Below, in pieces: positions 1-64,000 of a stretch of DNA of 64,000 nucleotides. The translations under genes were made by a program, and so were the position numbers. The DNA lies in contig JAUNGB010000010.1 in NCBI GenBank assembly GCA_030524715.1, forward strand, positions 1 to 64,000. The letters are read 5' to 3'. The notes beneath the pieces were generated by a model, which saw nothing but the letters and a program-made list of their open reading frames with translations, did not search any database and was not told the origin of the DNA. Source of the stretch: Eubacteriales bacterium (GTDB taxonomy: Bacteria > Bacillota > Clostridia > Lachnospirales > Lachnospiraceae). Each line of letters begins with the position of its first letter. Within the stretch, counting starts at the first letter, position 1.

Positions 1-53
1 GCGGACAAACGGTTTTCAAGACCGCCTCGTTATGACCACTTCGATATCTCTCC
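1..53 (-). tRNA. tRNA-Ser (UGA), 3' part cut off by window edge
   Basis: Read on the minus strand, the 5' acceptor strand GGAGAGA begins at 53. A D-arm closed by TCG/CGA and a 5-bp anticodon stem follow, with loop CTTGAAA and anticodon TGA. The window ends where the long variable arm of a serine tRNA would start, so the T-arm and 3' acceptor strand are missing. It would decode UCA and related serine codons. The 76 bases between it and ispD hold no other recognisable feature. Confidence 0.88.
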
Positions 54-129
54 AAGTGCGGCTGAACCGCTGTTTATCAGCTTGTCTCTGTCAGCGCAAG
101 TTGTATTCTATCATCAAATTCATCCCGTG

Positions 130-858
130 TCAACACATATTTTTTGTTTTTTTACATATTTTTTCCTGCCGGAGAAACGCTTCCGCCACTGCCATATCCT
201 CCGGAGTAGTAATTTTGATATTCTGGTAAGAGCCTTCTTCAAGACGGACCTTCACTCCTGTTTCCTGCTCCACCACCATGGCGTCATCTGTAATTCCTGA
301 CATATCCCGGCAGCGGATACTTTCATGGGCTTTGCGGATCAAAGGATAGCTGAAGATCTGCGGGGTCTGTATTGTCCATACCCGACTTCTTTCCGGCGTT
401 TCTCCCACAAACCCCTGTGGATCCGCAAGCTTTACCGTATCCTTTGAGGGCATCCCGATAACGCAGGCTCCTGTTTCCTGTGCGCCGACGAATCCTCTTT
501 CCAGAATATCCTCTGTAATAAACGGCCTTGCGCCGTCATGGATAAACACATAATCGCAGGTCCCGCAGGCAAGAAGTCCTTCGTATACCGAATCATAGCG
601 TTCTTTTCCGCCTGCGATCACCTTTGATACCTTTGTAAATTCAAACTTTTCCACAATCTCCTGCGCGCAATAAGTAATGGACTCTTCCCCTGTCACCAGT
701 ATAATTTCCTGAATCAGCGGGCTTTCCTGAAAACAGCGCAGGGAATAATACAATACCGGGCGTCCCTGAAGCATCAGAAACTGCTTCTGTATCTTACTGT
801 TCATTCTCTTTCCCTGACCTGCCGCAAGGACGATTGCCGTACATTTTATCTTTTCCAT
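130..858 (-). CDS. ispD: 2-C-methyl-D-erythritol 4-phosphate cytidylyltransferase
   Basis: IspD joins CTP and MEP to make CDP-methylerythritol in the non-mevalonate isoprenoid pathway, in the cytosol. The 242-residue length fits the family. The N-terminal nucleotide-binding signature VLAAGQGKRM is at residues 10-19, with Lys25 just after it. The catalytic-region motif HDGARPFI lies in mid-protein and the late ITDDA motif is present. An AT-rich, Lys-rich tail ends the protein. A GGAGG-type site precedes the ATG at 858. It is read in the same direction as tsaD and rnz upstream, with 84 bases between it and tsaD. No neighbouring ispF is seen. Confidence 0.95.
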   Translation of the reverse strand: MEKIKCTAIVLAAGQGKRMNSKIQKQFLMLQGRPVLYYSLRCFQESPLIQEIILVTGEESITYCAQEIVEKFEFTKVSKVIAGGKERYDSVYEGLLACGTCDYVFIHDGARPFITEDILERGFVGAQETGACVIGMPSKDTVKLADPQGFVGETPERSRVWTIQTPQIFSYPLIRKAHESIRCRDMSGITDDAMVVEQETGVKVRLEEGSYQNIKITTPEDMAVAEAFLRQEKICKKTKNMC

Positions 859-942
859 AATTCCTCCCAGATAAGTTAAGGATCCAACCAGTACATCATT
901 GCACTTATTACTTTAAAATTGGAGTATGAAGCGATATGCCGG

Positions 943-1962
943 TCAGCGCTCTCCCAATTTCAGATTCGGTACTGCGTTCAGGTCCCATCCGTGGCGGGTT
1001 CCCTTCTGATACTCATAATAGGCTGCCACTCCGATCATCGCCGCATTATCTGTGCAGAAAATAGGCGACGGACGGTAAAAACGGTATCCATTGGCTTTGC
1101 ATGCCTGCTCCATTGCCCCTCGCAGAGTCCCATTAGAGGCAACTCCTCCGGCGATGGCAACCTTATCCATGCCGTAATCCTTTGTGGCAAGCATCGTGTG
1201 CTCTACCAGAACGTCTACCACCGCCTTCTGGAAGGATGCGGCCAAATCCGCACGGTTTACCTCTTCCCCTTTCATCTGCGCATGATTCAGATAGTTTAAA
1301 ACAGCGGATTTTACACCGCTGAAGCTGAAATCATAGGGACAATCCCCCACCTTGGCGCGGGGAAAGACGATAGCATCAGGATTTCCCTCTTTAGAAAGCT
1401 TATCGATCTTCGGGCCGCCGGGATATCCCAGGCCGATAGCACGGGCAACCTTATCAAAGGCTTCTCCTGCCGCATCATCTCTGGTTCTTCCTAAAATGTC
1501 GAACTCTCCGTAATCCTTCACAATTACAAGATGGGTATGCCCTCCAGATACGATCAGGCACAAAAACGGCGGCTCCAGATCAGGGTGTTCAATATAGTTG
1601 GCAGAAACATGGCCTTCAATATGATGTACTCCTACCAGCGGCAGTTTTTTAGCATAGGCGATCGCCTTTGCCTCCGCAACGCCTACAAGAAGAGCCCCCA
1701 CCAGCCCGGGACCGTAGGTTACGCCCACAGCGTCAAGATCATCCAGCGTCACGCCTGCCGCCTGCAGTGCCTCTTCGATTACCTGATTAATTTTTTCGAT
1801 ATGCTTACGGGAGGCGATCTCAGGTACAACTCCCCCATATAATTTATGAAGCTCGATCTGTGAAGAAATTACATTAGATAAAATCGTCCTGCCGTTTTTC
1901 ACAACGGAAGCTGCCGTTTCATCGCAGGAGCTTTCGATCGCCAAAATCAATGTGTCCTTCAT
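943..1962 (-). CDS. tsaD: tRNA N6-adenosine threonylcarbamoyltransferase TsaD
   Basis: TsaD transfers threonylcarbamoyl to A37 of ANN-decoding tRNAs, working with TsaB and TsaE. The protein is 339 residues, typical of the family. It opens with the ASKHA ATPase motif [10 protein letters not shown]. The metal-binding HIEGH motif is near residue 110 and [10 protein letters not shown] is near the C-terminus. The open frame extends seven codons further upstream, but AGGAAG sits just before the ATG at 1962. That start also leaves a one-base gap to the rnz stop, so the shorter form was chosen. In many Clostridia tsaD follows rimI directly; here rnz and an opposing gene lie between. Confidence 0.95.
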
Positions 1963-1963
1963 A

Positions 1964-2881
1964 CTACTCTTCCTCATCCTCAAAATTTAATTCTACAGAT
2001 TTGCCGTCCTTGCCCGGATACGCATTGGGAAAGATCCCGTGCACCATATCCATATATTCCTCCGGCCGGATCAGCGACGGGCTGTAATGTGTCAGCCACA
2101 TTTCCTTTACCCCGGCGTCTCTTGCCAGAACCGCCGCCTCTTTAAAGGTCATATGCTTATAGCCTTTTGCCTTATCAACCTTATCTTCCTCCCCGTACAT
2201 CCCTTCACAGATAAAAAGATCGGACTCTCTTGCATTACGCAAAATAGACTCTGTAGGGCGGGTATCCGTTGTATAAGTAAGCTTAATCCCCTTTCGCTGC
2301 GGTCCCAGAACCATGTCAGGGGTATAGATTCTGCCATCAGCCTCTATTGTCTGTCCCTTCTGTAAAGGATTCCAGAATTTCAGAGGAATTTCATGTTCTC
2401 TTGCACTCTCCGGTGAAAACTTCCCTTTACGGAGAATTTCCAGAGTATATCCATAGCAAAGCACATTGTGGTTTACCTTAAAAGCCGTAATCCGGTATCC
2501 GTTCAGTTCCAGTACTTCCTCGGGCTTTGTAATTTCCACAAATTTAATCTCAAAAGGCAGCTCCGGCGCGATCACACGCAGGGCATTTACCACCCGCTCC
2601 AGTCCTTTCGGGCCAACCAGGGTCAGCGGCTCTGAACGGTCTGCATTTCCCATGGTCAAAAGCAGCCCCGGAAGCCCACTGATGTGATCGCCGTGATAAT
2701 GAGTGAAGCAGATGACGTCAATGGGTTTAAAGCTCCACCCCTTTTCCTTAATGGCAATCTGGGTTCCCTCGCCGCAGTCGATCAGAAGGCTGCTTCCATT
2801 ATACCGCGTCATCAAAGCAGTCAGCCATCTTCTGGGCAGGGGCATCATTCCTCCGGTTCCTACCAAACAAACATCTAACAT
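1964..2881 (-). CDS. rnz: Ribonuclease Z (tRNA 3' processing)
   Basis: This is a metallo-beta-lactamase-fold endonuclease that trims tRNA 3' trailers. The zinc motif HYHGDH is at residues 61-66. TDTRPT and LTHYSPS later supply further expected metal and catalytic residues, and the 305-residue length fits short bacterial RNase Z. The frame has an earlier ATG at 2893, but GGAGGA lies inside that extension, five bases before the ATG at 2881, so the second start is preferred. The gene is translationally close to tsaD downstream. It starts a divergent 460-base gap facing the yfhO-like gene. Grouping it with tsaD makes a small tRNA-maturation operon. Confidence 0.93.
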
Positions 2882-3204
2882 AGTGTCCTCCATCGACCTT
2901 CCATATCGTTTTCTCTTCTCTATATCCGTTTATATCCATATTCCTATATCTATTTTTGTTAATTATCTTCCGTTTCCAAAGCATTTTCTCTATGATCCGT
3001 CTGCCGACGGCTTATTTTCGCTCTGTCTGTGGCAAATTTTAACACACTTACACCAGCAAAACAAGCGTAAAATATCCACAATCGGATACCCGGGATTTCT
3101 TCAGCGCTTTACCGGCGCCGCTGATTTTATGATAGCACAGACAGATCCTGATTGCCAGTATATCGCCGCGCCACTCTTGAAATAATAAGTGAAATGATGT
3201 ACTA

Positions 3205-3246
3205 TCTTAAGAATTCTTAAGATTTAGCTGAAGTATTTCTTAAGAA
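3205..3246. promoter_or_regulatory. Three TCTTAAGA sites upstream of yfhO-like gene
   Basis: TCTTAAGA occurs at 3205-3212, 3215-3222 and 3238-3245. The first two form an 18-bp perfect palindrome and the third extends to TTCTTAAGAA. An AT-rich TTATTATAAAA stretch follows. The sites lie about 100 bases before the yfhO-like start and suggest an operator; the binding protein is unknown. The rest of the 460-base gap 2882-3341 is AT-rich near rnz, and no gene was recognised in it. Confidence 0.4.
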
Positions 3247-3341
3247 CTGAGCGTTATTATAAAAAGGAATCCGTAATTACCTGCCTGCAGAATAGTTACG
3301 AAATTTTACCAATACTGTAGATTTTGAGGAGAGATTTGTTT

Positions 3342-6300
3342 ATGAAAAGCACCCGTAAATTTACAAAAACCAACTTTTTTCAGCTATGTATTTTATTTGT
3401 TTTTATAGGGATTTTGCTGCTTTTTTCGGTTCCTGAAGGATGCCTTTTCGGCTCAGAAACAGACTGGTTCTGCCAGCATGTAGCCCTTGCGGATTACATG
3501 CGCCGGCACTTTTATGCTACCAGCGAATGGCTGCCGGACTTTTCCGGGCTTGGGGGAGGAAGCAATTTTTATAACATATCCTATTATGGCCTGTTAAGGC
3601 CGGATGTGGTTCTCTCTTATTTTCTGCCGGAAATTTCAATGGCAAATATCATTCAGGGATATGCCGTTCTGGAGATTTTCGCAGGTGCGGGACTGCTTTA
3701 TTTCTGGCTTTGGAGAAAGGGAATCCGGGGTCATTCCTGCTTTATCTCCGGAATGCTCTATAGCTGCGCCAACTGCCTTTTCCAGGCTCATCGGCAGATC
3801 ATGTTTGTGGATTATCTGCCCTTTTTGATCCTGTCCCTGATGGCAATTGACTCTATGATTGAAAAGCTTGCAAAAGAGCAGAACAGAATGCTTCACTCCG
3901 GCTTCTTCCACCCCCAAAAGAGACGGAGCCGACTTGCATTTCCCTATGCAGGTCTGACAGTTTCCCTGTTTTTGATCCTTCTGCACAGTTTCTATTTTTT
4001 CCCTGCATGCTTTGCCGCATGCACCCTGTATTTCTTCTTTGAAATGAGAAATACAGGCAGGGATCAGAAATTAACCGACGGAAACTATAAATTAAAGAAG
4101 GGCGCCTTTTCCTTTCTAAAAAAGGAATTTTTCAGCTCACGGACAGGCCATGCATGGATCAAATACCTACTTTCTGCGGCAACCTCCGTATGTCTTTTCA
4201 TGGCGATCCTGCTGCCTACAGGCCTTGCGATCCTAGAGAATAAAAAGGATGTAAAAGCAGTGGATTTTTCACAGCTTCTTTCATTTAATCCCAGCCTGAA
4301 CAGTCTTCTGTACAGCACATATGGATGCGGCCTTACGATACTTTGCCTGTATACTCTGCTTCTGAGTATCCGCCGGAAAAAAACACGGGTATTTGCATCA
4401 CTCCTGTTCAGTTTTCTGTTTTTCCATGTATTTTACTGGATTTTAAACGGAACCCTGTATATAAGGCCAAAAAGCTTAATACCATTTGTTCCTCTTCTGT
4501 TGCTTTTGACAGCGCAGACGCTGGATGAACTGAAGGATAATACCACGCGCCACAGCATTCCCGCCGCTCTTTTATGCCAGATTCCGGTCTGGATACAGGC
4601 GGATATGTCTTCCACACGAACCGCCTCTTTGATGGTCATAGACGGCGGAATTCTCCTTTGTTATGCAGTCGCAGGAAGCATTCTCCAAAATCAGAGGGGC
4701 TCTTTGCAGCGGTTTCCGTGTAAAAGAAATGCTTTCAAAAGAGATTCTTTCATGAGATCCTCTCTTTTTTCCGCCGGATCTGCAGCGCAGGCGCCGCAGA
4801 TCGCCTTCCGCTTTGCGCATGTTCTGCTGCTTTGTACCCTCCCTGCCCTCCTGTTCCTTGCAAAAGCCAGAACAGAAACCTTTGTCCCTGCTTCCACGGC
4901 TTCCCGGGAGGTCTTTTCCACCCGGGAAATATCGCAGCTTTATAAGAACCGTAATTACCGTCTGGATGTGCTGGAAAGCCCTACCACCCATGCCAATGCG
5001 GCAATAACCGGAAAGCAGCAAAAAAGCACCCTGTATTCGTCTGTCTCCAACAGTAATTATAATCATGTGTTTTATGATATCCTGAAAATGCCCGTCAGCA
5101 TCCGCAACCGGGTTTCTGTCAACGCAGACGCCAATCCATTTCAGGAATACCTCATGGGAGTCCGATATATCTGTACTACCAAGGACAAGCTTCCTGCAGG
5201 ATATACGCCCCTGCTTGAAAGAGACGGGCAGGTGATCGCCCAAAACGACCAGGTGCTTCCATTAGCCTACGGAAGCTCAGCGCTGCTTGATGAGAAACAG
5301 TTTAACGCACTCAGTTACCCTCAAAATCTCGATACACTGATGAACCGCACCATTGTTTCCGACGCCGGCAGCAGCAGCCTTTTTGCTCAAAACACAGCTT
5401 CCGGAAAGGCTACTTTGGCAGATAAAAAAGCCCGGAACTGTTACCAGCCCTATAAATCTCAAATGGAAGAATATGAGCTTCCCGAAGATCTTTTCAAACG
5501 GGGTGACAGCACACGGGAATTTACCGTTACCAGAGCTCTTCCCAGGACTGTCCGGGACGAAATTCTGCTGCTTTCCTTTGATGTGGAATACGCAGGAAAA
5601 AAGGATGTTTCCATTACGATCAACGGAATCCGCAACCGCCTGTCAGGCTCTGATGCGGCGTATCCGAACCATAACACGACCTTTACGTATATGATTTCTT
5701 CTGAGAAACCTCTGGATACACTGAAGCTTGAATTTTCCCCTGGAGATTACAGGCTTCACAACCTGAAGGCTTATACACTGCCCCTTCGTGCACTTTCTCA
5801 CCCCGGAATCACACCCTTTACCTTCCGTAAAACAGAGGGAAAAGAGCTTTTAAACGGCACAATCTCCATGGAACAGGACGGGTATTTTGTAACTTCCTTC
5901 GCCTTTTCCAACGGATATCATATTCTGCTGGACGGGAAGAAGGTTTCGCCGGAAAGGGTCAACAAAGCCTTCGTGGGATTTCCGCTGAAAAAAGGGACGC
6001 ACGAAATCGTTCTCACGTTCCATGCGCCCGGAAAAACAGCAGGAAGCCTCATAAGCCTCCTTGCTCTTTGTTATTTTTTAGTTGGATGTATACAGCCTCT
6101 GCTGTCAGCTTCGCGTCATCAGAACCGCATCCTCCACAGGGTCCGTGTAGTAACCTTTACGGATACCGTCACGGTGAAATCCCATGCGCTCATACAGCCG
6201 AAGAGCCGTTTGGTTACTGCGGCGCACTTCAAGATGAATAATGCGGATTCCCTGCTCATCGGCAAGGCGTATGAGGCTTTCCATAAGAAAGTGCCCGATC

Positions 6301-6476
6301 CCCTCACGCTGCCTGTCCCTGCGGACCGCCACATTGGTGACGTCGCCCTCGTCCAGCACCGTAAGAAGCCCGCAATACCCAAGAATCACTCCCTTTTCTT
6401 CCACTACAAGAAACATGGAGTTCCCCCTGGTAAGAAACGTAAAATAACCCTCCCGGGTCCAGGGAACGGCAAATAA
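3342..6476 (+). CDS. YfhO-family polytopic membrane protein, with antisense C-terminal extension
   Basis: YfhO-type proteins are large membrane proteins linked in Bacilli to sugar decoration of cell-envelope polymers; the substrate here is unknown. The N-terminus has a membrane segment, then the extracytoplasmic first loop typical of the family (GSETDWFCQHVALADYMRRH and a GLGGG stretch). Many hydrophobic segments follow up to about residue 500. A soluble, beta-rich region comes next and a last membrane segment ends near residue 920. The remaining 120 or so residues are hydrophilic and lie entirely antisense to rimI, so the ancestral stop seems lost. The ATG at 3342 has AGGAGAG eight bases upstream; a TTG at 3324 is less likely. 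Confidence 0.8.
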   Translation: MKSTRKFTKTNFFQLCILFVFIGILLLFSVPEGCLFGSETDWFCQHVALADYMRRHFYATSEWLPDFSGLGGGSNFYNISYYGLLRPDVVLSYFLPEISMANIIQGYAVLEIFAGAGLLYFWLWRKGIRGHSCFISGMLYSCANCLFQAHRQIMFVDYLPFLILSLMAIDSMIEKLAKEQNRMLHSGFFHPQKRRSRLAFPYAGLTVSLFLILLHSFYFFPACFAACTLYFFFEMRNTGRDQKLTDGNYKLKKGAFSFLKKEFFSSRTGHAWIKYLLSAATSVCLFMAILLPTGLAILENKKDVKAVDFSQLLSFNPSLNSLLYSTYGCGLTILCLYTLLLSIRRKKTRVFASLLFSFLFFHVFYWILNGTLYIRPKSLIPFVPLLLLLTAQTLDELKDNTTRHSIPAALLCQIPVWIQADMSSTRTASLMVIDGGILLCYAVAGSILQNQRGSLQRFPCKRNAFKRDSFMRSSLFSAGSAAQAPQIAFRFAHVLLLCTLPALLFLAKARTETFVPASTASREVFSTREISQLYKNRNYRLDVLESPTTHANAAITGKQQKSTLYSSVSNSNYNHVFYDILKMPVSIRNRVSVNADANPFQEYLMGVRYICTTKDKLPAGYTPLLERDGQVIAQNDQVLPLAYGSSALLDEKQFNALSYPQNLDTLMNRTIVSDAGSSSLFAQNTASGKATLADKKARNCYQPYKSQMEEYELPEDLFKRGDSTREFTVTRALPRTVRDEILLLSFDVEYAGKKDVSITINGIRNRLSGSDAAYPNHNTTFTYMISSEKPLDTLKLEFSPGDYRLHNLKAYTLPLRALSHPGITPFTFRKTEGKELLNGTISMEQDGYFVTSFAFSNGYHILLDGKKVSPERVNKAFVGFPLKKGTHEIVLTFHAPGKTAGSLISLLALCYFLVGCIQPLLSASRHQNRILHRVRVVTFTDTVTVKSHALIQPKSRLVTAAHFKMNNADSLLIGKAYEAFHKKVPDPLTLPVPADRHIGDVALVQHRKKPAIPKNHSLFFHYKKHGVPPGKKRKITLPGPGNGK

Positions 6477-6536
6477 GTCATTTTCGATCTCCATCACCTG
6501 ATCCAGGTCGTCGATCAGCATCTCCCGCAGGATCAT
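6105..6536 (-). CDS. rimI: Ribosomal-protein-alanine N-acetyltransferase RimI
   Basis: This is a GNAT-fold enzyme expected to acetylate the N-terminal alanine of ribosomal protein S18. The 143 residues cover the whole domain: an N-terminal MxxxDLDQVMEIE strand-helix, the VTNVAV strand, the acetyl-CoA loop RDRQREGIG, and the closing LYERMGF segment. Its ATG overlaps the tsaB stop by four bases (ATGA), giving translational coupling in a tsaE-tsaB-rimI operon. The whole 3' 86 percent of the gene is overlapped in antisense by the yfhO-like frame. Given its conserved motifs, rimI is surely the functional frame in this stretch. Confidence 0.94.
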   Translation of the reverse strand: MILREMLIDDLDQVMEIENDLFAVPWTREGYFTFLTRGNSMFLVVEEKGVILGYCGLLTVLDEGDVTNVAVRRDRQREGIGHFLMESLIRLADEQGIRIIHLEVRRSNQTALRLYERMGFHRDGIRKGYYTDPVEDAVLMTRS

Positions 6537-7285
6537 GGGCGTTCCCCCTCTTCCTGCGGCGACTGCTTCCGCGCTTCTTTTGCCGCGTTTTCCCTTTCTG
6601 CACGTTCACGCTCGGCCTGCGAAACACGCAGGTAATCCGGAGCGTGTTCTACAGCGGACTGGATTCTGCCATTTTTATAATAAACCATTCCAAGAGCGGC
6701 CACTGCGGCTGCTCTTTGTTTATTTACATGGGCGGGCGCAAAAGAACAGGAAACATGAAGCGTCTTTTCGATCGTATCACGGAATACCGGAACGCCGTCC
6801 CCAAGGAAGGTAACAGGCTCTCCCATGGTATTTAACTGCTCCAGCAGTTCTGTCACGGGAACTGCCGTCTGGCCCTGTACGGTTACAAGAGCATGGTTCT
6901 CAAAACGGTAGATGCCTGTATATACCTGGCTTCTTCTTGCATCCATGATCGGACAGATGAGTCCCCGGGCGTCATATAAATTATAGGCCAGAGCCTCCAC
7001 CGTGGGAACAGGTACCAACGGCTTTTTCAGAGCAAGTCCGAGCCCCTTGGCCGTTGCGGACCCGATACGCAGCCCTGTAAAAGATCCGGGCCCCGCCGCT
7101 ATGGCAATGGCATCGATAGTCTCCATATCCAGTTCTGTCATCTTTGCCACCTCATCCAGCATGGGAAGCAATGTCTGAGAATGTGTTTTTTTATAATTGA
7201 CCGTATATTCCGCAAGCAGTGTCTCGTCCTCCACAATGGCAACGGACGCTACTATGCCGGAGCTGTCCAATGCTAATATTTTCAT
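6533..7285 (-). CDS. tsaB: tRNA threonylcarbamoyladenosine biosynthesis protein TsaB
   Basis: TsaB is the non-catalytic partner that binds TsaD and TsaE in t6A synthesis. The first residues read ILALDSSG, the ASKHA fold start. AAGPGSFTGLRIG is near residues 60-75 and DARRSQVY is in mid-protein. The 250-residue protein ends in a highly charged stretch of about 25 residues rich in Glu, Arg and Lys, which looks like a dispensable tail. The frame begins at 7297, but GGAGGA lies just before the second ATG at 7285, so that start is used. The stop overlaps the rimI start by four bases. Confidence 0.93.
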   Translation of the reverse strand: MKILALDSSGIVASVAIVEDETLLAEYTVNYKKTHSQTLLPMLDEVAKMTELDMETIDAIAIAAGPGSFTGLRIGSATAKGLGLALKKPLVPVPTVEALAYNLYDARGLICPIMDARRSQVYTGIYRFENHALVTVQGQTAVPVTELLEQLNTMGEPVTFLGDGVPVFRDTIEKTLHVSCSFAPAHVNKQRAAAVAALGMVYYKNGRIQSAVEHAPDYLRVSQAERERAERENAAKEARKQSPQEEGERP

Positions 7286-7345
7286 TTTATCCTCCATCTG
7301 CGCATTCGCGCTTATCCTTTTTCATGTCCTGCCTCTAATGTGATT

Positions 7346-7385
7346 GTTACTCACCGCCGGAGGCGGGAGTCATCCCACATCTGAT
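7346..7385. repeat. Dispersed repeat, copy 1 (GTTACTCACCGC...ACATCTGAT)
   Basis: This 40-base stretch matches 49308-49348 with about three quarters identity and one gap: GTTRCTYACCGC, a short CCGCC/GGCGG hairpin, then GGCGGRAGTCAT and ACATCTGAT. It covers the end of tsaE and the gap to tsaB. A weaker partial match is near 31662. It could be a small intergenic hairpin repeat; the tsaE-coding part may match by chance. Confidence 0.4.
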
Positions 7386-7807
7386 ATACCTTCTATGGTT
7401 ATCCGGCGGTAATCAAATCCTTCCGCCAGATCTTTTTCAATAGTAACCCTGATAAGATTTTCCGGTAAGATATCTTCGATCAGATTCGCCCATTCTATCA
7501 GGCAGATGCCTTTTCCAAAAAAATAATCATCGTAACCGATTTCTTCCATTTCCTCTATATCCCCGATACGGTATACGTCAAAATGATAGAATGGCAGTCT
7601 TCCCCCTTCATATATCTGAATGATCGTAAAGGTCGGACTGTTGACCGGCTCCGTAATCCCAAGCCCCGCTGCAACGCCCTGGGTAAACACTGTTTTTCCC
7701 ACGCCCAGATCCCCGGTCAGCGTATAAATCTGTCCGGGTTCCGCCGCCTTGCCGATTTTTTTCCCAAGCTCAAATGTTTCCTCCGGTGTCCTTGTCTCTA
7801 TTACCAT
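7370..7807 (-). CDS. tsaE: tRNA threonylcarbamoyladenosine biosynthesis ATPase TsaE
   Basis: TsaE is a P-loop ATPase that drives the TsaB-TsaD complex through the t6A cycle. The Walker A motif GDLGVGKT is at residues 32-39, the switch-like PTFTII follows, and the family motif HFDVYR is near residue 75. LIEWANLI supplies the Walker B-region segment. The 145-residue length is normal. It is the first gene of the tsaE-tsaB-rimI operon and lies 84 bases before tsaB. It is divergent from ppiB across a 107-base gap that must carry both promoters. Confidence 0.95.
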   Translation of the reverse strand: MVIETRTPEETFELGKKIGKAAEPGQIYTLTGDLGVGKTVFTQGVAAGLGITEPVNSPTFTIIQIYEGGRLPFYHFDVYRIGDIEEMEEIGYDDYFFGKGICLIEWANLIEDILPENLIRVTIEKDLAEGFDYRRITIEGISDVG

Positions 7808-7914
7808 AGCTTATTTTTCCACCTTTTCCTTGCAGAATTGTTCTTTGCATATTATAATAGAGCGAAACGAGAAAAACAAGTAATTCTCATATTTTTAAAA
7901 AGGAGATATCTATT

Positions 7915-8433
7915 ATGGCAAATCCAATAGTTACATTTACTATGGAAAACGGCGACGTCATCAAGGCAGAGCTGTATCCTGAAATCGCACCAAACACGGT
8001 AAACAATTTTATCAGCCTTGTAAAGAAGGGCTTTTATGACGGACTGATCTTCCATCGTGTGATCAACGGCTTTATGATCCAGGGCGGATGCCCCGACGGA
8101 ACAGGAATGGGCGGCCCAGGCTACAGTATCAAGGGCGAATTTACCAGAAATGGTTTCCGCAACCAGTTAAAGCATGATCCGGGCGTTCTTTCCATGGCAA
8201 GAGCCATGAATCCAAATTCTGCGGGAAGCCAGTTCTTCATTATGCACAAGGCTACTCCGCACCTTGACGGAAGCTATGCCGCTTTCGGACAGGTCATCGA
8301 AGGTATGGATGTGGTAAACAGAATCGCCGAAGAGGATACCGATTACAGCGACAGGCCTCTTGACGAGCAGAAAATGAAAACGGTAACCGTAGATACTCTT
8401 GGCGAAGAGTATCCGGAACCGGAAAAGTGCTGA
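7915..8433 (+). CDS. ppiB: Cyclophilin-type peptidyl-prolyl cis-trans isomerase
   Basis: The enzyme catalyses proline isomerisation during protein folding. It has no signal peptide, so it is cytoplasmic. At 172 residues it is a single cyclophilin domain. The active-site stretch FHRVINGFMIQGG is around residues 44-56, GSQFFI near residue 105 and FGQVIEGMDVV near 125. AAAGGAGAT precedes the ATG at 7915 at good spacing. The gene stands alone and is closed by two hairpins at 8457-8492 and 8567-8613. Confidence 0.94.
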   Translation: MANPIVTFTMENGDVIKAELYPEIAPNTVNNFISLVKKGFYDGLIFHRVINGFMIQGGCPDGTGMGGPGYSIKGEFTRNGFRNQLKHDPGVLSMARAMNPNSAGSQFFIMHKATPHLDGSYAAFGQVIEGMDVVNRIAEEDTDYSDRPLDEQKMKTVTVDTLGEEYPEPEKC

Positions 8434-8456
8434 TCTCAGTGGAATAAAGCTTGAAA

Positions 8457-8492
8457 GAGCCAAATGGACATGCAGGCATGTCCGCCTGGCTC
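8457..8492 (+). terminator. Hairpin downstream of ppiB
   Basis: GAGCCA at 8457 pairs with TGGCTC at 8487, and an inner GGACATGC/GGCATGTCC arm lies between. Only a short GTTTCTT follows, so it is a weak terminator or an mRNA 3'-protecting hairpin placed before the stronger one. Confidence 0.55.
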
Positions 8493-8566
8493 GTTTCTTG
8501 CTGGAATAAAGATGAACGCAAGTCTTGATGCGGGATTCCGTTCAGTTGCGTCAACAAATAGAAATG

Positions 8567-8613
8567 GGCATAGGGAGAGGCAGCCGCATCTGTCCCTCCC
8601 TATGCCTTTTTCT
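8567..8613 (+). terminator. Rho-independent terminator of ppiB
   Basis: GGCATAGGGAG at 8567-8577 pairs perfectly with CTCCCTATGCC at 8596-8606 and is followed by TTTTTCTTTT. It lies 133 bases after the ppiB stop and before the convergent yigZ gene. Confidence 0.85.
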
Positions 8614-8652
8614 TTTGGTATTCCTTAGAGTGTGTTTGCATGTCCATTCTTT

Positions 8653-9309
8653 TTAACGCTCAAACAGATGTACTTCTCCGTCCAGAACAGCAAAATATAC
8701 ATCCTTCTCCTTCGAAAGCCGCGCTCTTCCGTTGGTTCCCTCTGTGATAGCTTTGCAGGCAGCATCAAGTTCTGAAATGGGAACCAGCAGGTGCAGCGCC
8801 ACCTTATCCGTATATTCCGAATCCAGAACCGGCAGCTTCCGTTCTCCGGCAATGTACTGGATTTTTCCGATTCCCGTATAATCCGTAATAACCTCCAGAG
8901 ATACCCCGTATTGCTTTTCGATCACGCGGCTGTTTGCCAGCCCCTCCTGCACTGCTTTTGAGTAAGCGCGTACAAGCCCTCCTGTTCCCAGAAGTACCCC
9001 GCCGAAATATCTGGTCACCACAACGGCCACATTGTATATATCTTCTCCGAGGATCACATCCAGCATTGGCCTTCCCGCAGTCCCTGACGGCTCCCCGTCG
9101 TCGCTGCACCGGGTGTATTCCCGGTTCATTCCCACGGAATACACATAGCAGTTATGCCTGGCATCCCAGTATTTTTTTTTCATTTCTTCAATAAAGGCCA
9201 GAGCCTCTTCTTCCGTTTCCACAAGCCTCACTGTAGCGATGAACCGTGACTTCTTCTCCACGATCTCACCCTGGCCGCCTTCAAAAATCGTCTTATATCT
9301 CTCCAGCAT
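8653..9309 (-). CDS. YigZ/IMPACT-family protein
   Basis: This is a single-copy conserved protein of the UPF0029/IMPACT family. Its bacterial role is poorly defined and a ribosome-linked or RNA-binding function is usually proposed. The N-terminal domain carries EKKSRFIA, ARHNCYVY and the hallmark SDDGEPSGTAGRPML. VTRYFGGVLLGTGGLVRAY follows. A C-terminal DUF1949-like ferredoxin-fold domain starts near residue 140. The length is 218 residues. The open frame starts eleven codons earlier, but GGAGG lies eight bases before the ATG at 9309. The gene is convergent with ppiB. Confidence 0.9.
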   Translation of the reverse strand: MLERYKTIFEGGQGEIVEKKSRFIATVRLVETEEEALAFIEEMKKKYWDARHNCYVYSVGMNREYTRCSDDGEPSGTAGRPMLDVILGEDIYNVAVVVTRYFGGVLLGTGGLVRAYSKAVQEGLANSRVIEKQYGVSLEVITDYTGIGKIQYIAGERKLPVLDSEYTDKVALHLLVPISELDAACKAITEGTNGRARLSKEKDVYFAVLDGEVHLFER

Positions 9310-9337
9310 GGTTCCGCCTCCGTTCCCCATTGTGCTA

Positions 9338-9380
9338 ATCAATTATTATGTTGATTAATTATTGTACTGATCAATTATTG
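9338..9380. repeat. Three tandem AT-rich 16-bp repeats upstream of yigZ
   Basis: ATYAATTATTRTGTTG-like units start at 9338, 9354 and 9370. The core ATCAATTATT or ATTAATTATT recurs every 16 bases. They sit about 30 bases above the yigZ start and may be operator sites. The stretch 9310-9675 (366 bases) also holds a 28-bp direct repeat and the penicillin-binding-protein promoter. No gene is seen there. Confidence 0.5.
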
Positions 9381-9406
9381 CGCCAGAGTGTGTTTGAAAA
9401 TTCATT

Positions 9407-9461
9407 CACGCAATTCAGCTAATTAATTTCATTTCACGCAATCCGGCTGATTAATTTCATT
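9407..9461. repeat. 28-bp direct repeat, two tandem copies
   Basis: CACGCAATTCAGCTAATTAA at 9407 is repeated at 9435 as CACGCAATCCGGCTGATTAA, both continuing TTTCATT. The match is 24 of 27 bases with a 28-base period. It lies between the divergent yigZ and penicillin-binding-protein genes. Function is unknown. Confidence 0.6.
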
Positions 9462-9639
9462 ATATTTTACATTTTCCCTGCGTCTCCTGTCAATGCTAAG
9501 AAAAATATATAAACCCAAAAGGAGTCTATAGATCACTGTCTTCGCTGCAGGTATGAACAGTAATATCTAAAGAAGGCTAAAGAAAAGTCTAAAGAAAATG
9601 TGAAGTTTTTATTTGGGGCTTTATTTACTTATTTTAATT

Positions 9640-9648
9640 TGTTATAAT
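9640..9648 (+). promoter_or_regulatory. Extended -10 promoter of the penicillin-binding protein gene
   Basis: TGTTATAAT at 9640-9648 is an extended -10 element (TG, one base, TATAAT). The start codon is 27 bases further on. No good -35 is seen at 17 bases, which is common for extended -10 promoters. Confidence 0.6.
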
Positions 9649-9675
9649 GAAACGGATTATAAAAGGAGGAATATC

Positions 9676-12276
9676 ATGAATTACGGAAAGAAATCAACCT
9701 CAAAGAAACGGAACTCCCTCGTTTCCCGTTCATCCATGATGGGCAAAAGGGCGCATGTTTCGTTTATCAGAGTGTTATTTATATCCCTGATCACAGTCTG
9801 CGTTATCGGCGTCTGCCTCGGCGTCGGAGCCTTCCGGGGAGTTATTGATAATGCCCCGGATGTGGATGATATTGATATCATGCCCCTTGGATATGCGACA
9901 TTTCTGTACGACGATCAGGGCAATCAGTTAAGAAAGCTGGCAGCTCCCAGTTCCAACAGACTCCCGGTTTCCATCGACCAGATACCGGAAGATCTGCAGC
10001 ATGCCGTGGTCGCAATCGAGGATGAACGTTTTTACGAACATAATGGAATCGACGTAAGAGGTATCCTCCGGGCATTTGTCAAGGCAGTGACTACCCAGAA
10101 TCTTTCTGAAGGTGCAAGTACCATTACCCAGCAGCTTCTGAAGAATAACGTTTTCACCAACTGGACCAATGAATCTACATGGCTGGAGCGGTTCACACGT
10201 AAATTCCAGGAGCAGTATCTCGCTATCCAGGTAGAAAAAAAGATCAACGACAAAAGTGTTATTCTGGAAAATTACCTGAATACGATCAATCTCGGTGCTG
10301 GAGCTTACGGTGTACAGGCAGCGGCACGCCAGTATTTTAATAAAGACGTATGGGATTTAAATCTTTCCGAATGCGCCACTTTGGCCGGAATCACACAGAG
10401 CCCTACCCAGTATAATCCCATCATTAATCCGAAAGCCAACGCCAAGCGCCGGAAGGATGTTCTCCAGCATATGCTGGATCAGGAATACATCACACAGGAA
10501 CAGTATGACGAAGCCCTGAACGATGATGTTTATTCCCGTATCCAGGCAGCGCAGGAGGAAGTCTCCCAGACTGAAAGCAATGTATACACCTATTTTGAGG
10601 ATGAGCTTACCGATCAGATCATTAACGACCTGATGAATATCAAGGGCTATACCAGAACTCAGGCTCAGAATATGCTGTACAGCGGCGGACTGAAGATTTA
10701 TACCACTCTTGATCCGAACATTCAGGAAATCCTGGACGAAGAATACGCTGACCCGAACAATTACCCGGAATATGTACAGTACGCCCTGGACTATGCCCTG
10801 ACGGTTACTGATCCCGACGGTAATGAAGTAAACTACAGCAAAGAAATGATGACCCTTTACTTCCAGAATGAAGATCCGGAATTTGATCTTCTTTTCGATT
10901 CTCCGGAGGAAGGTCAGGCCTACGTGGACCGATATAAGGCTGATATTCTTGCCAACGGAAGCACTCTTGTCGCGGAGCGTGTAAATTTTGCGCCGCAGCC
11001 TCAGTCTTCCATGAGTGTGATCGACCAGCATACCGGCTATGTAAAAGCTATTATCGGAGGCCGCGGGGAAAAGACCGCCAGTCTGACTCTGAACCGCGCA
11101 ACTGACACTACCCGTCAGCCCGGCTCCACGTTCAAGCTGGTTTCCACCTATGCTCCTGCCCTGAACGAAAAGGGCATGACCCTCGCAACCACCTTTGAGG
11201 ACGAACCTTATAATTATCCAAGCGGCGCTCCCGTCAACAATGCCTCCAGATCCTATGGCGGCACCACAACGATCCGCCGTGCAATCCAGAATTCCGTCAA
11301 CGTTGTCGCGGTCAAATGTCTGGAAGAAGTAACTCCGGATCTTGGCCTGAAGTATCTTGATGATTTCGGTTTTACCACTCTTGCCCACGGCACGGAGGAA
11401 GATACGGATGCAGACGGTAATGTATGGAGCGACGCAAACCTTGCGACTGCTCTCGGCGGCATTACCTACGGCGTCACCAATGTGGAGCTCTGCGCAGCCT
11501 ATGCAGCCATTGCAAACGGCGGAAATTATATCAAACCAATTTATTACACAAAGATTCTTGACCATAACGGAGATGTCCTGATCGAAAAAACTTCTGCAGA
11601 ACGTTCCGTCATTAAGGAAAGTACCGCATGGCTCCTGACCAGCGCCATGGAGGACGTTGTAAAATACGGTACCGGTACTGCCTGCCAGCTTGACAACATG
11701 GCTGTCGCAGGAAAAACAGGTACCACCGAGTCCTACAACGACCTGTGGTTTGTAGGTTATACTCCTTATTATACCTGCGCCGTATGGTCCGGCTATGACA
11801 ATAACGAAAAGCTTCCCGATTATGCCCGTGACTTTCACAAGAATCTGTGGAAAAAGGTCATGACCCGCATTCATGAGGGAATGGCATATAAGGAGTTTGA
11901 ACAGCCTTCCAGTATCGAAAAGATCAGTATCTGCGAAGAAACCGGCTTACTGCCAAGGGCAGGCTGCTCTGTCATTACTGAATATTTTGATATCAGCAAT
12001 CCGCCTACAGAATATTGCGACCAGCATTTCTACGAGGTTCAGGAGGATTACTACTATGACGAGGAAACTCTGGAGGTGAGTCCGACCCCGGAGCAGATCG
12101 ACTATGACAACGGTGATACCAATGGAGACGGTAACGGCGGCGACGGCAACGGCGACTACAACGGTGACGGCAATGGCGGTGATGGTAACGGCGGCGGCGG
12201 TGACTACAACGGCGATGGTAACGGCGGCGGCGACGATTGGAACAATTGGGATGTTCAAACAGGAGAATATTATTAA
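9676..12276 (+). CDS. Class A penicillin-binding protein (PBP1A-like)
   Basis: This is a bifunctional peptidoglycan synthase anchored in the membrane. After a basic cytoplasmic start, one membrane segment spans roughly residues 28-50. The glycosyltransferase domain has EDERFYEHNG, GASTITQQLLKN and the ILENYLN motif. The transpeptidase domain has the active-site serine motif STFK, then SVN and KTGTT. The C-terminus is odd: after about residue 815 it turns into a 50-residue Asn/Asp/Gly tail from near-repeated GDGNGG units. GGAGGA precedes the ATG at 9676, 21 codons inside the longest frame. The gene is monocistronic, with a terminator at 12298. Confidence 0.94.
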   Translation: MNYGKKSTSKKRNSLVSRSSMMGKRAHVSFIRVLFISLITVCVIGVCLGVGAFRGVIDNAPDVDDIDIMPLGYATFLYDDQGNQLRKLAAPSSNRLPVSIDQIPEDLQHAVVAIEDERFYEHNGIDVRGILRAFVKAVTTQNLSEGASTITQQLLKNNVFTNWTNESTWLERFTRKFQEQYLAIQVEKKINDKSVILENYLNTINLGAGAYGVQAAARQYFNKDVWDLNLSECATLAGITQSPTQYNPIINPKANAKRRKDVLQHMLDQEYITQEQYDEALNDDVYSRIQAAQEEVSQTESNVYTYFEDELTDQIINDLMNIKGYTRTQAQNMLYSGGLKIYTTLDPNIQEILDEEYADPNNYPEYVQYALDYALTVTDPDGNEVNYSKEMMTLYFQNEDPEFDLLFDSPEEGQAYVDRYKADILANGSTLVAERVNFAPQPQSSMSVIDQHTGYVKAIIGGRGEKTASLTLNRATDTTRQPGSTFKLVSTYAPALNEKGMTLATTFEDEPYNYPSGAPVNNASRSYGGTTTIRRAIQNSVNVVAVKCLEEVTPDLGLKYLDDFGFTTLAHGTEEDTDADGNVWSDANLATALGGITYGVTNVELCAAYAAIANGGNYIKPIYYTKILDHNGDVLIEKTSAERSVIKESTAWLLTSAMEDVVKYGTGTACQLDNMAVAGKTGTTESYNDLWFVGYTPYYTCAVWSGYDNNEKLPDYARDFHKNLWKKVMTRIHEGMAYKEFEQPSSIEKISICEETGLLPRAGCSVITEYFDISNPPTEYCDQHFYEVQEDYYYDEETLEVSPTPEQIDYDNGDTNGDGNGGDGNGDYNGDGNGGDGNGGGGDYNGDGNGGGDDWNNWDVQTGEYY

Positions 12277-12297
12277 ACAACAAACGCAATGTATGAC

Positions 12298-12334
12298 AAA
12301 AGCGGGTGTCACTATGGGACATCCGCTTTTTCAT
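12298..12334. terminator. Terminator between penicillin-binding protein and GH3 genes
   Basis: AAAAGCGGGTGTC pairs with GGACATCCGCTTTT across a six-base loop, with T-runs on both strands. It can serve both convergent genes. Confidence 0.8.
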
Positions 12335-12358
12335 GTAAATCGTTCATTCGCTTTACAT

Positions 12359-12380
12359 TTTGCTGTATGCTCATGAACGC
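12359..12380. repeat. Dispersed intergenic repeat, copy 1 of 4
   Basis: The core TGCTGTATGCTCATGAACGC is identical to the copy at 49435-49454. Diverged copies occur at 51535 and 51587. All four lie just downstream of minus-strand genes, and the function is unknown. Confidence 0.6.
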
Positions 12381-12411
12381 AGATAAGTCGCGTAGCAGCT
12401 TATCTGCGTTC
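12375..12411. other. 13-bp perfect hairpin at the 3' end of the GH3 gene
   Basis: GAACGCAGATAAG at 12375-12387 pairs with CTTATCTGCGTTC at 12399-12411. It begins three bases after the GH3 stop on the minus strand and has no T-run, so an mRNA 3'-stabilising hairpin is likelier than a terminator. Confidence 0.55.
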
Positions 12412-12414
12412 AAA

Positions 12415-14841
12415 TTATACCTGCTTACTCATCATCGCTGCCAACTGTGCGATTGCCATTTCATCTCCATTAGCAGCTCCTACTGCAGCCCTCATCAGGG
12501 AAACCGGCGTTGCTCCGCCTCCCTGCTGCACAAGACGTACCAGTGGTGTATTCATCACAATGCTAACGGTAAACAGATACTCCGGATTTGTTTCATCACC
12601 GTTATAAGCTGCCAGCATTCCGCCTGTCATTCCCCGGATAATCTGCTGCACGATCGGGTTTTCCTTCATATCATTGAAAGTATTCAGTAATGTGAAGCAG
12701 CCCGGTTTTTCCAGCTCGAACGGCTTGATTTCCCGTCCGTAAATTTTTTCAAAATCAGCAACGGAAGGCTTACCAACCGGTTTCCTATACCATACAGGCA
12801 AATCCTGATATCCCATATCAGAAACTGTCCCCTGCACCGGAAGTTCTGCGGATAATGGAATATCTGCACTGGAAGTTCCTGCCAGAATCTGATAAGTGCC
12901 GCTTAGTACCTCCCATTCGCGAGTATGCACGTCATAATGGGCAAAAGCCCGTTTATCTAACGAAATCACAATTTCTCTTTCTTCACCCGGCTTCAGGAAT
13001 ACCTTACAAAAACCTTTTAATTCCTTCTTTGCCTTGAATATCTCCGGCGTTTGGTCTGCCACATAAATCTGTACCACTTCTGCTCCTGCCAATGTACCTG
13101 TATTCTTTACTTTGCAATGAACTTCAAGAGTACCCTCCTGATCTGCACAGTCCAAACGTTCTTTTGATAACGTAAGCTCAGACAGGGCAAAGGTTGTATA
13201 ACTCAATCCATAACCAAAGGGAAACTGTACCGGAATACCGGCTTTTTCATAATAACGATATCCTACATAAATGCTCTCCGCATATTCCACCTGTCTCGGA
13301 TTGACGCCAAAGGTTTCAGAAGAGGAACAGTCCGCATAGGAAACCGGATATGTTTCCGCAAGTTTTCCGCTTGGATTGGCGATTCCATAAAGCAGATCTG
13401 CTGCCGCCTCTCCGGCTGCCTGTCCGCCCAGATACAGATTCAATATGGCTTTTACCTGATGAATCCACGGCATTTCTACCGGGCTTCCTCCCATAAGAAC
13501 TACAACGATATTGGAGTTTACCTTTGCCAGCTCCATAATCAATTCATTGTGGCTTTCCGGCATCTGCATATGCATCCGGTCATACCCTTCGGATTCATAC
13601 GCGTCCGGAAGCCCTGCTGCTACCACAACAATATCCGCTTCTTTTGCGCCTTCCACTGCTTTTTTCAATTTTTCCTCATTGCGCTTTCCATTTAACTCAT
13701 AGGCCGGATAGTAGGAAATGTCTGCTCCCGTCCTCTCCATAGACTGTTTCATACTGGAAAGCTTTGTAGGATTAATATGAGAGGAACCCGCTCCCTGATA
13801 ACGGATTGTTTCCGCCATAGCCCCGCAAAGAGCAATCTTATTCTCTTTGGCAAGCGGCAGGATCCGATCTTCATTTTTCAGAAGAACAGCGCTCTCTTCT
13901 GCAATTTTCTTTGCCAATTCATGATGCGCCTCTACATCCATTGGCTTATTGGATCCTGTTTGCTTTCTCGTTTCCTGTGCCTTAAATACCAGTTTCAGAA
14001 TCCTCTCTGCGCAGGCATCAACGTCCTGTTCCAAAAGCCTGCCGTCTTCCACTGCCTGTTTTACTTCTTCGTCAAAGAAACCGCAGCTATTTGGCATTTC
14101 CAGATCACATCCGGCCTTGAATCCCGCAATCCGATCATTCATTGCGCCCCAGTCGGTCACCACTAAACCATCGAATCCCCATTCTTTACGAAGAATATCG
14201 GTTAAAAGCTTTTTGTTGTCACTGGAAAAAATTCCGTTGATCTTATTATAAGAACACATCACCGTATCCGGTTTGCTTTCTTTGACTGCCATTTCAAAAG
14301 CCGAAAGATAAATTTCACGGAGGGCGCGCTCATCCACCATGCTGTCGCCCATCATACGGTCCTGTTCCTGATTATTTGCTGCAAAATGTTTTAAACTGGT
14401 ACCCACACCTTTGCTCTGTACGCCATCAATCCAGTTTTTTGCCATGACGCCGGATAAATACGGATCCTCACTAAAATATTCAAAGTTACGTCCACATAAT
14501 GGATTTCTCTTCATACAAACGCCCGGTCCTAACACAACGTCCACTTCGTAGTACAGCGCTTCTTCACCGATCGCCTCCCCCATTTCTTTCAAAAGCTTTG
14601 GATTCCAGGACGCCGCACTTGCTGAAGCCGTAGGAAAACAAGTGGATTTTTCACTGTTGTTGATCCCGAGATGATCTGCCTCGCCTTTTTGTGTACGTAA
14701 TCCATGAGGTCCATCGGACATAAAGAAGGATGGTATTCCATATTGTTCCATCTTTTCCGACTCCCAGAATGATGCTCCGGAACATAATTTAATCTTGTCT
14801 TCCAGTGTCATCTTTGAAATAATATCCTTAATTTTATTCAT
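12415..14841 (-). CDS. Glycoside hydrolase family 3 beta-glycosidase
   Basis: This cytoplasmic exo-acting beta-glycosidase has no signal peptide; beta-glucosidase or beta-xylosidase activity is plausible. The 808 residues contain the GH3 N-terminal barrel (SDGPHGLR, GRNFEYFSEDPYLSG, KHFAANNQE) with nucleophile Asp in VVTDWGAMND. The C-terminal alpha/beta sandwich (LLKNEDRILPL) and a fibronectin-III-like domain follow. The last 100 residues form an extra helical tail that resembles the tail on the first rhamnosidase. The open frame starts six codons earlier, but GGAGAT is placed for the ATG at 14841. It follows the transporter gene in the same direction across a 131-base gap with a hairpin. 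Its probable role is trimming glycosides imported by that transporter. Confidence 0.93.
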   Translation of the reverse strand: MNKIKDIISKMTLEDKIKLCSGASFWESEKMEQYGIPSFFMSDGPHGLRTQKGEADHLGINNSEKSTCFPTASASAASWNPKLLKEMGEAIGEEALYYEVDVVLGPGVCMKRNPLCGRNFEYFSEDPYLSGVMAKNWIDGVQSKGVGTSLKHFAANNQEQDRMMGDSMVDERALREIYLSAFEMAVKESKPDTVMCSYNKINGIFSSDNKKLLTDILRKEWGFDGLVVTDWGAMNDRIAGFKAGCDLEMPNSCGFFDEEVKQAVEDGRLLEQDVDACAERILKLVFKAQETRKQTGSNKPMDVEAHHELAKKIAEESAVLLKNEDRILPLAKENKIALCGAMAETIRYQGAGSSHINPTKLSSMKQSMERTGADISYYPAYELNGKRNEEKLKKAVEGAKEADIVVVAAGLPDAYESEGYDRMHMQMPESHNELIMELAKVNSNIVVVLMGGSPVEMPWIHQVKAILNLYLGGQAAGEAAADLLYGIANPSGKLAETYPVSYADCSSSETFGVNPRQVEYAESIYVGYRYYEKAGIPVQFPFGYGLSYTTFALSELTLSKERLDCADQEGTLEVHCKVKNTGTLAGAEVVQIYVADQTPEIFKAKKELKGFCKVFLKPGEEREIVISLDKRAFAHYDVHTREWEVLSGTYQILAGTSSADIPLSAELPVQGTVSDMGYQDLPVWYRKPVGKPSVADFEKIYGREIKPFELEKPGCFTLLNTFNDMKENPIVQQIIRGMTGGMLAAYNGDETNPEYLFTVSIVMNTPLVRLVQQGGGATPVSLMRAAVGAANGDEMAIAQLAAMMSKQV

Positions 14842-14891
14842 TTTAATCTCCTTTGCCAATATAATCTCTCCGTTTTTTACAAATATTGGAT

Positions 14892-14931
14892 ATCAATAAT
14901 GGCAGCTACGTTGGTAACCGCCATTATTGAT
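14892..14931. other. 12-bp perfect hairpin between transporter and GH3 genes
   Basis: ATCAATAATGGC at 14892-14903 and GCCATTATTGAT at 14920-14931 pair perfectly around a 16-base loop. No T-run follows on either strand. It sits 42 bases after the transporter stop and 50 bases before the GH3 start. It may set different mRNA levels for the two genes, or be an operator. Confidence 0.55.
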
Positions 14932-14972
14932 TGTCCCCTTGTCTCAAACAATTTTCCAAATCCAAACGCCAT

Positions 14973-16361
14973 TTACTTATTCTGTGCTTTACGCTTCGCG
15001 ATTTCTTCTCTTAACTTCGGCAGTCTCGCTTCCAGATCGAATTTGCAGCTCATAATGAACAGTACTGCGAACATGATGGCGGGAAGATAAATGGAAAATG
15101 TGAAAATTGCCTGTTTGGTGGCTTCAGTGGCCACTGTCAGCGTCGCGTCATAGGCAGCGATCGCCAGACACCAGCCAATTACAGATGCCCCAATGCCGCT
15201 TCCAACTTTACATCCGAAGCTGGACGCCGCATTCGCACTTGCCACCATCCTCTTCCCGTACATATATTCATTATAATCGATAGCCATTCCCAGCATAACA
15301 CCCATCAGACACATCATTGGAATATTCGCAAAGGTTCCGAAGCAGCCCATAGCCACATTAAAAGCAAAGTGGTACGGATTTATAATTCTTACGACGTTTG
15401 CAATACATCCGATAGCAAAAGATACCTTTAATGTCTTTGTAACCCCCAGATGCTTGATCATCGGGCCTACCGCGATAAATCCTATCAGCGTCGGTATCAT
15501 CCCTACCGCACCCATAATTCCCATCAGGTTGTCATTTCCATAAATCCATTTTGCATAATATGTACCGGAGGAATTAGACAGTCCGTACAATATATTTACC
15601 ATGAAATTCATGACCAGAATCATCACCCAGTATTTATTGCCGAACAGCTTTGCAACAGCTTCTCTAAACGGCACTGCCTCTTCTTCCATCGCTTGCTCAT
15701 CTGTTGCTGTGGGCGGCGTCTCCCTGCTTGTCTTATAGCAAATCAGAAATGCAAGTACTGACAAAGCTCCGGCGATCGCGCCAAACTTAACCCATGCGCT
15801 CTGTGTCCCGCCCAGCATATTCGTAATCGGGATAATTGCAACCGCAATGATCATACCGGATATATAACCGGCTGCCGCCCTCCAGGTTCCCATTCGTCCG
15901 CGCTCTTCCTGGCTGTTCGTACGGACAATCATCAGAGAATTATACGGAATACTAACCGCAGTAAATGCTATAGTCGTAAATAACAGATTCGTAATCAACA
16001 GATATGCTATCTGAAGCCCTGAACTGCCCTTTGGAACCGTAAACATCAGAACAGTAAGGATTCCCGCCGGAATTCCCGCTTTAATAAGCCACGGCCGATA
16101 TTTTTCTTTTCCCGGCTTCGTATGATCTACAATATTTCCCATAAGCAGATCGGTAAATGCATCTACGATTTTACAGATCAACAGCATCGTTGCAACTGCT
16201 CCTGCAGCCACGCCGACCTTGTCGGTGTAAAAATATGTCATCTGACCTACCAGACCGCTCATTGCGTTCAATGCGAACTGCCCCAGCGAATCCCCGAAGA
16301 AATCCTTTCTCCGCATGGTACGCTGTACCCCAAACTTATCTTTCCCTAAATCTTTTGCCAT
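14973..16361 (-). CDS. GPH-type sugar:cation symporter (MFS superfamily)
   Basis: The protein belongs to the glycoside-pentoside-hexuronide transporter family, which imports small glycosides with a cation. Its 462 residues hold about twelve membrane segments. The family signature near the N-terminus is present as FGDSLGQFALNAMSG, followed by DAFTDLLMGNIVDHTKPGKE and KYRPWLI. The central loop is acidic (TDEQAMEEEAVPFREA). GAGAGGGA precedes the ATG at 16361. An AraC-type operator and -10 lie 105-160 bases upstream. As the only transporter in the plant-glycoside locus, it probably brings in the substrate that the signal-peptide-free hydrolases then cut in the cytosol. Confidence 0.9.
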   Translation of the reverse strand: MAKDLGKDKFGVQRTMRRKDFFGDSLGQFALNAMSGLVGQMTYFYTDKVGVAAGAVATMLLICKIVDAFTDLLMGNIVDHTKPGKEKYRPWLIKAGIPAGILTVLMFTVPKGSSGLQIAYLLITNLLFTTIAFTAVSIPYNSLMIVRTNSQEERGRMGTWRAAAGYISGMIIAVAIIPITNMLGGTQSAWVKFGAIAGALSVLAFLICYKTSRETPPTATDEQAMEEEAVPFREAVAKLFGNKYWVMILVMNFMVNILYGLSNSSGTYYAKWIYGNDNLMGIMGAVGMIPTLIGFIAVGPMIKHLGVTKTLKVSFAIGCIANVVRIINPYHFAFNVAMGCFGTFANIPMMCLMGVMLGMAIDYNEYMYGKRMVASANAASSFGCKVGSGIGASVIGWCLAIAAYDATLTVATEATKQAIFTFSIYLPAIMFAVLFIMSCKFDLEARLPKLREEIAKRKAQNK

Positions 16362-16465
16362 AATGTCCCTCTCTTTCTTAAAACCATCCTTCGAATACTC
16401 ATTTGAATCATTTCCCTATCTGCTATTAGCAGTTTGTCCTTTTCCCTGATTCGTTCTGTAAGTTT

Positions 16466-16520
16466 ATTATATTGTCAATTTCTGTTTATGTATTACAGTT
16501 TTGTGCTTTATGTTGTAATA
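16466..16520 (-). promoter_or_regulatory. Regulon promoter A (transporter-GH3 operon)
   Basis: The dyad TATTACAG-N14-TTGTAATA spans 16491-16520. On the minus strand it is followed at fixed distance by AATACA as -35 and TATAAT as -10 (16466-16471). The same layout recurs at 22126-22180 and 24659-24713. The poor -35 covered by the dyad fits a class II activator site, probably for the AraC protein encoded at 24765. The gap 16362-16561 holds nothing else. Confidence 0.65.
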
Positions 16521-16561
16521 TTGCGCATAATTTTTTTATAGATAATTCATTACAGCTCTTC

Positions 16562-19300
16562 CTACTTGTCTGTGCTGCTGTTGTTCAGCGCGTCCAGTAC
16601 CATCTGAAAAAGCCCTACACCTTCCGGCGGCATCACTGCTGTTAATTCGCTGATAGTCATCCCATAAGCAAACTGAATCATTGGCCCGTCCAGCATTCCC
16701 GGCATATACTGGTTGAACATTTCCACCGCCAACGGTTCCTGAATCAGCGCGCCCAGCGTCGTATCCATGGTAAATCTGTCCAGTTCCAGCTTTGTGTCGG
16801 TATCATATTCATAATGCCAGCAGCCGGAACCGGCCTGGAGGACTTCCTCTTTTTCCGGGAGCACTATCTGTGCCGTCGTATTTGCCGGAATTGTTACATC
16901 AATGGTGATTTTTCCTTCTTTACAGCTCCATGCGCTCCGTATCGTACCATAGACCGAATCAAATGATGCGTCCACGCTTGTAATTCCTTTGATAAACCTC
17001 GGCTGAATCCGGATTTCTTTATATCCCGGTTTCAGAGGATTGATCCCCGCCAGTTTCTCATACATCCAGTCTCCGATGGAGCCGTATGCATAATGATTCA
17101 GGCTGTTCATTCCGGATTCATCAAAGCTTCCGTCCTGCATGATAGAATTCCAACGCTCCCAAATCGTTGTAGCGCCACGTTTTACCGCATACAGCCATGA
17201 CGGATAATCTTCTTTCAGAAAAATGGTTCCGGCAAGGTCATGCATTCCGTTTTCCGATAATACATGGCACAGATACGGGGTTCCCACAAATCCGGTTGAT
17301 AAATGATTTTTATGATTGGCGATATTGGTTTCCAGTGACTTTGCAATCCGTGCGCGGTGTTCCTCCTCCGCCAGTCCGAAATGCAATGCCAGCACGCATC
17401 CGGTCTGGGTCTCACTGACCAGTCGCCCGGTTCTTGTAATATATTCTTCTTGGAATAATTTCACTATATTTTCATACAATTCCCCATACTTCCGCACATC
17501 TTCTTCCTGTTCAAGAATCTGCGCCGTCTTTCTCACAATATCCGTGGAATACGCATAATATGCATTTGCCACCAGATATTTATCCGTTGCCCCTGTCCGA
17601 TCTGCACTTTCTTCTTTATCCAGTGCCAGCCAGTCTCCATATTGATACCCGGTCTGCCACAGACCGTTTTCTCCGCAGTGCTCCGTAATATAATCTACAT
17701 AGCCTTTCATGCTCTCATATTGTTCTTCCAGAACCCGCTTATCGCCAAATACCTGATACACGGTCCATGGAACGATCGTTGCCGCGTCACTCCATGCGGC
17801 GGCCGCCTCCTGATCCGATAAAATATTCGGCACTACATGAGGCGGGCCAAATTCTTTTGTCTGCTCGCTTTTCAGATCCCGCAGCCACTTTTTGAAAAAC
17901 AGGGCGGTTTCCATATTATAAGACGCTGTTTTACTGAATACCTGCGCGTCTCCGGTCCATCCAAGCCGTTCGTCACGCTGCGGGCAGTCTGTGGGAATAT
18001 CGAGGAAATTACTGCGCTGTCCCCACTGGATATTGCTCTGTAATTGATTTACCGTTTTATTCGAGCAGGTAAAGCTTCCGGTCACCTTCATATCTGTATG
18101 TAATGTACAAGCGATAAAGTTGTCCGGATTCACCTCTTCCAGTCCCTCCACGCAGATATACCGGAATCCATGGAATGTAAAATGCGGTAAAAACATCTGG
18201 TCTGTTCCATTACAGATAAAGGTATCCGTCGATTTTGCCTGACGCAGTGTTTCCGGATAAAAATTTCCGTCCTTATCCAGTGTCTCTGCATGGCGGATCA
18301 CCACCTTCTGCCCTTTTTTCCCTTGCATCTTTACTTCCACGATTCCCGCCATGTTCTGCCCAAAATCCAGAACCTTCTCGCCTTTTGGAGTAACGATCAA
18401 TTCCTTTGCCGGAGTCCGTTTTGTAATCCGTACCGATTCGGATTCCTGCGCGATCAGATTTTCCATCGGATAAGAAAATGGTTCTGCGTCTGCGGCTTCA
18501 TTGCTCAGAAAGGTACTGTCAATGGTCTCCCCCATATAGAGTTCGCTATATCGGATCGATCCGGTTTTTACTTTCCAGTTTGTATCTGTTCCAATAATTT
18601 CTTTTGTGCCGTCTTCATATATCACGTGAAGCTCAGCAAGCGCTGCTGTGCGTTCTCCGTAATTGTCCGGCGTACAGGTAAAGCCAAGAATTCCTTTATA
18701 CCATCCATTTCCGACCGTAATTTCCAAAATATTGTCCCGCTCCAGCAGTTCCGTCACATCATAGGTCTGATACTGCAACCGCTTTTTATAGTTCGTCCAG
18801 CCCGGAGCAAAAAATGCATCTCCTGCTTTCTTCCCGTTAATGGATATTTCATACACGCCCAACGCCGTCGCATAAATTCTTGCCCGTTTCACTGGCTTTT
18901 TTAAGGAAACTGTTTTTGTAAATACCGGGCATGCTGTTTCTTCTTTTTCAAATGGATGTGTGATCCACTGCGCCGTGAAATTTTTACCCGAAAGTAATCC
19001 TGTCTCAAAACTTCCGTCAGCCGCAGCCATCTCACCATGATTATCCCACACCGTAACACGGTATTCGTACACCGTTTCCGCCTCCAGCGGAAGACCTCCG
19101 TATTCCACCAATACCGACTGATCTGACTTTCTGCGCCCGCAGTCCCATATCATCCTGCCTTCTGAAATCACCTGAATCTGGTATCCGGTCTGCATTGTAT
19201 CCGGTTTTTCTGATTCCAGCTTCCATGAAAATCTTGGTCTTAAGACATCCAGTCCGATCGGGTTCTTCCGATATTCTACCCTGCAATCAACAATCTGCAT
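16562..19300 (-). CDS. Alpha-L-rhamnosidase, glycoside hydrolase family 78 (first)
   Basis: The enzyme removes terminal alpha-L-rhamnose and is cytoplasmic. Its 912 residues follow the usual order: an N-terminal fibronectin-like domain, a jelly-roll domain (AWYKG-type region as VGNGWYKG), a second sandwich, then the six-hairpin catalytic domain and a C-terminal sandwich. The catalytic stretch reads DCPQRDERLGWTGD, with the general-acid Glu. The final 70 residues are a helical tail that begins FTMDTTLGALIQEP and is missing from the second rhamnosidase. AAAGGCGG precedes the ATG. It lies 47 bases after the second GH78 gene and is probably read with it from promoter B. Confidence 0.93.
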   Translation of the reverse strand: MQIVDCRVEYRKNPIGLDVLRPRFSWKLESEKPDTMQTGYQIQVISEGRMIWDCGRRKSDQSVLVEYGGLPLEAETVYEYRVTVWDNHGEMAAADGSFETGLLSGKNFTAQWITHPFEKEETACPVFTKTVSLKKPVKRARIYATALGVYEISINGKKAGDAFFAPGWTNYKKRLQYQTYDVTELLERDNILEITVGNGWYKGILGFTCTPDNYGERTAALAELHVIYEDGTKEIIGTDTNWKVKTGSIRYSELYMGETIDSTFLSNEAADAEPFSYPMENLIAQESESVRITKRTPAKELIVTPKGEKVLDFGQNMAGIVEVKMQGKKGQKVVIRHAETLDKDGNFYPETLRQAKSTDTFICNGTDQMFLPHFTFHGFRYICVEGLEEVNPDNFIACTLHTDMKVTGSFTCSNKTVNQLQSNIQWGQRSNFLDIPTDCPQRDERLGWTGDAQVFSKTASYNMETALFFKKWLRDLKSEQTKEFGPPHVVPNILSDQEAAAAWSDAATIVPWTVYQVFGDKRVLEEQYESMKGYVDYITEHCGENGLWQTGYQYGDWLALDKEESADRTGATDKYLVANAYYAYSTDIVRKTAQILEQEEDVRKYGELYENIVKLFQEEYITRTGRLVSETQTGCVLALHFGLAEEEHRARIAKSLETNIANHKNHLSTGFVGTPYLCHVLSENGMHDLAGTIFLKEDYPSWLYAVKRGATTIWERWNSIMQDGSFDESGMNSLNHYAYGSIGDWMYEKLAGINPLKPGYKEIRIQPRFIKGITSVDASFDSVYGTIRSAWSCKEGKITIDVTIPANTTAQIVLPEKEEVLQAGSGCWHYEYDTDTKLELDRFTMDTTLGALIQEPLAVEMFNQYMPGMLDGPMIQFAYGMTISELTAVMPPEGVGLFQMVLDALNNSSTDK

Positions 19301-19347
19301 AAAAACCGCCTTTCTTTTATTACTTGATCTTTTTTGTCATTTCTCTA

Positions 19348-22092
19348 CTATTTTTCGACTATTTCAAAGCTTCCGCTTCCCACTTCTTGTGTGATACTGC
19401 CTACACGCAGAACTGCACTGGTATTTTCCGGAATATGCACAAGAATGTGAACACTGCCATTCTCATGCTTTTTCCACTCAACAGAAATCCGTCCATGCAC
19501 ACAGTCAAAATACCCTTTTGCCCAATCCAGCCCACAAAAAATATCCGGGCAGATCTCAATCCTGTCATAGCCGACGCCGACATTTCGGATTCCCAGAATA
19601 TTGCGGTACATCCAGTCACCAACACATCCGAATGCATAATGATTAAAGGAACAGCCATCCCTGCTTCCGTCTTCCCGAATTGCATTCCATGACTCCCACA
19701 TCGTGGTTGCTCCCTGCTTGATTTCATACAGCCATGAAGGGCATTTTTCCTGAAACAAAAGCGAATATGCCTCTTCTTTTTTCCCATTTTCACTTAACAC
19801 ATCCAGAATGTGCGGAACCGACATAAACCCACAATCCATACAACCGCCATTTTCCTTGATTTTTTCAACAAGACGATCCAGCAGTCCCTTCCGGTGTTCC
19901 TCTGAAACCATCTTCATACGCAGCGCCAGAACATATACTCCCTGCATATCCTGCTTTAAGCGCCCGTCCGGCTGCAAATATGTTTCCTCAAATGCTTCCC
20001 TTATTCTTGCCGAAAGCTTCCTGCAATGTTCTGCTTCCTGTTCATCTCCAAGAATCTCTGCAATCTTTCCCACTTTTTCTGTTGTGTCGGCATAAATCGC
20101 TGTTGCGATCGTATGTCCTGTCAGGAAAGAGGATGCCGGGCCATCTGCAAAGCCCTCTTCATTTGTAACACTTGGAACCAGCCAGTCTCCAAAATGAAAT
20201 CCTGTATTCAGCAAGTACCGTTGATTTTCCTGTTCTCTCTCTGTCATATGTGCAGATGGATCCGGTATTACTATACCCGCCTGCCCTTCCAGATAGGACA
20301 GCCACTTTTTCATAGCTTCATAGTTTTCCTCCAACACCTTACGGTCTCCATAAATTCGATATAACTGCCACGGGAGTTCCACGATCACATCTCCCCATCC
20401 GGTAGAAGCCCCTCCGATCTGCTGTACATAATTACGAATCAGCGGCACGGTATTCTGCACGCCGCCATTTTCCATCTGCTCTTTCCTGACCGATTTCAGC
20501 CACTCTTCATAAAAAGACAGCAGGTTCTGATTAAAGCAGGATGTTTTGGCATACACATAGACGTCTCCGGTCCATCCGGCTTTCTCACGGGTCGGACAAT
20601 CCGTCGGTATTCCGATCATATTAGATCTCTGACTCCAGAATATATTTTCCTGCAGCCGGTTCAGCCGCTCATCCGAACAAAGAAAACTTCCCGACAATTC
20701 ATTGTCCGTTCCGATCACAATTCCCTTGAACTGTTCTTTCTTCCAAATCATCTCACAGGATGAAGTCACTTTTACATAACGGAATCCGTGATATGTCATG
20801 CTCGGCTCAAAGCATTCCTTTCCCTTTCCATTGAGAATATAAATATCCTTCTGTTTCTGTTCTCCATCTGCAAACGGATAAATAAACTGTTGTTCCTGAC
20901 CTAACTGCTCTGTGTGTTCAAATACGATCTCCGTTCCCTCTGTCCCTTTAATTCCCTCCACACGGATATGTCCGGCAAATCCTTGTCCGAAATCAACGAT
21001 CGTCTCGCCCTTTTTGTTCGTAAAGACTTCTATGGCTTCCAGTTCATCCAGTTTCCGAATGGGAGCGTCCGCCTGTGCTGTCAGGACGTTAAGATTTTCC
21101 TCTACGCTATGAACAGGTTTCCAATTCTGAACGTCCATATTCACCGTTGCAAATCCGGGAATCTCATATCTGGCGTCCACAGTCTGTCCGTTATACAAAT
21201 CCGCACGGCGGACAGGACCGTCATAACTATATACAAATTTCTCATCTGAAATCAGTTTTTGCCTGCTGCCATCCGCACAGCATACATCCATTTCCAAAAA
21301 CAGTCCCGGATTATCTCCATATTCGCATCCGCGTCCGGAACATATTTTTCCCTTATACCAGCCGTCGGCAACAACTGCCAGAACCGCATTTTCTCCGGCA
21401 TGAAGCAATTCCGTCACATCATAAACCTGATATTTCAATATCTTGTCATACGTTGTAAATTCCGGAGCCAACTGAACATCGGACGCCAGGACGCCATTTA
21501 TATAAAATTCATAAATACCATGCGCGGTCATATAAACACGCGCTTTCCATGAGGCTGACGGCAGCGAAAACTTACGATACATCATCACTGCCGGATGATA
21601 CGGATGACAAGGCTGTGATTTCAGATATGCGTCTGTATCAAAAAATTCTGCCGTTTCTCCCTTCATCATCTTTTGCACCACTTCGTTCCATTTTTCTTTA
21701 CATTCTTCCAATGGTTCGTATTCAAGTTTCGGCAGCTTATCCGGTTCTATAAACTTTGCGATCCACTCCCGGTTGTCAAACACTACCGTCTCAAACGAAC
21801 AGGATTGAGAATATACAGTTTCTCCGTTTGAAAGAACCGCTTCTATTTTGTAGATATAAGCTGTCCTGCTTTTTAACTCTTCTCCCATATACCGGATTCC
21901 AAAAGTACGGTTATCTTCTCTCCACCCGCTGTCCCAGCATAACCTTCCATCCTTCTGAACCGTAATCCGATAACTTTTTTGAAAAACAGCTTTTTCGTCC
22001 GAATCGATCTCCCATGAAAATCTGGGGTTTTTCACTGCTATGTTAATCGGATTTTTTAAATTTTCACATCTGACGTTTCTAATTCCTGACAT
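19348..22092 (-). CDS. Alpha-L-rhamnosidase, glycoside hydrolase family 78 (second)
   Basis: This second cytoplasmic GH78 enzyme has 914 residues and the same domain order as its neighbour, but is only distantly alike. The catalytic-region motif is shorter (DCPTREKAGWTGD), losing the DERLGW form while keeping a Glu at the acid position, so substrate preference may differ. VADGWYKGKI marks the accessory sandwich. An insertion near residues 115-150 (LEYEPLEECKEKW) is not in the first enzyme. It is the first gene of a two-gene rhamnosidase operon. Promoter B lies just upstream and overlaps the end of the esterase gene. Confidence 0.92.
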   Translation of the reverse strand: MSGIRNVRCENLKNPINIAVKNPRFSWEIDSDEKAVFQKSYRITVQKDGRLCWDSGWREDNRTFGIRYMGEELKSRTAYIYKIEAVLSNGETVYSQSCSFETVVFDNREWIAKFIEPDKLPKLEYEPLEECKEKWNEVVQKMMKGETAEFFDTDAYLKSQPCHPYHPAVMMYRKFSLPSASWKARVYMTAHGIYEFYINGVLASDVQLAPEFTTYDKILKYQVYDVTELLHAGENAVLAVVADGWYKGKICSGRGCEYGDNPGLFLEMDVCCADGSRQKLISDEKFVYSYDGPVRRADLYNGQTVDARYEIPGFATVNMDVQNWKPVHSVEENLNVLTAQADAPIRKLDELEAIEVFTNKKGETIVDFGQGFAGHIRVEGIKGTEGTEIVFEHTEQLGQEQQFIYPFADGEQKQKDIYILNGKGKECFEPSMTYHGFRYVKVTSSCEMIWKKEQFKGIVIGTDNELSGSFLCSDERLNRLQENIFWSQRSNMIGIPTDCPTREKAGWTGDVYVYAKTSCFNQNLLSFYEEWLKSVRKEQMENGGVQNTVPLIRNYVQQIGGASTGWGDVIVELPWQLYRIYGDRKVLEENYEAMKKWLSYLEGQAGIVIPDPSAHMTEREQENQRYLLNTGFHFGDWLVPSVTNEEGFADGPASSFLTGHTIATAIYADTTEKVGKIAEILGDEQEAEHCRKLSARIREAFEETYLQPDGRLKQDMQGVYVLALRMKMVSEEHRKGLLDRLVEKIKENGGCMDCGFMSVPHILDVLSENGKKEEAYSLLFQEKCPSWLYEIKQGATTMWESWNAIREDGSRDGCSFNHYAFGCVGDWMYRNILGIRNVGVGYDRIEICPDIFCGLDWAKGYFDCVHGRISVEWKKHENGSVHILVHIPENTSAVLRVGSITQEVGSGSFEIVEK

Positions 22093-22125
22093 TTTTTCTC
22101 CTTCCCGAATTTTCTTTATACGTAC

Positions 22126-22180
22126 ATCTTATTCATTTTCTTTTAATTTGTATTGCATTTTTATGCTTTATCTTGTAATA
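22126..22180 (-). promoter_or_regulatory. Regulon promoter B (rhamnosidase operon)
   Basis: The dyad TATTGCAT-N14-TTGTAATA is at 22151-22180. On the minus strand AATACA then TAAGAT (22126-22131) follow at the same spacing as in promoters A and C. The dyad overlaps the last six codons of the esterase gene, so the operator is built into coding sequence. Confidence 0.65.
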
Positions 22181-23069
22181 TTATGTCTTTTATAAAATCT
22201 TTAATCTGCCGGTATGCCTGTCTGCTTTCCGGCAAAGATGGCGTCACCTGAAAAATATGCATCATCTTATGGAATAAGGATAATTTGCTTTTCACTCCTG
22301 CTTCTACCAGTTTTTTATATAGGAAAAGCGAATCATCCCGCAGGACTTCTGAGTCGGAAACGATCACAAACGTTGGCGGAAAACCGGTATAATCCCCATA
22401 ATAAGGCGCCGCATAAGGATTATGCAGTACGGATGGTTCATCAGACTGCAGATATACTTCCCTGATCTCCTGCTGGAGATTAGAGATCATACAATCCGTA
22501 TCCAGATTATCATAGTAACTGGGGAATACATGATCAAACTGAATTGTCGGAGCCATTACAACGATACCTGCCGGTAAAGGAACTCTCTTGTCCTTAGCTT
22601 GCAAAACCGTTGTCAATACCAGATTTCCACCTGCGCTTTCTCCCATAAGAATGATATTCGATCCGCCAAATTTCTTCTCAAGTGTACAGTATGCCTTGAA
22701 GCAATCCTCCGGCGCACTCGGGAAAGGATATTCCGGTGCAAGCCGGTATTCAATGCTAACCACATTACATCCCGTTCTTTTTACAAGTTCACTGACCAGC
22801 GGGCGCACTGTTTTCGTGCTTCCTGACACAAAGCCTCCCCCATGAATATATACAATGTGTTTTTTCTTTTGATTTGACTCTGTATAAAGATATTCTCCCT
22901 TAAGATTCTCCAATTCGATTTTTTTACATTGTATTCCCCGGGGCAGCTTATTCGGCACAGTTCTTTCTTCTTGCATCCGTTTTTTTACATAATCCGGCGG
23001 GTTGTCCGGATCGTAAGCCTTTTTCCCTCGTTTTATCACCTGAAAAATGACATTATGTAATATACTCAT
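22161..23069 (-). CDS. Alpha/beta hydrolase, hormone-sensitive-lipase-type esterase
   Basis: This is a carboxylesterase of 302 residues. It has the oxyanion motif IHGGGF, the nucleophile elbow GESAGG, a late Asp in SDSEVLRDD and a His in KMMHIF, so the catalytic triad is complete. There is no signal peptide. The open frame begins at 23141 inside the GH43 gene, but GAGGTG stands before the ATG at 23069, giving a 52-base gap after GH43. It is probably co-transcribed with GH43 from promoter C. In a glycoside locus, removal of acetyl or acyl groups that block rhamnose or pentose residues is likely, but the acyl group is unknown. Confidence 0.88.
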   Translation of the reverse strand: MSILHNVIFQVIKRGKKAYDPDNPPDYVKKRMQEERTVPNKLPRGIQCKKIELENLKGEYLYTESNQKKKHIVYIHGGGFVSGSTKTVRPLVSELVKRTGCNVVSIEYRLAPEYPFPSAPEDCFKAYCTLEKKFGGSNIILMGESAGGNLVLTTVLQAKDKRVPLPAGIVVMAPTIQFDHVFPSYYDNLDTDCMISNLQQEIREVYLQSDEPSVLHNPYAAPYYGDYTGFPPTFVIVSDSEVLRDDSLFLYKKLVEAGVKSKLSLFHKMMHIFQVTPSLPESRQAYRQIKDFIKDIILQDKA

Positions 23070-23121
23070 TTCACACACCTCTGCTTTTTCTGACACTGTG
23101 TTTTTAAACAAAAATTTTGCT

Positions 23122-24600
23122 TTAGATTGGTTTGAGTTCAAGACCCAAAAACTCTATTGGGGAATTTCCTTTATACTCAAAATACAATGCTTTTTCCTGC
23201 TTCATAAAATCAACCGTCGTTTTAAAGACGGTCCACATCGGATTTTCTTCAATCTGAATCCTGCCTTTTTCACTGCCATTCAGACTTGTCCGGATTATAA
23301 GTTCTCCGGCTCCGCCTCTCACGGCAACACTAACCTCGGTCTTTCCCGAGAACTCAAAATATTTATATCCGATAACAGTTCCATCGCAAATGTCACTTAC
23401 AATTGTTTTTCCATTTCTGCCTTTCACATATGGTATTTTCTTCTTTGTAAATCCATTGATCGGACGCGGCATACGTCCTTTGAACAAATTACAGCACATT
23501 GCCGCCGGATATTTTCCGCTTCCTTTCAATGGTCCGCCATTCAGTCCGCAGCTTGTCATCTCAGCCTGCAGGATTTGACCATCTTCCGATATGATGATTG
23601 GTTCGGCGCATGCCTGTCTGCTGTAAGCGCTTTTATTCGTCGGTCTGTGATAAAACACATACCATGCTCCATTTATATTTACGATGCTTCCATGATTATT
23701 TCCGATCATATTTAAGCTGTCTTTTTCTGTTCGTCCGTCAATTCCAACATCTCCATTTGAAACAATGACTCCGCCATATCGGAAATTCTTATCCGGATAC
23801 GCGCTCGTTGCATAACACAATTCATGATTATTCTGCGAAGAATAGATAAAATAGTATTTCGATCCGATTTTTCGAATGCTGCTTGCTTCAAAAAATCCAT
23901 GTCCTTCAAATTCTGTTCCTTTTACCTTACTCGGCATAATTTTGACAGGTCCGGTTTTTACCGTAATCATATCATCTTCCAGCACACAAGTTACCGCTCC
24001 CATAACGTCTTCCATCTTCACTTCTTCCACCGGCTTGGAAAAAAGGCCGGACTCAATCTTACGGAACAGCCATCGATTCCACATATTTTCTTTATCCGCA
24101 AAGAAAAAGCATGTTCCATAATATAACCTTATTACGCCGTCGTCGTTCATGACTGCCGGATCAAACGGAACAAAACGCTTTAACAATGTACCGTCTGCAT
24201 ATTGCACATGACCATAAAATTCATATTTTCCATCCGGCGTATCACATACCGCTACACTGATCGGTCCTTGATATCCACCTTTTCCGGCATACCCTGAAAG
24301 GCAGTAATACAGATAAAACTTCCCGTCGTTCCCCTGCACCACATCCGGTGCGTACAAATATTTCCACTCTTCTGTTGCCAGCGGATCTTGTCTGCCTGAA
24401 TAGTTTATCCCCTTATTGGTCCAGTCTGCAAGATTATCCACAGATGCGGAGTATATCGTATAATCTAAAACACAGTAGGTATCTCCGTTTTCTTTGTCAT
24501 GCGAACCGAATAAATATACTCTGTCGCCAAACACATGCGGCTCCCCATCCGGAATATACTCATGCATTGGCAGAAATGGATTGATTGCCTGCTTTTTCAT
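23122..24600 (-). CDS. Glycoside hydrolase family 43 (xylosidase/arabinofuranosidase type)
   Basis: This cytoplasmic GH43 enzyme of 492 residues has a five-bladed propeller. The likely catalytic base is in the first blade (IPDGEPHVFG). The pKa-modulating Asp is in LYAPDVVQG and the general-acid Glu is in GHGFFEASS. The C-terminal 120 residues look like a beta-sandwich carbohydrate-binding module (CBM6-like). GGGAG precedes the ATG at 24600 and promoter C lies at 24659-24713. The gene is divergent from the AraC regulator. Arabinose or xylose removal from a rhamnose-containing plant glycoside is the simplest role. Confidence 0.9.
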   Translation of the reverse strand: MKKQAINPFLPMHEYIPDGEPHVFGDRVYLFGSHDKENGDTYCVLDYTIYSASVDNLADWTNKGINYSGRQDPLATEEWKYLYAPDVVQGNDGKFYLYYCLSGYAGKGGYQGPISVAVCDTPDGKYEFYGHVQYADGTLLKRFVPFDPAVMNDDGVIRLYYGTCFFFADKENMWNRWLFRKIESGLFSKPVEEVKMEDVMGAVTCVLEDDMITVKTGPVKIMPSKVKGTEFEGHGFFEASSIRKIGSKYYFIYSSQNNHELCYATSAYPDKNFRYGGVIVSNGDVGIDGRTEKDSLNMIGNNHGSIVNINGAWYVFYHRPTNKSAYSRQACAEPIIISEDGQILQAEMTSCGLNGGPLKGSGKYPAAMCCNLFKGRMPRPINGFTKKKIPYVKGRNGKTIVSDICDGTVIGYKYFEFSGKTEVSVAVRGGAGELIIRTSLNGSEKGRIQIEENPMWTVFKTTVDFMKQEKALYFEYKGNSPIEFLGLELKPI

Positions 24601-24658
24601 CTCATGTCTCCCTTTAAAAAGCTTTCTTTGACCTTGAATCTATTTTTTATTTAGATTT

Positions 24659-24713
24659 ATTTTAATTGCATTTTATCATTTTGTATTGCAATTATATGCT
24701 TTATCTTGTAATA
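24659..24713. promoter_or_regulatory. Regulon promoter C (GH43-esterase operon; AraC gene divergent)
   Basis: The dyad TATTGCAA-N14-TTGTAATA is at 24684-24713. On the minus strand AATACA and TAAAAT (24659-24664) follow at the spacing seen in promoters A and B. The AraC gene begins 51 bases away on the other side, so the same site may control the regulator's own expression. Confidence 0.68.
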
Positions 24714-24764
24714 TTGTGTTTATGGAAACATTTTATGATTTCAAAAAAGCGAGGAGAAATACTT

Positions 24765-25964
24765 ATGGATTCTATTTTCACATTTTGCCAGACACTTTAC
24801 AACTGCACTTATCTTCCCATGCATTATTATAAAAATGACCAACTGGAATTAACTCTGCCCAATACAGGTTTTTCTTTCGATCTGGCAGCCCCGTATCTGC
24901 CAAAGCTGCTGGAAGAGCAGCGCCCGGTTTCTTATCTGATTACAAAGGAATTTCAGTATTTCGGACTGGTTCAAAATTCCAAAACAGGAAGCCGGGTTCT
25001 GATTGGACCGGTGATCAGCAATCAGCCCTCTTCCGCTTCTATTCGAAACCTTATGAAAGAATATGCGATTCCTTTCGAATATAAAGAACAACTGACAGAA
25101 CTTTATCAGTTTACGCCGATGTTTTCTTTCCATCAGTTCTGTCATTTTCTTGCATTGCTGTATCAGGAATTATTTGGGGAATCCATTGATATAGAAGCTT
25201 ATCTCGGTCTGTACTCTGATGACGGGAGCATCCCGATCGCTTCAATCCATTCTGCAAATATATACGAAGCAAAAGAGGCGGAACGGTTTCACAACACGTA
25301 TCACTATGAGCAAATGTATCTGGATTATATCCGTACAGGAAATACTGCCGGATTGAAGAAATTCTTTTCAAATGCTTTTTCTCTTCAGGAAGGACAGGTT
25401 GCAGACAACACATTACGTCAGGCAAAAAATATTCTGGTCGTATCCGTGACCCTGGCTACCCGCTGCGCAATTGAAGGCGGACTGGATATCGAATCTGCTT
25501 ATCAGCTCAGCGATGTGTATATTCAGGAGGGTGAAAAACTACAGAGTGTAGATGCCCTTAACCGCCTGCAGTACAATATGCTCCTTGATTTTACCAATCG
25601 CGTGGCACAGGCACAGATTCCTTTTGATACGACTTCGGATATTTACAAATGTATCCAATACATCCACCATTGTACAAATCAGCCGCTCTCTGTAGAAGAT
25701 GTGGCAAACCATGTAGGAAAAAGCCGTTCTTACATTTCCAGAAGATTCAAAAAAGAATTGGGATTTTCTATGAATGAATTCATTACGCGTTGCAAATTAG
25801 AAGAAGCAAAGTCCCTGCTGACCTACACCGACAAATCGATCAGTGAAATCAGCAGTTACCTTTGCTTCTCAAGTCAAGCCTATTTTCAGAATGTGTTTAA
25901 GAAAAAATATGGAATCACTCCAAACGAATATCGCAAAAGACCGAAAACTGAAATTTGTTACTGA
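24765..25964 (+). CDS. AraC-family regulator of the plant-glycoside regulon
   Basis: This is a 399-residue transcription factor. The N-terminal 280 residues form a sensor region without a recognised cupin; its start (FTFCQTLYNC) and length suggest a ligand-binding domain of its own. The last 100 residues are two helix-turn-helix motifs: LSVEDVANHVGKSRSYISRRFK and then ISEISSYLCFSSQAYFQNVF, ending GITPNEYRK. GAGGAG is eight bases before the ATG at 24765; the longer open frame adds 33 unlikely residues. It is the best candidate to bind the shared dyads in promoters A, B and C. The activating sugar is unknown. Confidence 0.9.
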   Translation: MDSIFTFCQTLYNCTYLPMHYYKNDQLELTLPNTGFSFDLAAPYLPKLLEEQRPVSYLITKEFQYFGLVQNSKTGSRVLIGPVISNQPSSASIRNLMKEYAIPFEYKEQLTELYQFTPMFSFHQFCHFLALLYQELFGESIDIEAYLGLYSDDGSIPIASIHSANIYEAKEAERFHNTYHYEQMYLDYIRTGNTAGLKKFFSNAFSLQEGQVADNTLRQAKNILVVSVTLATRCAIEGGLDIESAYQLSDVYIQEGEKLQSVDALNRLQYNMLLDFTNRVAQAQIPFDTTSDIYKCIQYIHHCTNQPLSVEDVANHVGKSRSYISRRFKKELGFSMNEFITRCKLEEAKSLLTYTDKSISEISSYLCFSSQAYFQNVFKKKYGITPNEYRKRPKTEICY

Positions 25965-26068
25965 CGAAAAACGTATTTTCCTTTACCGCTTCCTTATATC
26001 AGATGATCTTCCTGAATCAAAATAAGCAATACACGGGCGCATCCACCGGTTTGTTGTGATATTTACAT

Positions 26069-26173
26069 TCACCGGCAAATATCCTCATAAGAAAAAGCTA
26101 CATAATTTCGGAACGCCGCCAGTAACTGATATTGTTCCACAGCCGCTTCAAAGGATCTATGTAAATCCTTTTT
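26069..26173 (-). pseudogene. Possible out-of-frame 3' remnant of the ATPase gene
   Basis: In another frame past the ATPase stop, about 34 codons can be read, with SFEAAVEQYQLLAAF in the middle. That resembles the helical EAAxxYxxLL stretch expected after the HSP box in longer relatives. It suggests a frameshift decayed the end of the gene. The match is from memory of the family and may be chance. The gap 25965-26214 holds no other gene. Confidence 0.3.
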
Positions 26174-26214
26174 CTAACGAATACAATATTCTTCTCGCGT
26201 TCCTTTAAAGGCGC

Positions 26215-27276
26215 TCAGCAGAGCGCAATCAGCTCGCCCGGCTCCAAAGACTGTATAATAAACGGCGAATGAGTAGCACATATAAACTGTACTTTTGGAA
26301 ACAAATCTTTCAAAATGCGTACGATCCGTCTCTGCCATGTCGGATGCAGGCTTAAATCCAATTCATCAATAACAACCACGCCCGGAGTCTTTTTCAAAGT
26401 GTCTTTGCCCAGATACGGATTTAATATGCACATTTTAGTCGCTATATCTGTTACTATTTTAATGACATTTCTGTAGCCATCACTTAATGCTGAAAAATTG
26501 ATCACCGTACCATCCGTATTCTTCACAGCGATTTCTCCATATCTTGACGAATATAAAGCCTGCTGCCCCGGAGACAGTTCTTCTTCCAGACTATATTTTA
26601 CCGCATCCATAATCACCTCATATGAAGGAAGCGGAATACCATCGTTTTCTTCCGCTGCCAAGCTACCTAATAATTTAATATACTCAAATGATGTTTGATT
26701 GCCTCTTTTCGGATCAAGGCATCTCTGATAAGCATCTGTTCTTCCCGGAATTTTATCGATCTCCCCTGTACGATTTTCATTCCACAATCTTGCAGAGCTC
26801 AAATATAGTACCAGTGGATATATTTGTCCTTCATCTGAACCGTCTGCCGCCTTTATCGCTTTTTCCCATTCCGCAACCATTTCCCGCATAGGATTTTGAC
26901 CAACAAATTTTGTCCGCCCACCTTCTTTTTCCAGTGTCCTTACGCATTCCACGGTTTTGCTATCCCACATAATCTGACTGCTGACAGTACAGGGAAACTG
27001 TTTTACCGCTGCTGTAACAGCAACATTTTTTACTGGTTTTAATGACTTCTTTAAAACGTCATTATCTGAAATATTATGTCCGAATCTGCTTGGCACATAT
27101 TCTTTAAAAGCAGTCAGATATGCGCCCAAAATAACCGTAGCAGCTTCTAAAACTGTAGTTTTCCCTGATGCGTTCTTTCCGATAAAAATATTCATCCTGG
27201 GATTAAGTTCATATGTAGATCTGCTAAACCTTCTAAAATTCAACAGTTCTATATTTTTTAAATAAAATCTCTCCAT
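26215..27276 (-). CDS. RecF/OLD-like AAA ATPase, apparently shortened at the C-terminus
   Basis: This ABC-type ATPase of 353 residues resembles the ATPases of Septu, retron and related defence systems. Walker A GKNASGKTT is near residue 34, the signature-like LSDGYRNVI near 265, Walker B VVVIDELDLSLHP near 310 and the switch ATHSP near 340. The protein stops about 17 residues after ATHSP, whereas relatives usually run on with a helical tail and are often followed by an HNH nuclease gene. No nuclease, reverse transcriptase or other partner is present. The chosen ATG at 27276 has GGAGG five bases before it. It is convergent with the AraC gene. It is either a decayed defence gene or a stand-alone ATPase. 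Confidence 0.75.
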   Translation of the reverse strand: MERFYLKNIELLNFRRFSRSTYELNPRMNIFIGKNASGKTTVLEAATVILGAYLTAFKEYVPSRFGHNISDNDVLKKSLKPVKNVAVTAAVKQFPCTVSSQIMWDSKTVECVRTLEKEGGRTKFVGQNPMREMVAEWEKAIKAADGSDEGQIYPLVLYLSSARLWNENRTGEIDKIPGRTDAYQRCLDPKRGNQTSFEYIKLLGSLAAEENDGIPLPSYEVIMDAVKYSLEEELSPGQQALYSSRYGEIAVKNTDGTVINFSALSDGYRNVIKIVTDIATKMCILNPYLGKDTLKKTPGVVVIDELDLSLHPTWQRRIVRILKDLFPKVQFICATHSPFIIQSLEPGELIALC

Positions 27277-27490
27277 GGCATCCTCCATGTATCCAGACCG
27301 TTAAAAGTCCTTTTTCAATTTTGCAGCTTCACCCTTCATCTTGCTATATAGTATAACCATTTACATAAATAAAATCAATAATCCAAATAAATTGCCAAAG
27401 GAAAAGAAGAGGGCTATGAATACCGTATAAATAGAAATCATTCACTATAAGAAATTGCCGCGTGGGAAGAAACTTGTCTCTAAAAGAGTC

Positions 27491-27542
27491 AAAAAAAGCC
27501 CGCCAGTGTACTATGTAAAATTTACACAGTACGCCGGCGGGC
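27491..27542 (-). terminator. Rho-independent terminator of glcK
   Basis: On the minus strand GCCCGCC...GGCGGGC forms a long hairpin with inner GTACT/AGTAC and GTAAA/TTTAC arms, then seven Ts. It lies 143 bases after the glcK stop. The 409-base stretch 27277-27685 otherwise holds only the inverted repeat at 27622 and AT-rich sequence upstream of the ATPase gene. Confidence 0.85.
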
Positions 27543-27621
27543 GAATGTTTCACTTACTTCTCGTATCTCTCGATTATACAGGCCGGGAGATGCGTAAGCA
27601 GCACTGGCCGGATACCTGCAA

Positions 27622-27654
27622 GTTACTGTTTGCACCGTAGATGTGAGCAGTAAC
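27622..27654. repeat. GTTACTG...CAGTAAC hairpin repeat, copy 1
   Basis: Seven-base arms GTTACTG and CAGTAAC enclose 19 bases with an inner GCAC/GTG pairing. The same arms with a 20-base centre occur at 38031-38064. It looks like a small dispersed palindromic element. Confidence 0.5.
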
Positions 27655-27685
27655 ACCTGCAATATTCTGCAATAAATTTCGAACT

Positions 27686-28621
27686 TTACAGTACCATACG
27701 TGCTGCGCCGTAAATTCCGGCATCATTTCCCAGACTTGCAAGAACGATCGGCGTATCCTTGCACAGACTAAACGCATATTTTTTATAATATTTCTGAATA
27801 AGGTCAATTAAAGGCTGTCCTGCTTTGGAGACACCGCCTCCCACTACGATGGTTTCCGGATCGATCACGCAGGAGAAAATCGCCAGCGCGCCGCCAAGCT
27901 GATCGCCCACTTTTTCCATAATTCTGACAGCCGCCGCATCCCCGTCTTTAAACGCATCCAGAACGTCTTTTGCGCTGATTTCTGTTTTTTCTCTTAAAAC
28001 GCTGGTATCATCGGACGCCTCCAATTCCTTCTTCGCCATGCGGACGATTCCCGTAGCAGAGGCAACCTGCTCAAGACAGCCTTTATTTCCGCAGTTGCAA
28101 CTTTCTGTTTCCTCATGATTTATGTTGGCATGTCCAACCTCTCCGCCTGCTCCATGATGGCCGGATACGATTTTACCATCTACAATAATCCCGCCGCCGA
28201 CGCCAGTGCCCAGAGTCACCATAACCATATTTTTAGAGCCTTCTGCCGCGCCCTTCCACGCTTCTCCAAGGGCGGCTACATTAGCGTCGTTACCAGCCTT
28301 TGCAGAAAGGCCGGTAAGCTCGCTTAATTCTTTTGCCACCGGCTTAAAGCCCCAGTAAAGGTTTACCGCACAGGCTGCGTCTCCGTTCTCATTGATGGGT
28401 CCGGGAATACCGATTCCCACGCCGTCAATATCCGCTTTATTAAGTTTGCGCTCCTGAATCTTCTCTTCGATGGTCTTTGCCACGTCCGGAAGGATATTTT
28501 CACCGCAGTTCTCCGTTCTTGTAGGGATTTCCCACTTGTCGAGCAATGTTCCGTCTGTCTGGAATAATCCGCATTTTACTGTTGTTCCTCCTACATCGAT
28601 CCCAAAGCAATATAAACCCAT
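27686..28621 (-). CDS. glcK: ROK-family glucokinase
   Basis: The enzyme phosphorylates glucose to glucose 6-phosphate with ATP. Its 311 residues carry the ATP-binding motif DVGGTTVKCG at the N-terminus. The sugar-binding stretch is GNDANVAALGE, and TLGTGVGGGIIVDG is in mid-protein. The ROK zinc motif is present as GHANINH followed by CNCGNKGCLEQ. GAGAGGTAAG precedes the ATG. It lies downstream of hprK in the same direction with a 121-base AT-rich gap. Glucose from the GH3 and other hydrolases could feed it. The terminator is at 27491. Confidence 0.95.
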   Translation of the reverse strand: MGLYCFGIDVGGTTVKCGLFQTDGTLLDKWEIPTRTENCGENILPDVAKTIEEKIQERKLNKADIDGVGIGIPGPINENGDAACAVNLYWGFKPVAKELSELTGLSAKAGNDANVAALGEAWKGAAEGSKNMVMVTLGTGVGGGIIVDGKIVSGHHGAGGEVGHANINHEETESCNCGNKGCLEQVASATGIVRMAKKELEASDDTSVLREKTEISAKDVLDAFKDGDAAAVRIMEKVGDQLGGALAIFSCVIDPETIVVGGGVSKAGQPLIDLIQKYYKKYAFSLCKDTPIVLASLGNDAGIYGAARMVL

Positions 28622-28742
28622 TTTTCTTACCTCTCTTTTTCTTTATATTGTCTCTTTTATGTTTCAAGACTTTTGCCATTAATTATTTATTACTTTTGAT
28701 TATTTCTTTTACTTTTATTAACTCTTTAATTGATTTTTGCTT

Positions 28743-29675
28743 TTAATTATTTCTTTTTCCGGCGATATTTGCCTGTACGCGCTTATACAGCTCTTCCGCT
28801 GCATTGTAGCCCATCTTCTTCTGTCTGTGGTTAACCGCCGCAGATTCCACGATAACCGCAAGATTTCTGCCGGGACGGATAGGAAGCGAATGGCAGACGA
28901 TCTTGTTTCCTAAATATTCCGTATACTCTTCATGAAGCCCCAGACGGTCGTATTCCTTGTCTCTGTCCCATTCCTCCAGCTTAATAACAAGGTCTATAGA
29001 CTGGGTGTCCTTTACGCTTTCCACACCGAACAGGGTTTTTACGTCAATGATACCAATACCGCGAAGCTCAATAAAATGTCTGGTAATATCCGGTGCGGAA
29101 CCCACCAGCGTAACATCGCTCACCTTACGAAGCTCTACCACATCATCGCTGACCAGACGGTGTCCCCTCTTGATCAGTTCCAGAGCCGCCTCACTTTTGC
29201 CGATCCCGCTCTCTCCGGTGATCAAAATGCCCTCTCCGTAAACATCCACCAGGACGCCGTGAATGGAAATGCACGGAGCAAGCTGAACGCCAAGCCAGCG
29301 GATGATTTCCGCCATAAAGCTGGAAGTAGTTCTCTCTGTTACAAAAGTCGGTACATTGTATTTCAGCGCCATCTCGATCATATCCTTGGAAGGTCTGGTC
29401 ATGGTACTGAAAACAACACATGGAATCTTGCTGGAAATAAACCGTTCATATTTAAATTTCCGCTCTTCATCATTAAGCTGCATCAGATAGGTAAATTCCA
29501 CATAACCAATAATCTGCACACGCTCATTGGCAAAATGCTCCAGATACCCGGTAAGCTGCAGGGCTGGACGGTTGATCTCCGCAGTCATTACACGCATATC
29601 ACTCAGGTCGATTTCAGGAGTCAAATTAGTCAGGCCAAGCTCCTGCACCATTTTAGTCAACTCTACACCCTTCAT
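28743..29675 (-). CDS. hprK: HPr kinase/phosphorylase
   Basis: HprK phosphorylates Ser46 of HPr in response to glycolytic intermediates and so drives carbon catabolite control through CcpA. The 310-residue protein has the N-terminal domain and a C-terminal kinase domain with Walker A GESGIGKSEAAL. LVSDDVVEL and the HprK signature ELRGIGIIDVKTLFG follow. The open frame starts eleven codons earlier; GGAGA lies eight bases before the ATG at 29675. It is between uvrC and glcK, all on the same strand. Its presence implies catabolite control over the sugar operons here, though no cre site was confirmed. Confidence 0.95.
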   Translation of the reverse strand: MKGVELTKMVQELGLTNLTPEIDLSDMRVMTAEINRPALQLTGYLEHFANERVQIIGYVEFTYLMQLNDEERKFKYERFISSKIPCVVFSTMTRPSKDMIEMALKYNVPTFVTERTTSSFMAEIIRWLGVQLAPCISIHGVLVDVYGEGILITGESGIGKSEAALELIKRGHRLVSDDVVELRKVSDVTLVGSAPDITRHFIELRGIGIIDVKTLFGVESVKDTQSIDLVIKLEEWDRDKEYDRLGLHEEYTEYLGNKIVCHSLPIRPGRNLAVIVESAAVNHRQKKMGYNAAEELYKRVQANIAGKRNN

Positions 29676-29755
29676 ACGTTCGTTCTCCTTTAGGTTTCTT
29701 TTTGTCATATTTTATGGCTATTATATCATAAGCCCATGCTAAACTTCAACGAATG

Positions 29756-31615
29756 TCACATATTTTTCTGCGCCGGATGGAAAAATTCATACACCTGGCC
29801 GGCGCTTCTGGCGTTCATAGATTCTGTTTCCGCCAACTCTTCCAAAGAAGCGTCACGGATATTCTCTATGGACTTAAACCGGCGCATTAATGCTTTTCTT
29901 CTGGTCTCCCCGATTCCCGGGATATCATCCAGAAGAGAATGCACCTGCTCCTTGCTTCTTAAGGAACGGTGGTATTCAATGGCAAAACGGTGCGCTTCAT
30001 CCTGAATCCTCGTGATCAGACGAAAACCTTCGCTGGACGTGTCAATGGGAATTTCCGTATTCTGATAGTACAGCCCTCTTGTTCTATGATGGTCATCCTT
30101 CACCATCCCGCACACAGGAATGGAAAGGCCCAGCTTATCCAGCACCTGGAGGGCAATATTCACCTGTCCTTTGCCGCCGTCCATCAAAAGAAGATCCGGC
30201 ATTTTGGCAAAGCTGTCATACTCATTGCTGCTTTCATGGGTAAAGCGGCGCGTCAGAACTTCTTCCATACTGGCGTAATCGTTAGGCCCCTGCACCCATT
30301 TAATCTTAAATTTACGGTAATCGCTGCGTTTGGGCCGGCCTTTTTCATATACCACCATAGAACCAACAGCTTCAAAACCGCTGATATTGGAAATATCATA
30401 CGCCTCCATACGCATGAGCCCGGACAGTCCAAGCCATTCTTCCACCTCACGGACAGCGCCGACGGTTCTTCCTTCCTCGCGTTTGATCCGCTCACGGTCC
30501 TTGCTCAAAACCATCCTCGCATTTTCCTCTGCCATTTCCACAAGCTTTTCCTTTGTTCCCTTTTTAGGTACCCGGATATGAACCTTTTGCTTCCGACGTC
30601 CGGTAAGCCAGTCTTCAATGACCGCAGCGTCCTCGATCTCCCTTGGAAGCATGATTTCTCCCGGGATAAAGGGCGTTCCCGCATAAAATTGCTTTATAAA
30701 GCTGGAAAGCACCTGTTCCTTCGTATCTCCCCTGGCAACACGCAGATAAAAATGATCCCGTCCGATCATCTTGCCATCCCGCATGAAAAACACCTGCACC
30801 ACGGCGTCCTGCTCCCGCAAATCTTCGCTTTCATCCATTGCAACTGCAATAATATCCCTGTCGTCCTGCCCGTAGCCTGTAATTTTCTGGCGCTCGCCGA
30901 TTTTCCGGATACTCTGGATGAGATCCCGGTATTCCATCGCTTCCTCAAACCGCATTTCCTCAGAGGCTGTCTGCATTTTTTCTGTAAGGCTGTTGATCGT
31001 ATCCTGAAAATCCCCGTTCAGGAAACGAATAACCTTCTGGATATTTTTCTTATATTCCTCTGAAGTAATGTTTCCCTGACAGGGAGCCATGCACTGCTTC
31101 ATATGATAATACAGGCAGGGACGATCCTTGCCGCAGTCCCGGGGCAGATTACGGTTACAGGAGCGTACCTTATAAAGCTTGGTAACAAGGTCGATCACAT
31201 CCTTCACCGCGCCTGCGCTGGTATAAGGGCCGAAATAACGGTTTTTATCCTTTTTCATCCTATGGGCAAAAAGCACACGGGGATAGGGTTCCTGAACCGT
31301 TACCTTAATAAACGGATAGCTCTTGTCGTCTTTCAGCATGGTATTATATTTCGGACGGTGTTCTTTGATCAGATTGCACTCAAGAACCAGAGCTTCCAGT
31401 TCGGAATCCGTAACAATATATTCAAACCGCGCAATATGCGTCACCATCTGTTCAATTTTTACGCCTTTATTGCGGCTGCTCTGGAAATATTGGCGAACGC
31501 GGTTTTTCAGGCTTACCGCCTTGCCTACGTATATAATTTCATCCTTTTCATCATGCATGATATAGACGCCGGGCCTGGCGGGAAGCTTTTTCAATTCTTC
31601 TTCTATTTGAAACAT
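29756..31615 (-). CDS. uvrC: UvrABC system protein C (excinuclease subunit)
   Basis: UvrC makes both incisions in nucleotide excision repair. The 619-residue protein starts with a GIY-YIG domain ([19 protein letters not shown]). A Cys-rich [13 protein letters not shown] segment follows near residue 170, then a UVR domain. The C-terminal RNase H-like nuclease domain ([19 protein letters not shown]) comes next, and helix-hairpin-helix motifs ([13 protein letters not shown]) end the protein. GGAAGGAG is eight bases before the ATG at 31615; the open frame begins ten codons earlier. It lies between ftsH and hprK on the same strand. Confidence 0.96.
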
Positions 31616-31783
31616 ATGTTCTACTCCTTCCTGACATACTCCCACTGCCTGTACAATGCATAAAGGCGGGGACTTCTGCTGCGCAAGGTTAAAGCGGACA
31701 TTCGCATTCCGCCCTTACCGCATGGTCATAATCGCCATCCGGCATTCTTATAGCAATTTTTCCACCTGTGCGGTTGGAATATC

Positions 31784-31831
31784 AAAAATATTGCAGCCGG
31801 ATCCCCGGGTTTTAGGGAAATGCCGGCTGCA
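31784..31831 (-). terminator. Probable terminator of ftsH
   Basis: On the minus strand TGCAGCCGG at 31831 pairs with CCGGCTGCA ending at 31792 around a 22-base loop, followed by ATATTTTTG. It starts about 30 bases after the ftsH stop. The gap 31616-31860 also contains a weak partial copy of the 7346/49308 repeat near 31662. Confidence 0.6.
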
Positions 31832-31860
31832 GCAAATTTACATAATCGATATTTACCTGT

Positions 31861-33930
31861 TTAGTTGACTGAAGTTACATTATCTTCCGTTTCTGTAGCT
31901 TTTGCTTCTGGAGCCTGTGCTTCTGCATTCTTTACTTCCGGATCCTGCGTCTCTGTATTTTTTACTTCTGCATTCTGCGTTTCTGAATCTGCAGTTTCCT
32001 TTTTATCTTCCAATGCCGCCAGATCCAGTTCTTCCAGATTTTCCGGAATCGGAAGTCCTTTTTCCACAGCGCGGAAAATCTTCATAAATTCCTTTCCGGT
32101 AATGGTTTCTTTTTTGATCAGGTATTCCGCGATCTTATCCAGCGCTTCCCGATGCCCGCTGAGCAGCCGCTTGGATTCTTCATAAGAAACATGGAGAAGC
32201 TGCATAACCTCGTGGTCGATCTCCGTAGCTGTATTATCGCCGCAGTTTAAAACTGCACGGCCGCTGAGGTATTGGTTTTCCTGAGTGGCAAGTCCCATCA
32301 GCCCGAACTTCTTGGACATACCATACTGAGTGACCATCGCCCTCGCTACCTTGGTGGCCTGCTCAATATCGTTGGCTGCGCCTGTAGTGACCGTATCAAA
32401 AACGATCTCTTCCGCGGCGCGGCCTCCCAGATAGCCTACCAGCATAGCCTCCAGTTCCTTCTGGGTATTAAGGTATTTCTCTTCTTCCGGCACCTGCATG
32501 ACATAGCCCAAGGCTCCCATGGTACGGGGCACGATCGTAATCTTCTGGACAGGCTCCGCATCCTTCTGCAATGCACTGACAAGGGCATGGCCCACCTCGT
32601 GATAGGATACGATACGGCGCTCCTGCGCGCTTAATATACGGTCTTTTTTCTCTTTGCCTACTAGAACCACCTCCACGGATTCCAGAAGATCCTTCTGGCT
32701 GACGGCTGTCCTTCCGTTCTTTACAGCAAGAATAGCAGCTTCATTGATCATATTTGCCAGATCAGAGCCCACGGCGCCCGAGGTTGCCAGTGCGATCCCC
32801 TCAAAGTCAACGGTTTCATCCAGAAGCACATCCTTGGCATGAACCTTAAGAATATCGATACGTCCCTTTAAATCCGGACGATCTACGATCACACGTCTGT
32901 CAAATCGTCCCGGACGCAGCAAAGCCGGGTCCAGAACTTCAGGACGGTTGGTTGCAGCCAGGATCAGAAGTCCCTTTGACGTATCAAAACCATCCATTTC
33001 CGCCAGAAGCTGGTTCAGGGTCTGTTCACGCTCGTCGTTGCCTCCACCGTAATGGGAATCACGGCTTTTGCCGATGGCATCGATCTCATCGATAAATACA
33101 ATACAGGGCGCGTTCTTCTTGGCTTCCTCAAACAGGTCGCGGACACGGGAAGCGCCCACGCCTACAAACATTTCCACAAATTCTGAACCTGACAGGGAAA
33201 AGAAAGGAACATGGGCTTCTCCTGCTACTGCTTTTGCAAGCAGGGTTTTTCCTGTTCCGGGAGGGCCTACAAGAAGGGCTCCTTTTGGCAGCTTCGCTCC
33301 AATTGTCGTATATTTGCCGGGATTGTGCAGAAAATCCACAACCTCCTGCAAAGATTCCTTCGCTTCATCCTGTCCCGCCACATCTTTGAAGGTAATTCCT
33401 GTTTCCTTCTGAACGTATGCTTTCGCGCGGCTTTTGCCCACGCCCATCATTCCTCCGCCCTTGTTCATACGGCGCATAAAAAACATCAGCATTGCAAATA
33501 AAAGCACTGTAGGGAGCAGTACACTCAGCATCATCGCCAGAAATTCCGACATGGCGTCCGGTTCCTCTGCCTTAAAGACAATATCCTTACCGGAAAGGCG
33601 TTCTGTCAGGGCATCCTCTGACTCCATCTGCCTGGTGTAGTAAGTCATATCCTGATATGCGGATAACTGTGTCCTTGGCTCGATCGTCAGTGTTCCGGAC
33701 TGCAGGGTAACTGATTTCACCTGATCCTTTTCTACCATATCGATAAATTTGTCATAGGTGATCTCACTGGAATTATCCTGCAGCATATTAGTAAACAGGC
33801 TGAAGCACACCAAGGTAACCAAAAGGCAGATCAAAAAGGCCAGTATTGACTGATGATTCTTATTCGGTCCCTGATTCTTGGGGTTATTACGATCCGGTCT
33901 GTTTCCGTTCGGTTTGTTGTCATTATCCAT
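31861..33930 (-). CDS. ftsH: ATP-dependent membrane zinc protease FtsH
   Basis: FtsH degrades misfolded membrane proteins and some regulators. Two membrane segments flank a small external domain (residues about 27-48 and 120-140). The AAA domain has Walker A GPPGTGKT, Walker B IVFIDEID and the second region of homology [20 protein letters not shown]. The zinc motif is SYHEVGHAL. The last 40 residues are four near-copies of a ten-residue Glu/Thr/Lys unit ([10 protein letters not shown]-like), an acidic tail absent from most FtsH proteins. GAGGAGGA precedes the ATG at 33930; the longer frame adds ten codons. It heads a minus-strand run with uvrC and hprK. Confidence 0.96.
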
Positions 33931-34084
33931 TCTGTTCCTCCTCTTGTGTGTAACACACAACTATTTCTTATTATAAAGAGATTCCGTGGAGAAATCAACC
34001 GGGATATGTGAAATTCCTTTGAATTATTATCGTTCTATACTTTTCTTTGCCCTGCTTAAAGCTGATCAGCACAGTAAGGACAAC

Positions 34085-34259
34085 GTGAAACTTAGCAAAA
34101 CTTAAAATTTACTATAAATTCGTATTCTACGTACAAAAAGAAGCACTGAAAACCTCTTTTTGCTGATTTTCGGCGCTTTTTTTGTCTATTATTCTATTTT
34201 ACTTTTTTGTAAATTCGCTACAGTGAAACTTAGCGAAATTTAAAATTTACTATGAATTC
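34085..34259. repeat. 37-bp direct repeat (34085-34121 and 34223-34259)
   Basis: Both copies begin GTGAAACTTAGC and end ATTTACTATRAATTC, matching at 34 of 37 positions, with starts 138 bases apart. The inner AATTTA...TAAATT is an inverted repeat, and the second copy is also preceded by AATTCGCTA that mirrors its TAGCGAAATT. A terminator hairpin lies between them. The 360-base gap 33931-34290 has no gene. The repeat may be a remnant of a small mobile element or an operator pair. Confidence 0.6.
34133..34183. terminator. Terminator downstream of the DUF134-NifX gene
   Basis: AAGCACTGAAAA pairs with TTTTCGGCGCTT with one mismatch and one wobble, with T-rich tails on both strands. On the minus strand it would end the DUF134-NifX transcript before ftsH. 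Confidence 0.65.
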
Positions 34260-34290
34260 ACTCTCTATATACAGTAATTACATCACATTA

Positions 34291-35073
34291 TCAGTCATGG
34301 TCGCCGCAGTGATGTTCGCCACAACCATGCTCGCCGCAAGTGTGGCCCTCACCGTGATGCTCTTGGTGGTGATTGCAGCGGACATCGGGATTGAAGTCCA
34401 GATTTCCTGCAGCAAAAGCCGCAGCCGCCTCGTCTGCATTGCCAGACACGCCGCCGTACAGCTTAATATTAGCTGCCGCTAAAGCTGCCTGTGCGCCGCC
34501 TCCAATACCTCCGCAAATCAGCACATCTGCGTTCAACGCAGTCAGCACACCGGCTAATGCGCCGTGACCGCTGCCGTTGGTATCTACAACCTCCGTGGAA
34601 ATGATCCTGCCGTCCTCTACATCATAGATTTTGAACTGTTCGGTGTGACCGAAATGCTGGAAGATTTCTCCGTTTTCATAGGTAACTGCAATTCTCATAA
34701 TATGATCTCCTTTTTCAATTTTGTATTGTTCATAGTAGGCCTGCTTGTAGCATCCGTCATATCCGCAATTTGTACTTTGCCCGTTGCAGAGCCAAAAATC
34801 GCCGCCTTCAATACGAAGCGGACAGCCGTCAACGATACAGTCTGCAACTTTCTTCCTTGCGCTTTCGTAAATGCGCTGTACCGTTGTTCTGGCGATCTGC
34901 ATGAATGCCGCACACTTTTCTTGTCCGTAGCCTTCTTTGTCAATCAGACGAAGGGTTTCATATTCGTCCACGGTCAGGATGATCGGCTCTTTGTCTGTGG
35001 AAGAATCCATTGGGGTAAATAATATGGTTTGAGGATAATGGCAGACTTTCCTGCATTTTATTGGTCTTGACAT
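34291..35073 (-). CDS. DUF134 DNA-binding domain fused to NifX/NifB-type cluster-binding domain
   Basis: Residues 1-100 form the DUF134 helix-turn-helix domain (SRPIKCRKVCHYPQ, DEYETLRLIDKEG, ARTTVQRIYESARKK), ending in a Cys-containing stretch. Residues 126-235 form a dinitrogenase iron-molybdenum cofactor-type domain (MRIAVTYENG, FQHFGHTEQFKIYDV, ADVLICGGIGGGA). The last 25 residues are packed with His and Cys (GEHGCGEHHCGDHD) and should bind metal. An internal ATG at 34698 (residue 126) has GGAGAT six bases upstream, so the second domain may also be made alone. These two domains are often separate neighbouring genes. It shares a palindromic divergent promoter with the Crp/Fnr gene. No nitrogenase genes are near, so a metal or redox-sensing role is inferred. 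Confidence 0.85.
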   Translation of the reverse strand: MSRPIKCRKVCHYPQTILFTPMDSSTDKEPIILTVDEYETLRLIDKEGYGQEKCAAFMQIARTTVQRIYESARKKVADCIVDGCPLRIEGGDFWLCNGQSTNCGYDGCYKQAYYEQYKIEKGDHIMRIAVTYENGEIFQHFGHTEQFKIYDVEDGRIISTEVVDTNGSGHGALAGVLTALNADVLICGGIGGGAQAALAAANIKLYGGVSGNADEAAAAFAAGNLDFNPDVRCNHHQEHHGEGHTCGEHGCGEHHCGDHD

Positions 35074-35102
35074 AAGACGCCTCCTTAATACAGCCTTTTT
35101 TG

Positions 35103-35169
35103 TATTATACTTTGTTTTCGGGCATATGTCAATAACATAATTGACATATGCCCGAAACAGCAGTATAAT
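35103..35169. promoter_or_regulatory. Mirror-image divergent consensus promoters in a perfect palindrome
   Basis: Rightward: TTGACA (35141-35146), 17 bases, TATAAT (35164-35169). Leftward: TTGACA (35132-35127), 17 bases, TATAAT (35108-35103). The two -35 boxes are eight bases apart. An 18-bp perfect inverted repeat (35116-35133 and 35140-35157, arm ATTGACATATGCCCGAAA) covers both -35 boxes and part of both spacers. Such strong promoters probably need a repressor that binds the arms; the Crp/Fnr protein made by the right-hand gene is a candidate. Confidence 0.85.
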
Positions 35170-35192
35170 TAGAAAATACAGGAGGACAATCT

Positions 35193-35849
35193 ATGGAATT
35201 TGAATCTTATTTTCCCATATGGGATAAGCTAAATAAACAACAGCAGGAACGAATCAAGAACAGTCTGGCTTTCCGTCAGGTCAAAAAAGGCACAATTATA
35301 CATAACGGAAATATGGACTGCACTGGCCTTCTTCTTATCAAGTCGGGACAGCTCCGTGCTTATATTCTTTCCGATGAAGGACGGGAGATCACCATCTACC
35401 GTTTGTTCGATATGGATGTGTGCTTGTTTTCCGCGTCCTGCATCATGCGCTCCATTCAGTTCGAGATAACGATTGAAGCAGAAAAGAACACCGAACTGTG
35501 GGTAATTCCCTCCGAGATTTACAAGAGCATCATGGAAGCATCCGCGCCCGTAGCAAACTACACCAATGAACTGATGGCCAGCCGGTTTTCCGATGTGATG
35601 TGGCTCATTGAGCAGGTCATGTGGAAGAGCCTCGATAAACGGGTAGCTGCCTTTTTGCTGGAGGAATCCGCCATTGAGGAAACCAATGAATTGAAAATTA
35701 CCCATGAAATCATAGCAAACCACCTTGGTTCTCACCGTGAAGTCATCACAAGGATGCTGCGTTATTTCCAAAACGAAGGCATGGTAAAGCTGTCCCGTGG
35801 CACTGTGCTGATTACGGATGAAGAAAAGCTCCGCGAACTGAGTAAATAA
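35193..35849 (+). CDS. Crp/Fnr-family transcriptional regulator
   Basis: This 218-residue regulator has an N-terminal cyclic-nucleotide-binding-type beta-barrel (GLLLIKSGQLRAYILSDEGREITIYRL). A dimerisation helix runs near residues 120-145, and a C-terminal winged helix reads KITHEIIANHLGSHREVITRMLRYFQNEGMV. It lacks an Fnr-type N-terminal Cys cluster. One Cys pair (CLFSASC) lies in the barrel and could sense redox state. AGGAGGA precedes the ATG. It starts from the right half of the palindromic promoter. It ends 15 bases from the convergent flavoprotein gene. Control of the neighbouring thioredoxin and flavoprotein genes is inferred. Confidence 0.88.
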   Translation: MEFESYFPIWDKLNKQQQERIKNSLAFRQVKKGTIIHNGNMDCTGLLLIKSGQLRAYILSDEGREITIYRLFDMDVCLFSASCIMRSIQFEITIEAEKNTELWVIPSEIYKSIMEASAPVANYTNELMASRFSDVMWLIEQVMWKSLDKRVAAFLLEESAIEETNELKITHEIIANHLGSHREVITRMLRYFQNEGMVKLSRGTVLITDEEKLRELSK

Positions 35850-35864
35850 TTATTTTTCGTGTTC

Positions 35865-37556
35865 TTATTTATCCATACCGCAGGCAAAGGACGCTTCTGC
35901 CAGCGCACGATCATTGGCAACGGCATCGTAAAAACGATATCCACCGGCGAAATTATAAGCAATCAATCCATTTCCCTCTAAAATACGGCTGGCAATGTAG
36001 CTGCGCAGCCCGCTTTGGCAGATCACATAGACGGGCTTTGATGCATCCAGTTCACCCAGGCGTTCTCTCAACTCATCTACCGGAATATTGAGAAAACCGT
36101 CGATATGACCGCGCCGGTATTCTCCTGCGGTTCTGGTGTCAAGAAGCGTTGCGCTGCCATCTATCGGAAGATTATCCAAGTCGGAAAGATGCCATTGTTT
36201 CAGCATTCCATTTGCAATATTGTCGATCATAAATCCAGCCATATTGACCGGATCTTTTGCTGAGGAATAGGGCGGCGCATAGGCAAGATCCAAATCTTTC
36301 AGTTCAGTTGCCTTCATTTTCGCACGAATAGCGGTTGCCAGCACATCAATCCGTTTGTCCACGCCCTCATAGCCTACAATTTGTGCACCCAGTAAGCGGT
36401 AGGTTTCCTTTTCGAAGACGATCTTCATTGTCATGACCTTGCCGCCGGGATAATATCCGGCATGGCTCATGGGGGAAAGAATAACCGTATCGACATTTAA
36501 GCCTATACGTTTTGCATGGGTTTCATTTATACCGGTAGACGCCGCAGTCAAATCAAATACCTTGATGACAGAACTGCCCTGACTGCCTTGATAACGGCTG
36601 TCGCCGCCGCAGATATTGTCGGCAATGATGCGTCCCTGCTTATTCGCCGGTCCAGCAAGGGAGATGAGGGCATCTTCTCCCGTGACAAAATGCTTCACCT
36701 GTACTGCGTCCCCGGCGGCGTAAATATCCGGTACAGAGGTTTCCATACGGTCATTTACCACGATACTGCCCCTGACGCCAAGTTCCAATCCGGCTTCTTT
36801 GGCAAGTTTGGTGTCCGGCGTAACACCGATGGCAAGCACTGCCATATCCCCGTGAAGTTGGCTGCCATCTGACAGAAGCACATCCACACCATTATTCTTT
36901 TCGGAAAATCCCTCCACTTTATGTCCAAATGCCAGACGGACGCCGCGCTTTCTGACCTCTGCGTGAATGAAAGCTGCCATGTCCGCATCAAAGGGCATCA
37001 TAAGCTGCTTTTGGCTTTGCACGATGGTCACATCCATGCCAAGTTCCCGAAGATTTTCCGCAAGCTCCAGGCCAATGAACCCGCCTCCGGCGATCACAGC
37101 GGATTTTGGGTGGTTCCGATTGATATAATCCTTGATTTTGAAGGTATCCTCAATGGTACGCAAGGTAAACAGCTTGTCCATCTCCATGCCGGGCAGCTTC
37201 GGCTGTGACGGCTTCGCACCGGGGGAAAGGATCAGCTTGTCGTAGCTTTCTTCAAATTCCTCCCCGGTTTGCAGATTTTTTACGGAAACGGTTTTTCTTT
37301 CCGGGTGGATTGCCGTTACTTCATGCCGTACTTTCATATCCACACGAAAACGGGAGTAGAAGCTCTCCGGTGTCTGCAGAGTCAGTTCTTCAGGATTGAC
37401 GATGGTATCCCCGATATAATATGGCAGGCCGCAGTTGGCATAGGAAACATATCCGCTGCGTTCAAAGACGATAATCTGCGCTTGTTCATTTAATCTGCGA
37501 ATGCGGGCAGCAGCCGTTGCACCACCGGCTACGCCGCCAACAATAATCACTTTCAT
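35865..37556 (-). CDS. CoA-disulfide-reductase-like flavoprotein with C-terminal rhodanese domain
   Basis: This FAD- and NAD(P)H-dependent pyridine nucleotide-disulfide oxidoreductase has 563 residues. The FAD motif IIVGGVAGGATAAAR starts the protein. A single active Cys lies in YANCGLPYY (residue 43), as in CoA-disulfide reductase and persulfide reductases. A second Rossmann motif AVIAGGGFIGLELAENL and IYAAGDAVQV follow. A C-terminal rhodanese domain (from about residue 465) has the catalytic loop CQSGLRSY. Fused proteins of this kind reduce CoA persulfide or polysulfide. The start is one base after the thioredoxin stop, so the two are co-translated. A role in sulfane-sulfur or thiol redox balance is likely. 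Confidence 0.9.
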   Translation of the reverse strand: MKVIIVGGVAGGATAAARIRRLNEQAQIIVFERSGYVSYANCGLPYYIGDTIVNPEELTLQTPESFYSRFRVDMKVRHEVTAIHPERKTVSVKNLQTGEEFEESYDKLILSPGAKPSQPKLPGMEMDKLFTLRTIEDTFKIKDYINRNHPKSAVIAGGGFIGLELAENLRELGMDVTIVQSQKQLMMPFDADMAAFIHAEVRKRGVRLAFGHKVEGFSEKNNGVDVLLSDGSQLHGDMAVLAIGVTPDTKLAKEAGLELGVRGSIVVNDRMETSVPDIYAAGDAVQVKHFVTGEDALISLAGPANKQGRIIADNICGGDSRYQGSQGSSVIKVFDLTAASTGINETHAKRIGLNVDTVILSPMSHAGYYPGGKVMTMKIVFEKETYRLLGAQIVGYEGVDKRIDVLATAIRAKMKATELKDLDLAYAPPYSSAKDPVNMAGFMIDNIANGMLKQWHLSDLDNLPIDGSATLLDTRTAGEYRRGHIDGFLNIPVDELRERLGELDASKPVYVICQSGLRSYIASRILEGNGLIAYNFAGGYRFYDAVANDRALAEASFACGMDK

Positions 37557-37877
37557 TTATACTACCGCCTTTCCCAGCATTTTGAGAATGGCTTCCTTTG
37601 GTCTTGCACCCATTGCCCGATTGACGGCCTTGCCATTCTTCATAACAACGAGAGTGGGAATACTCATCACGCCAAATTGACTTGCAAGCTCCGGCTGCTC
37701 TTCCACATTAACTTTACCGACCTTGACGTCGGAGCGTTCTTCTGCAATCTCTTCTACAATGGGAACGACCATACGGCACGGACCGCACCAGGGCGCCCAG
37801 AAGTCCAACAGGACGGGCTTGTCCGAGTTCATCACTTCGTTATGGAAATTGGATTTATTGATATTAATAGCAGACAT
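37557..37877 (-). CDS. trxA: Thioredoxin
   Basis: This 106-residue thioredoxin has the active site WCGPC at residues 30-34, the buried Asp at residue 25 (LLDFWAPW) and the cis-proline loop SIPTLVV. It reduces protein disulfides in the cytosol. AGGAGG is well placed before the ATG. It is the first gene of a two-gene operon with the flavoprotein, which may be its reductant or its substrate-processing partner. No thioredoxin reductase of the usual type is adjacent. Confidence 0.95.
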   Translation of the reverse strand: MSAININKSNFHNEVMNSDKPVLLDFWAPWCGPCRMVVPIVEEIAEERSDVKVGKVNVEEQPELASQFGVMSIPTLVVMKNGKAVNRAMGARPKEAILKMLGKAVV

Positions 37878-37913
37878 TTTGTAGTCCTCCTTGTTTTTTT
37901 ATTTTGTGGCTTT

Positions 37914-37955
37914 ATTATAGCCGATATTTTTTGCCTTTTCTGTGATGATATCACC
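37914..37955 (-). promoter_or_regulatory. trxA promoter with Crp/Fnr-like half-sites
   Basis: On the minus strand TATAAT (37919-37914) is a good -10 with no good -35. TGTGA (37941-37945) and TCACC (37951-37955) form a Crp-like palindrome with a five-base centre, centred about 41 bases before the expected start. That is the usual position for a class II activator. The 235-base gap 37878-38112 also has the hairpin repeat at 38031. Confidence 0.4.
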
Positions 37956-38030
37956 TATATCTCCGAAAATTATAAAAAACAATACCACATAACCTTCATT
38001 TTGTAGTATACTAAAACCAGTAAGGCAAGA

Positions 38031-38064
38031 GTTACTGCGGACTGTGAATGCAGCGAACAGTAAC
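38031..38064. repeat. GTTACTG...CAGTAAC hairpin repeat, copy 2
   Basis: Arms GTTACTG (38031-38037) and CAGTAAC (38058-38064) enclose a 20-base centre with an inner CTG/CAG pair. It lies 48 bases before the DUF1846 start, in its probable leader. The partner copy is at 27622. Confidence 0.5.
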
Positions 38065-38112
38065 CACTGAGCAATCATTCAGATAATATAGTGGGAAAGG
38101 AAAAACCGACAA

Positions 38113-39591
38113 ATGAAGATAGGATTTGACAACGAAAAATACCTTAAAATGCAGTCCGAGCATATCCGGGAACGTATCAGCAAATTTGACAACAAGCTTT
38201 ATCTGGAATTCGGCGGCAAATTATTCGATGATTTTCACGCATCCAGAGTCCTTCCCGGTTTTGAACCAGACAGCAAGCTCCGCATGCTTATGCAGTTGAG
38301 CGACCAGGCAGAGATCGTTATTGTTATCAGCGCCGCCGACATCGATAAAAACAAAGTGCGGCAGGATCTTGGAATTACCTACGATATGGACGTTCTCCGT
38401 CTGATCGATGAATTTACCGACCGCGGACTTTATGTAGGCAGCGTATGTATCACACAGTACTCCGGACAGGAGGGAGCCGATCTGTTTAAAAACCACCTGG
38501 AAAAACTTGGAATACGTGTATACACCCACTACACAATACCGGGCTATCCAAGCAATACCTCCCTGATCGTCAGCGACGAGGGCTACGGCAAAAACGAATA
38601 CATTGAAACCACACGCCCTCTGGTAGTCGTTACCGCGCCCGGTCCGGGAAGCGGCAAAATGGCCACCTGCCTCTCACAGCTATACCATGAATATAAACGC
38701 GGCATCAGCGCCGGATACGCCAAATTTGAAACCTTCCCCATCTGGAATATTCCGTTAAAGCATCCGGTAAACCTTGCCTATGAGGCAGCTACCGCAGACC
38801 TGAACGACGTAAACATGATCGACCCATTCCATCTGGAAGCTTATGGAGAAACAACGGTAAATTATAACCGTGATGTGGAAATCTTCCCTGTCCTGCAGGC
38901 AATGTTTGAGAAGATCATCGGAAAATGCCCTTATAAATCCCCCACGGACATGGGAGTAAACATGGCGGGCAACTGCATTATTGACGATGAGGTCTGCAAA
39001 GAGGCTTCCCGTCAGGAAATCATCCGCAGATATTATAAGAGCATGGACGCCCTTGTATCCGGCACAGGCAAGGAAGAAGAGGCGTTTAAAATCGAGCTTC
39101 TTCTGAAACAGGCTCACGCAGCGGTAGAAGACCGCAGAGTCGTCCCCGCAAGCCTGGAAACAGAAACCCGGACAGGCGCGCCTGCCGCAGCCCTGGAGCT
39201 TCCTGACGGCAGGATCGTCTACGGCAAAACCTCCGACCTTCTCGGCGCTTCCTCCGCCCTGCTTTTAAACGCATTAAAGGAGCTGGCCGGGATCGACCAC
39301 GAACATCATGTCATCTCACCGGAGGCCATCCGTCCGATTCAGGAATTAAAAACAAAATATCTGGGAAGCAAAAACCCGCGGCTTCATACAGACGAAACTC
39401 TGATCGCGCTGTCCGTCAGCGCCGCAAGCAGCAGCGAAGCCCGCCTTGCCTTGGAACAGCTTCCTAAATTAAAAGGCTGTCAGGCGCATACCTCTGTTTT
39501 GCTTTCTTCCGTGGATATCCGGGAGTTTAGAAAGCTTGGAATCGAGCTTACCTGCGAACCGAAATTTGAAAAACCGAAGACCTATAAATAA
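38113..39591 (+). CDS. DUF1846 domain protein
   Basis: This is a 492-residue conserved protein common in Firmicutes and of unknown biochemical role. It begins with KIGFDNEKYLKMQSEHIRER and has a Rossmann-like start (YLEFGGKLFDDFHASRVLPG). APGPGSGKMATCLSQLYHEY near residue 180 looks like a nucleotide-binding loop, and AGNCIIDDE follows near residue 295. The N-terminal halves resemble nucleotide-dependent synthetases. The ATG at 38113 has GGAAAGGAAAAA upstream. The gene is monocistronic and ends at the bidirectional terminator at 39601. Confidence 0.9.
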   Translation: MKIGFDNEKYLKMQSEHIRERISKFDNKLYLEFGGKLFDDFHASRVLPGFEPDSKLRMLMQLSDQAEIVIVISAADIDKNKVRQDLGITYDMDVLRLIDEFTDRGLYVGSVCITQYSGQEGADLFKNHLEKLGIRVYTHYTIPGYPSNTSLIVSDEGYGKNEYIETTRPLVVVTAPGPGSGKMATCLSQLYHEYKRGISAGYAKFETFPIWNIPLKHPVNLAYEAATADLNDVNMIDPFHLEAYGETTVNYNRDVEIFPVLQAMFEKIIGKCPYKSPTDMGVNMAGNCIIDDEVCKEASRQEIIRRYYKSMDALVSGTGKEEEAFKIELLLKQAHAAVEDRRVVPASLETETRTGAPAAALELPDGRIVYGKTSDLLGASSALLLNALKELAGIDHEHHVISPEAIRPIQELKTKYLGSKNPRLHTDETLIALSVSAASSSEARLALEQLPKLKGCQAHTSVLLSSVDIREFRKLGIELTCEPKFEKPKTYK

Positions 39592-39600
39592 GCTTTATAC

Positions 39601-39633
39601 AAAATAGAATCCTGCAGAGCAGGATTCTATTTT
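39601..39633. terminator. Bidirectional terminator
   Basis: AAAATAGAATCCTGC pairs perfectly with GCAGGATTCTATTTT across a three-base loop, giving T-runs on both strands. It separates the convergent DUF1846 and NahK-like genes. Confidence 0.9.
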
Positions 39634-39673
39634 TGTTATATAATTGTTTTATGCTGTTTTATGATTGATTGTT

Positions 39674-40777
39674 TTATTTGTATTTTTCTACAATCGCTTT
39701 CATTTCGGGAAGCTTCTCTTCCATATCCCTTACCAGCTTAAACTGTGTCCTGGTGCGGTCAAGGTTGTGGCCTTCCCTGTGAATCTTGAAATAATGATCC
39801 CCTTCCAGATAATCGGTCAGGAACCGCATTCCGCATTCAAAGGTCATCAGGATCGCTCCCATAGGAAGCATATCCAGCTCCGCCTCTGTCAGTGCGCCTG
39901 CACAGCCCTCGATAAAGCCTTTTACGTAAACCTCATATAAATGCAGATCAAAGGATACCTTTGACAGATCCGGTTCGTCCTCCGCCCCTGTGCTGGCGCC
40001 GAAGCGGATAGAATCGCCGAAATCATTAACGGAAAGCCCCGGCATTACCGTATCCAGATCGATCACGCAGATTGCCCGTCCTGTCTCATCATCGATCATA
40101 ATATTATTAAGCTTCGTATCATTGTGCGTTACGCGAAGAGGCAGTATCCCCTGCTCCTGCCGGTCGCACAGAGTATGCGCAAGCGCCTCCCGGTCCAGTA
40201 CAAACTGTACTTCTTCCTGAACGCCGGACGCCCGTCCGCAGGCGTCCAGAGCCAGCGCTTCCTTAAATTTCCGGAAACGGTCTACCGTATTATGAAAGTT
40301 CTCAATGGTCTCATGAAGCGTTTCCGCCGGATAATCCGCCAAAAGCCGCTGGAAATGCCCGAAAGCGACCGCGCTCTGATAAAAGTCATTATCATTCTCC
40401 ACCGAATCAAAGCAGGTGGCGTTCTCTATAAAAAGATAAACTCTCCAGTATTCCCCCTCGGAATCAACATAGTAAGGTTTTCCTTCATGACTTTCTAACA
40501 GATTCAGGGTCTCTCTTTCCACATCCCCGCCGTGCTCCTCGATCTTCCTTCTCAGCCAGGAGGTAACGCCGCTGATGTTTTCCATTAATTCTTCCGGCTT
40601 TGTAAAAATCCGTTTATTCATTTTCTGCAGAATATAGCGCTTGATTCCGGCATCTGTACGGAAGGCAAGACGAAATGTATCGTTGATGTGTCCGCTTCCA
40701 AAGGGAATACATTCTTCCAGAGAGCCGGAAAATTCAAACTGCCCTATGACCTCTTGTATCATCCCATTCATTTCCAA
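39674..40777 (-). CDS. nahK: NahK-like N-acetylhexosamine 1-kinase (phosphotransferase family)
   Basis: This is a kinase of the aminoglycoside-phosphotransferase fold, 367 residues. The catalytic loop THNDTKLNNIM and metal-binding VIDLDTVMPG match the bifidobacterial enzyme that makes GlcNAc-1-P and GalNAc-1-P. The N-terminal lobe GSGHINDTF is also as in NahK. The start is most likely a TTG at 40777, with GGAGGA seven bases upstream and only a one-base offset from the previous stop; an ATG lies two codons on. It is the last gene of the GH112 operon. There it would capture the HexNAc released by phosphorolysis. Substrate is inferred from context and motifs. Confidence 0.85.
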   Translation of the reverse strand: MEMNGMIQEVIGQFEFSGSLEECIPFGSGHINDTFRLAFRTDAGIKRYILQKMNKRIFTKPEELMENISGVTSWLRRKIEEHGGDVERETLNLLESHEGKPYYVDSEGEYWRVYLFIENATCFDSVENDNDFYQSAVAFGHFQRLLADYPAETLHETIENFHNTVDRFRKFKEALALDACGRASGVQEEVQFVLDREALAHTLCDRQEQGILPLRVTHNDTKLNNIMIDDETGRAICVIDLDTVMPGLSVNDFGDSIRFGASTGAEDEPDLSKVSFDLHLYEVYVKGFIEGCAGALTEAELDMLPMGAILMTFECGMRFLTDYLEGDHYFKIHREGHNLDRTRTQFKLVRDMEEKLPEMKAIVEKYK

Positions 40778-41707
40778 TTATGCTTCCTCCCATAATTTCT
40801 GCGGGTACAGACCTTCATCCTTCAGTCTCTGGATCGCCGCAACTACCACAGGCTTATCCTCCTTGTAGGTCACGCCGTACCACTTATCCATAGATTTCAG
40901 CACCTTAACAGAAGCTTTCTTTTCCTTCAAAAGCTCATCCACTACAAAGGGCAGGAAATACTCGCATTTCAGCGGATTTTCCCTGATGCCTGTATCCAGA
41001 AACGCGGGGAATCTCTCCTTCAGCTCATGCAGAATACTTGCGGAAAATCCCCACATATTCATGGAAACCGTGCTTCCTTCCGGAATTTCTGTCCAGGTAG
41101 CACCGTCGTCCTCCGTGTAGGCAGCGCCGCCCTCTCTCTTTTCAATGCGGGTGCGTTCATGAATGGTGATCAGATGCTCTTCCTCGTCCGTAACGCAGAT
41201 GCCGCGCGCCACGTGCCCGTTCTCAGTAAGGGTGTTTTCCAGCCTGTAGCCTACCATCATGTACTGATATACCCCGTCTGAATCCTCTGTATTGGAAAGA
41301 AAATCATATGCCATCTGAAAGGCATGTCTTCCATAATAATCATCCGCATTAATTACGGCGAAGGGCCCGTCAACCTCATCAATACAGCTAAGAACCGCAT
41401 GTCCCGTTCCCCACGGCTTCACTCTGCCCTCCGGAACCGCATAGCCCCGGGGAAGGTTATCAAGGCTCTGGAAAACATAAGCCACCTGGATCTGTCTGCT
41501 CAGGCGGTCGCCGATGGCCTTCCTGAAATCCGCCTCATTTTCCTTTTTAATAATAAATACTACTTTCTCAAATCCGGCCCTGACTGCGTCATAGATAGAA
41601 AAATCCATGATGATATGTCCTTCCTTATCTACCGGATCGATCTGCTTTAAACCGCCGTAACGGCTTCCCATTCCTGCCGCCATAACTACTAATACCGGTT
41701 TTTTCAT
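40778..41707 (-). CDS. Sugar-1-phosphate nucleotidyltransferase
   Basis: The protein has an NTP-transferase fold of 309 residues. The nucleotide-binding signature AAGMGSRYGG is at residues 10-19, followed by KQIDPVDKEG. The metal-binding Asp is in VINADDYYGRHAF near residue 110. The C-terminus is extended by about 60 residues rather than a beta-helix. Bifidobacterial operons for the same disaccharide use a UDP-glucose:hexose-1-phosphate uridylyltransferase instead. Here a direct pyrophosphorylase-type enzyme sits in that place, and no galT or galE is seen. Gal-1-P, GlcNAc-1-P or GalNAc-1-P are plausible substrates. It is in one operon with the permeases and kinase. Confidence 0.85.
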   Translation of the reverse strand: MKKPVLVVMAAGMGSRYGGLKQIDPVDKEGHIIMDFSIYDAVRAGFEKVVFIIKKENEADFRKAIGDRLSRQIQVAYVFQSLDNLPRGYAVPEGRVKPWGTGHAVLSCIDEVDGPFAVINADDYYGRHAFQMAYDFLSNTEDSDGVYQYMMVGYRLENTLTENGHVARGICVTDEEEHLITIHERTRIEKREGGAAYTEDDGATWTEIPEGSTVSMNMWGFSASILHELKERFPAFLDTGIRENPLKCEYFLPFVVDELLKEKKASVKVLKSMDKWYGVTYKEDKPVVVAAIQRLKDEGLYPQKLWEEA

Positions 41708-41751
41708 GGTGATACATCCATCCCTTCTATAAATTTATCCAAAACAACGCC

Positions 41752-42630
41752 TTATCCCTTAATACCGCCGGTAACACCGCCGATGATCTTCTCAGACAGG
41801 AAAATATAGAGAATGAAGGTCGGCAGGAATACAATGATAACCGCCGCAAACATACCCGCCCAGTCGCCTGTATATTTCATGGAATTGATCATGGAATAAA
41901 GTCCCGGCGCAACAGGCTTCAGGCTGTCTGAGTTTGCAAAGATCAAAGAAAGGAAATATTCATTCCAGATATTAATAAAGTTAAAAATGGTTACTGTCAC
42001 AATCCCTGACTGCGCCATCGGAAGCATGATCTTCCAGAAGGTGCGCATGGGAGGACACCCGTCGATGGCCGCCGCCTCTTCATAGGTCCTGGAAATATTG
42101 CTGAAGAATGTAAGCAGGAAGATCGTCGTATACGGTACGTTGATCCCCACATACAAAATGATCAGCACTACTCTGGCCGCTATATTGTTATTCAGGATTC
42201 CCATACCGGAGATCAGGCTGAACAGAGGAAGCACTACCATAATGGCAGGAACCCCCATTGCAGATACAAATCCCGTCTGGATCGCCTTATTCGCAATAAA
42301 ATCAAAGCGGGAAAGCACATATGCCGCAGGCGCGCACACCAGGATCAGCGCCGTACAGGAAATAATGGAATACAACAGGGAATTTCCGAAAAATCCGGCA
42401 ACTCCCGAGCCGTTCCAGGCTTTTGCGTAATTTTCAAAATGGAGCCCGCTTTCAAACTTGAGGGCTTTCCCCTGGAAGATTTCTGCGGTGGTCGAGAAGC
42501 TTGCACACAACACCCAGCCCAGAAGTACAATGGTAAAGATCACCCAGAGGATCAGGACCAGGTATCCGGGAGCAAGCTTCAGCTCTTTTTTCAGATTGAA
42601 TTTTCTGCGCGGTTCTTTTTCTTTTGCCAT
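41752..42630 (-). CDS. ABC sugar transporter permease (MalG type)
   Basis: This carbohydrate ABC permease of 292 residues has six membrane segments. The cytoplasmic EAA loop near residue 190 reads YEEAAAIDGCPPMRTFWKIMLP, the site that contacts the ATPase. The family ending is typical. A second ATG at 42630 with GGAGG eight bases away is better spaced than the first at 42636. It pairs with the upstream MalF-type permease and the binding protein. No ATPase gene is in the operon, so a shared ATPase such as MsmK encoded elsewhere must energise it. Confidence 0.92.
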   Translation of the reverse strand: MAKEKEPRRKFNLKKELKLAPGYLVLILWVIFTIVLLGWVLCASFSTTAEIFQGKALKFESGLHFENYAKAWNGSGVAGFFGNSLLYSIISCTALILVCAPAAYVLSRFDFIANKAIQTGFVSAMGVPAIMVVLPLFSLISGMGILNNNIAARVVLIILYVGINVPYTTIFLLTFFSNISRTYEEAAAIDGCPPMRTFWKIMLPMAQSGIVTVTIFNFINIWNEYFLSLIFANSDSLKPVAPGLYSMINSMKYTGDWAGMFAAVIIVFLPTFILYIFLSEKIIGGVTGGIKG

Positions 42631-42642
42631 AGCCATCCCCTC

Positions 42643-43548
42643 CTAGAATTCCAGATCGTCGTCTTTGATCAGCTTGTTGCAGACGGTAAAGATAATTACC
42701 ACACAAATGCTCAGAAGAACTCCGATGGCGGCTCCAAGCCCGGAGTTACGCTCTGTTACCGTATTGCCTCCCCCGAATATCTGCATGTACATATAAACAT
42801 ACGGCGTAATGGTCTGCGTATCCGCCGTAACAGTAGAAAATAGCTGCGACCATACAAAGAAGCCTACGGAACTTACGGACCACATGGTAATGTTCGTCTT
42901 AAATACGCCCTTTAACAGAGGCAGTGTCATATATCGGAACTGCGCTACTTTATTGGCTCCGTCAATGGTGGCCGCCTCATAATATTCCGGGCTGATCCGT
43001 TCAATTCCGCTGGTCCAGATAAGCATATGGTATCCCACCATGCCAAAGCAGTAGGCAAACAGCAGCGCCATGAACTTATGGTCATTGTCCAGCCACTGGA
43101 TCCTGGCAAGTTCTTCCATGTGAAGAGCCTTAAAAACGCCTGTGAGAAGTCCGTAACGGGAACTGTATACATACTGCAGCCACATAGTCGCCAACGCGAC
43201 CGCGCTTACAATGTTCGGCATATAGATCACTGCGCGGAAAAACTTTTTGAAGCGGATACCGCTGGTAAGGATAACCGCAAAAAGCAGTGACAGAGACATT
43301 ACGATCAGCCCGCCGAACAGCCATATTCGGAACAGATTATAAAATGCCGTGCGGAACAGGCTTGTGTTCAGAAGCTTCACGTAATTGTCAATTCCCACAA
43401 ACGTCCATAAATTCATTGCATCCGTGACGCCTTCGATCTTGAAGAAGCTCATAATGATCGTTCTGATGATCGGATACAAAAAGATACCCACAAACAGAAT
43501 AACTGCCGGCGCCAGAAATGCAACGATCATTGTTTTATTTTTTTTCAA
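42643..43548 (-). CDS. ABC sugar transporter permease (MalF type)
   Basis: This permease of 301 residues has six membrane segments and the EAA-loop motif YYEAATIDGANKVAQFRYMTLP near residue 205. The longest frame adds 36 polar residues. A TTG at 43548 with GGAGGG seven bases upstream gives a protein starting KKNKTMIVAFLAPA, which is the usual start of this family, so TTG is preferred. It lies between the binding protein and the MalG-type permease. The probable cargo is lacto-N-biose or galacto-N-biose. Confidence 0.9.
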   Translation of the reverse strand: MKKNKTMIVAFLAPAVILFVGIFLYPIIRTIIMSFFKIEGVTDAMNLWTFVGIDNYVKLLNTSLFRTAFYNLFRIWLFGGLIVMSLSLLFAVILTSGIRFKKFFRAVIYMPNIVSAVALATMWLQYVYSSRYGLLTGVFKALHMEELARIQWLDNDHKFMALLFAYCFGMVGYHMLIWTSGIERISPEYYEAATIDGANKVAQFRYMTLPLLKGVFKTNITMWSVSSVGFFVWSQLFSTVTADTQTITPYVYMYMQIFGGGNTVTERNSGLGAAIGVLLSICVVIIFTVCNKLIKDDDLEF

Positions 43549-43701
43549 TCCGGTTCCCTCCTCTTCCTGAAAATAGTTCAAAACTCTCCCGCCAGTCTTG
43601 GCGCGGGCACACTTTAAATTGAAAAGATGGCGGCAGCGTATAAACGATGCCACCATCCGGGTTTCTCAATTATAAAGTTCTCAGGAACTGCCCTCGGAGT
43701 G

Positions 43702-44949
43702 TCATGCAGCAGCCTGCATAGCGGCTACAAACTCGTCAGCAGTCATGGTACCTGCCATTAACTTGATAAAGTTTTCTTTAATAACAGGAGTGATATCAAC
43801 GTTAGTCTCAACGCCGCACGCCCAGGTGAAACGAGCGGTACTCTGTTCGATCACCGGTTTCGCGCAGGCTACCATTTCCGGCCATTCCGTATTGCTTGTA
43901 TCAGACGGGATACCTACGGACATTTCAGCCAGCTTCTGGTCGTATTCGCCCTTGGTAAGGTATGTAATCAACTGGAATGCTTCGCTGGAAAGCTTGGAAT
44001 CCTTATTAATGCCGAATACCTGTGCGCCGAAGTTGTTTGTTTCGATTCCGTTTGCGCCGTCTTCAAGCTCCGGATATGCAAAGCAGCCCCAATTGAAGTC
44101 CGGGCCGGCCATATCCTTAACCTCGTTAGGAAGCCAGGAGCCGTTCAGATACATTGCCGCTGTTCCAAGCGCCAGTTCTGTATTCTGTCCTGCAGGCCAT
44201 ACGTTAGAGCCGACCATTTCGGAATAATATCCGTTGGACGCCAGTTCCTCAATATCCTGTGCCATGGTAAGGACTGCCGGGTCGTCCCATTCGCCGTTTG
44301 TTACGATCTCAACGACTCTTTCTTCTCCTACCAGTCTTGCAAGATGATATCCGATCACGCAGGTTGCGTACGCATCATCCATGGTCATTGGCGTAATACC
44401 GGCGTCTTTTAATTTCTGGCATACATCCAGAAATTCTGCCCATGTAGTCGGTTCCTCTGTGATGCCAGCCTGCTCAAACAGGTCTTTGTTATAGAAAAAC
44501 GCGAACACATTCGGCTGATAAGGAATGGTCTTCAGAGTTCCGCCGCCTGCTTCTCTGCAGGCTGCCATCAGTCCTGCATTTGCGGTGGCTTCATAGTCGT
44601 TTTCTTTTGCAAGGTCCTCCAGATCCAGAAGATATTTTGCATACATTCCGTTTACACGGTCAATATCCTCGTCAAACATGTCGATCTGCGTACCGCCGTC
44701 CAAAGCCGGCTGAAGAGCTTCACGGTTGCCGGTACGTCCCTTAAACTGAAGGTCGACCTTAATGCCTGTCTCTTCTGTAAATGCATCGACCGCTTCCTGG
44801 ATCGCCTGTCCCTGGGGCTCTGTGGACTCCCACATAGACCAGTAAACCACGGTGTCGTCCGCTGCCTGCACGCTCACAGCCGGAACAACCATTGCGCCTA
44901 CCATTGCCGCACACATCATTGCACTAAGAAGCTTCTTTTTCATTGCCAT
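43702..44949 (-). CDS. Extracellular sugar-binding protein, apparently not a lipoprotein
   Basis: This family 1 solute-binding protein has 415 residues. The signal peptide runs MKKKLLSAMMCAAMVGAMV and ends VSVQA before ADDTVVYW. There is no lipobox Cys after the hydrophobic core, so it would be cleaved by signal peptidase I and not lipid-anchored, which is unusual for a Gram-positive importer. Typical motifs follow: FYNKDLFEQAGI, LNGSWLPNE and a C-terminal FVAAMQAAA. AGGAGGT precedes the ATG at 44949. A promoter with two TTGCACAAT-type repeats lies upstream. The protein delivers the disaccharide to the two permeases. Confidence 0.9.
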   Translation of the reverse strand: MAMKKKLLSAMMCAAMVGAMVVPAVSVQAADDTVVYWSMWESTEPQGQAIQEAVDAFTEETGIKVDLQFKGRTGNREALQPALDGGTQIDMFDEDIDRVNGMYAKYLLDLEDLAKENDYEATANAGLMAACREAGGGTLKTIPYQPNVFAFFYNKDLFEQAGITEEPTTWAEFLDVCQKLKDAGITPMTMDDAYATCVIGYHLARLVGEERVVEIVTNGEWDDPAVLTMAQDIEELASNGYYSEMVGSNVWPAGQNTELALGTAAMYLNGSWLPNEVKDMAGPDFNWGCFAYPELEDGANGIETNNFGAQVFGINKDSKLSSEAFQLITYLTKGEYDQKLAEMSVGIPSDTSNTEWPEMVACAKPVIEQSTARFTWACGVETNVDITPVIKENFIKLMAGTMTADEFVAAMQAAA

Positions 44950-45037
44950 ATTGCCTTACCTCCTTAAAATGTAATTCATTGTGATATTTCAGCAGGCATT
45001 TGTCACTTTCCACCTAATCCCTGCCCTTATGTTTCTA

Positions 45038-45073
45038 ATTTTAGCATTTTTGCACAATTAGTATTTGCACAAT
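45038..45073 (-). promoter_or_regulatory. Promoter of the ABC importer, with ATTGTGCAA direct repeats
   Basis: On the minus strand ATTGTGCAA occurs at 45073-45065 and 45058-45050, 15 bases apart, followed by TAAAAT (45043-45038) as -10. The same nine bases lie next to the GH112 promoter at 47429-47437. They are likely sites for the AraC regulator encoded at 47586. Confidence 0.5.
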
Positions 45074-45123
45074 CATTCATTTCTTTTGTATAAAAAGATA
45101 TTTTCCACAAATTTCCAAGGCTT

Positions 45124-47292
45124 TTATTGTGCAATTTCTTTCCAGATGATTCCTCCGGGTTCCAGGGTATATTCCTCAGTTTTTCCTTCTCCGTCATAAA
45201 CTACGGTCGTCTGTTCCCGGGAGGTATTATTCAATACCGCATATTTTCCGGCTTCCGGATAGGCATGGACCTCGCAGCTTGGATTCTGTGCAAACCACAG
45301 CTTCAGCCTGTCTTCCTTTCCGGCCGCATAGTACAATGCGCGCAGAAGCAGCCTGGTATTCTCAAAGCTGTAAGGAAGGCCGGCCAGATATACTCCGCGG
45401 CCTCTGCCGTATTTATGCGCGGCGGAATGGACCTCTCCCTGTGAAAACTCCACGATCTCCGTATCCTCGCCCAGGGCATAGACATTTTTCATACTCTCCC
45501 CGAAATCATAGGCCGATATGCGGTCCTGCGCCATAAAATGGCCTTCCTGAGCCTCTGTAAAATACTTATCCGAAGATAAACTAAAGCCCAGTTCCTTATC
45601 CACGCCCATAACATCCGCAAGCTGGAAGTATCTTCCTCCTGCATGATAAGCGCTGGGTTCGCCCACTCCCAGGAAACCGCCGCCGTTGTACACCCATCTG
45701 CGGATTTCCGCCCCAAGGGCCGGATCCGCCCATTCTTCCCCGCCGGAAAACGCGGTCATGGCGTCTCCTGCGTTAATGATCACATCCACATCTTCGGGAA
45801 TCCCATGCTCCTTCACTTCACGGAAGCTTAAAAAGGATACATCCACCCCCGCGCCGCTTAAGGATTCCATCATTCCCATATAGGAATAGCATTGCTTGTA
45901 CCAGAGTTCATGGGCCACCATATACGGCTGCCAGGAACGCAGAGAACCCCAGCAGTTCAGGACGGCGACCTTCAATCCGTTATAAGGCCGGACGCCTTTT
46001 ACATTATCGTAGATCAGGCGGAACTCATCTGTTACTTTCTCTATGTAATCCACAAAGGCAGGGAATTTGTATGCAAGGCTTAAATATCCCCCGTATCCGA
46101 TTCTGTCCACCGGCTTACGCATAATGGCCCGTCTTGCGGTGATCCAGTTTTCCATGGCCTCTGGTACCGGGTCGTTCCCCTCATAGAAGGTATCCGGGAA
46201 AAAGTACGGCAGGAAACGTCCCTCTGTGTACTTCACATGAGGAATCTCGGAAATCAGGCGCAGGCTCACGCCGCCTCCCACGCTTCCCACTACGGCGTCC
46301 AGGCCGATCTCGCCGAAGTATTTCCCGTAGGGCTCCGTACCGATCCAGTTATCCCCCAGGAACATCATGGCTTCCCGTCCCGCCTCATGGACAAGGGCTA
46401 CCAGTTCCTTTGCCTTTCCTGCCACAAATCTCTGAATAAAGTCCATGTAATCCAGATAATGGGCGCTGGGTACACGGAAGGAGGAATTATAATAGCCGTT
46501 ATCCACAATGTCCTCCGGGCGGAGGGCATAGCCGTATTCCTTCTCAAATTCCTCAAGGGCCTTCACCGACACGGTGGCTCCATAGCCGAACCAGTCAACA
46601 TATTTTTCTTTTGCGCGGCTGTTGAAAACAAGCGTAAAATGATAGAAAAATGTAGTAAACCGTACTACGTCCGTGGAAGGATTGTCCTTAAGCCACTGCG
46701 CCAGATATTCCTTTGCAAACTCCCAGGAAGCCTCCTGGCGCACATCAAAGGGAATCTCATGGGGCTTATCTCCCCAGTTATTGGTAATATGATTATACAT
46801 CTGAGTAGGATCCCAGATGGCATACACCAAAAAGGATACCGTATATTCATGGAACGGCTTCGCATTTTTTATCAGGATCTGATGTTTTTCCGTATCCAGC
46901 TCCCAGTCGCATACAGGGACCGTCTCCTGTGAGGAACGGTCAATGACCTCCCACCAGCGTTTCGGATCATGAAGATAATCCGGGATCACCTGTTCCTGAT
47001 AATATCCCTCCATAAAAGAAATGGAAAGCGTCGTATCCGCCGCAGTACAATGTCTGGACATCAGATAAAGCTGCTGGCACTCGTCCATGTGCTTTTCCGC
47101 GAATTCATTGTGTCCTCTTGAAACAAAATAGGTGGTATAGATCTTTGCGTCCAAAGCCTTGACCTCATCGTCCAGCTTCGTTCCGTCGCTGTCGCGCAGC
47201 GCGTCTGCCCCCCAACGATCCAGCATTTCTCTGGTTTCATCCAGAAAGTTTGACTCGCTCGGAAGGGTTACTCTTCCTTTGGTTTTTGACAT
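45124..47292 (-). CDS. lnpA: GH112 1,3-beta-galactosyl-N-acetylhexosamine phosphorylase
   Basis: The enzyme cleaves lacto-N-biose or galacto-N-biose with phosphate, giving Gal-1-P and GlcNAc or GalNAc. The 722-residue length is normal. The sequence GDNWIGTEPYG holds the general-acid Asp known from the bifidobacterial enzyme. VGSVGGGVSLRL follows, and the glutamine-amidotransferase-like domain begins near residue 440 (VAVLNCWGSLRSW). The protein is cytoplasmic, with no signal peptide. The open frame runs 48 codons further up, but GAAGGAGGA precedes the ATG at 47292. It heads the operon towards the binding protein and is divergent from the AraC regulator. Confidence 0.94.
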   Translation of the reverse strand: MSKTKGRVTLPSESNFLDETREMLDRWGADALRDSDGTKLDDEVKALDAKIYTTYFVSRGHNEFAEKHMDECQQLYLMSRHCTAADTTLSISFMEGYYQEQVIPDYLHDPKRWWEVIDRSSQETVPVCDWELDTEKHQILIKNAKPFHEYTVSFLVYAIWDPTQMYNHITNNWGDKPHEIPFDVRQEASWEFAKEYLAQWLKDNPSTDVVRFTTFFYHFTLVFNSRAKEKYVDWFGYGATVSVKALEEFEKEYGYALRPEDIVDNGYYNSSFRVPSAHYLDYMDFIQRFVAGKAKELVALVHEAGREAMMFLGDNWIGTEPYGKYFGEIGLDAVVGSVGGGVSLRLISEIPHVKYTEGRFLPYFFPDTFYEGNDPVPEAMENWITARRAIMRKPVDRIGYGGYLSLAYKFPAFVDYIEKVTDEFRLIYDNVKGVRPYNGLKVAVLNCWGSLRSWQPYMVAHELWYKQCYSYMGMMESLSGAGVDVSFLSFREVKEHGIPEDVDVIINAGDAMTAFSGGEEWADPALGAEIRRWVYNGGGFLGVGEPSAYHAGGRYFQLADVMGVDKELGFSLSSDKYFTEAQEGHFMAQDRISAYDFGESMKNVYALGEDTEIVEFSQGEVHSAAHKYGRGRGVYLAGLPYSFENTRLLLRALYYAAGKEDRLKLWFAQNPSCEVHAYPEAGKYAVLNNTSREQTTVVYDGEGKTEEYTLEPGGIIWKEIAQ

Positions 47293-47399
47293 TGCTGTTC
47301 CTCCTTCTGAAATCTTACTCTTCTCCGCCGCTGACCAGAACCCGCAGGTTCCGGACGGCAGGCCGTTTTCTTCGTTGTCCAGGAAATTCTCCTGTATCC

Positions 47400-47437
47400 A
47401 GTATACCCTATTTTGCCCTGTTAAGGTCTTGCACAAT
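47400..47437 (-). promoter_or_regulatory. GH112 promoter with adjoining ATTGTGCAA site
   Basis: On the minus strand ATTGTGCAA (47437-47429) ends one base before a poor -35 (GACCTT), and TATACT (47405-47400) follows after 17 bases. This is a class II activator layout. The 293-base gap 47293-47585 also has a TATAAT at 47555-47560 that may serve the AraC gene. Confidence 0.5.
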
Positions 47438-47585
47438 CGTAGCTTTTTTTTATACGATTACCGTCCTCATGTGGTCTTTCAAGAAAAATTGTTCATCATG
47501 CTCATTTTTTTTATATTTTCCGCTTTATATCTGGTTTTTTTTCACTATTTAAGCTATAATATATTCAAGGAAGGAAACGGAAACT

Positions 47586-48485
47586 ATGGCATTTGAAAGC
47601 ATTTATCTGGAAGAAGATATTCATATAGAAAAAATTTATACCATCCATTATTTTGAATACAGAAACGATTTTCATTTTGACGGAGAAAGACACGATTTCT
47701 GGGAATTTCAATGCGTGGATAAGGGTGAAGCGGAGATACGCACGGACAGCGGCGTCCACATTTTAAGCCGAGGACAGGTGATCTTTCATAAACCTAACGA
47801 ATTTCACACTCTTACTGCCACGGGCAAAAACGCGCCCAACATCGTGGTGGTTTCCTTTGAGTGCAATTCGCCCTGTATGAGCTTTTTTGAAAATAAAATA
47901 TTGAATCTGTCCGACGCGGAGCGCAGCCTGATGGCTATGGTCATCGCCGAGGCCAGACGCTGTATCGCAACTCCCCTGGACGACCCTTACACAGAAAAAA
48001 TGGAAAAGCGTCCGGATATCCAGTTCGGTTCCCAGCAATTGATACGCCTGTATCTGGAGCAGATGCTGATCTATATGATCCGGCGTCATACCATGCCGCA
48101 GCTCGCTGTTTCCCTGGATAAATTTGTGAATTTAAAAAACAGCTCCGCAACCTATAATAAAATTATTTTTTATCTGGAAGAACACATTCGGGAGTATGTC
48201 TCCATTGAAGATATCTGCCACGACAACCTGATCGGCCGCTCCCAGCTTCAAAAGCTGTTCCGGGAACAGAATCACTGCGGCGTCATAGAGTTTTTCTCCC
48301 GGATGAAAATTGAATTTGCCAAGCAGCTCATCCGTGAGAACCAGATGAACTTTACCCAGATTTCGGATTTTTTGGGGTATTCCTCTATCCACTATTTTTC
48401 CAGGCAGTTCAAGAAGATTTCAGGAATGACGCCGTCAGAATACGCCTCTTCTATCAAGGCGCTGTCTGAGCGTGATCCAAGGTGA
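47586..48485 (+). CDS. AraC-family regulator of the lacto-N-biose locus
   Basis: This 299-residue regulator has an N-terminal cupin-like sensor domain (HDFWEFQCVDKGEAEI, SRGQVIFHKPNEFHTL). Two C-terminal helix-turn-helix motifs follow: VSIEDICHDNLIGRSQLQKLFREQ and ISDFLGYSSIHYFSRQFKKISG. GGAAGG lies before the ATG. It is divergent from GH112 and 43 bases before nagB, with which it is probably co-transcribed. That arrangement ties sensing of the disaccharide or an amino sugar to both uptake and breakdown. The repeated ATTGTGCAA near both leftward promoters is its likely target. Confidence 0.92.
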   Translation: MAFESIYLEEDIHIEKIYTIHYFEYRNDFHFDGERHDFWEFQCVDKGEAEIRTDSGVHILSRGQVIFHKPNEFHTLTATGKNAPNIVVVSFECNSPCMSFFENKILNLSDAERSLMAMVIAEARRCIATPLDDPYTEKMEKRPDIQFGSQQLIRLYLEQMLIYMIRRHTMPQLAVSLDKFVNLKNSSATYNKIIFYLEEHIREYVSIEDICHDNLIGRSQLQKLFREQNHCGVIEFFSRMKIEFAKQLIRENQMNFTQISDFLGYSSIHYFSRQFKKISGMTPSEYASSIKALSERDPR

Positions 48486-48528
48486 TTAAAAAATCTATAT
48501 AAATGATAAATAAGGAGAGGAAAGAATT

Positions 48529-49260
48529 ATGAGAGTGTACAAAGTAAAAGACTATCAGGAACTCAGCCGCAAAGCAGCCAATCTTATCGCTGCGCAGGTT
48601 ATCATGAAACCGGACTGCGTCCTTGGACTTGCTACCGGCTCTTCCCCCATCGGTACCTATGACAACCTTGTTGCCATGTACGAGAACGGAGATGTGGATT
48701 TCTCCGGTATTACCACGGTAAATCTGGACGAATATAAGGGACTGGACGCATCCAATGACCAGAGCTACCGCTATTTCATGAACGAGCATTTCTTTAACCG
48801 CGTAAATGTCCCCATGGAGCGCACCCACGTTCCCAACGGCACAGAACCGGACAGCGCCAAAGCCTGCGCAGACTATAATGAGATCCTCCATCAGGCAGGA
48901 ACCGTAGACCTGCAGCTTCTGGGCCTTGGGCATGACGGCCATATTGGTTTTAATGAGCCGTCAGATACCTTTGCCGATGAGACGCATTGTGTGGATCTGG
49001 AGGAAATCACCATCCAGGCGAACAAACGCTTCTTTGCCAGCGAGGCGGACGTACCCAGGCAGGCATATACCATGGGAATCGGTACCATCATGCGCGCGAA
49101 GACCGTGCTTGTTATCGTAAGCGGAGCGGACAAGGCCAAAATCCTGAACCAGATGATCAATGGCCCGGTCACTCCAAGGGTACCGGCCTCTATCCTTCAG
49201 TTCCATCCCAACGCGATCATCATTGCGGACGAGGCGGCTTTATCTGAAACAGAATTATAA
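48529..49260 (+). CDS. nagB: Glucosamine-6-phosphate deaminase
   Basis: NagB converts glucosamine 6-phosphate to fructose 6-phosphate and ammonia. Its 243 residues have the sugar-phosphate loop LATGSSPIGTY, the catalytic-region stretch NLDEYKGL, then LGLGHDGHIGFNEP and the family motif AYTMGIGTIM. AGGAGAGG precedes the ATG. It is read with the AraC gene and closed by a strong terminator at 49346. It links amino sugar from mucin or milk-type disaccharides to glycolysis. The matching nagA deacetylase is not in the window. Confidence 0.96.
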   Translation: MRVYKVKDYQELSRKAANLIAAQVIMKPDCVLGLATGSSPIGTYDNLVAMYENGDVDFSGITTVNLDEYKGLDASNDQSYRYFMNEHFFNRVNVPMERTHVPNGTEPDSAKACADYNEILHQAGTVDLQLLGLGHDGHIGFNEPSDTFADETHCVDLEEITIQANKRFFASEADVPRQAYTMGIGTIMRAKTVLVIVSGADKAKILNQMINGPVTPRVPASILQFHPNAIIIADEAALSETEL

Positions 49261-49307
49261 GGCCTCTGACTGAAGGACAGATCAGCTCCCGCTGCTGATA
49301 CGAATTT

Positions 49308-49348
49308 GTTGCTTACCGCATAAAGGCGGAAGTCATTTCACATCTGAT
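49308..49348. repeat. Dispersed repeat, copy 2 (GTTGCTTACCGC...ACATCTGAT)
   Basis: This is the partner of 7346-7385, with about three quarters identity. Here it is fully intergenic and runs directly into the nagB terminator hairpin. Confidence 0.4.
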
Positions 49349-49408
49349 CAAATCCCCTGCAGCGCAATACGGTAAAACCGTAACGCCCCGCAGGGGATTT
49401 GATCTTTT
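49346..49408 (+). terminator. Rho-independent terminator of nagB
   Basis: GATCAAATCCCCTGC at 49346-49360 pairs perfectly with GCAGGGGATTTGATC at 49390-49404, with an inner CGGT/ACCG arm, followed by TTTT. Confidence 0.88.
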
Positions 49409-49432
49409 ACAAAACGAACATTGGCATTCCGC

Positions 49433-49454
49433 TTTGCTGTATGCTCATGAACGC
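49433..49454. repeat. Dispersed intergenic repeat, copy 2 of 4
   Basis: Identical over 22 bases to 12359-12380. Here it is preceded by GGCATTCCGC, which can pair loosely with the GAACGCC at the other end. Confidence 0.6.
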
Positions 49455-49491
49455 CGGTTCCAAAGCGTATCTGTCAGAATCTTCCTGCCTG

Positions 49492-50688
49492 TTATTCATT
49501 GCATTTAAGGATGTCCTCATAGAAGGCATCCATCTCTTCCTGGGATTCAAACACAGCCACATACATCTGATTTCCCATAGCGCCGGAAAGAACATCCGGG
49601 ATACGCTCCATCATCTTCATCTGATGGCCGTATTTCTCCATGATATCCCCATGACTCATGGCGAAATCCTTTCCGTCACGGCGTCCCGCAAAAGCACAGT
49701 ACGCATGATCTCCCACCGCCATGGTGGAACGGTCAAAGGCGATCATATCCGCCCAGATCTTATAAACATCCGTGCTGTGGGCAAAATCGATCATATCCGG
49801 GGTAACGCCGCCGCTGGGGCGCATATTTACCTCCAGGGCAACCAGGTCTCCTTTCTTTCCCAGTCCCTCCTGATCCTTCAAAAGACGGAAGAACTCAAAA
49901 TGTACGAAACGGCTTTTTACCCCAAAGCTCTTCACCGTCGCGCGTCCTGCGGCACGGGTATCCTCCGGCAGGTTTTTCAGGATATAAAAAATGGAGTTGT
50001 CGGAGTTATTGACAATATCCATAATGGACATAGGAGTCACGTTTCCTGTCTCGAACATAGGCTCGCCTTTGGAATCGATGATCGCGTCATAGGAATTGAC
50101 CTCGCCGTTTACGTACTCTTCCATAATATATGTAGTATCCGGCCATTTCAGCTTAAAGAATTCCTTCATAAATTCTTCGTCCGTAATCTTGAAGGTATGG
50201 GAGGCTCCCACCCCGTTGTCAGGCTTCGCCACTACCGGATAGCCTACCTTTGCGGCAAATTCCAGGCAGTTTTCCAGATTATCCACCATATGATAGCGCG
50301 CTGTGGGGATTCCGGTCTTTGCATAGTATTCCTTCATTTTGGATTTAAATTTGATCCGGGGAATATCCTCCGCCTTAAAACCGCTGTTGATATTAAAATC
50401 TGTTCTCAGCTTGGCGTCCCGTTCCAGCCAGTATTCATTGTTGGATTCCAGCCAGTCGATCCTGCCGTGCTTATAGGTAAGAAAAGCCACCGCGCGGTAT
50501 ACCTCGTCGCTGTTTTCCAGATTGCTGACCTTATAGTATTCGTTCAGGCTTTCCTTCAGGTCATTGCTCAGTTCGTCATAGGGCTGATCGCCGATTCCCA
50601 GCACATTCAACCCGTTTTTCTTTAATTCCCTGCAGAACATCCAGTAATTTGCAGGAAAATTCGGTGATATAAAAATAAAATTCTTCAA
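49492..50688 (-). CDS. ATP-grasp ligase of unknown substrate
   Basis: The protein is a 398-residue ATP-grasp enzyme of the carbamoyl-phosphate-synthase-like group. The N-terminal preATP-grasp domain starts KNFIFISPNFPANYW. GYPVVAKPDNGVGASHTFK is the ATP-binding lysine strand, IMEEYVNGEV the lid and VALEVNMRPSGG the metal-binding Glu/Asn loop. These enzymes form amide or peptide bonds through an acyl phosphate. A TTG at 50688 with GGGGAAGGA upstream is the best start; no ATG lies nearby with a site. It is the last gene of a trio with two alpha/beta hydrolases. The product is not predicted. Confidence 0.82.
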   Translation of the reverse strand: MKNFIFISPNFPANYWMFCRELKKNGLNVLGIGDQPYDELSNDLKESLNEYYKVSNLENSDEVYRAVAFLTYKHGRIDWLESNNEYWLERDAKLRTDFNINSGFKAEDIPRIKFKSKMKEYYAKTGIPTARYHMVDNLENCLEFAAKVGYPVVAKPDNGVGASHTFKITDEEFMKEFFKLKWPDTTYIMEEYVNGEVNSYDAIIDSKGEPMFETGNVTPMSIMDIVNNSDNSIFYILKNLPEDTRAAGRATVKSFGVKSRFVHFEFFRLLKDQEGLGKKGDLVALEVNMRPSGGVTPDMIDFAHSTDVYKIWADMIAFDRSTMAVGDHAYCAFAGRRDGKDFAMSHGDIMEKYGHQMKMMERIPDVLSGAMGNQMYVAVFESQEEMDAFYEDILKCNE

Positions 50689-50713
50689 GTCCTTCCCCTC
50701 TCTTCTCTCCCTT

Positions 50714-51472
50714 TTATTTCTGTCCCAGTAAAAAGGGCACAAAGTATTCTACCTGGCGGTACCACCAGTACCAGTCATGGCTGCAGTCCATGCCCCAGTA
50801 ATCCACCCATGCATGGACGCCCTTGCTCTCCAGGATAGAATGCAGCTCCCTTGTGGAATCCGGAAGCTCCCAAGGCCCCTGGCCCACGCAGATGACCGCC
50901 TTTTTCAGATTATAAAGTCCGATATACGGATGATCCTTGGGCATATTTCTCAGATAATGTACCGGAGAATTATTATATACCAGATCGTCCATATAAGTTC
51001 CAAATCCATACTCCGCCGTATAGATCCCGCTTAAGGCAAGCAGTCCGTCAAACAGATCCGGGCGGCGGAAAAACAAATTAGCGGCATGGGTCGCGCCGAG
51101 GCTGCAGCCGAAGGCCATCACTCCGGGATATCCGGTCCAGCCATTGCGCTCATTGACCATCCCACGCATAAACGGCACCATCTCATCGGTAATATACCGG
51201 ATCCACTGCTCATAGCGCTCAATCCGCCACCGGGCGTCCCCGCCCTTATTGGACCAGGTTTCTCCATCCATTGTGTCGATAGAAAAAACCATCACGTCCC
51301 CTGCCTCAATCCACGGCGCCCATACATCCGTCATATGAAAATTTTCAAAATCAAAGAAGCGTCCGTCCTGGCACGGGATAAACAAAACAGGACGCCCGGC
51401 GTGCCCGTATACCTTCCATTCCATATCCCGGCCAAGAGCCCGGCTGTATTCTTTAAAATACTGTATTTCCAT
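50714..51472 (-). CDS. Alpha/beta-hydrolase esterase (trio member 1)
   Basis: This esterase-family alpha/beta hydrolase has 252 residues and no signal peptide. The nucleophile elbow is GCSLGATHA near residue 125. The N-terminal strand RPVLFIPCQDGRFFDFENF provides the oxyanion region and SHDWYWW near the end holds the His. An Asp is expected in the VDYWGMD stretch. The open frame begins at 51550 in the repeat region; GGAGGGAGA precedes the ATG at 51472. It is 25 bases upstream of the ATP-grasp gene, so the two are probably coupled. The substrate is unknown. Confidence 0.82.
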   Translation of the reverse strand: MEIQYFKEYSRALGRDMEWKVYGHAGRPVLFIPCQDGRFFDFENFHMTDVWAPWIEAGDVMVFSIDTMDGETWSNKGGDARWRIERYEQWIRYITDEMVPFMRGMVNERNGWTGYPGVMAFGCSLGATHAANLFFRRPDLFDGLLALSGIYTAEYGFGTYMDDLVYNNSPVHYLRNMPKDHPYIGLYNLKKAVICVGQGPWELPDSTRELHSILESKGVHAWVDYWGMDCSHDWYWWYRQVEYFVPFLLGQK

Positions 51473-51534
51473 CTTCTCTCCCTCCGTTCCGTCCTTTACA
51501 TAATGCGATAGTAAAGCAGGCGTCCGCATCTCGC

Positions 51535-51556
51535 TTTGCTGCACGCTCATGAATGC
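51535..51556. repeat. Dispersed intergenic repeat, copy 3 of 4
   Basis: A diverged copy reading TTTGCTGCACGCTCATGAAT then GC. It lies between the two hydrolase genes, 31 bases before copy 4. Confidence 0.55.
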
Positions 51557-51586
51557 CGGCTGCTATGCGGCCTGTTCATATTCCGC

Positions 51587-51608
51587 TTTGCAATATGCTC
51601 ACGAATAC
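51587..51608. repeat. Dispersed intergenic repeat, copy 4 of 4
   Basis: A diverged copy reading TTTGCAATATGCTCACGAAT then AC, ending six bases before the stop side of the esterase D-like gene. Two tandem copies in one gap suggest local duplication. Confidence 0.5.
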
Positions 51609-51614
51609 AGGCTG

Positions 51615-52379
51615 TTACGCATGATACAGCAGCGTATTCATAAAAAAGGGAATCTGTCTCTCCCAGCTTGCCTCGCAGTGTCTTCCTCCCGGAACGATCC
51701 TGCATTCCAGCCGTACCTTCTTCTCGATCAGAAGCGCGGCCAGCTTGCCGAAATACCGCTCCATCTGCCCTCTTCCCCGCATTTCTTCCGAGCCGTAATC
51801 CATATACAGGACTGTATCGGGTCTCAGGGACGCACGGCGTATCAGCCGTTCCAGCCTGTCCGGATTAGTCCAGACAGAGGGCGACAGGGCTGCGGCTCCC
51901 CTGAAAAAGGGATTATATTCCATAAGGGCATAAAGACTCATCAATCCCCCCATGGAGCTTCCTGCGATATAAGTATTCTCTCTGTCCGGCAAAGTGCGGA
52001 AATCCCTGTCAATACACGGCTTAAAGGTATACACAAGCCAATCCATTGTTTTTTTGCCCCATCCCTCTACCTTGCCGAATTTGGGATCCGAAAAGCTGTA
52101 GGGGGAATATTCCTTCAGCCGTCCGTTATCCGGGCTGTGATTGCATTCCACCGCCGCAATGATCATCTGTGTATTGGTATAATCCATATATTCCTTCATG
52201 CCCCAGCATTTCCCATAGGTGGCGTCACTGTCAAAAAACACATTGTGGCCGTCAAACATATACAGCACCGGATAGCGCCTGCCCTGGTCATATTCATAGG
52301 ACTCCGGAAGATATATGTAAGCGTTTCTTTCTTCGCTTCCGGTCAGCTCCGGAAGCGTGACTTTCCATTTATGTACCAT
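51615..52379 (-). CDS. Esterase D-like alpha/beta hydrolase (trio member 2)
   Basis: This putative esterase of the Fes/esterase D family has 254 residues and no signal peptide. It has RYPVLYMFDGHNVFFD, the nucleophile elbow GSSMGGLMS near residue 125, LSPSVWTN after it and the closing PGGRHCEASW with the catalytic His. Relatives hydrolyse acyl esters, feruloyl sugars or siderophores. GGAGG lies five bases before the ATG at 52379, four codons inside the frame. It is the first gene of the trio that ends in the ATP-grasp ligase, with a 142-base gap holding two repeat copies before the next gene. Confidence 0.82.
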   Translation of the reverse strand: MVHKWKVTLPELTGSEERNAYIYLPESYEYDQGRRYPVLYMFDGHNVFFDSDATYGKCWGMKEYMDYTNTQMIIAAVECNHSPDNGRLKEYSPYSFSDPKFGKVEGWGKKTMDWLVYTFKPCIDRDFRTLPDRENTYIAGSSMGGLMSLYALMEYNPFFRGAAALSPSVWTNPDRLERLIRRASLRPDTVLYMDYGSEEMRGRGQMERYFGKLAALLIEKKVRLECRIVPGGRHCEASWERQIPFFMNTLLYHA

Positions 52380-52454
52380 AGCCTCCTCCATTCTGTCTCA
52401 TTCTGCACATTATATCTTGCTCTGCACATTCTGTCTTGCTCTATACATTCTGGT

Positions 52455-52826
52455 CTATTCTTTCTTATTCTCTTTTCTTCTCTTTCTCTGCGTTTCCTTA
52501 GGTTCTCTCTCTGTGCTTCTCTGTACGGAACGGATAATGCTGTACACGATCACGAGAAACAAAAGGGCTGCCAGCACAAACATAATATACAGAAATATTT
52601 TGATCTCTGTCAGGCTGTAGACCGTATTCATAAGAAAAGACAGCCCGATCAGAAGACATGCGGACGCCGTCAGGAAATATGCCTTCCTGGTCTGCATCCT
52701 TTTTCTCTCCGCAGGCGCGGCCACAATAAACTCCAGGGTCCATATGGGTCCTCTGCACCGAAACTGCATCACCGCTCCGCACAGAAATATAAGTCCTACA
52801 ATTCCTGATAATATCTCTCCTGCCAT
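52455..52826 (-). CDS. Small three-helix membrane protein
   Basis: A 123-residue protein with three hydrophobic segments (about residues 4-20, 48-66 and 76-98) and a strongly basic, Lys/Arg/Glu-rich C-terminal tail of 25 residues. It resembles small DUF3784-type membrane proteins, but no family is certain. It is 63 bases upstream of the esterase trio on the same strand and may be its first gene. It is divergent from the DUF6062 gene. Confidence 0.6.
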   Translation of the reverse strand: MAGEILSGIVGLIFLCGAVMQFRCRGPIWTLEFIVAAPAERKRMQTRKAYFLTASACLLIGLSFLMNTVYSLTEIKIFLYIMFVLAALLFLVIVYSIIRSVQRSTEREPKETQRKRRKENKKE

Positions 52827-52970
52827 AACGCTTTCTCCCTCTGTAACACTATCACTGCAAAGCCATTATATCATGAGAAAACCACCTCTGCACTATCTTT
52901 TTTAAAGAATTTGTGATATTCTGGTAATACTGGTAATACAAAGGAAATTATACATTATGGAGGTTCCCCA

Positions 52971-53744
52971 ATGAAAGAAAAACTTTACACGATTCCCCTT
53001 ATGGACGCTTTCCGTTCAGGAGACGAATGTCCCTTCTGTTACATCGAACGCAGCCTTGAACAGCATGCCCTTGATTTTGTCCTTGGCCCGGGCGCCTCCT
53101 ACATGGAAGAGGATATCCGTGCGGAAACCGACGCCCTTGGCTTCTGCCGCGCCCACTATAAAAAAGTCTACGACTACGGCAACCGTTTAGGCACAGGCCT
53201 GATCCTGAAGACCCATTTCCAGAAGCTGAACAAAGAGCTGGATGAGCAGATCAAAATGTTTGCCCCTTCCCACACCTCTTTCATGGGACGTTTCAAAAAG
53301 AACAAAGGCGAAGAGGCTTCCCATTCCACCTCCATTGGAGCCTGGGCCGCCTCCAAAAAAGAAAGCTGTTACATCTGCGACTATTACCGGAGCACCTATC
53401 AGCGTTATCTGGATACGTTTTTTGAAATGTACCGCAAAAACCCGGAGTTAAAAGAACTGTTTAAAAACAGCAAGGGCTTCTGCATCCCTCACTTCGGCGA
53501 ACTTGCGGACGAGGCCAACCGCGTCCTGCCGGATAAAGAGAAGCAGGAATTTTATGATATTCTTCTCCCCCTTATGAAGGAGAATATGCAGCGTATCTAC
53601 GAGGATCTGGACTGGTTCTGCGACAAATTCGACTACCGGTACAAGGACGCGGACTGGAAAACCTCCAAAGACGCCCTGCCCCGGGGAATCCAGAAGGCTG
53701 CCGGAAGCTACCCTGCAGATCCGCCCTATACTCAGGACAGATAA
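52971..53744 (+). CDS. DUF6062 family Cys-rich protein
   Basis: This 257-residue protein belongs to a family typical of Clostridia with no assigned function. Two similar Cys-containing units are visible: CPFCYIE plus FCRAHY in the N-terminal half, and CYICDYY plus FCIPHF in the C-terminal half. Each looks like a CxxC...CxxH metal site, probably zinc. The rest is helical and charged. There is no signal peptide. GGAGG lies before the ATG at 52971. It stands alone between divergent and convergent neighbours. Confidence 0.85.
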   Translation: MKEKLYTIPLMDAFRSGDECPFCYIERSLEQHALDFVLGPGASYMEEDIRAETDALGFCRAHYKKVYDYGNRLGTGLILKTHFQKLNKELDEQIKMFAPSHTSFMGRFKKNKGEEASHSTSIGAWAASKKESCYICDYYRSTYQRYLDTFFEMYRKNPELKELFKNSKGFCIPHFGELADEANRVLPDKEKQEFYDILLPLMKENMQRIYEDLDWFCDKFDYRYKDADWKTSKDALPRGIQKAAGSYPADPPYTQDR

Positions 53745-53835
53745 TGACAATTATACGTTATTAGCCACACCCGGGCAGCCAGTGCAAAGCTTGGGAATGA
53801 ACAGAAACCAGATAATTCCTGTGAAGCACAAAAAC

Positions 53836-53869
53836 GGAGCCGGCGTCATTAAAACACCAGCTCCATTTT
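53836..53869. terminator. Terminator overlapping the end of the sensor kinase gene
   Basis: GGAGCCGGCGT and ACACCAGCTCC pair, with G-U pairs only when read on the minus strand, and TTTTT follows on both sides. The 5' arm on the minus strand includes the last codons of the kinase gene. It serves the kinase and possibly DUF6062. Confidence 0.65.
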
Positions 53870-55180
53870 TGTGCCGCGCCCCGGCTCGCTGTCCATATGG
53901 ATCTCCGCATGATGCAGAACCGCCCCATGCTTTACAATGGACAGCCCCAGGCCTGTCCCTCCTGTCTGGCGGGAATGGCTCTTATCCACTCTGTAAAATC
54001 TCTCAAAGACTCTTTCCTGTTCTTTTTTGGGAATCCCGATTCCGTTGTCCTCCACCCGGTAGCAGGGACGGCCGTTCTGCCGCCCCACAAAAACCTTTAC
54101 AGCGCCGCCTTCTTCTGTATATCTCACCGCATTGTCCGCAAGATTATAAAACATTTCATAAAGTACCTGACGGACTCCACGGACAGTGACCGGCTCCCCG
54201 TCCAGGGTAAGGGCGATATTCTTCTTCTCCGCCGCCGTCTGAAGCTGCGTTACCACATCCTCCGCAAGTTCCATACAGTCCACCGCCTCGAAGGGCATAT
54301 CGCTGCTCTTTTCGTCCAGTCTGGAAAGCTGGATGATATCCTGCACAAGACTGCTGAGACGGCTTGCCTCATGATAGATCCTCCCGGAAAATTCCGGTAT
54401 ATTCTCTGCGCTTACCATTCCATTCATCATCAGCTCCGCATAGCCAGAAATAGACATCAGGGGAGTTTTCAGTTCATGGGACACATTGGCGGAAAATTCC
54501 CTCCGCACAGCCTCGGCCGCTATCAGTTCCTCCACCTGGCTGGCAATCTGGCGGTTCTGCTGATCCACCCGCTTAAGCAGAGGCCGCAGTTCCTCATAGC
54601 AGACATTTTCCAGAGGATTCTCCAGATCAAGCTCATTGATCGGCCGGATCATATCCGTGGTCTGCTTCTGGACCAGAAAAAATTCCAGCACCAGAATGGC
54701 GATCACCAAAAGTCCCAGAAGGGTAAAGCTGGACATCATCGTCAGAAACACGCTGTCCGTTGTCTTTGCCACACGGAGAATATTCCCGTTATCCAGCCTG
54801 AGAGCGCTGTAAAAGGTCTGCCTCGACAACGTTTCGGAAAAACGGACCATTTCCCCATAGCCGGTTTGGGAAGCCTGGATAAATTCCGGCCGGTCGCTGT
54901 GGTTTTCCATTTCCTTCGGGTCTGTCTCAGAATCAAACAATACGGTTCCGTTTTTATCTGTAAGTGTGATCCTGCTTTCCGTCAGATCCCCCACCTTTTT
55001 GGTAAGGTACTTTTCCCCCACCTCATCAATGCCTGCCCGGACATATTCCGCCTCGTCTCTGACTCCCTGCTTCATATATGTATTAAATTTCCCATACATA
55101 ACCACGCTGGCGGCAATAAATGTCAGCAGCACGGAAAGCACCACCAGAAAGCTTCCATGATTCATCAGACGCTGCTTCAT
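53849..55180 (-). CDS. Sensor histidine kinase (PhoR-like)
   Basis: This membrane sensor kinase has 443 residues. A membrane segment at about residues 10-30, an external domain of about 110 residues and a second segment near 150-170 lead into a linker. The dimerisation domain has the phosphorylated His in SANVSHELKTPL. The ATPase domain shows NLADNAVRYT (N box), DNGIGIPKKEQERVFERFYR and GGTGLGLSIVKH. The start follows the regulator stop by one base (TAGAATG), so the pair is co-translated. Location next to a phosphate cotransporter with PhoP-like boxes argues for phosphate sensing. Confidence 0.92.
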   Translation of the reverse strand: MKQRLMNHGSFLVVLSVLLTFIAASVVMYGKFNTYMKQGVRDEAEYVRAGIDEVGEKYLTKKVGDLTESRITLTDKNGTVLFDSETDPKEMENHSDRPEFIQASQTGYGEMVRFSETLSRQTFYSALRLDNGNILRVAKTTDSVFLTMMSSFTLLGLLVIAILVLEFFLVQKQTTDMIRPINELDLENPLENVCYEELRPLLKRVDQQNRQIASQVEELIAAEAVRREFSANVSHELKTPLMSISGYAELMMNGMVSAENIPEFSGRIYHEASRLSSLVQDIIQLSRLDEKSSDMPFEAVDCMELAEDVVTQLQTAAEKKNIALTLDGEPVTVRGVRQVLYEMFYNLADNAVRYTEEGGAVKVFVGRQNGRPCYRVEDNGIGIPKKEQERVFERFYRVDKSHSRQTGGTGLGLSIVKHGAVLHHAEIHMDSEPGRGTKMELVF

Positions 55181-55181
55181 T

Positions 55182-55850
55182 CTATTCTCCTATCCTGTAT
55201 CCTACGCCGCGCACAGTCTCGATCCTGTTTCCCGCGTCTCCCAGCTTCTGCCGCAGAGTACGCACATGCACGTCAACGGTTCTTGTCTCTCCGTCAAAGT
55301 CATATCCCCATACATGGCACAGGATCTGGTTTCTGGTCATGACAAGCCCTCTGTTTTCCATAAGGTACTGCAAAAGTTCAAATTCCTTACGGGTCAGCTC
55401 GATCCTCTTATCTCCGTCCTTCACCTCATGTCTGCCCAGACGCAGGGAAAGAGAACCGCATTTAAGCTCCTTATCCTCACTCTGTCTGCTGCATCTGCGC
55501 ATAACGGCTTTAACCCGCGCAACAAATTCCATCATTCCAAAGGGCTTGGTTATATAATCGTCCGCTCCGCCCTCCAGGCCCTGTACCTTATCAAATTCCG
55601 CTTCCTTTGCAGTTACCATGATCACAGGTATTTCTCTTGTATCCGGATCCTCCTTAAGCTTTTTCAGGACAGAATACCCGTCCTCCCCGGGCATCATAAT
55701 ATCCAGAAGGATCAGATCAGGCGTTTCTTTTTTAAGGGCTGCCCACAGTTCTCTGGCATCCGCCATCCCCTTTGCCGTAAACCCGGTGGTTTCCAATGTA
55801 TAAACAAGAAGCTCCCGGATATTTCGCTCATCCTCCACACAGTAGATCAT
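55182..55850 (-). CDS. OmpR/PhoB-family response regulator
   Basis: A 222-residue regulator. The receiver has the acidic pair in YCVEDERN and the phosphoacceptor Asp in LILLDIMMPGEDGY. Thr is in VTAKEAE and Lys in ITKPFGMMEF. The C-terminal winged helix reads LTRKEFELLQYLMENRG and ends with the VRGVGYRIGE type. AGGGGGC precedes the ATG. Two 11-base-spaced TAAGATAC repeats stand before its -35, hinting at autoregulation. It is the first gene of the regulator-kinase operon. Confidence 0.93.
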   Translation of the reverse strand: MIYCVEDERNIRELLVYTLETTGFTAKGMADARELWAALKKETPDLILLDIMMPGEDGYSVLKKLKEDPDTREIPVIMVTAKEAEFDKVQGLEGGADDYITKPFGMMEFVARVKAVMRRCSRQSEDKELKCGSLSLRLGRHEVKDGDKRIELTRKEFELLQYLMENRGLVMTRNQILCHVWGYDFDGETRTVDVHVRTLRQKLGDAGNRIETVRGVGYRIGE

Positions 55851-55875
55851 TTTTATCGCCCCCTTTTGTTATAAC

Positions 55876-55923
55876 AGTATATCCGCTTTCCTCAGAATCC
55901 ACAAGTATCTTAAGGGTATCTTA
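55876..55923 (-). promoter_or_regulatory. Regulator promoter with TAAGATAC tandem boxes
   Basis: On the minus strand TAAGATAC occurs at 55923-55916 and 55912-55905, 11 bases apart. TTGTGG (-35) and, 17 bases on, TATACT (55881-55876) follow. Eleven-base tandem boxes next to -35 are the layout used by PhoB-type activators. The first box lies over the stop codon of the Na/Pi cotransporter gene. Confidence 0.5.
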
Positions 55924-57690
55924 CGGAAGCACATATTCCTTCCGCACTTCTTTAAGCTGGTTGAAAAACGCCGTATCCGGGTCGTTCTTCATCACATCCA
56001 GATGGCTGTGAGTATCATACAGATCCTCCCTCACCTGAGTGACACAGACTCCGATATTGGAGCAATGATCCGCGATCCTCTCCAGGCTTGTAGTAATATC
56101 AGAAAGAATGAAGCCCATCTCAATGGTACAGGCGCCTGTGCGAAGACGCTGCACATGGCGGCGCTTGAGTTCCTTGCTCAGCTCGTCGATAACCTCTTCC
56201 AAAGGTTCAATACTCTCCGCAAGCTTTACATCCTGCTTGTCAAAAACCGTATAGGCAGTCTCCACAATGTCCTCTACGGCTCTGGAAAGCACATTCAGCT
56301 CTTCCATAGCCTTTTCCGAAAAGCTGAGTCCCTTCTCATGGAGTTCCTGGGCAGACTCCATGATGTTCACCGCGTGATCCGAAATGCGCTCAAAATCCCC
56401 GATGCAGTGAAGCATAATAGAAACGCTTCGGCTGTCCCTTTCGGAAAGATCCTTGTGGCTTAATTTCACCAGATACGTTCCAAGCTCATCCTCATAGCGG
56501 TCAACCTTCCCTTCCATTTTTTCCACTCTGTCCGCCTGCTCCTTACTGTAATCCGCAACCAGGCCCATAGCCAGACAAAGGGATTTGTGGGAATCCTCCG
56601 CCATACGCCTTGCCGCGTTTCTGCCCTGCTCTACCGCGAAAGCGGGCTTTTCCAGGAAGCGTGATTCCAGCATCATAAACTCCTGCTCCTCCCTGGAAGC
56701 GGCAACATCCGCCTCCGTATCCCGGATCGTAAGACAGGCAAGCTTTTCCAACAGCTTTGAAAACGGAAGAAGGATCACTGTAGCCGTGATATTAAAGGTA
56801 CTGTGCAGCATGGCGATTCCCGCCGGATTAGCGGCCTGATCCATAAAATCAAAGCCTACTGCAAAATTTATCAGATAAAACAGCGACATAAAAATAACGG
56901 TACCTATCAGGTTGAAATATAAATGCACCATAGCGGCACGTTTTGCGTTCTTATTCGCTCCGATAGCCGAAAGAAGAGCGGTTACGCACGTACCGATATT
57001 CTGCCCCATGATGATCGGAAGGGCAACACTATAATGAACGGCCCCTGTCATACAGAGCGCCTGTAAAATACCTACCGAAGCAGAGGACGACTGGATGATC
57101 GCAGTCAATACCGTACCTGCCAGCACGCCCAGGAGCGGATTGGAGAATTTCAGAAGGATATTTGTAAACTCCGGCACATCCGCCAGCGGCTTTACCGCGC
57201 CGCTCATGGTTTCCATTCCGTACATAAGAACGGCAAATCCTACCATAATAGTTCCGATATCTTTCTTTTTCGGACTTTTTAAAAACAACAGGAACACCAC
57301 TCCGATCAACGCCAGAACAGGTGCAAAGGAAGTAGGCTTCAAAAGCCTGAGAAAAAAGTTCTCGCTCTCAATTCCCGCAAGGCTTAAGATCCATGAGGTT
57401 GCGGTGGTACCCACGTTCGCCCCCATAATAACGCCCACAGCCTGGGAAAGCTTCATGATCCCTGAGTTTACAAACCCCACGACCATAACTGTGGTCGCTG
57501 AGGAAGACTGGATCACAGCAGTTACGCCTGCTCCTAAAAGGACTGCCTTCAGCGGATTAGATGTCAGATTTTCCAGAATCTGTTCCAGTTTACCGCCGGA
57601 GACCTTTGCCAACCCGTCTCCCATCACCTGCATTCCATACAGGAACATGGCAAGACCGCCTAATAACGTCAGTATACTAAAGAAATCCAT
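55921..57690 (-). CDS. Na+/phosphate cotransporter with C-terminal PhoU-like domain
   Basis: The protein is a 589-residue member of the NptA/PNaS family. Two inverted membrane repeats each carry the QSSSA motif (TAVIQSSSATTVMVVG near residue 58 and AIIQSSSASVGILQ near 200) and GANVGT or GQNIGT segments. The last 200 residues are a helical PhoU-like domain (ERISDHAVNIMESAQELHEKG). GGAG precedes the ATG at 57690. Upstream are three TTTACA/TTAACA boxes in an 11-base register. It takes up inorganic phosphate with sodium and is probably switched on by the adjacent two-component system under phosphate limitation. Confidence 0.94.
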   Translation of the reverse strand: MDFFSILTLLGGLAMFLYGMQVMGDGLAKVSGGKLEQILENLTSNPLKAVLLGAGVTAVIQSSSATTVMVVGFVNSGIMKLSQAVGVIMGANVGTTATSWILSLAGIESENFFLRLLKPTSFAPVLALIGVVFLLFLKSPKKKDIGTIMVGFAVLMYGMETMSGAVKPLADVPEFTNILLKFSNPLLGVLAGTVLTAIIQSSSASVGILQALCMTGAVHYSVALPIIMGQNIGTCVTALLSAIGANKNAKRAAMVHLYFNLIGTVIFMSLFYLINFAVGFDFMDQAANPAGIAMLHSTFNITATVILLPFSKLLEKLACLTIRDTEADVAASREEQEFMMLESRFLEKPAFAVEQGRNAARRMAEDSHKSLCLAMGLVADYSKEQADRVEKMEGKVDRYEDELGTYLVKLSHKDLSERDSRSVSIMLHCIGDFERISDHAVNIMESAQELHEKGLSFSEKAMEELNVLSRAVEDIVETAYTVFDKQDVKLAESIEPLEEVIDELSKELKRRHVQRLRTGACTIEMGFILSDITTSLERIADHCSNIGVCVTQVREDLYDTHSHLDVMKNDPDTAFFNQLKEVRKEYVLP

Positions 57691-57725
57691 ATTTTTTCTC
57701 CTTTACCTGTAGTTAATATGCCCTC

Positions 57726-57779
57726 ATTCTAATGTACTTATGTAAAATCTTCTCCAGCGCTATGTTAAATCTTTGTAAA
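57726..57779 (-). promoter_or_regulatory. Na/Pi cotransporter promoter with PhoP-like boxes
   Basis: On the minus strand TTTACA (57779), TTAACA (57768) and TTTACA (57746) lie in a strict 11-base register with one box missing. TAGAAT (57731-57726) is the -10. The boxes fall at about -22 to -60. That matches the TTAACA-type PhoP binding region known from Bacillus, so control by the regulator at 55182 is likely. Confidence 0.6.
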
Positions 57780-57782
57780 GAA

Positions 57783-57828
57783 AAAGGAAAAGGCACGCCT
57801 TTTATGCGTTTTTCATGCCTTTTCCTTT
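57783..57828 (-). terminator. Terminator of the ligase-GNAT-carrier-greA operon
   Basis: AAAGGAAAAGGCA pairs perfectly with TGCCTTTTCCTTT. On the minus strand the hairpin is followed by a T-rich run (TTCTTT). It lies 53 bases after greA. Confidence 0.75.
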
Positions 57829-57880
57829 ACAAAACCATTTTACAATTCAATGTAAAATATTTTACAAATAAAGCAGATAT

Positions 57881-58381
57881 TCAGAATCCGCGGATCGCTT
57901 CTTCCTCCGAACCGGTCTTATCAATGGAACGGATGGTAAGATAATAGCTGCAGGTATCGTTCACCTTCACCAGTACACGGTCGCCCACCTTATGCCCTTT
58001 CAGTGCTTTGCCGATGGGAGATTCGATGCTTACGCGGTTTTCCAGGGAATTTCCCCGGATAGAGGTGACAAGCTTATACTTTTCCACCTCGCCGTCCTCT
58101 TCAAAGACTACCTCAACGATATCATCCATGCCAACCTCTCCCTCCCGGGAAACGTCGGACACAATGTCTGCTGTTTTCAGTACTCTCTCCAGATAGCGGA
58201 TCCGGCTCTCATTTTGATTTTTATACTGCTTGGCAGCCTTATACTCAAAATTTTCGCTGAGATCTCCGTGGGCGCGCGCTTCCTTAACAGCCTCAAGAGC
58301 CTCCTTACGGATCACAAGCTTCCGGTGTTCGATCTCACTGCGGATTTTTTCCACGTCTCCCTGCGTTAATTTCTCTCCCAT
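57881..58381 (-). CDS. greA: Transcription elongation factor GreA
   Basis: GreA restarts backtracked RNA polymerase by stimulating transcript cleavage. The N-terminal coiled coil has the acidic tip GDLSENFEYKAAKQYK. The C-terminal FKBP-like domain has the family motif ISIESPIGKALKGHKVGD-type sequence, here VSIESPIGKAL. Its 166 residues are slightly longer than usual. The start lies two bases after the carrier-protein stop, so it belongs to the ligase-GNAT-carrier operon, an unusual setting for greA. It may be a second paralogue in the genome, which cannot be checked here. Confidence 0.9.
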   Translation of the reverse strand: MGEKLTQGDVEKIRSEIEHRKLVIRKEALEAVKEARAHGDLSENFEYKAAKQYKNQNESRIRYLERVLKTADIVSDVSREGEVGMDDIVEVVFEEDGEVEKYKLVTSIRGNSLENRVSIESPIGKALKGHKVGDRVLVKVNDTCSYYLTIRSIDKTGSEEEAIRGF

Positions 58382-58383
58382 AC

Positions 58384-58614
58384 TTATTCTTCCTGCAGCT
58401 TTGTGATCAACTGAAGCATTGCGTCAACAGAGTTGAAATTCTCCGGCTCGATGTCGTCAAAAGAAATTTCCACATCAAAGGCGTCATTGATCTCCCCGAT
58501 CAGTGAAACCATGTCAAAAGAATCCAGCACGCCGTCATCGATCAGCTGTGTTTCCATTTCAAAATCAACCTCCGGTCTTAATTCCTCTAAAATCTCCATT
58601 AATTCTTCTCTCAT
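58384..58614 (-). CDS. Acyl/aminoacyl carrier protein
   Basis: A 76-residue four-helix carrier protein. The phosphopantetheine attachment serine is Ser32 in GVLDSFDMVSLIGEIN, within the LDSxxxV setting typical of the family. It is acidic throughout. It resembles DltC-type D-alanyl carriers more than fatty-acid ACP, since it carries DSF rather than DSL. GAAAGGAT lies before the ATG. It sits between the GNAT gene and greA, and is the natural acceptor for the adenylating ligase encoded upstream. A 4'-phosphopantetheinyl transferase must act in trans. Confidence 0.9.
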   Translation of the reverse strand: MREELMEILEELRPEVDFEMETQLIDDGVLDSFDMVSLIGEINDAFDVEISFDDIEPENFNSVDAMLQLITKLQEE

Positions 58615-58644
58615 TGTCTTATATCCTTTCTTTTTTATTTTTTT

Positions 58645-59481
58645 CTATTTTTCATCCAGTTTAAACTGGCTGGATATCGTACCGTCATAAACAAAGCCCA
58701 TTTTCTGGTAAATGCTGATAGCGTGTTCATTGGCCTCATCCACCCAGAAATTGACTTTGGATGCTCCCCGCTGCCCGAAGGCAGCTTCATTTGCCGCGCA
58801 AAACAGCGTTCTTCCCATTCCAAGCCCCCGGAACGCCGGACTTACTACCAGATGCTGCAGGAAACAGACATGCCCCTTGGGAATCTGCATGATCACAGCT
58901 CCCGGCGTTCCGTCAGCCAGCCGCATTCCTATCACCTGGCCTTTCTGACAATATCCGGCAAATTCTGTTTCCTCCGGAAGCAGCGTGCTGTACACATCCA
59001 GGCTGCTCTTCCAAAGAGCCTCAACTGCGGGATAATCCTCCGGCTTCATTTCCTCCACAGGATATGCATCCTGCTTCTGACGCTGATCCGGGGGAGGGCA
59101 GAAGCGTTCCCGCAGGCATTCCATGCGCCGGTAACGTTTATAGGGCCGGAACCCTCTTTTCTGCCAAACGCCGCACCCCGCCCTAGCAAGAGCCTCTTCC
59201 TCATTTCCTTTAAACACATAATCCAGGATCACTGTCTGCCCCTGTTTTCCTATAACAGGCATGCTGCCGCTTTTCAGATAGTAATACAGGCGGCAGCATT
59301 CTGCTTCCTTTACCAGAAAATAAAGTCCCTCCCCGGAGCATTCCCAGTAAAGGGCGCCTCTCTTTGCCATATCGTCCACCTCGCCGGGTACAAAGAAACA
59401 ATTGGACTGCACAGGCCTGTTATTCTTTTTAAATCCCTTTACCAGACTTCCAAACTGTCTGGCAGACTCAATTCTTTCCAT
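58645..59481 (-). CDS. Two-lobed GNAT-family acyltransferase
   Basis: A 278-residue protein. The C-terminal 140 residues are a full GNAT domain, with LQHLVVSPAFRGLGMGRTLFCAANE as the cofactor loop and a late AISIYQKMGFVYDG. The N-terminal 130 residues look like a degenerate second GNAT lobe (FFVPGEVDDMAKRGALYWE). Proteins of this sort can take aminoacyl groups from a carrier protein or tRNA instead of acetyl-CoA. It overlaps the ligase gene by 14 bases, so the two are co-translated. Transfer of the carrier-bound aminoacyl unit to an unknown acceptor is the working hypothesis. Confidence 0.82.
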   Translation of the reverse strand: MERIESARQFGSLVKGFKKNNRPVQSNCFFVPGEVDDMAKRGALYWECSGEGLYFLVKEAECCRLYYYLKSGSMPVIGKQGQTVILDYVFKGNEEEALARAGCGVWQKRGFRPYKRYRRMECLRERFCPPPDQRQKQDAYPVEEMKPEDYPAVEALWKSSLDVYSTLLPEETEFAGYCQKGQVIGMRLADGTPGAVIMQIPKGHVCFLQHLVVSPAFRGLGMGRTLFCAANEAAFGQRGASKVNFWVDEANEHAISIYQKMGFVYDGTISSQFKLDEK

Positions 59482-60988
59482 GGCTGATATATCTCTCCTT
59501 TAAGGCGGCCCTGTCTATTTTTCCGTTTTTATTTAAAGGAAGCTGCTCCATAAACACGTATTTATTGGGGCACATATACTTGGGCAGATACACCTGAAGA
59601 TCTTTGACGATCCTCCTGTCGCAGGCTTCCTCCGCCTGATAGAACATATAGATCTTTTCCCGCTGGCCGTCATAAATGCAGCAGCTTCTGGAAATGTAAT
59701 CCAGGCTGTCCAGCACCGTTTCAATTTCACCCAGCTCGATCCTGTGTCCCATATGCTTGATCTGAAAATCCCGGCGGGTCACATAATAAAGCTCTCCATC
59801 CCGGTATCTTCCCAGATCCCCGGTGCGGTAAATCAGTTCCGGATAATCCTGATTCAGCGGATTCTGGCAGAATGCCTTCTCCGTTGCCTCCGGATTTCGG
59901 TAATAACCAAGAGCCAGGGACGTTCCTCTGACACAGATTTCACCGATTTCGTTCTCCCCGGCAGGCTGGTTCTGCTCATTTAATAAGAACATCTCTGTAT
60001 TGGGGAAGGCCGTTCCGATTGGCAGCGTCTCATTCAGGCCAAATTCCCGGTCAACGATATAATAGCTGCAGTTGCAGGTGATCTCCGTGGGTCCGTAGAG
60101 ATTTACATACATGGCGTCCGGCAGCTTTTCCCTCCAGTAGTTCAGCACCTTCACAGGCATAACCTCTCCGGAAAACATGATCTTCTTCAGGTATTTCGGA
60201 AGATCCCGTTCCAGGCCTTTAAAGGACGCGGTCAACGCCAGGGCGGAAACTGCCCATATCACCGTGGTGATCTTCTTCTCATTCAGATAAGGGATCAGCT
60301 CCTTCGGGAAAGAGATCATCCTCTGGGTTACGATACACATGGTAGCGCCGTTTCGCAGGGTGGAATAAATATCCTTTACTGACACGTCAAAATCAAAGGG
60401 CGCCTGATTGCCGAACACTTCATTCTCGTCAAATCCAAAGCAGTCTGCAAACTGCTCTACCAGATCGATCACGGATCTGTGGCACACCAGGACGCCTTTG
60501 GGCGTTCCGGTTGAACCGGAGGTATAGATCGCATACAAAGGATTCGTATCGATATGGCGCTTCCGGATATCCAGAAGAAGTTCTTCGTCCGCCTCTGTTC
60601 CCACGATCTCTTCATAAAACAAAACTTCTCCGTCATAGTCAAGACTCAGGACAAACTCCCTGTCGGACTCTCTGCACAGCAGGCAGAGAGGATGTACGCT
60701 TTTCAGGATCATGGAAATCCTTCCGGGCGGAAGCTTTTTGCCTACCGGAACATAGAAATTGTCGCTGTAAACGCTTCCCATAAACATTTCCAGACTCTCG
60801 ATTTCCCGATCGATCAGGACTGCGACCGGTTTACATGTCCGGCCCATCCGCGCGATCCTGGTACCGATGCTTCTGGCGTTCCTGATGCATTCCTTATAGG
60901 TGATCTCATGCAGCGGATCCGCAAACACTACCTTGTCAGGGTGCTTTTCTCCTGCACGCTCCAGATAATCCAATACGTTGTATACCAT
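59468..60988 (-). CDS. DltA-like amino-acid adenylating ligase
   Basis: This stand-alone adenylation enzyme has 506 residues and activates an amino acid with ATP for loading on a carrier protein. Core motifs are present: YAIYTSGSTGTPKGVLV (A3), NQAPFDFDVSVKDIY (A4, as in DltA), NLYGPTEITC (A5), YRTGDLGRYRDGEL (A7) and NKNGKIDR with the catalytic Lys (A10). In DltA the specificity segment is FCGEVLP, whose Cys is linked to D-alanine choice. Here it reads FSGEVMP, so another amino acid or looser choice is likely. GAGGG precedes the ATG. No dltB or dltD is adjacent, unlike a teichoic-acid alanylation operon. Confidence 0.9.
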   Translation of the reverse strand: MVYNVLDYLERAGEKHPDKVVFADPLHEITYKECIRNARSIGTRIARMGRTCKPVAVLIDREIESLEMFMGSVYSDNFYVPVGKKLPPGRISMILKSVHPLCLLCRESDREFVLSLDYDGEVLFYEEIVGTEADEELLLDIRKRHIDTNPLYAIYTSGSTGTPKGVLVCHRSVIDLVEQFADCFGFDENEVFGNQAPFDFDVSVKDIYSTLRNGATMCIVTQRMISFPKELIPYLNEKKITTVIWAVSALALTASFKGLERDLPKYLKKIMFSGEVMPVKVLNYWREKLPDAMYVNLYGPTEITCNCSYYIVDREFGLNETLPIGTAFPNTEMFLLNEQNQPAGENEIGEICVRGTSLALGYYRNPEATEKAFCQNPLNQDYPELIYRTGDLGRYRDGELYYVTRRDFQIKHMGHRIELGEIETVLDSLDYISRSCCIYDGQREKIYMFYQAEEACDRRIVKDLQVYLPKYMCPNKYVFMEQLPLNKNGKIDRAALKERYISHGKN

Positions 60989-61079
60989 TTAGTATCCCTC
61001 ATTTTCAATCTTTATGAAATATTTTCTTTGCTTTCTAACATAGCAGATGCGTACGGCTTTGTCAATTCCCTTACCGAAG

Positions 61080-62492
61080 TCACTTCTTATTTTTAATAAA
61101 CAGTGAAAATTCTACGCCGCCGTCCACATTCCGTACTCCCACTCCGCCTTCATGGGCAAGGGCCGCCTGTTTGACGATCGAAAGCCCGATCCCGAAGCTG
61201 TCCTCGTCTCTTGTCCTTGCCGGATTCCCCTTATAAAACACATTCCAGAGTTTTTCCTGCTCTTCCTGTGGAATAGGGTTTCCTTCATTAAACACAGAAA
61301 AATAAACCCTTTCCTCCGTCTCCCATGCTCGGATGCGGATCCGGCCGTTTTTCTTTCCGTAACGGACCGCGTTTTTTACATAATTATAAAGCGCCCTGTG
61401 GAGCATTTCGTAATCTGCCCTTATGGTTCCCGAAATTTCATTTTGTTCCTCATTGAGTCCGGTACGCTTTGGAAATTCATTTTCGCAGCTTTTCCAGATA
61501 CTGTCAAGCAGTGTCCTCACTGAAAACTCTGTTTTCTGAACAGTTTCAGCGCTGTTTTCATAGGAAGAAAACTCCAGCATCTGGCGGATCAGAGAATCCA
61601 TACGCTCACACTCGTCAGAAATGACCTGGCAGTATTTTTCCAGCTTTTCCGGATGTTCTCTGGAAATATAGGGCATATTTTCCGCATAGCCCATGATCAC
61701 GGCAGTTGGCGTTTTCAGCTCGTGGGCCATATTTCTCACAAGCGCCTTGCGAAGCTCCACGTCTTTTTTAAGGCTTTCCAGCGCTTCCTTCAGCCTGTCT
61801 GACATGGTATTTACAGATTCGGCAAGCATCCCAAGCTCATCGCTGCTTTTTACATCCACAGAATTTTCGAAATTCAGCTTTGCGATCTGGGTTGTAACCT
61901 GATTGATCTCCCGGATAGGCTGTACCATTTTGCCGGACAGATAAATAATAATGGGGATCCCGCACAGAAGAGTCACCACCGCCGCGATCACATAACAGAT
62001 CTCCATTACCATCATACTGCTGTTTAAGCCTGTGATGGATTTACGGATAATAACGTAGCCGTCTCCCTTAATATAATTGATCTGAAGGAAGGACGCTTTG
62101 TTTTTGTCGTCAAAGCTGCTGAAAAAGACTTTCCCGCTCTTATTCAGCTCTTCTTTTTTGTCCCGAAGGGTTTTCATGGTTTTTTCGCCCAAAGTTCCCC
62201 GGCTGATCTCCCAGTTTCTGGTGGCCGATACAATATGAAGTTCTTCGTCCGTCACCGTAATATCTATAGTATTGTTAAAAGCCAGATCATCCATATCCTC
62301 CCGCTCCAGGGCCCAGTCCGAATCCCCCAGCTTTTGGATAACCTCAGAGGCGACTGCATCCATCTTTTTGCTGTTCCAGTATTCTACAAGGCTTTTTTTC
62401 AAAAGGCCGGAGATTCCAAGAACAAACAGCAGAAATCCCACGATCAGAATACAGCCTGCAAAAATGTATTTCTTTCTCAGTGAATTTTTCAT
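61080..62492 (-). CDS. Sensor histidine kinase (second two-component system)
   Basis: The kinase has 470 residues. A membrane segment at about residues 8-30, an external sensor domain of about 125 residues and a second segment near 170-190 are followed by a HAMP domain (VQPIREINQVTTQIAKLNF). The phosphorylated His is in RNMAHELKTPTAVI, the N box reads LYNYVKNAVRYG and the ATP lid DSFGIGLSIVKQA. The ATG at 62492 overlaps the regulator stop by four bases and has GGAGGA upstream; the longer frame adds 21 residues. The signal is unknown. The next gene beyond the regulator is a MATE exporter, which is a possible target. Confidence 0.92.
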   Translation of the reverse strand: MKNSLRKKYIFAGCILIVGFLLFVLGISGLLKKSLVEYWNSKKMDAVASEVIQKLGDSDWALEREDMDDLAFNNTIDITVTDEELHIVSATRNWEISRGTLGEKTMKTLRDKKEELNKSGKVFFSSFDDKNKASFLQINYIKGDGYVIIRKSITGLNSSMMVMEICYVIAAVVTLLCGIPIIIYLSGKMVQPIREINQVTTQIAKLNFENSVDVKSSDELGMLAESVNTMSDRLKEALESLKKDVELRKALVRNMAHELKTPTAVIMGYAENMPYISREHPEKLEKYCQVISDECERMDSLIRQMLEFSSYENSAETVQKTEFSVRTLLDSIWKSCENEFPKRTGLNEEQNEISGTIRADYEMLHRALYNYVKNAVRYGKKNGRIRIRAWETEERVYFSVFNEGNPIPQEEQEKLWNVFYKGNPARTRDEDSFGIGLSIVKQAALAHEGGVGVRNVDGGVEFSLFIKNKK

Positions 62493-63172
62493 GCAGGTTC
62501 CTCCGGCTGGAATACATATCCTGTCCCCCGGACAGTCCGGATATAACTTCCGCAATGGCCCAGATCTGTCCTGAGCATCTTGATATGGGTGTCTATGGTG
62601 CGGATATCCCCCTCGTAGTCAAAGCCCCAGATACGCTCCAGTATCTGATCTCTGGTCAGGACAATATTCCTGTTTTCCATAAGATATAACAAAAGCTGGT
62701 ATTCCTTATTGGTCAGAACAGCCTCCTTTCCCCGGACAAGCACCCTGTGTCCGTCCAGATCTATTTCCAGATCCTGAATCTTCCATTTCTCTGTTTCGGC
62801 TGCTTTTGATTTAAATGCAAGAGCCGCGCGTATCCTTGCCAGCAATACCCTTCCATGAAAAGGCTTAGCCACATAGTCGCTGGCCCCTGATTCAAAGCCC
62901 TTCAGTTCATTTACGGTATCTCCAAGGGCGGTCAGCATAATGACAGGGATCTCGCTGGTCCTTCGTATTTCCTTTAAAACCTCCACGCCGCCTTTTCCGG
63001 GCATCATAATATCCAGAAGGATCAGATCCAGATCCGGATGCGCGGCAAAGCATTCCAGCGCCTGGTTCCCATCCTCTGCTTCTATTACCTCATAAGCCTC
63101 TTTTTCCAGAATATCTCTCAAAAGATCACGCAGCAGATAATCATCATCTGCGATCAGTATTTTTTGTCCCAC
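62489..63172 (-). CDS. OmpR-family response regulator (second two-component system)
   Basis: A 227-residue regulator. The receiver begins GQKILIADDDYLLRD, the phosphoacceptor Asp is in LILLDIMMPGKGG, with VIMLTALGD and YVAKPFHGR after it. The winged helix has LTNKEYQLLLYLMENRNIVL and ends VRGTGYVFQ. The longest frame starts at 63265, but a GTG at 63172 with GGAGGT six bases upstream gives the normal receiver start, so GTG is preferred. It is co-translated with the kinase and divergent from the MATE gene across 221 bases. Confidence 0.92.
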   Translation of the reverse strand: MGQKILIADDDYLLRDLLRDILEKEAYEVIEAEDGNQALECFAAHPDLDLILLDIMMPGKGGVEVLKEIRRTSEIPVIMLTALGDTVNELKGFESGASDYVAKPFHGRVLLARIRAALAFKSKAAETEKWKIQDLEIDLDGHRVLVRGKEAVLTNKEYQLLLYLMENRNIVLTRDQILERIWGFDYEGDIRTIDTHIKMLRTDLGHCGSYIRTVRGTGYVFQPEEPA

Positions 63173-63274
63173 TTTGGTACCTCCATCACATCGTCTGCTC
63201 TTTTTTCTGTCACACATAGTATACACGATTTTGAAAGCTGAAACAATTACGTAATACATTTTCAAAAAAAATTA

Positions 63275-63304
63275 TTGACTTTTTGACAAAAAAAATAGTA
63301 TGAT
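63275..63304 (+). promoter_or_regulatory. Promoter of the MATE gene
   Basis: TTGACT at 63275-63280, an 18-base spacer and TATGAT at 63299-63304. The expected start near 63311 is exactly the first base of the terminator hairpin. A second TTGACA at 63283 is too close to the -10 to be used. Confidence 0.6.
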
Positions 63305-63310
63305 ACAACT

Positions 63311-63361
63311 AAAGCGTGTGGCGTAACTGCGTAAATCCAGTTGTAACCACACGCTTTTTTT
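63311..63361 (+). terminator. Intrinsic terminator in the MATE leader (possible attenuator)
   Basis: AAAGCGTGTGG at 63311-63321 pairs perfectly with CCACACGCTTT at 63347-63357, with an inner GTAACTG/CAGTT arm, then a run of Ts. No plus-strand gene lies before it and no promoter after it, so it stands between the MATE promoter and its start codon. Confidence 0.75.
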
Positions 63362-63393
63362 ATTGTTACAAAAAAGCTTTGGAGGAGTTAAAA

Positions 63394-64000
63394 ATGGAGA
63401 AAAAGTCAAATACCTTTCTTGAAACTGAACCCATTGGCACACTGATGAGAAAGTATGCGGTGCCATGTATTATTTCCCTGCTGGTAGCGGCATTGTACAA
63501 TATTGTCGATCAGATCTTCATTGCCAATGCGGACTATCTCGGTTCTTATGGAAACGCTGCCAATACGGTGGTTTTCCCGCTGACCGTGGTGGCGCTTTCA
63601 CTGGCGGTAATGATCGGCGACGGCTGCTGCGCCTTTGTCAGCATCAGTCTCGGCGCAAATAAAAAACAGGATGCCCACCGCAGTATCGGAAGCGCCATCG
63701 TCCTTTGTATCATTATCAGCGTCATCCTGACCGCTGTTTACCTGATCTTTCAAGAGCCGATTCTGACTATGTTCGGCGGACGTGTCAATGAAGATACCTT
63801 CCATCACGCAAAGGAATATTTCTTCTGGATCACTGTGGGCGTACCTTTCTATATGTTCGGACAGGCAATGAATCCTATCATAAGATCAGACGGAAGCCCG
63901 AAATTTGCCATGATGTGCACCCTGGCCGGAGCTCTTACAAACATCATTCTGGACCCGATCTTTATTTTTATTTTTAAATGGGGAATGATGGGCGCCGCCG
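63394..64000 (+). CDS. MATE-family efflux transporter, cut off by window end
   Basis: The first 202 residues of a multidrug and toxin extrusion transporter that exports cationic compounds using a sodium or proton gradient. The start reads FLETEPIGTLMRKYAVPCI. The first membrane segment holds ALYNIVDQIFIAN and the NorM-like VVFPLTVVALSLAVMIGDGC. About five membrane segments are visible, with PIIRSDGSPKFAMM at the family's conserved position. GGAGGAG precedes the ATG at 63394. The hairpin leader upstream suggests expression controlled by read-through, and the divergent two-component system may also act on it. Confidence 0.92.
   Translation, partial: MEKKSNTFLETEPIGTLMRKYAVPCIISLLVAALYNIVDQIFIANADYLGSYGNAANTVVFPLTVVALSLAVMIGDGCCAFVSISLGANKKQDAHRSIGSAIVLCIIISVILTAVYLIFQEPILTMFGGRVNEDTFHHAKEYFFWITVGVPFYMFGQAMNPIIRSDGSPKFAMMCTLAGALTNIILDPIFIFIFKWGMMGAA

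Follow-up and report, generated by a model that had tools for sequence, protein, structure and literature searches.

The window, i.e. the whole stretch of 64,000 nucleotides that was analysed, holds a cluster of genes for glycoside use (Table 1): glycosidases, an esterase and a sugar symporter are encoded on the minus strand, next to the divergent gene of an AraC-type regulator. A C-terminal double HTH of about 100 amino acids, in which PF12833 and PF00165 score over their cut-offs, places the regulator in the AraC/XylS family. Its AlphaFold model is of good confidence (mean pLDDT 89, pTM 0.76); Foldseek and VIA match the double HTH to AraC-type DNA-binding domains, and the modelled N-terminal alpha/beta domain seems to resemble Roadblock/GAF/IclR-effector folds, a likeness that is not decisive. 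Among NCBIfam models the best match is TIGR04094 (159.4 bits, residues 77-390), below the curated cut-off of 200, so that the protein does not qualify as a YSIRK-adjacent regulator. Nor is it of the E. coli RhaS/RhaR type, given its direct-repeat site, a score of 45.9 bits against a cut-off of 288 with the RhaS model, and RhaR models far below cut-off.

Table 1. Features of the glycoside-utilization cluster and of its putative promoters (positions in the window)
Feature	Position	Strand	Remarks
GH3 glycosidase	12415..14859	-	nearest model exo-alpha-(1->6)-L-arabinopyranosidase, 782 bits, below cut-off 1300
GPH-family sugar:cation symporter	14973..16361	-	PF13347; TIGR00792 261 bits, cut-off 231
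-10 TATAAT, promoter 1	16466..16471	-	
-35 AATACA, promoter 1	16489..16494	-	overlapped 4 bp by operator 1
Operator 1	16491..16522	-	direct repeats 16511-16518 and 16491-16498; putatively drives GPH symporter and GH3
GH78 alpha-L-rhamnosidase	16562..19300	-	
GH78 alpha-L-rhamnosidase	19348..22092	-	
-10 TAAGAT, promoter 2	22126..22131	-	
-35 AATACA, promoter 2	22149..22154	-	
Operator 2	22151..22182	-	repeats 22171-22178 and 22151-22158; putatively drives GH78-GH78
Alpha/beta hydrolase esterase	22161..23141	-	nearest NCBIfam models of hormone-sensitive-lipase type, below cut-off
GH43-like glycosidase	23122..24600	-	PF04616
-10 TAAAAT, promoter 3	24659..24664	-	
-35 AATACA, promoter 3	24682..24687	-	
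Operator 3	24684..24715	-	repeats 24704-24711 and 24684-24691; putatively drives GH43-esterase; in gap to divergent araC
Tentative araC promoter	24686..24714	+	within operator 3; TTGCAA-N17-TAATAT, 8 of 12 consensus; hypothetical
AraC-type regulator, 399 aa	24765..25964	+	N-terminal alpha/beta sensor-like domain, helical linker, C-terminal double HTH

Exact matches to TATTRCA-N16-TGTAATA lie at 16491-16520, 22151-22180 and 24684-24713 and are the only ones in the window; the minus strand of each module reads AATATTACAAnATAAAGCAnAnAAnTGnAATA, then CA. Three modules of identical layout had been reported here by the initial annotation, ahead of the transporter-GH3, GH78-GH78 and GH43-esterase genes and with one of them beside the AraC gene; their presence and this gene order were both borne out. 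Over the 34 columns of operator plus -35 the modules are identical to each other at 29-32 positions, but the 17-base spacers agree at only 6-9 positions and the upstream flanks at 6-12 of 25. Thus, the operator has been kept while its surroundings changed, and the three modules are not simply a recent copy. Module 2 takes in the final 22 bp of the ORF for the esterase (22161-23141), whose end, 22161, is within operator 2.

Relatives of the locus were collected as the best 80 of 155 stretches from a search of species genomes, which gave 79 distinct loci with regulators 38-78% identical to that of the window; most titles give Lachnospiraceae or genera within it, and those of a few MAGs give other groups. 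A matrix built from the three window operators only, without the -10, had 44 matches at 16 bits or more in the 79 loci, as against 0-2 for ten matrices with shuffled columns, tested on 78 of these loci. Removal of near-identical stretches left 36 sites; counts are by site, and it is only through this removal of near-identical rows that shared ancestry was handled. A refined matrix, with a threshold of 18 bits, found 91 sites in the 79 loci; the sites that went into this matrix and into R2 had first been chosen by likeness to the window's own, so that these tests are not fully independent. One might suppose that the promoters merely resemble each other by chance in AT-rich DNA, the sites having a G+C content of about 18-21% and the loose dyad alone (3 mismatches or fewer) being anything but rare in the window, with 21 matches for 9.0 expected. 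This explanation, which we consider next to negligible, is refuted by the shuffled matrices (0-2 matches versus 44, and 0-1 versus 99) together with the clear gap that separates the three modules from the next match in the genome (see below).

What is conserved 5′ of the AraC relatives is a direct repeat, TTACAATA-N12-TTACAATA, with a period of 20 bp. When the upstream region of each relative, 400 bp at most, was inspected, with a consensus derived from these same 79 regions, the repeat was exact in 16 regions and present with 3 mismatches or fewer in 65, shuffled sequence averaging about 5 mismatches in the same test; in 60 of the 65 its orientation is away from araC. The remaining 14 regions, with at least 4 mismatches, count against the explanation that we favour. 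That the site is of AraC type and belongs with the regulator next to it is supported; it tracks this AraC subfamily across genomes. Within the 36 relatives' sites, the best ten-base identity averages 8.0 at lag 20 and at most 5.9 at the other lags from 10 to 26; for 79 refined non-redundant sites, lag 20 reaches 10.9 of 16 and the other lags at most 6.6. Lag 20 is therefore the sole strong lag in the relatives, and two direct half-sites at such a distance are what is expected of an AraC/XylS-type operator (about 20-21 bp). In L006 (9895-9971) and L015 (9846-9922), upstream of araC relatives, operator copies overlap with a 20-bp offset, i.e. a third repeat, which suggests extra half-sites.

The site had at first been read as a TATTRCA/TGTAATA dyad, that is, an inverted-repeat operator bound by a symmetric dimer. 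The window by itself would favour that reading: the dyad is exact at all three sites and the inverted arms agree at 6-7 of 7 positions, while the direct boxes agree at only 4-6 of 8. A few upstream regions of relatives, e.g. in L052, L062 and L067, are likewise closer to the dyad than to the repeat. In the relatives as a whole, however, arm agreement drops to 4.3 of 7 (36 sites) and 3.9 of 7 (79 sites), whereas direct-repeat agreement climbs to 6.5 and 6.8 of 8, respectively, and an accidental dyad arises easily from AT-rich TTACAA and TRCAATA boxes. The window's half-sites, TTACAASA and NTGYAATA, stand head-to-tail 20 bp apart in the places where the relatives have TTACAATA twice; as they match each other at only 4-6 of 8 positions, the window's own repeat is degenerate. 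Conservation thus already disfavours the dyad, which we regard as a misreading, and a symmetric operator as improbable.

The direct-repeat operator stands in a fixed relation to the promoter elements. The -35 AATACA matches TTGACA at 3 of 6 positions, equally poorly in all three modules, is overlapped for 4 bp by the proximal repeat and is followed after 17 bases by the -10. The poverty of the -35 is the reason why none of the three promoters was listed by a promoter filter set at 9 of 12 consensus positions. The same spacing recurs in the relatives, where a -10-like TAnnnT occupies columns 52-57 in 24 of the 36 sites, as against no more than 6 for each of the other start columns tried (33 to 72), and the -10 columns had not been used in finding these sites; the 12 sites that lack TAnnnT at the expected column count against our explanation. 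At an activator-dependent promoter of class II, the bound activator touches RNA polymerase. An overlapped, poor -35 at a fixed distance from the -10 is as would be expected for such activation by an AraC-type protein, so that the class II-like arrangement put forward by the initial annotation stands. TG before the -10, reported for promoters of C. phytofermentans in PMC5171806, is seen in many of the relatives' sites but not in the window's three.

A conserved operator of this kind had been thought to allow prediction of the regulon genome-wide. The assembly has 5.28 Mb in 210 contigs, with a listed contamination of 5%. In it the full pattern, at 2 mismatches or fewer, had three matches, all in this cluster, and its reversed control none. 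With a profile made from 33 relatives' sites only, for which 150 of 3827 first-look candidates were scored, the window modules rank first to third in the genome (E 7.3e-6, 6.2e-4 and 1.2e-3) and the next match, a partial one, has an E of 0.12; with the window sites included the values are 2.8e-7, 6.4e-6 and 2.2e-5, followed by 0.07 (150 of 3271 scored). The scan therefore recovers the three modules but adds nothing convincing beyond them, and the regulon that was found is local to this one cluster. Within it, shared control of the three operons, GPH symporter-GH3, GH78-GH78 and GH43-esterase, is supported on sequence grounds.

Could the module be real but bound by another regulator, or could its three copies be recent duplicates? 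We think this very improbable. Other regulators do exist, since a related family model has 90 AraC-type matches in the genome, and the pairing of this site with this regulator is itself a reading of sequence; yet the site follows the subfamily from genome to genome, and no comparable site was found in 14 paralogue loci of 3.3-4.1 kb each (L084-L097, of 41 paralogue matches), the best scoring 12.3 as against 46-50 bits. The nearest paralogue of the regulator in its own genome is only 32% identical. As for duplication, the divergence of the three spacers speaks against it. A search of the genus (G263, G405-G413) found a regulator match at E 1e-40 or better in three of 11 genomes, own included, so that the regulator is patchily distributed; the best matches in the other two are 45-53% identical.

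Among the 91 refined-matrix sites, 85 have a downstream ORF within their locus, at a median distance of 110 bp and, for 78 of them, no more than 300 bp away. They are spread over 52 loci, 26 of which have at least two. By tblastn, the first gene resembles the cluster's symporter in 19 cases, GH78 in 20, GH3 in 4, GH43 in 3 and AraC in 1; in 38 it is like none of these. Twenty of the latter were scanned and comprised nine glycoside hydrolases (GH1, GH2, GH5, GH43, GH106 and one weak GH42; the GH106 is in locus L021), two esterases, one solute-binding protein, three other enzymes and five uninformative proteins. No L-rhamnose catabolic gene is among the 46 cluster-like first genes and the 20 others scanned. 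The expectation that the site would be conserved upstream of orthologues thus holds for relatives' glycosidase and transporter genes, but not for the dyad itself. The GH78 pairs and the arabinopyranosidase-like GH3, together with the GH5 and GH106 genes of relatives, suggest that rhamnosylated plant glycosides may be the inducer. In L013, a Butyrivibrio MAG, a site (5′ end 3146, minus strand) precedes a gene (1-3009) whose product joins a reductase like old yellow enzyme to NAD-dependent epimerase-type domains; this enzyme may modify aglycones and be controlled in a similar way. The gene after an araC-adjacent site in L024 (8605-9732) encodes a radical SAM/SPASM protein, which is not a usual member of a regulon of glycosidases.

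In eight whole genomes of relatives, the repeat plus -10 pattern had 40 matches at 2 mismatches or fewer versus 12 for the reversed control, which means that many of the weaker ones are probably due to chance; they include several near-identical copies scattered in one genome. Of nine matches without mismatch, five adjoin an AraC gene of this subfamily and three more are within about 6 kb of one; for the ninth, the nearest AraC relative (41% identical) is about 10.6 kb away, with a GPH-symporter homologue 2.5 kb downstream of the match.

Taken as sequence, the sites, their spacing, the conservation of the direct repeat, the association with the AraC subfamily and the finding of only three convincing sites in the genome are established, and the unit, real and well conserved, is a conventional switch of AraC type for sugar genes. 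Very probably, each module serves as an activator-dependent promoter of the local glycoside-utilization cluster, bound in class II fashion by the divergently encoded AraC-family protein as a head-to-tail pair, the three operons being controlled together. The protein would bind the two half-sites 20 bp apart, probably with one monomer on each, and, overlapping 4 bp of the poor -35, would recruit sigma-A RNA polymerase to the -10 17 bp further on; GPH-GH3, GH78-GH78 and GH43-esterase would then be switched on together when a glycoside, probably rhamnosylated, is sensed. This provides a concrete putative operator for an AraC subfamily whose genes accompany clusters for plant glycosides in many Lachnospiraceae, with targets predictable from DNA alone, and the direct-repeat rule corrects an inverted-repeat reading that would mislead binding tests.

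A weaker lead concerns araC itself. On the araC strand, the relatives' operators often read TTGTAA-N17-TAWWWT, and TAnnnT is kept on that strand in 36 of 37 sites adjoining araC, in 28 of 38 internal sites and in two of four next to another divergent gene. In 13 of the 37 araC-adjacent cases the araC match (that is, its alignment start) begins 50 bp or less from the operator edge, so that little room is left there for a separate araC promoter. A promoter within the operator suggests that araC may be autorepressed. The 32-bp operator could even be a two-way switch, its half-sites also forming an araC promoter TTGYAA-N17-TAWWWT, such that one binding event activates the glycosidase operons and shuts off araC; we put this forward as a speculation that has the odds somewhat against it. 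If true, a large AraC subfamily of Lachnospiraceae would have this operator-promoter unit as its common regulatory code; TIGR04094, the named family closest to that subfamily, has EbrB among its members.

Several known systems invite comparison. In one "E." system, the promoter-proximal site is at the -35 and araC is divergent, both as here. The head-to-tail half-sites are also alike, but the letters and the sensor domain are different. E. coli RhaS/RhaR share with the present case the AraC family, the rhamnose theme and a class II-like position. Their sites are described as inverted repeats of two half-sites (PMC3870299), unlike the direct repeat found here, and the RhaS model gives the window's regulator only 46 bits for a cut-off of 288. 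The AraC-type rhamnose regulators of Bacillales, Bacteroides and Enterococcus, as presented by Rodionova et al. 2013 (PMC3870299), use direct repeats with a 21-bp period; they resemble our case in regulator type, direct-repeat operator, rhamnose-related targets and the use of comparative genomics, and differ from it by that period (20 bp here) and by controlling L-rhamnose catabolism genes instead of glycosidases and a GPH symporter. The TIGR04094 family, the regulator's best NCBIfam match though below cut-off, includes EbrB of E. faecium, which controls a surface protein operon and for which, according to PMC3669262, no obvious binding site was identified. Finally, gut-bacterial loci with a glucuronide transporter, beta-glucuronidase, esterase and AraC gene are described in PMC4732671, whose main text does not use the word promoter; the best homologues of these AraC genes are named YSIRK-type. 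As in the present cluster, an AraC gene there lies beside a sugar-conjugate transporter, a glycosidase and an esterase, the conjugates being glucuronides in those loci and, as the gene content suggests, rhamnosides in this one.
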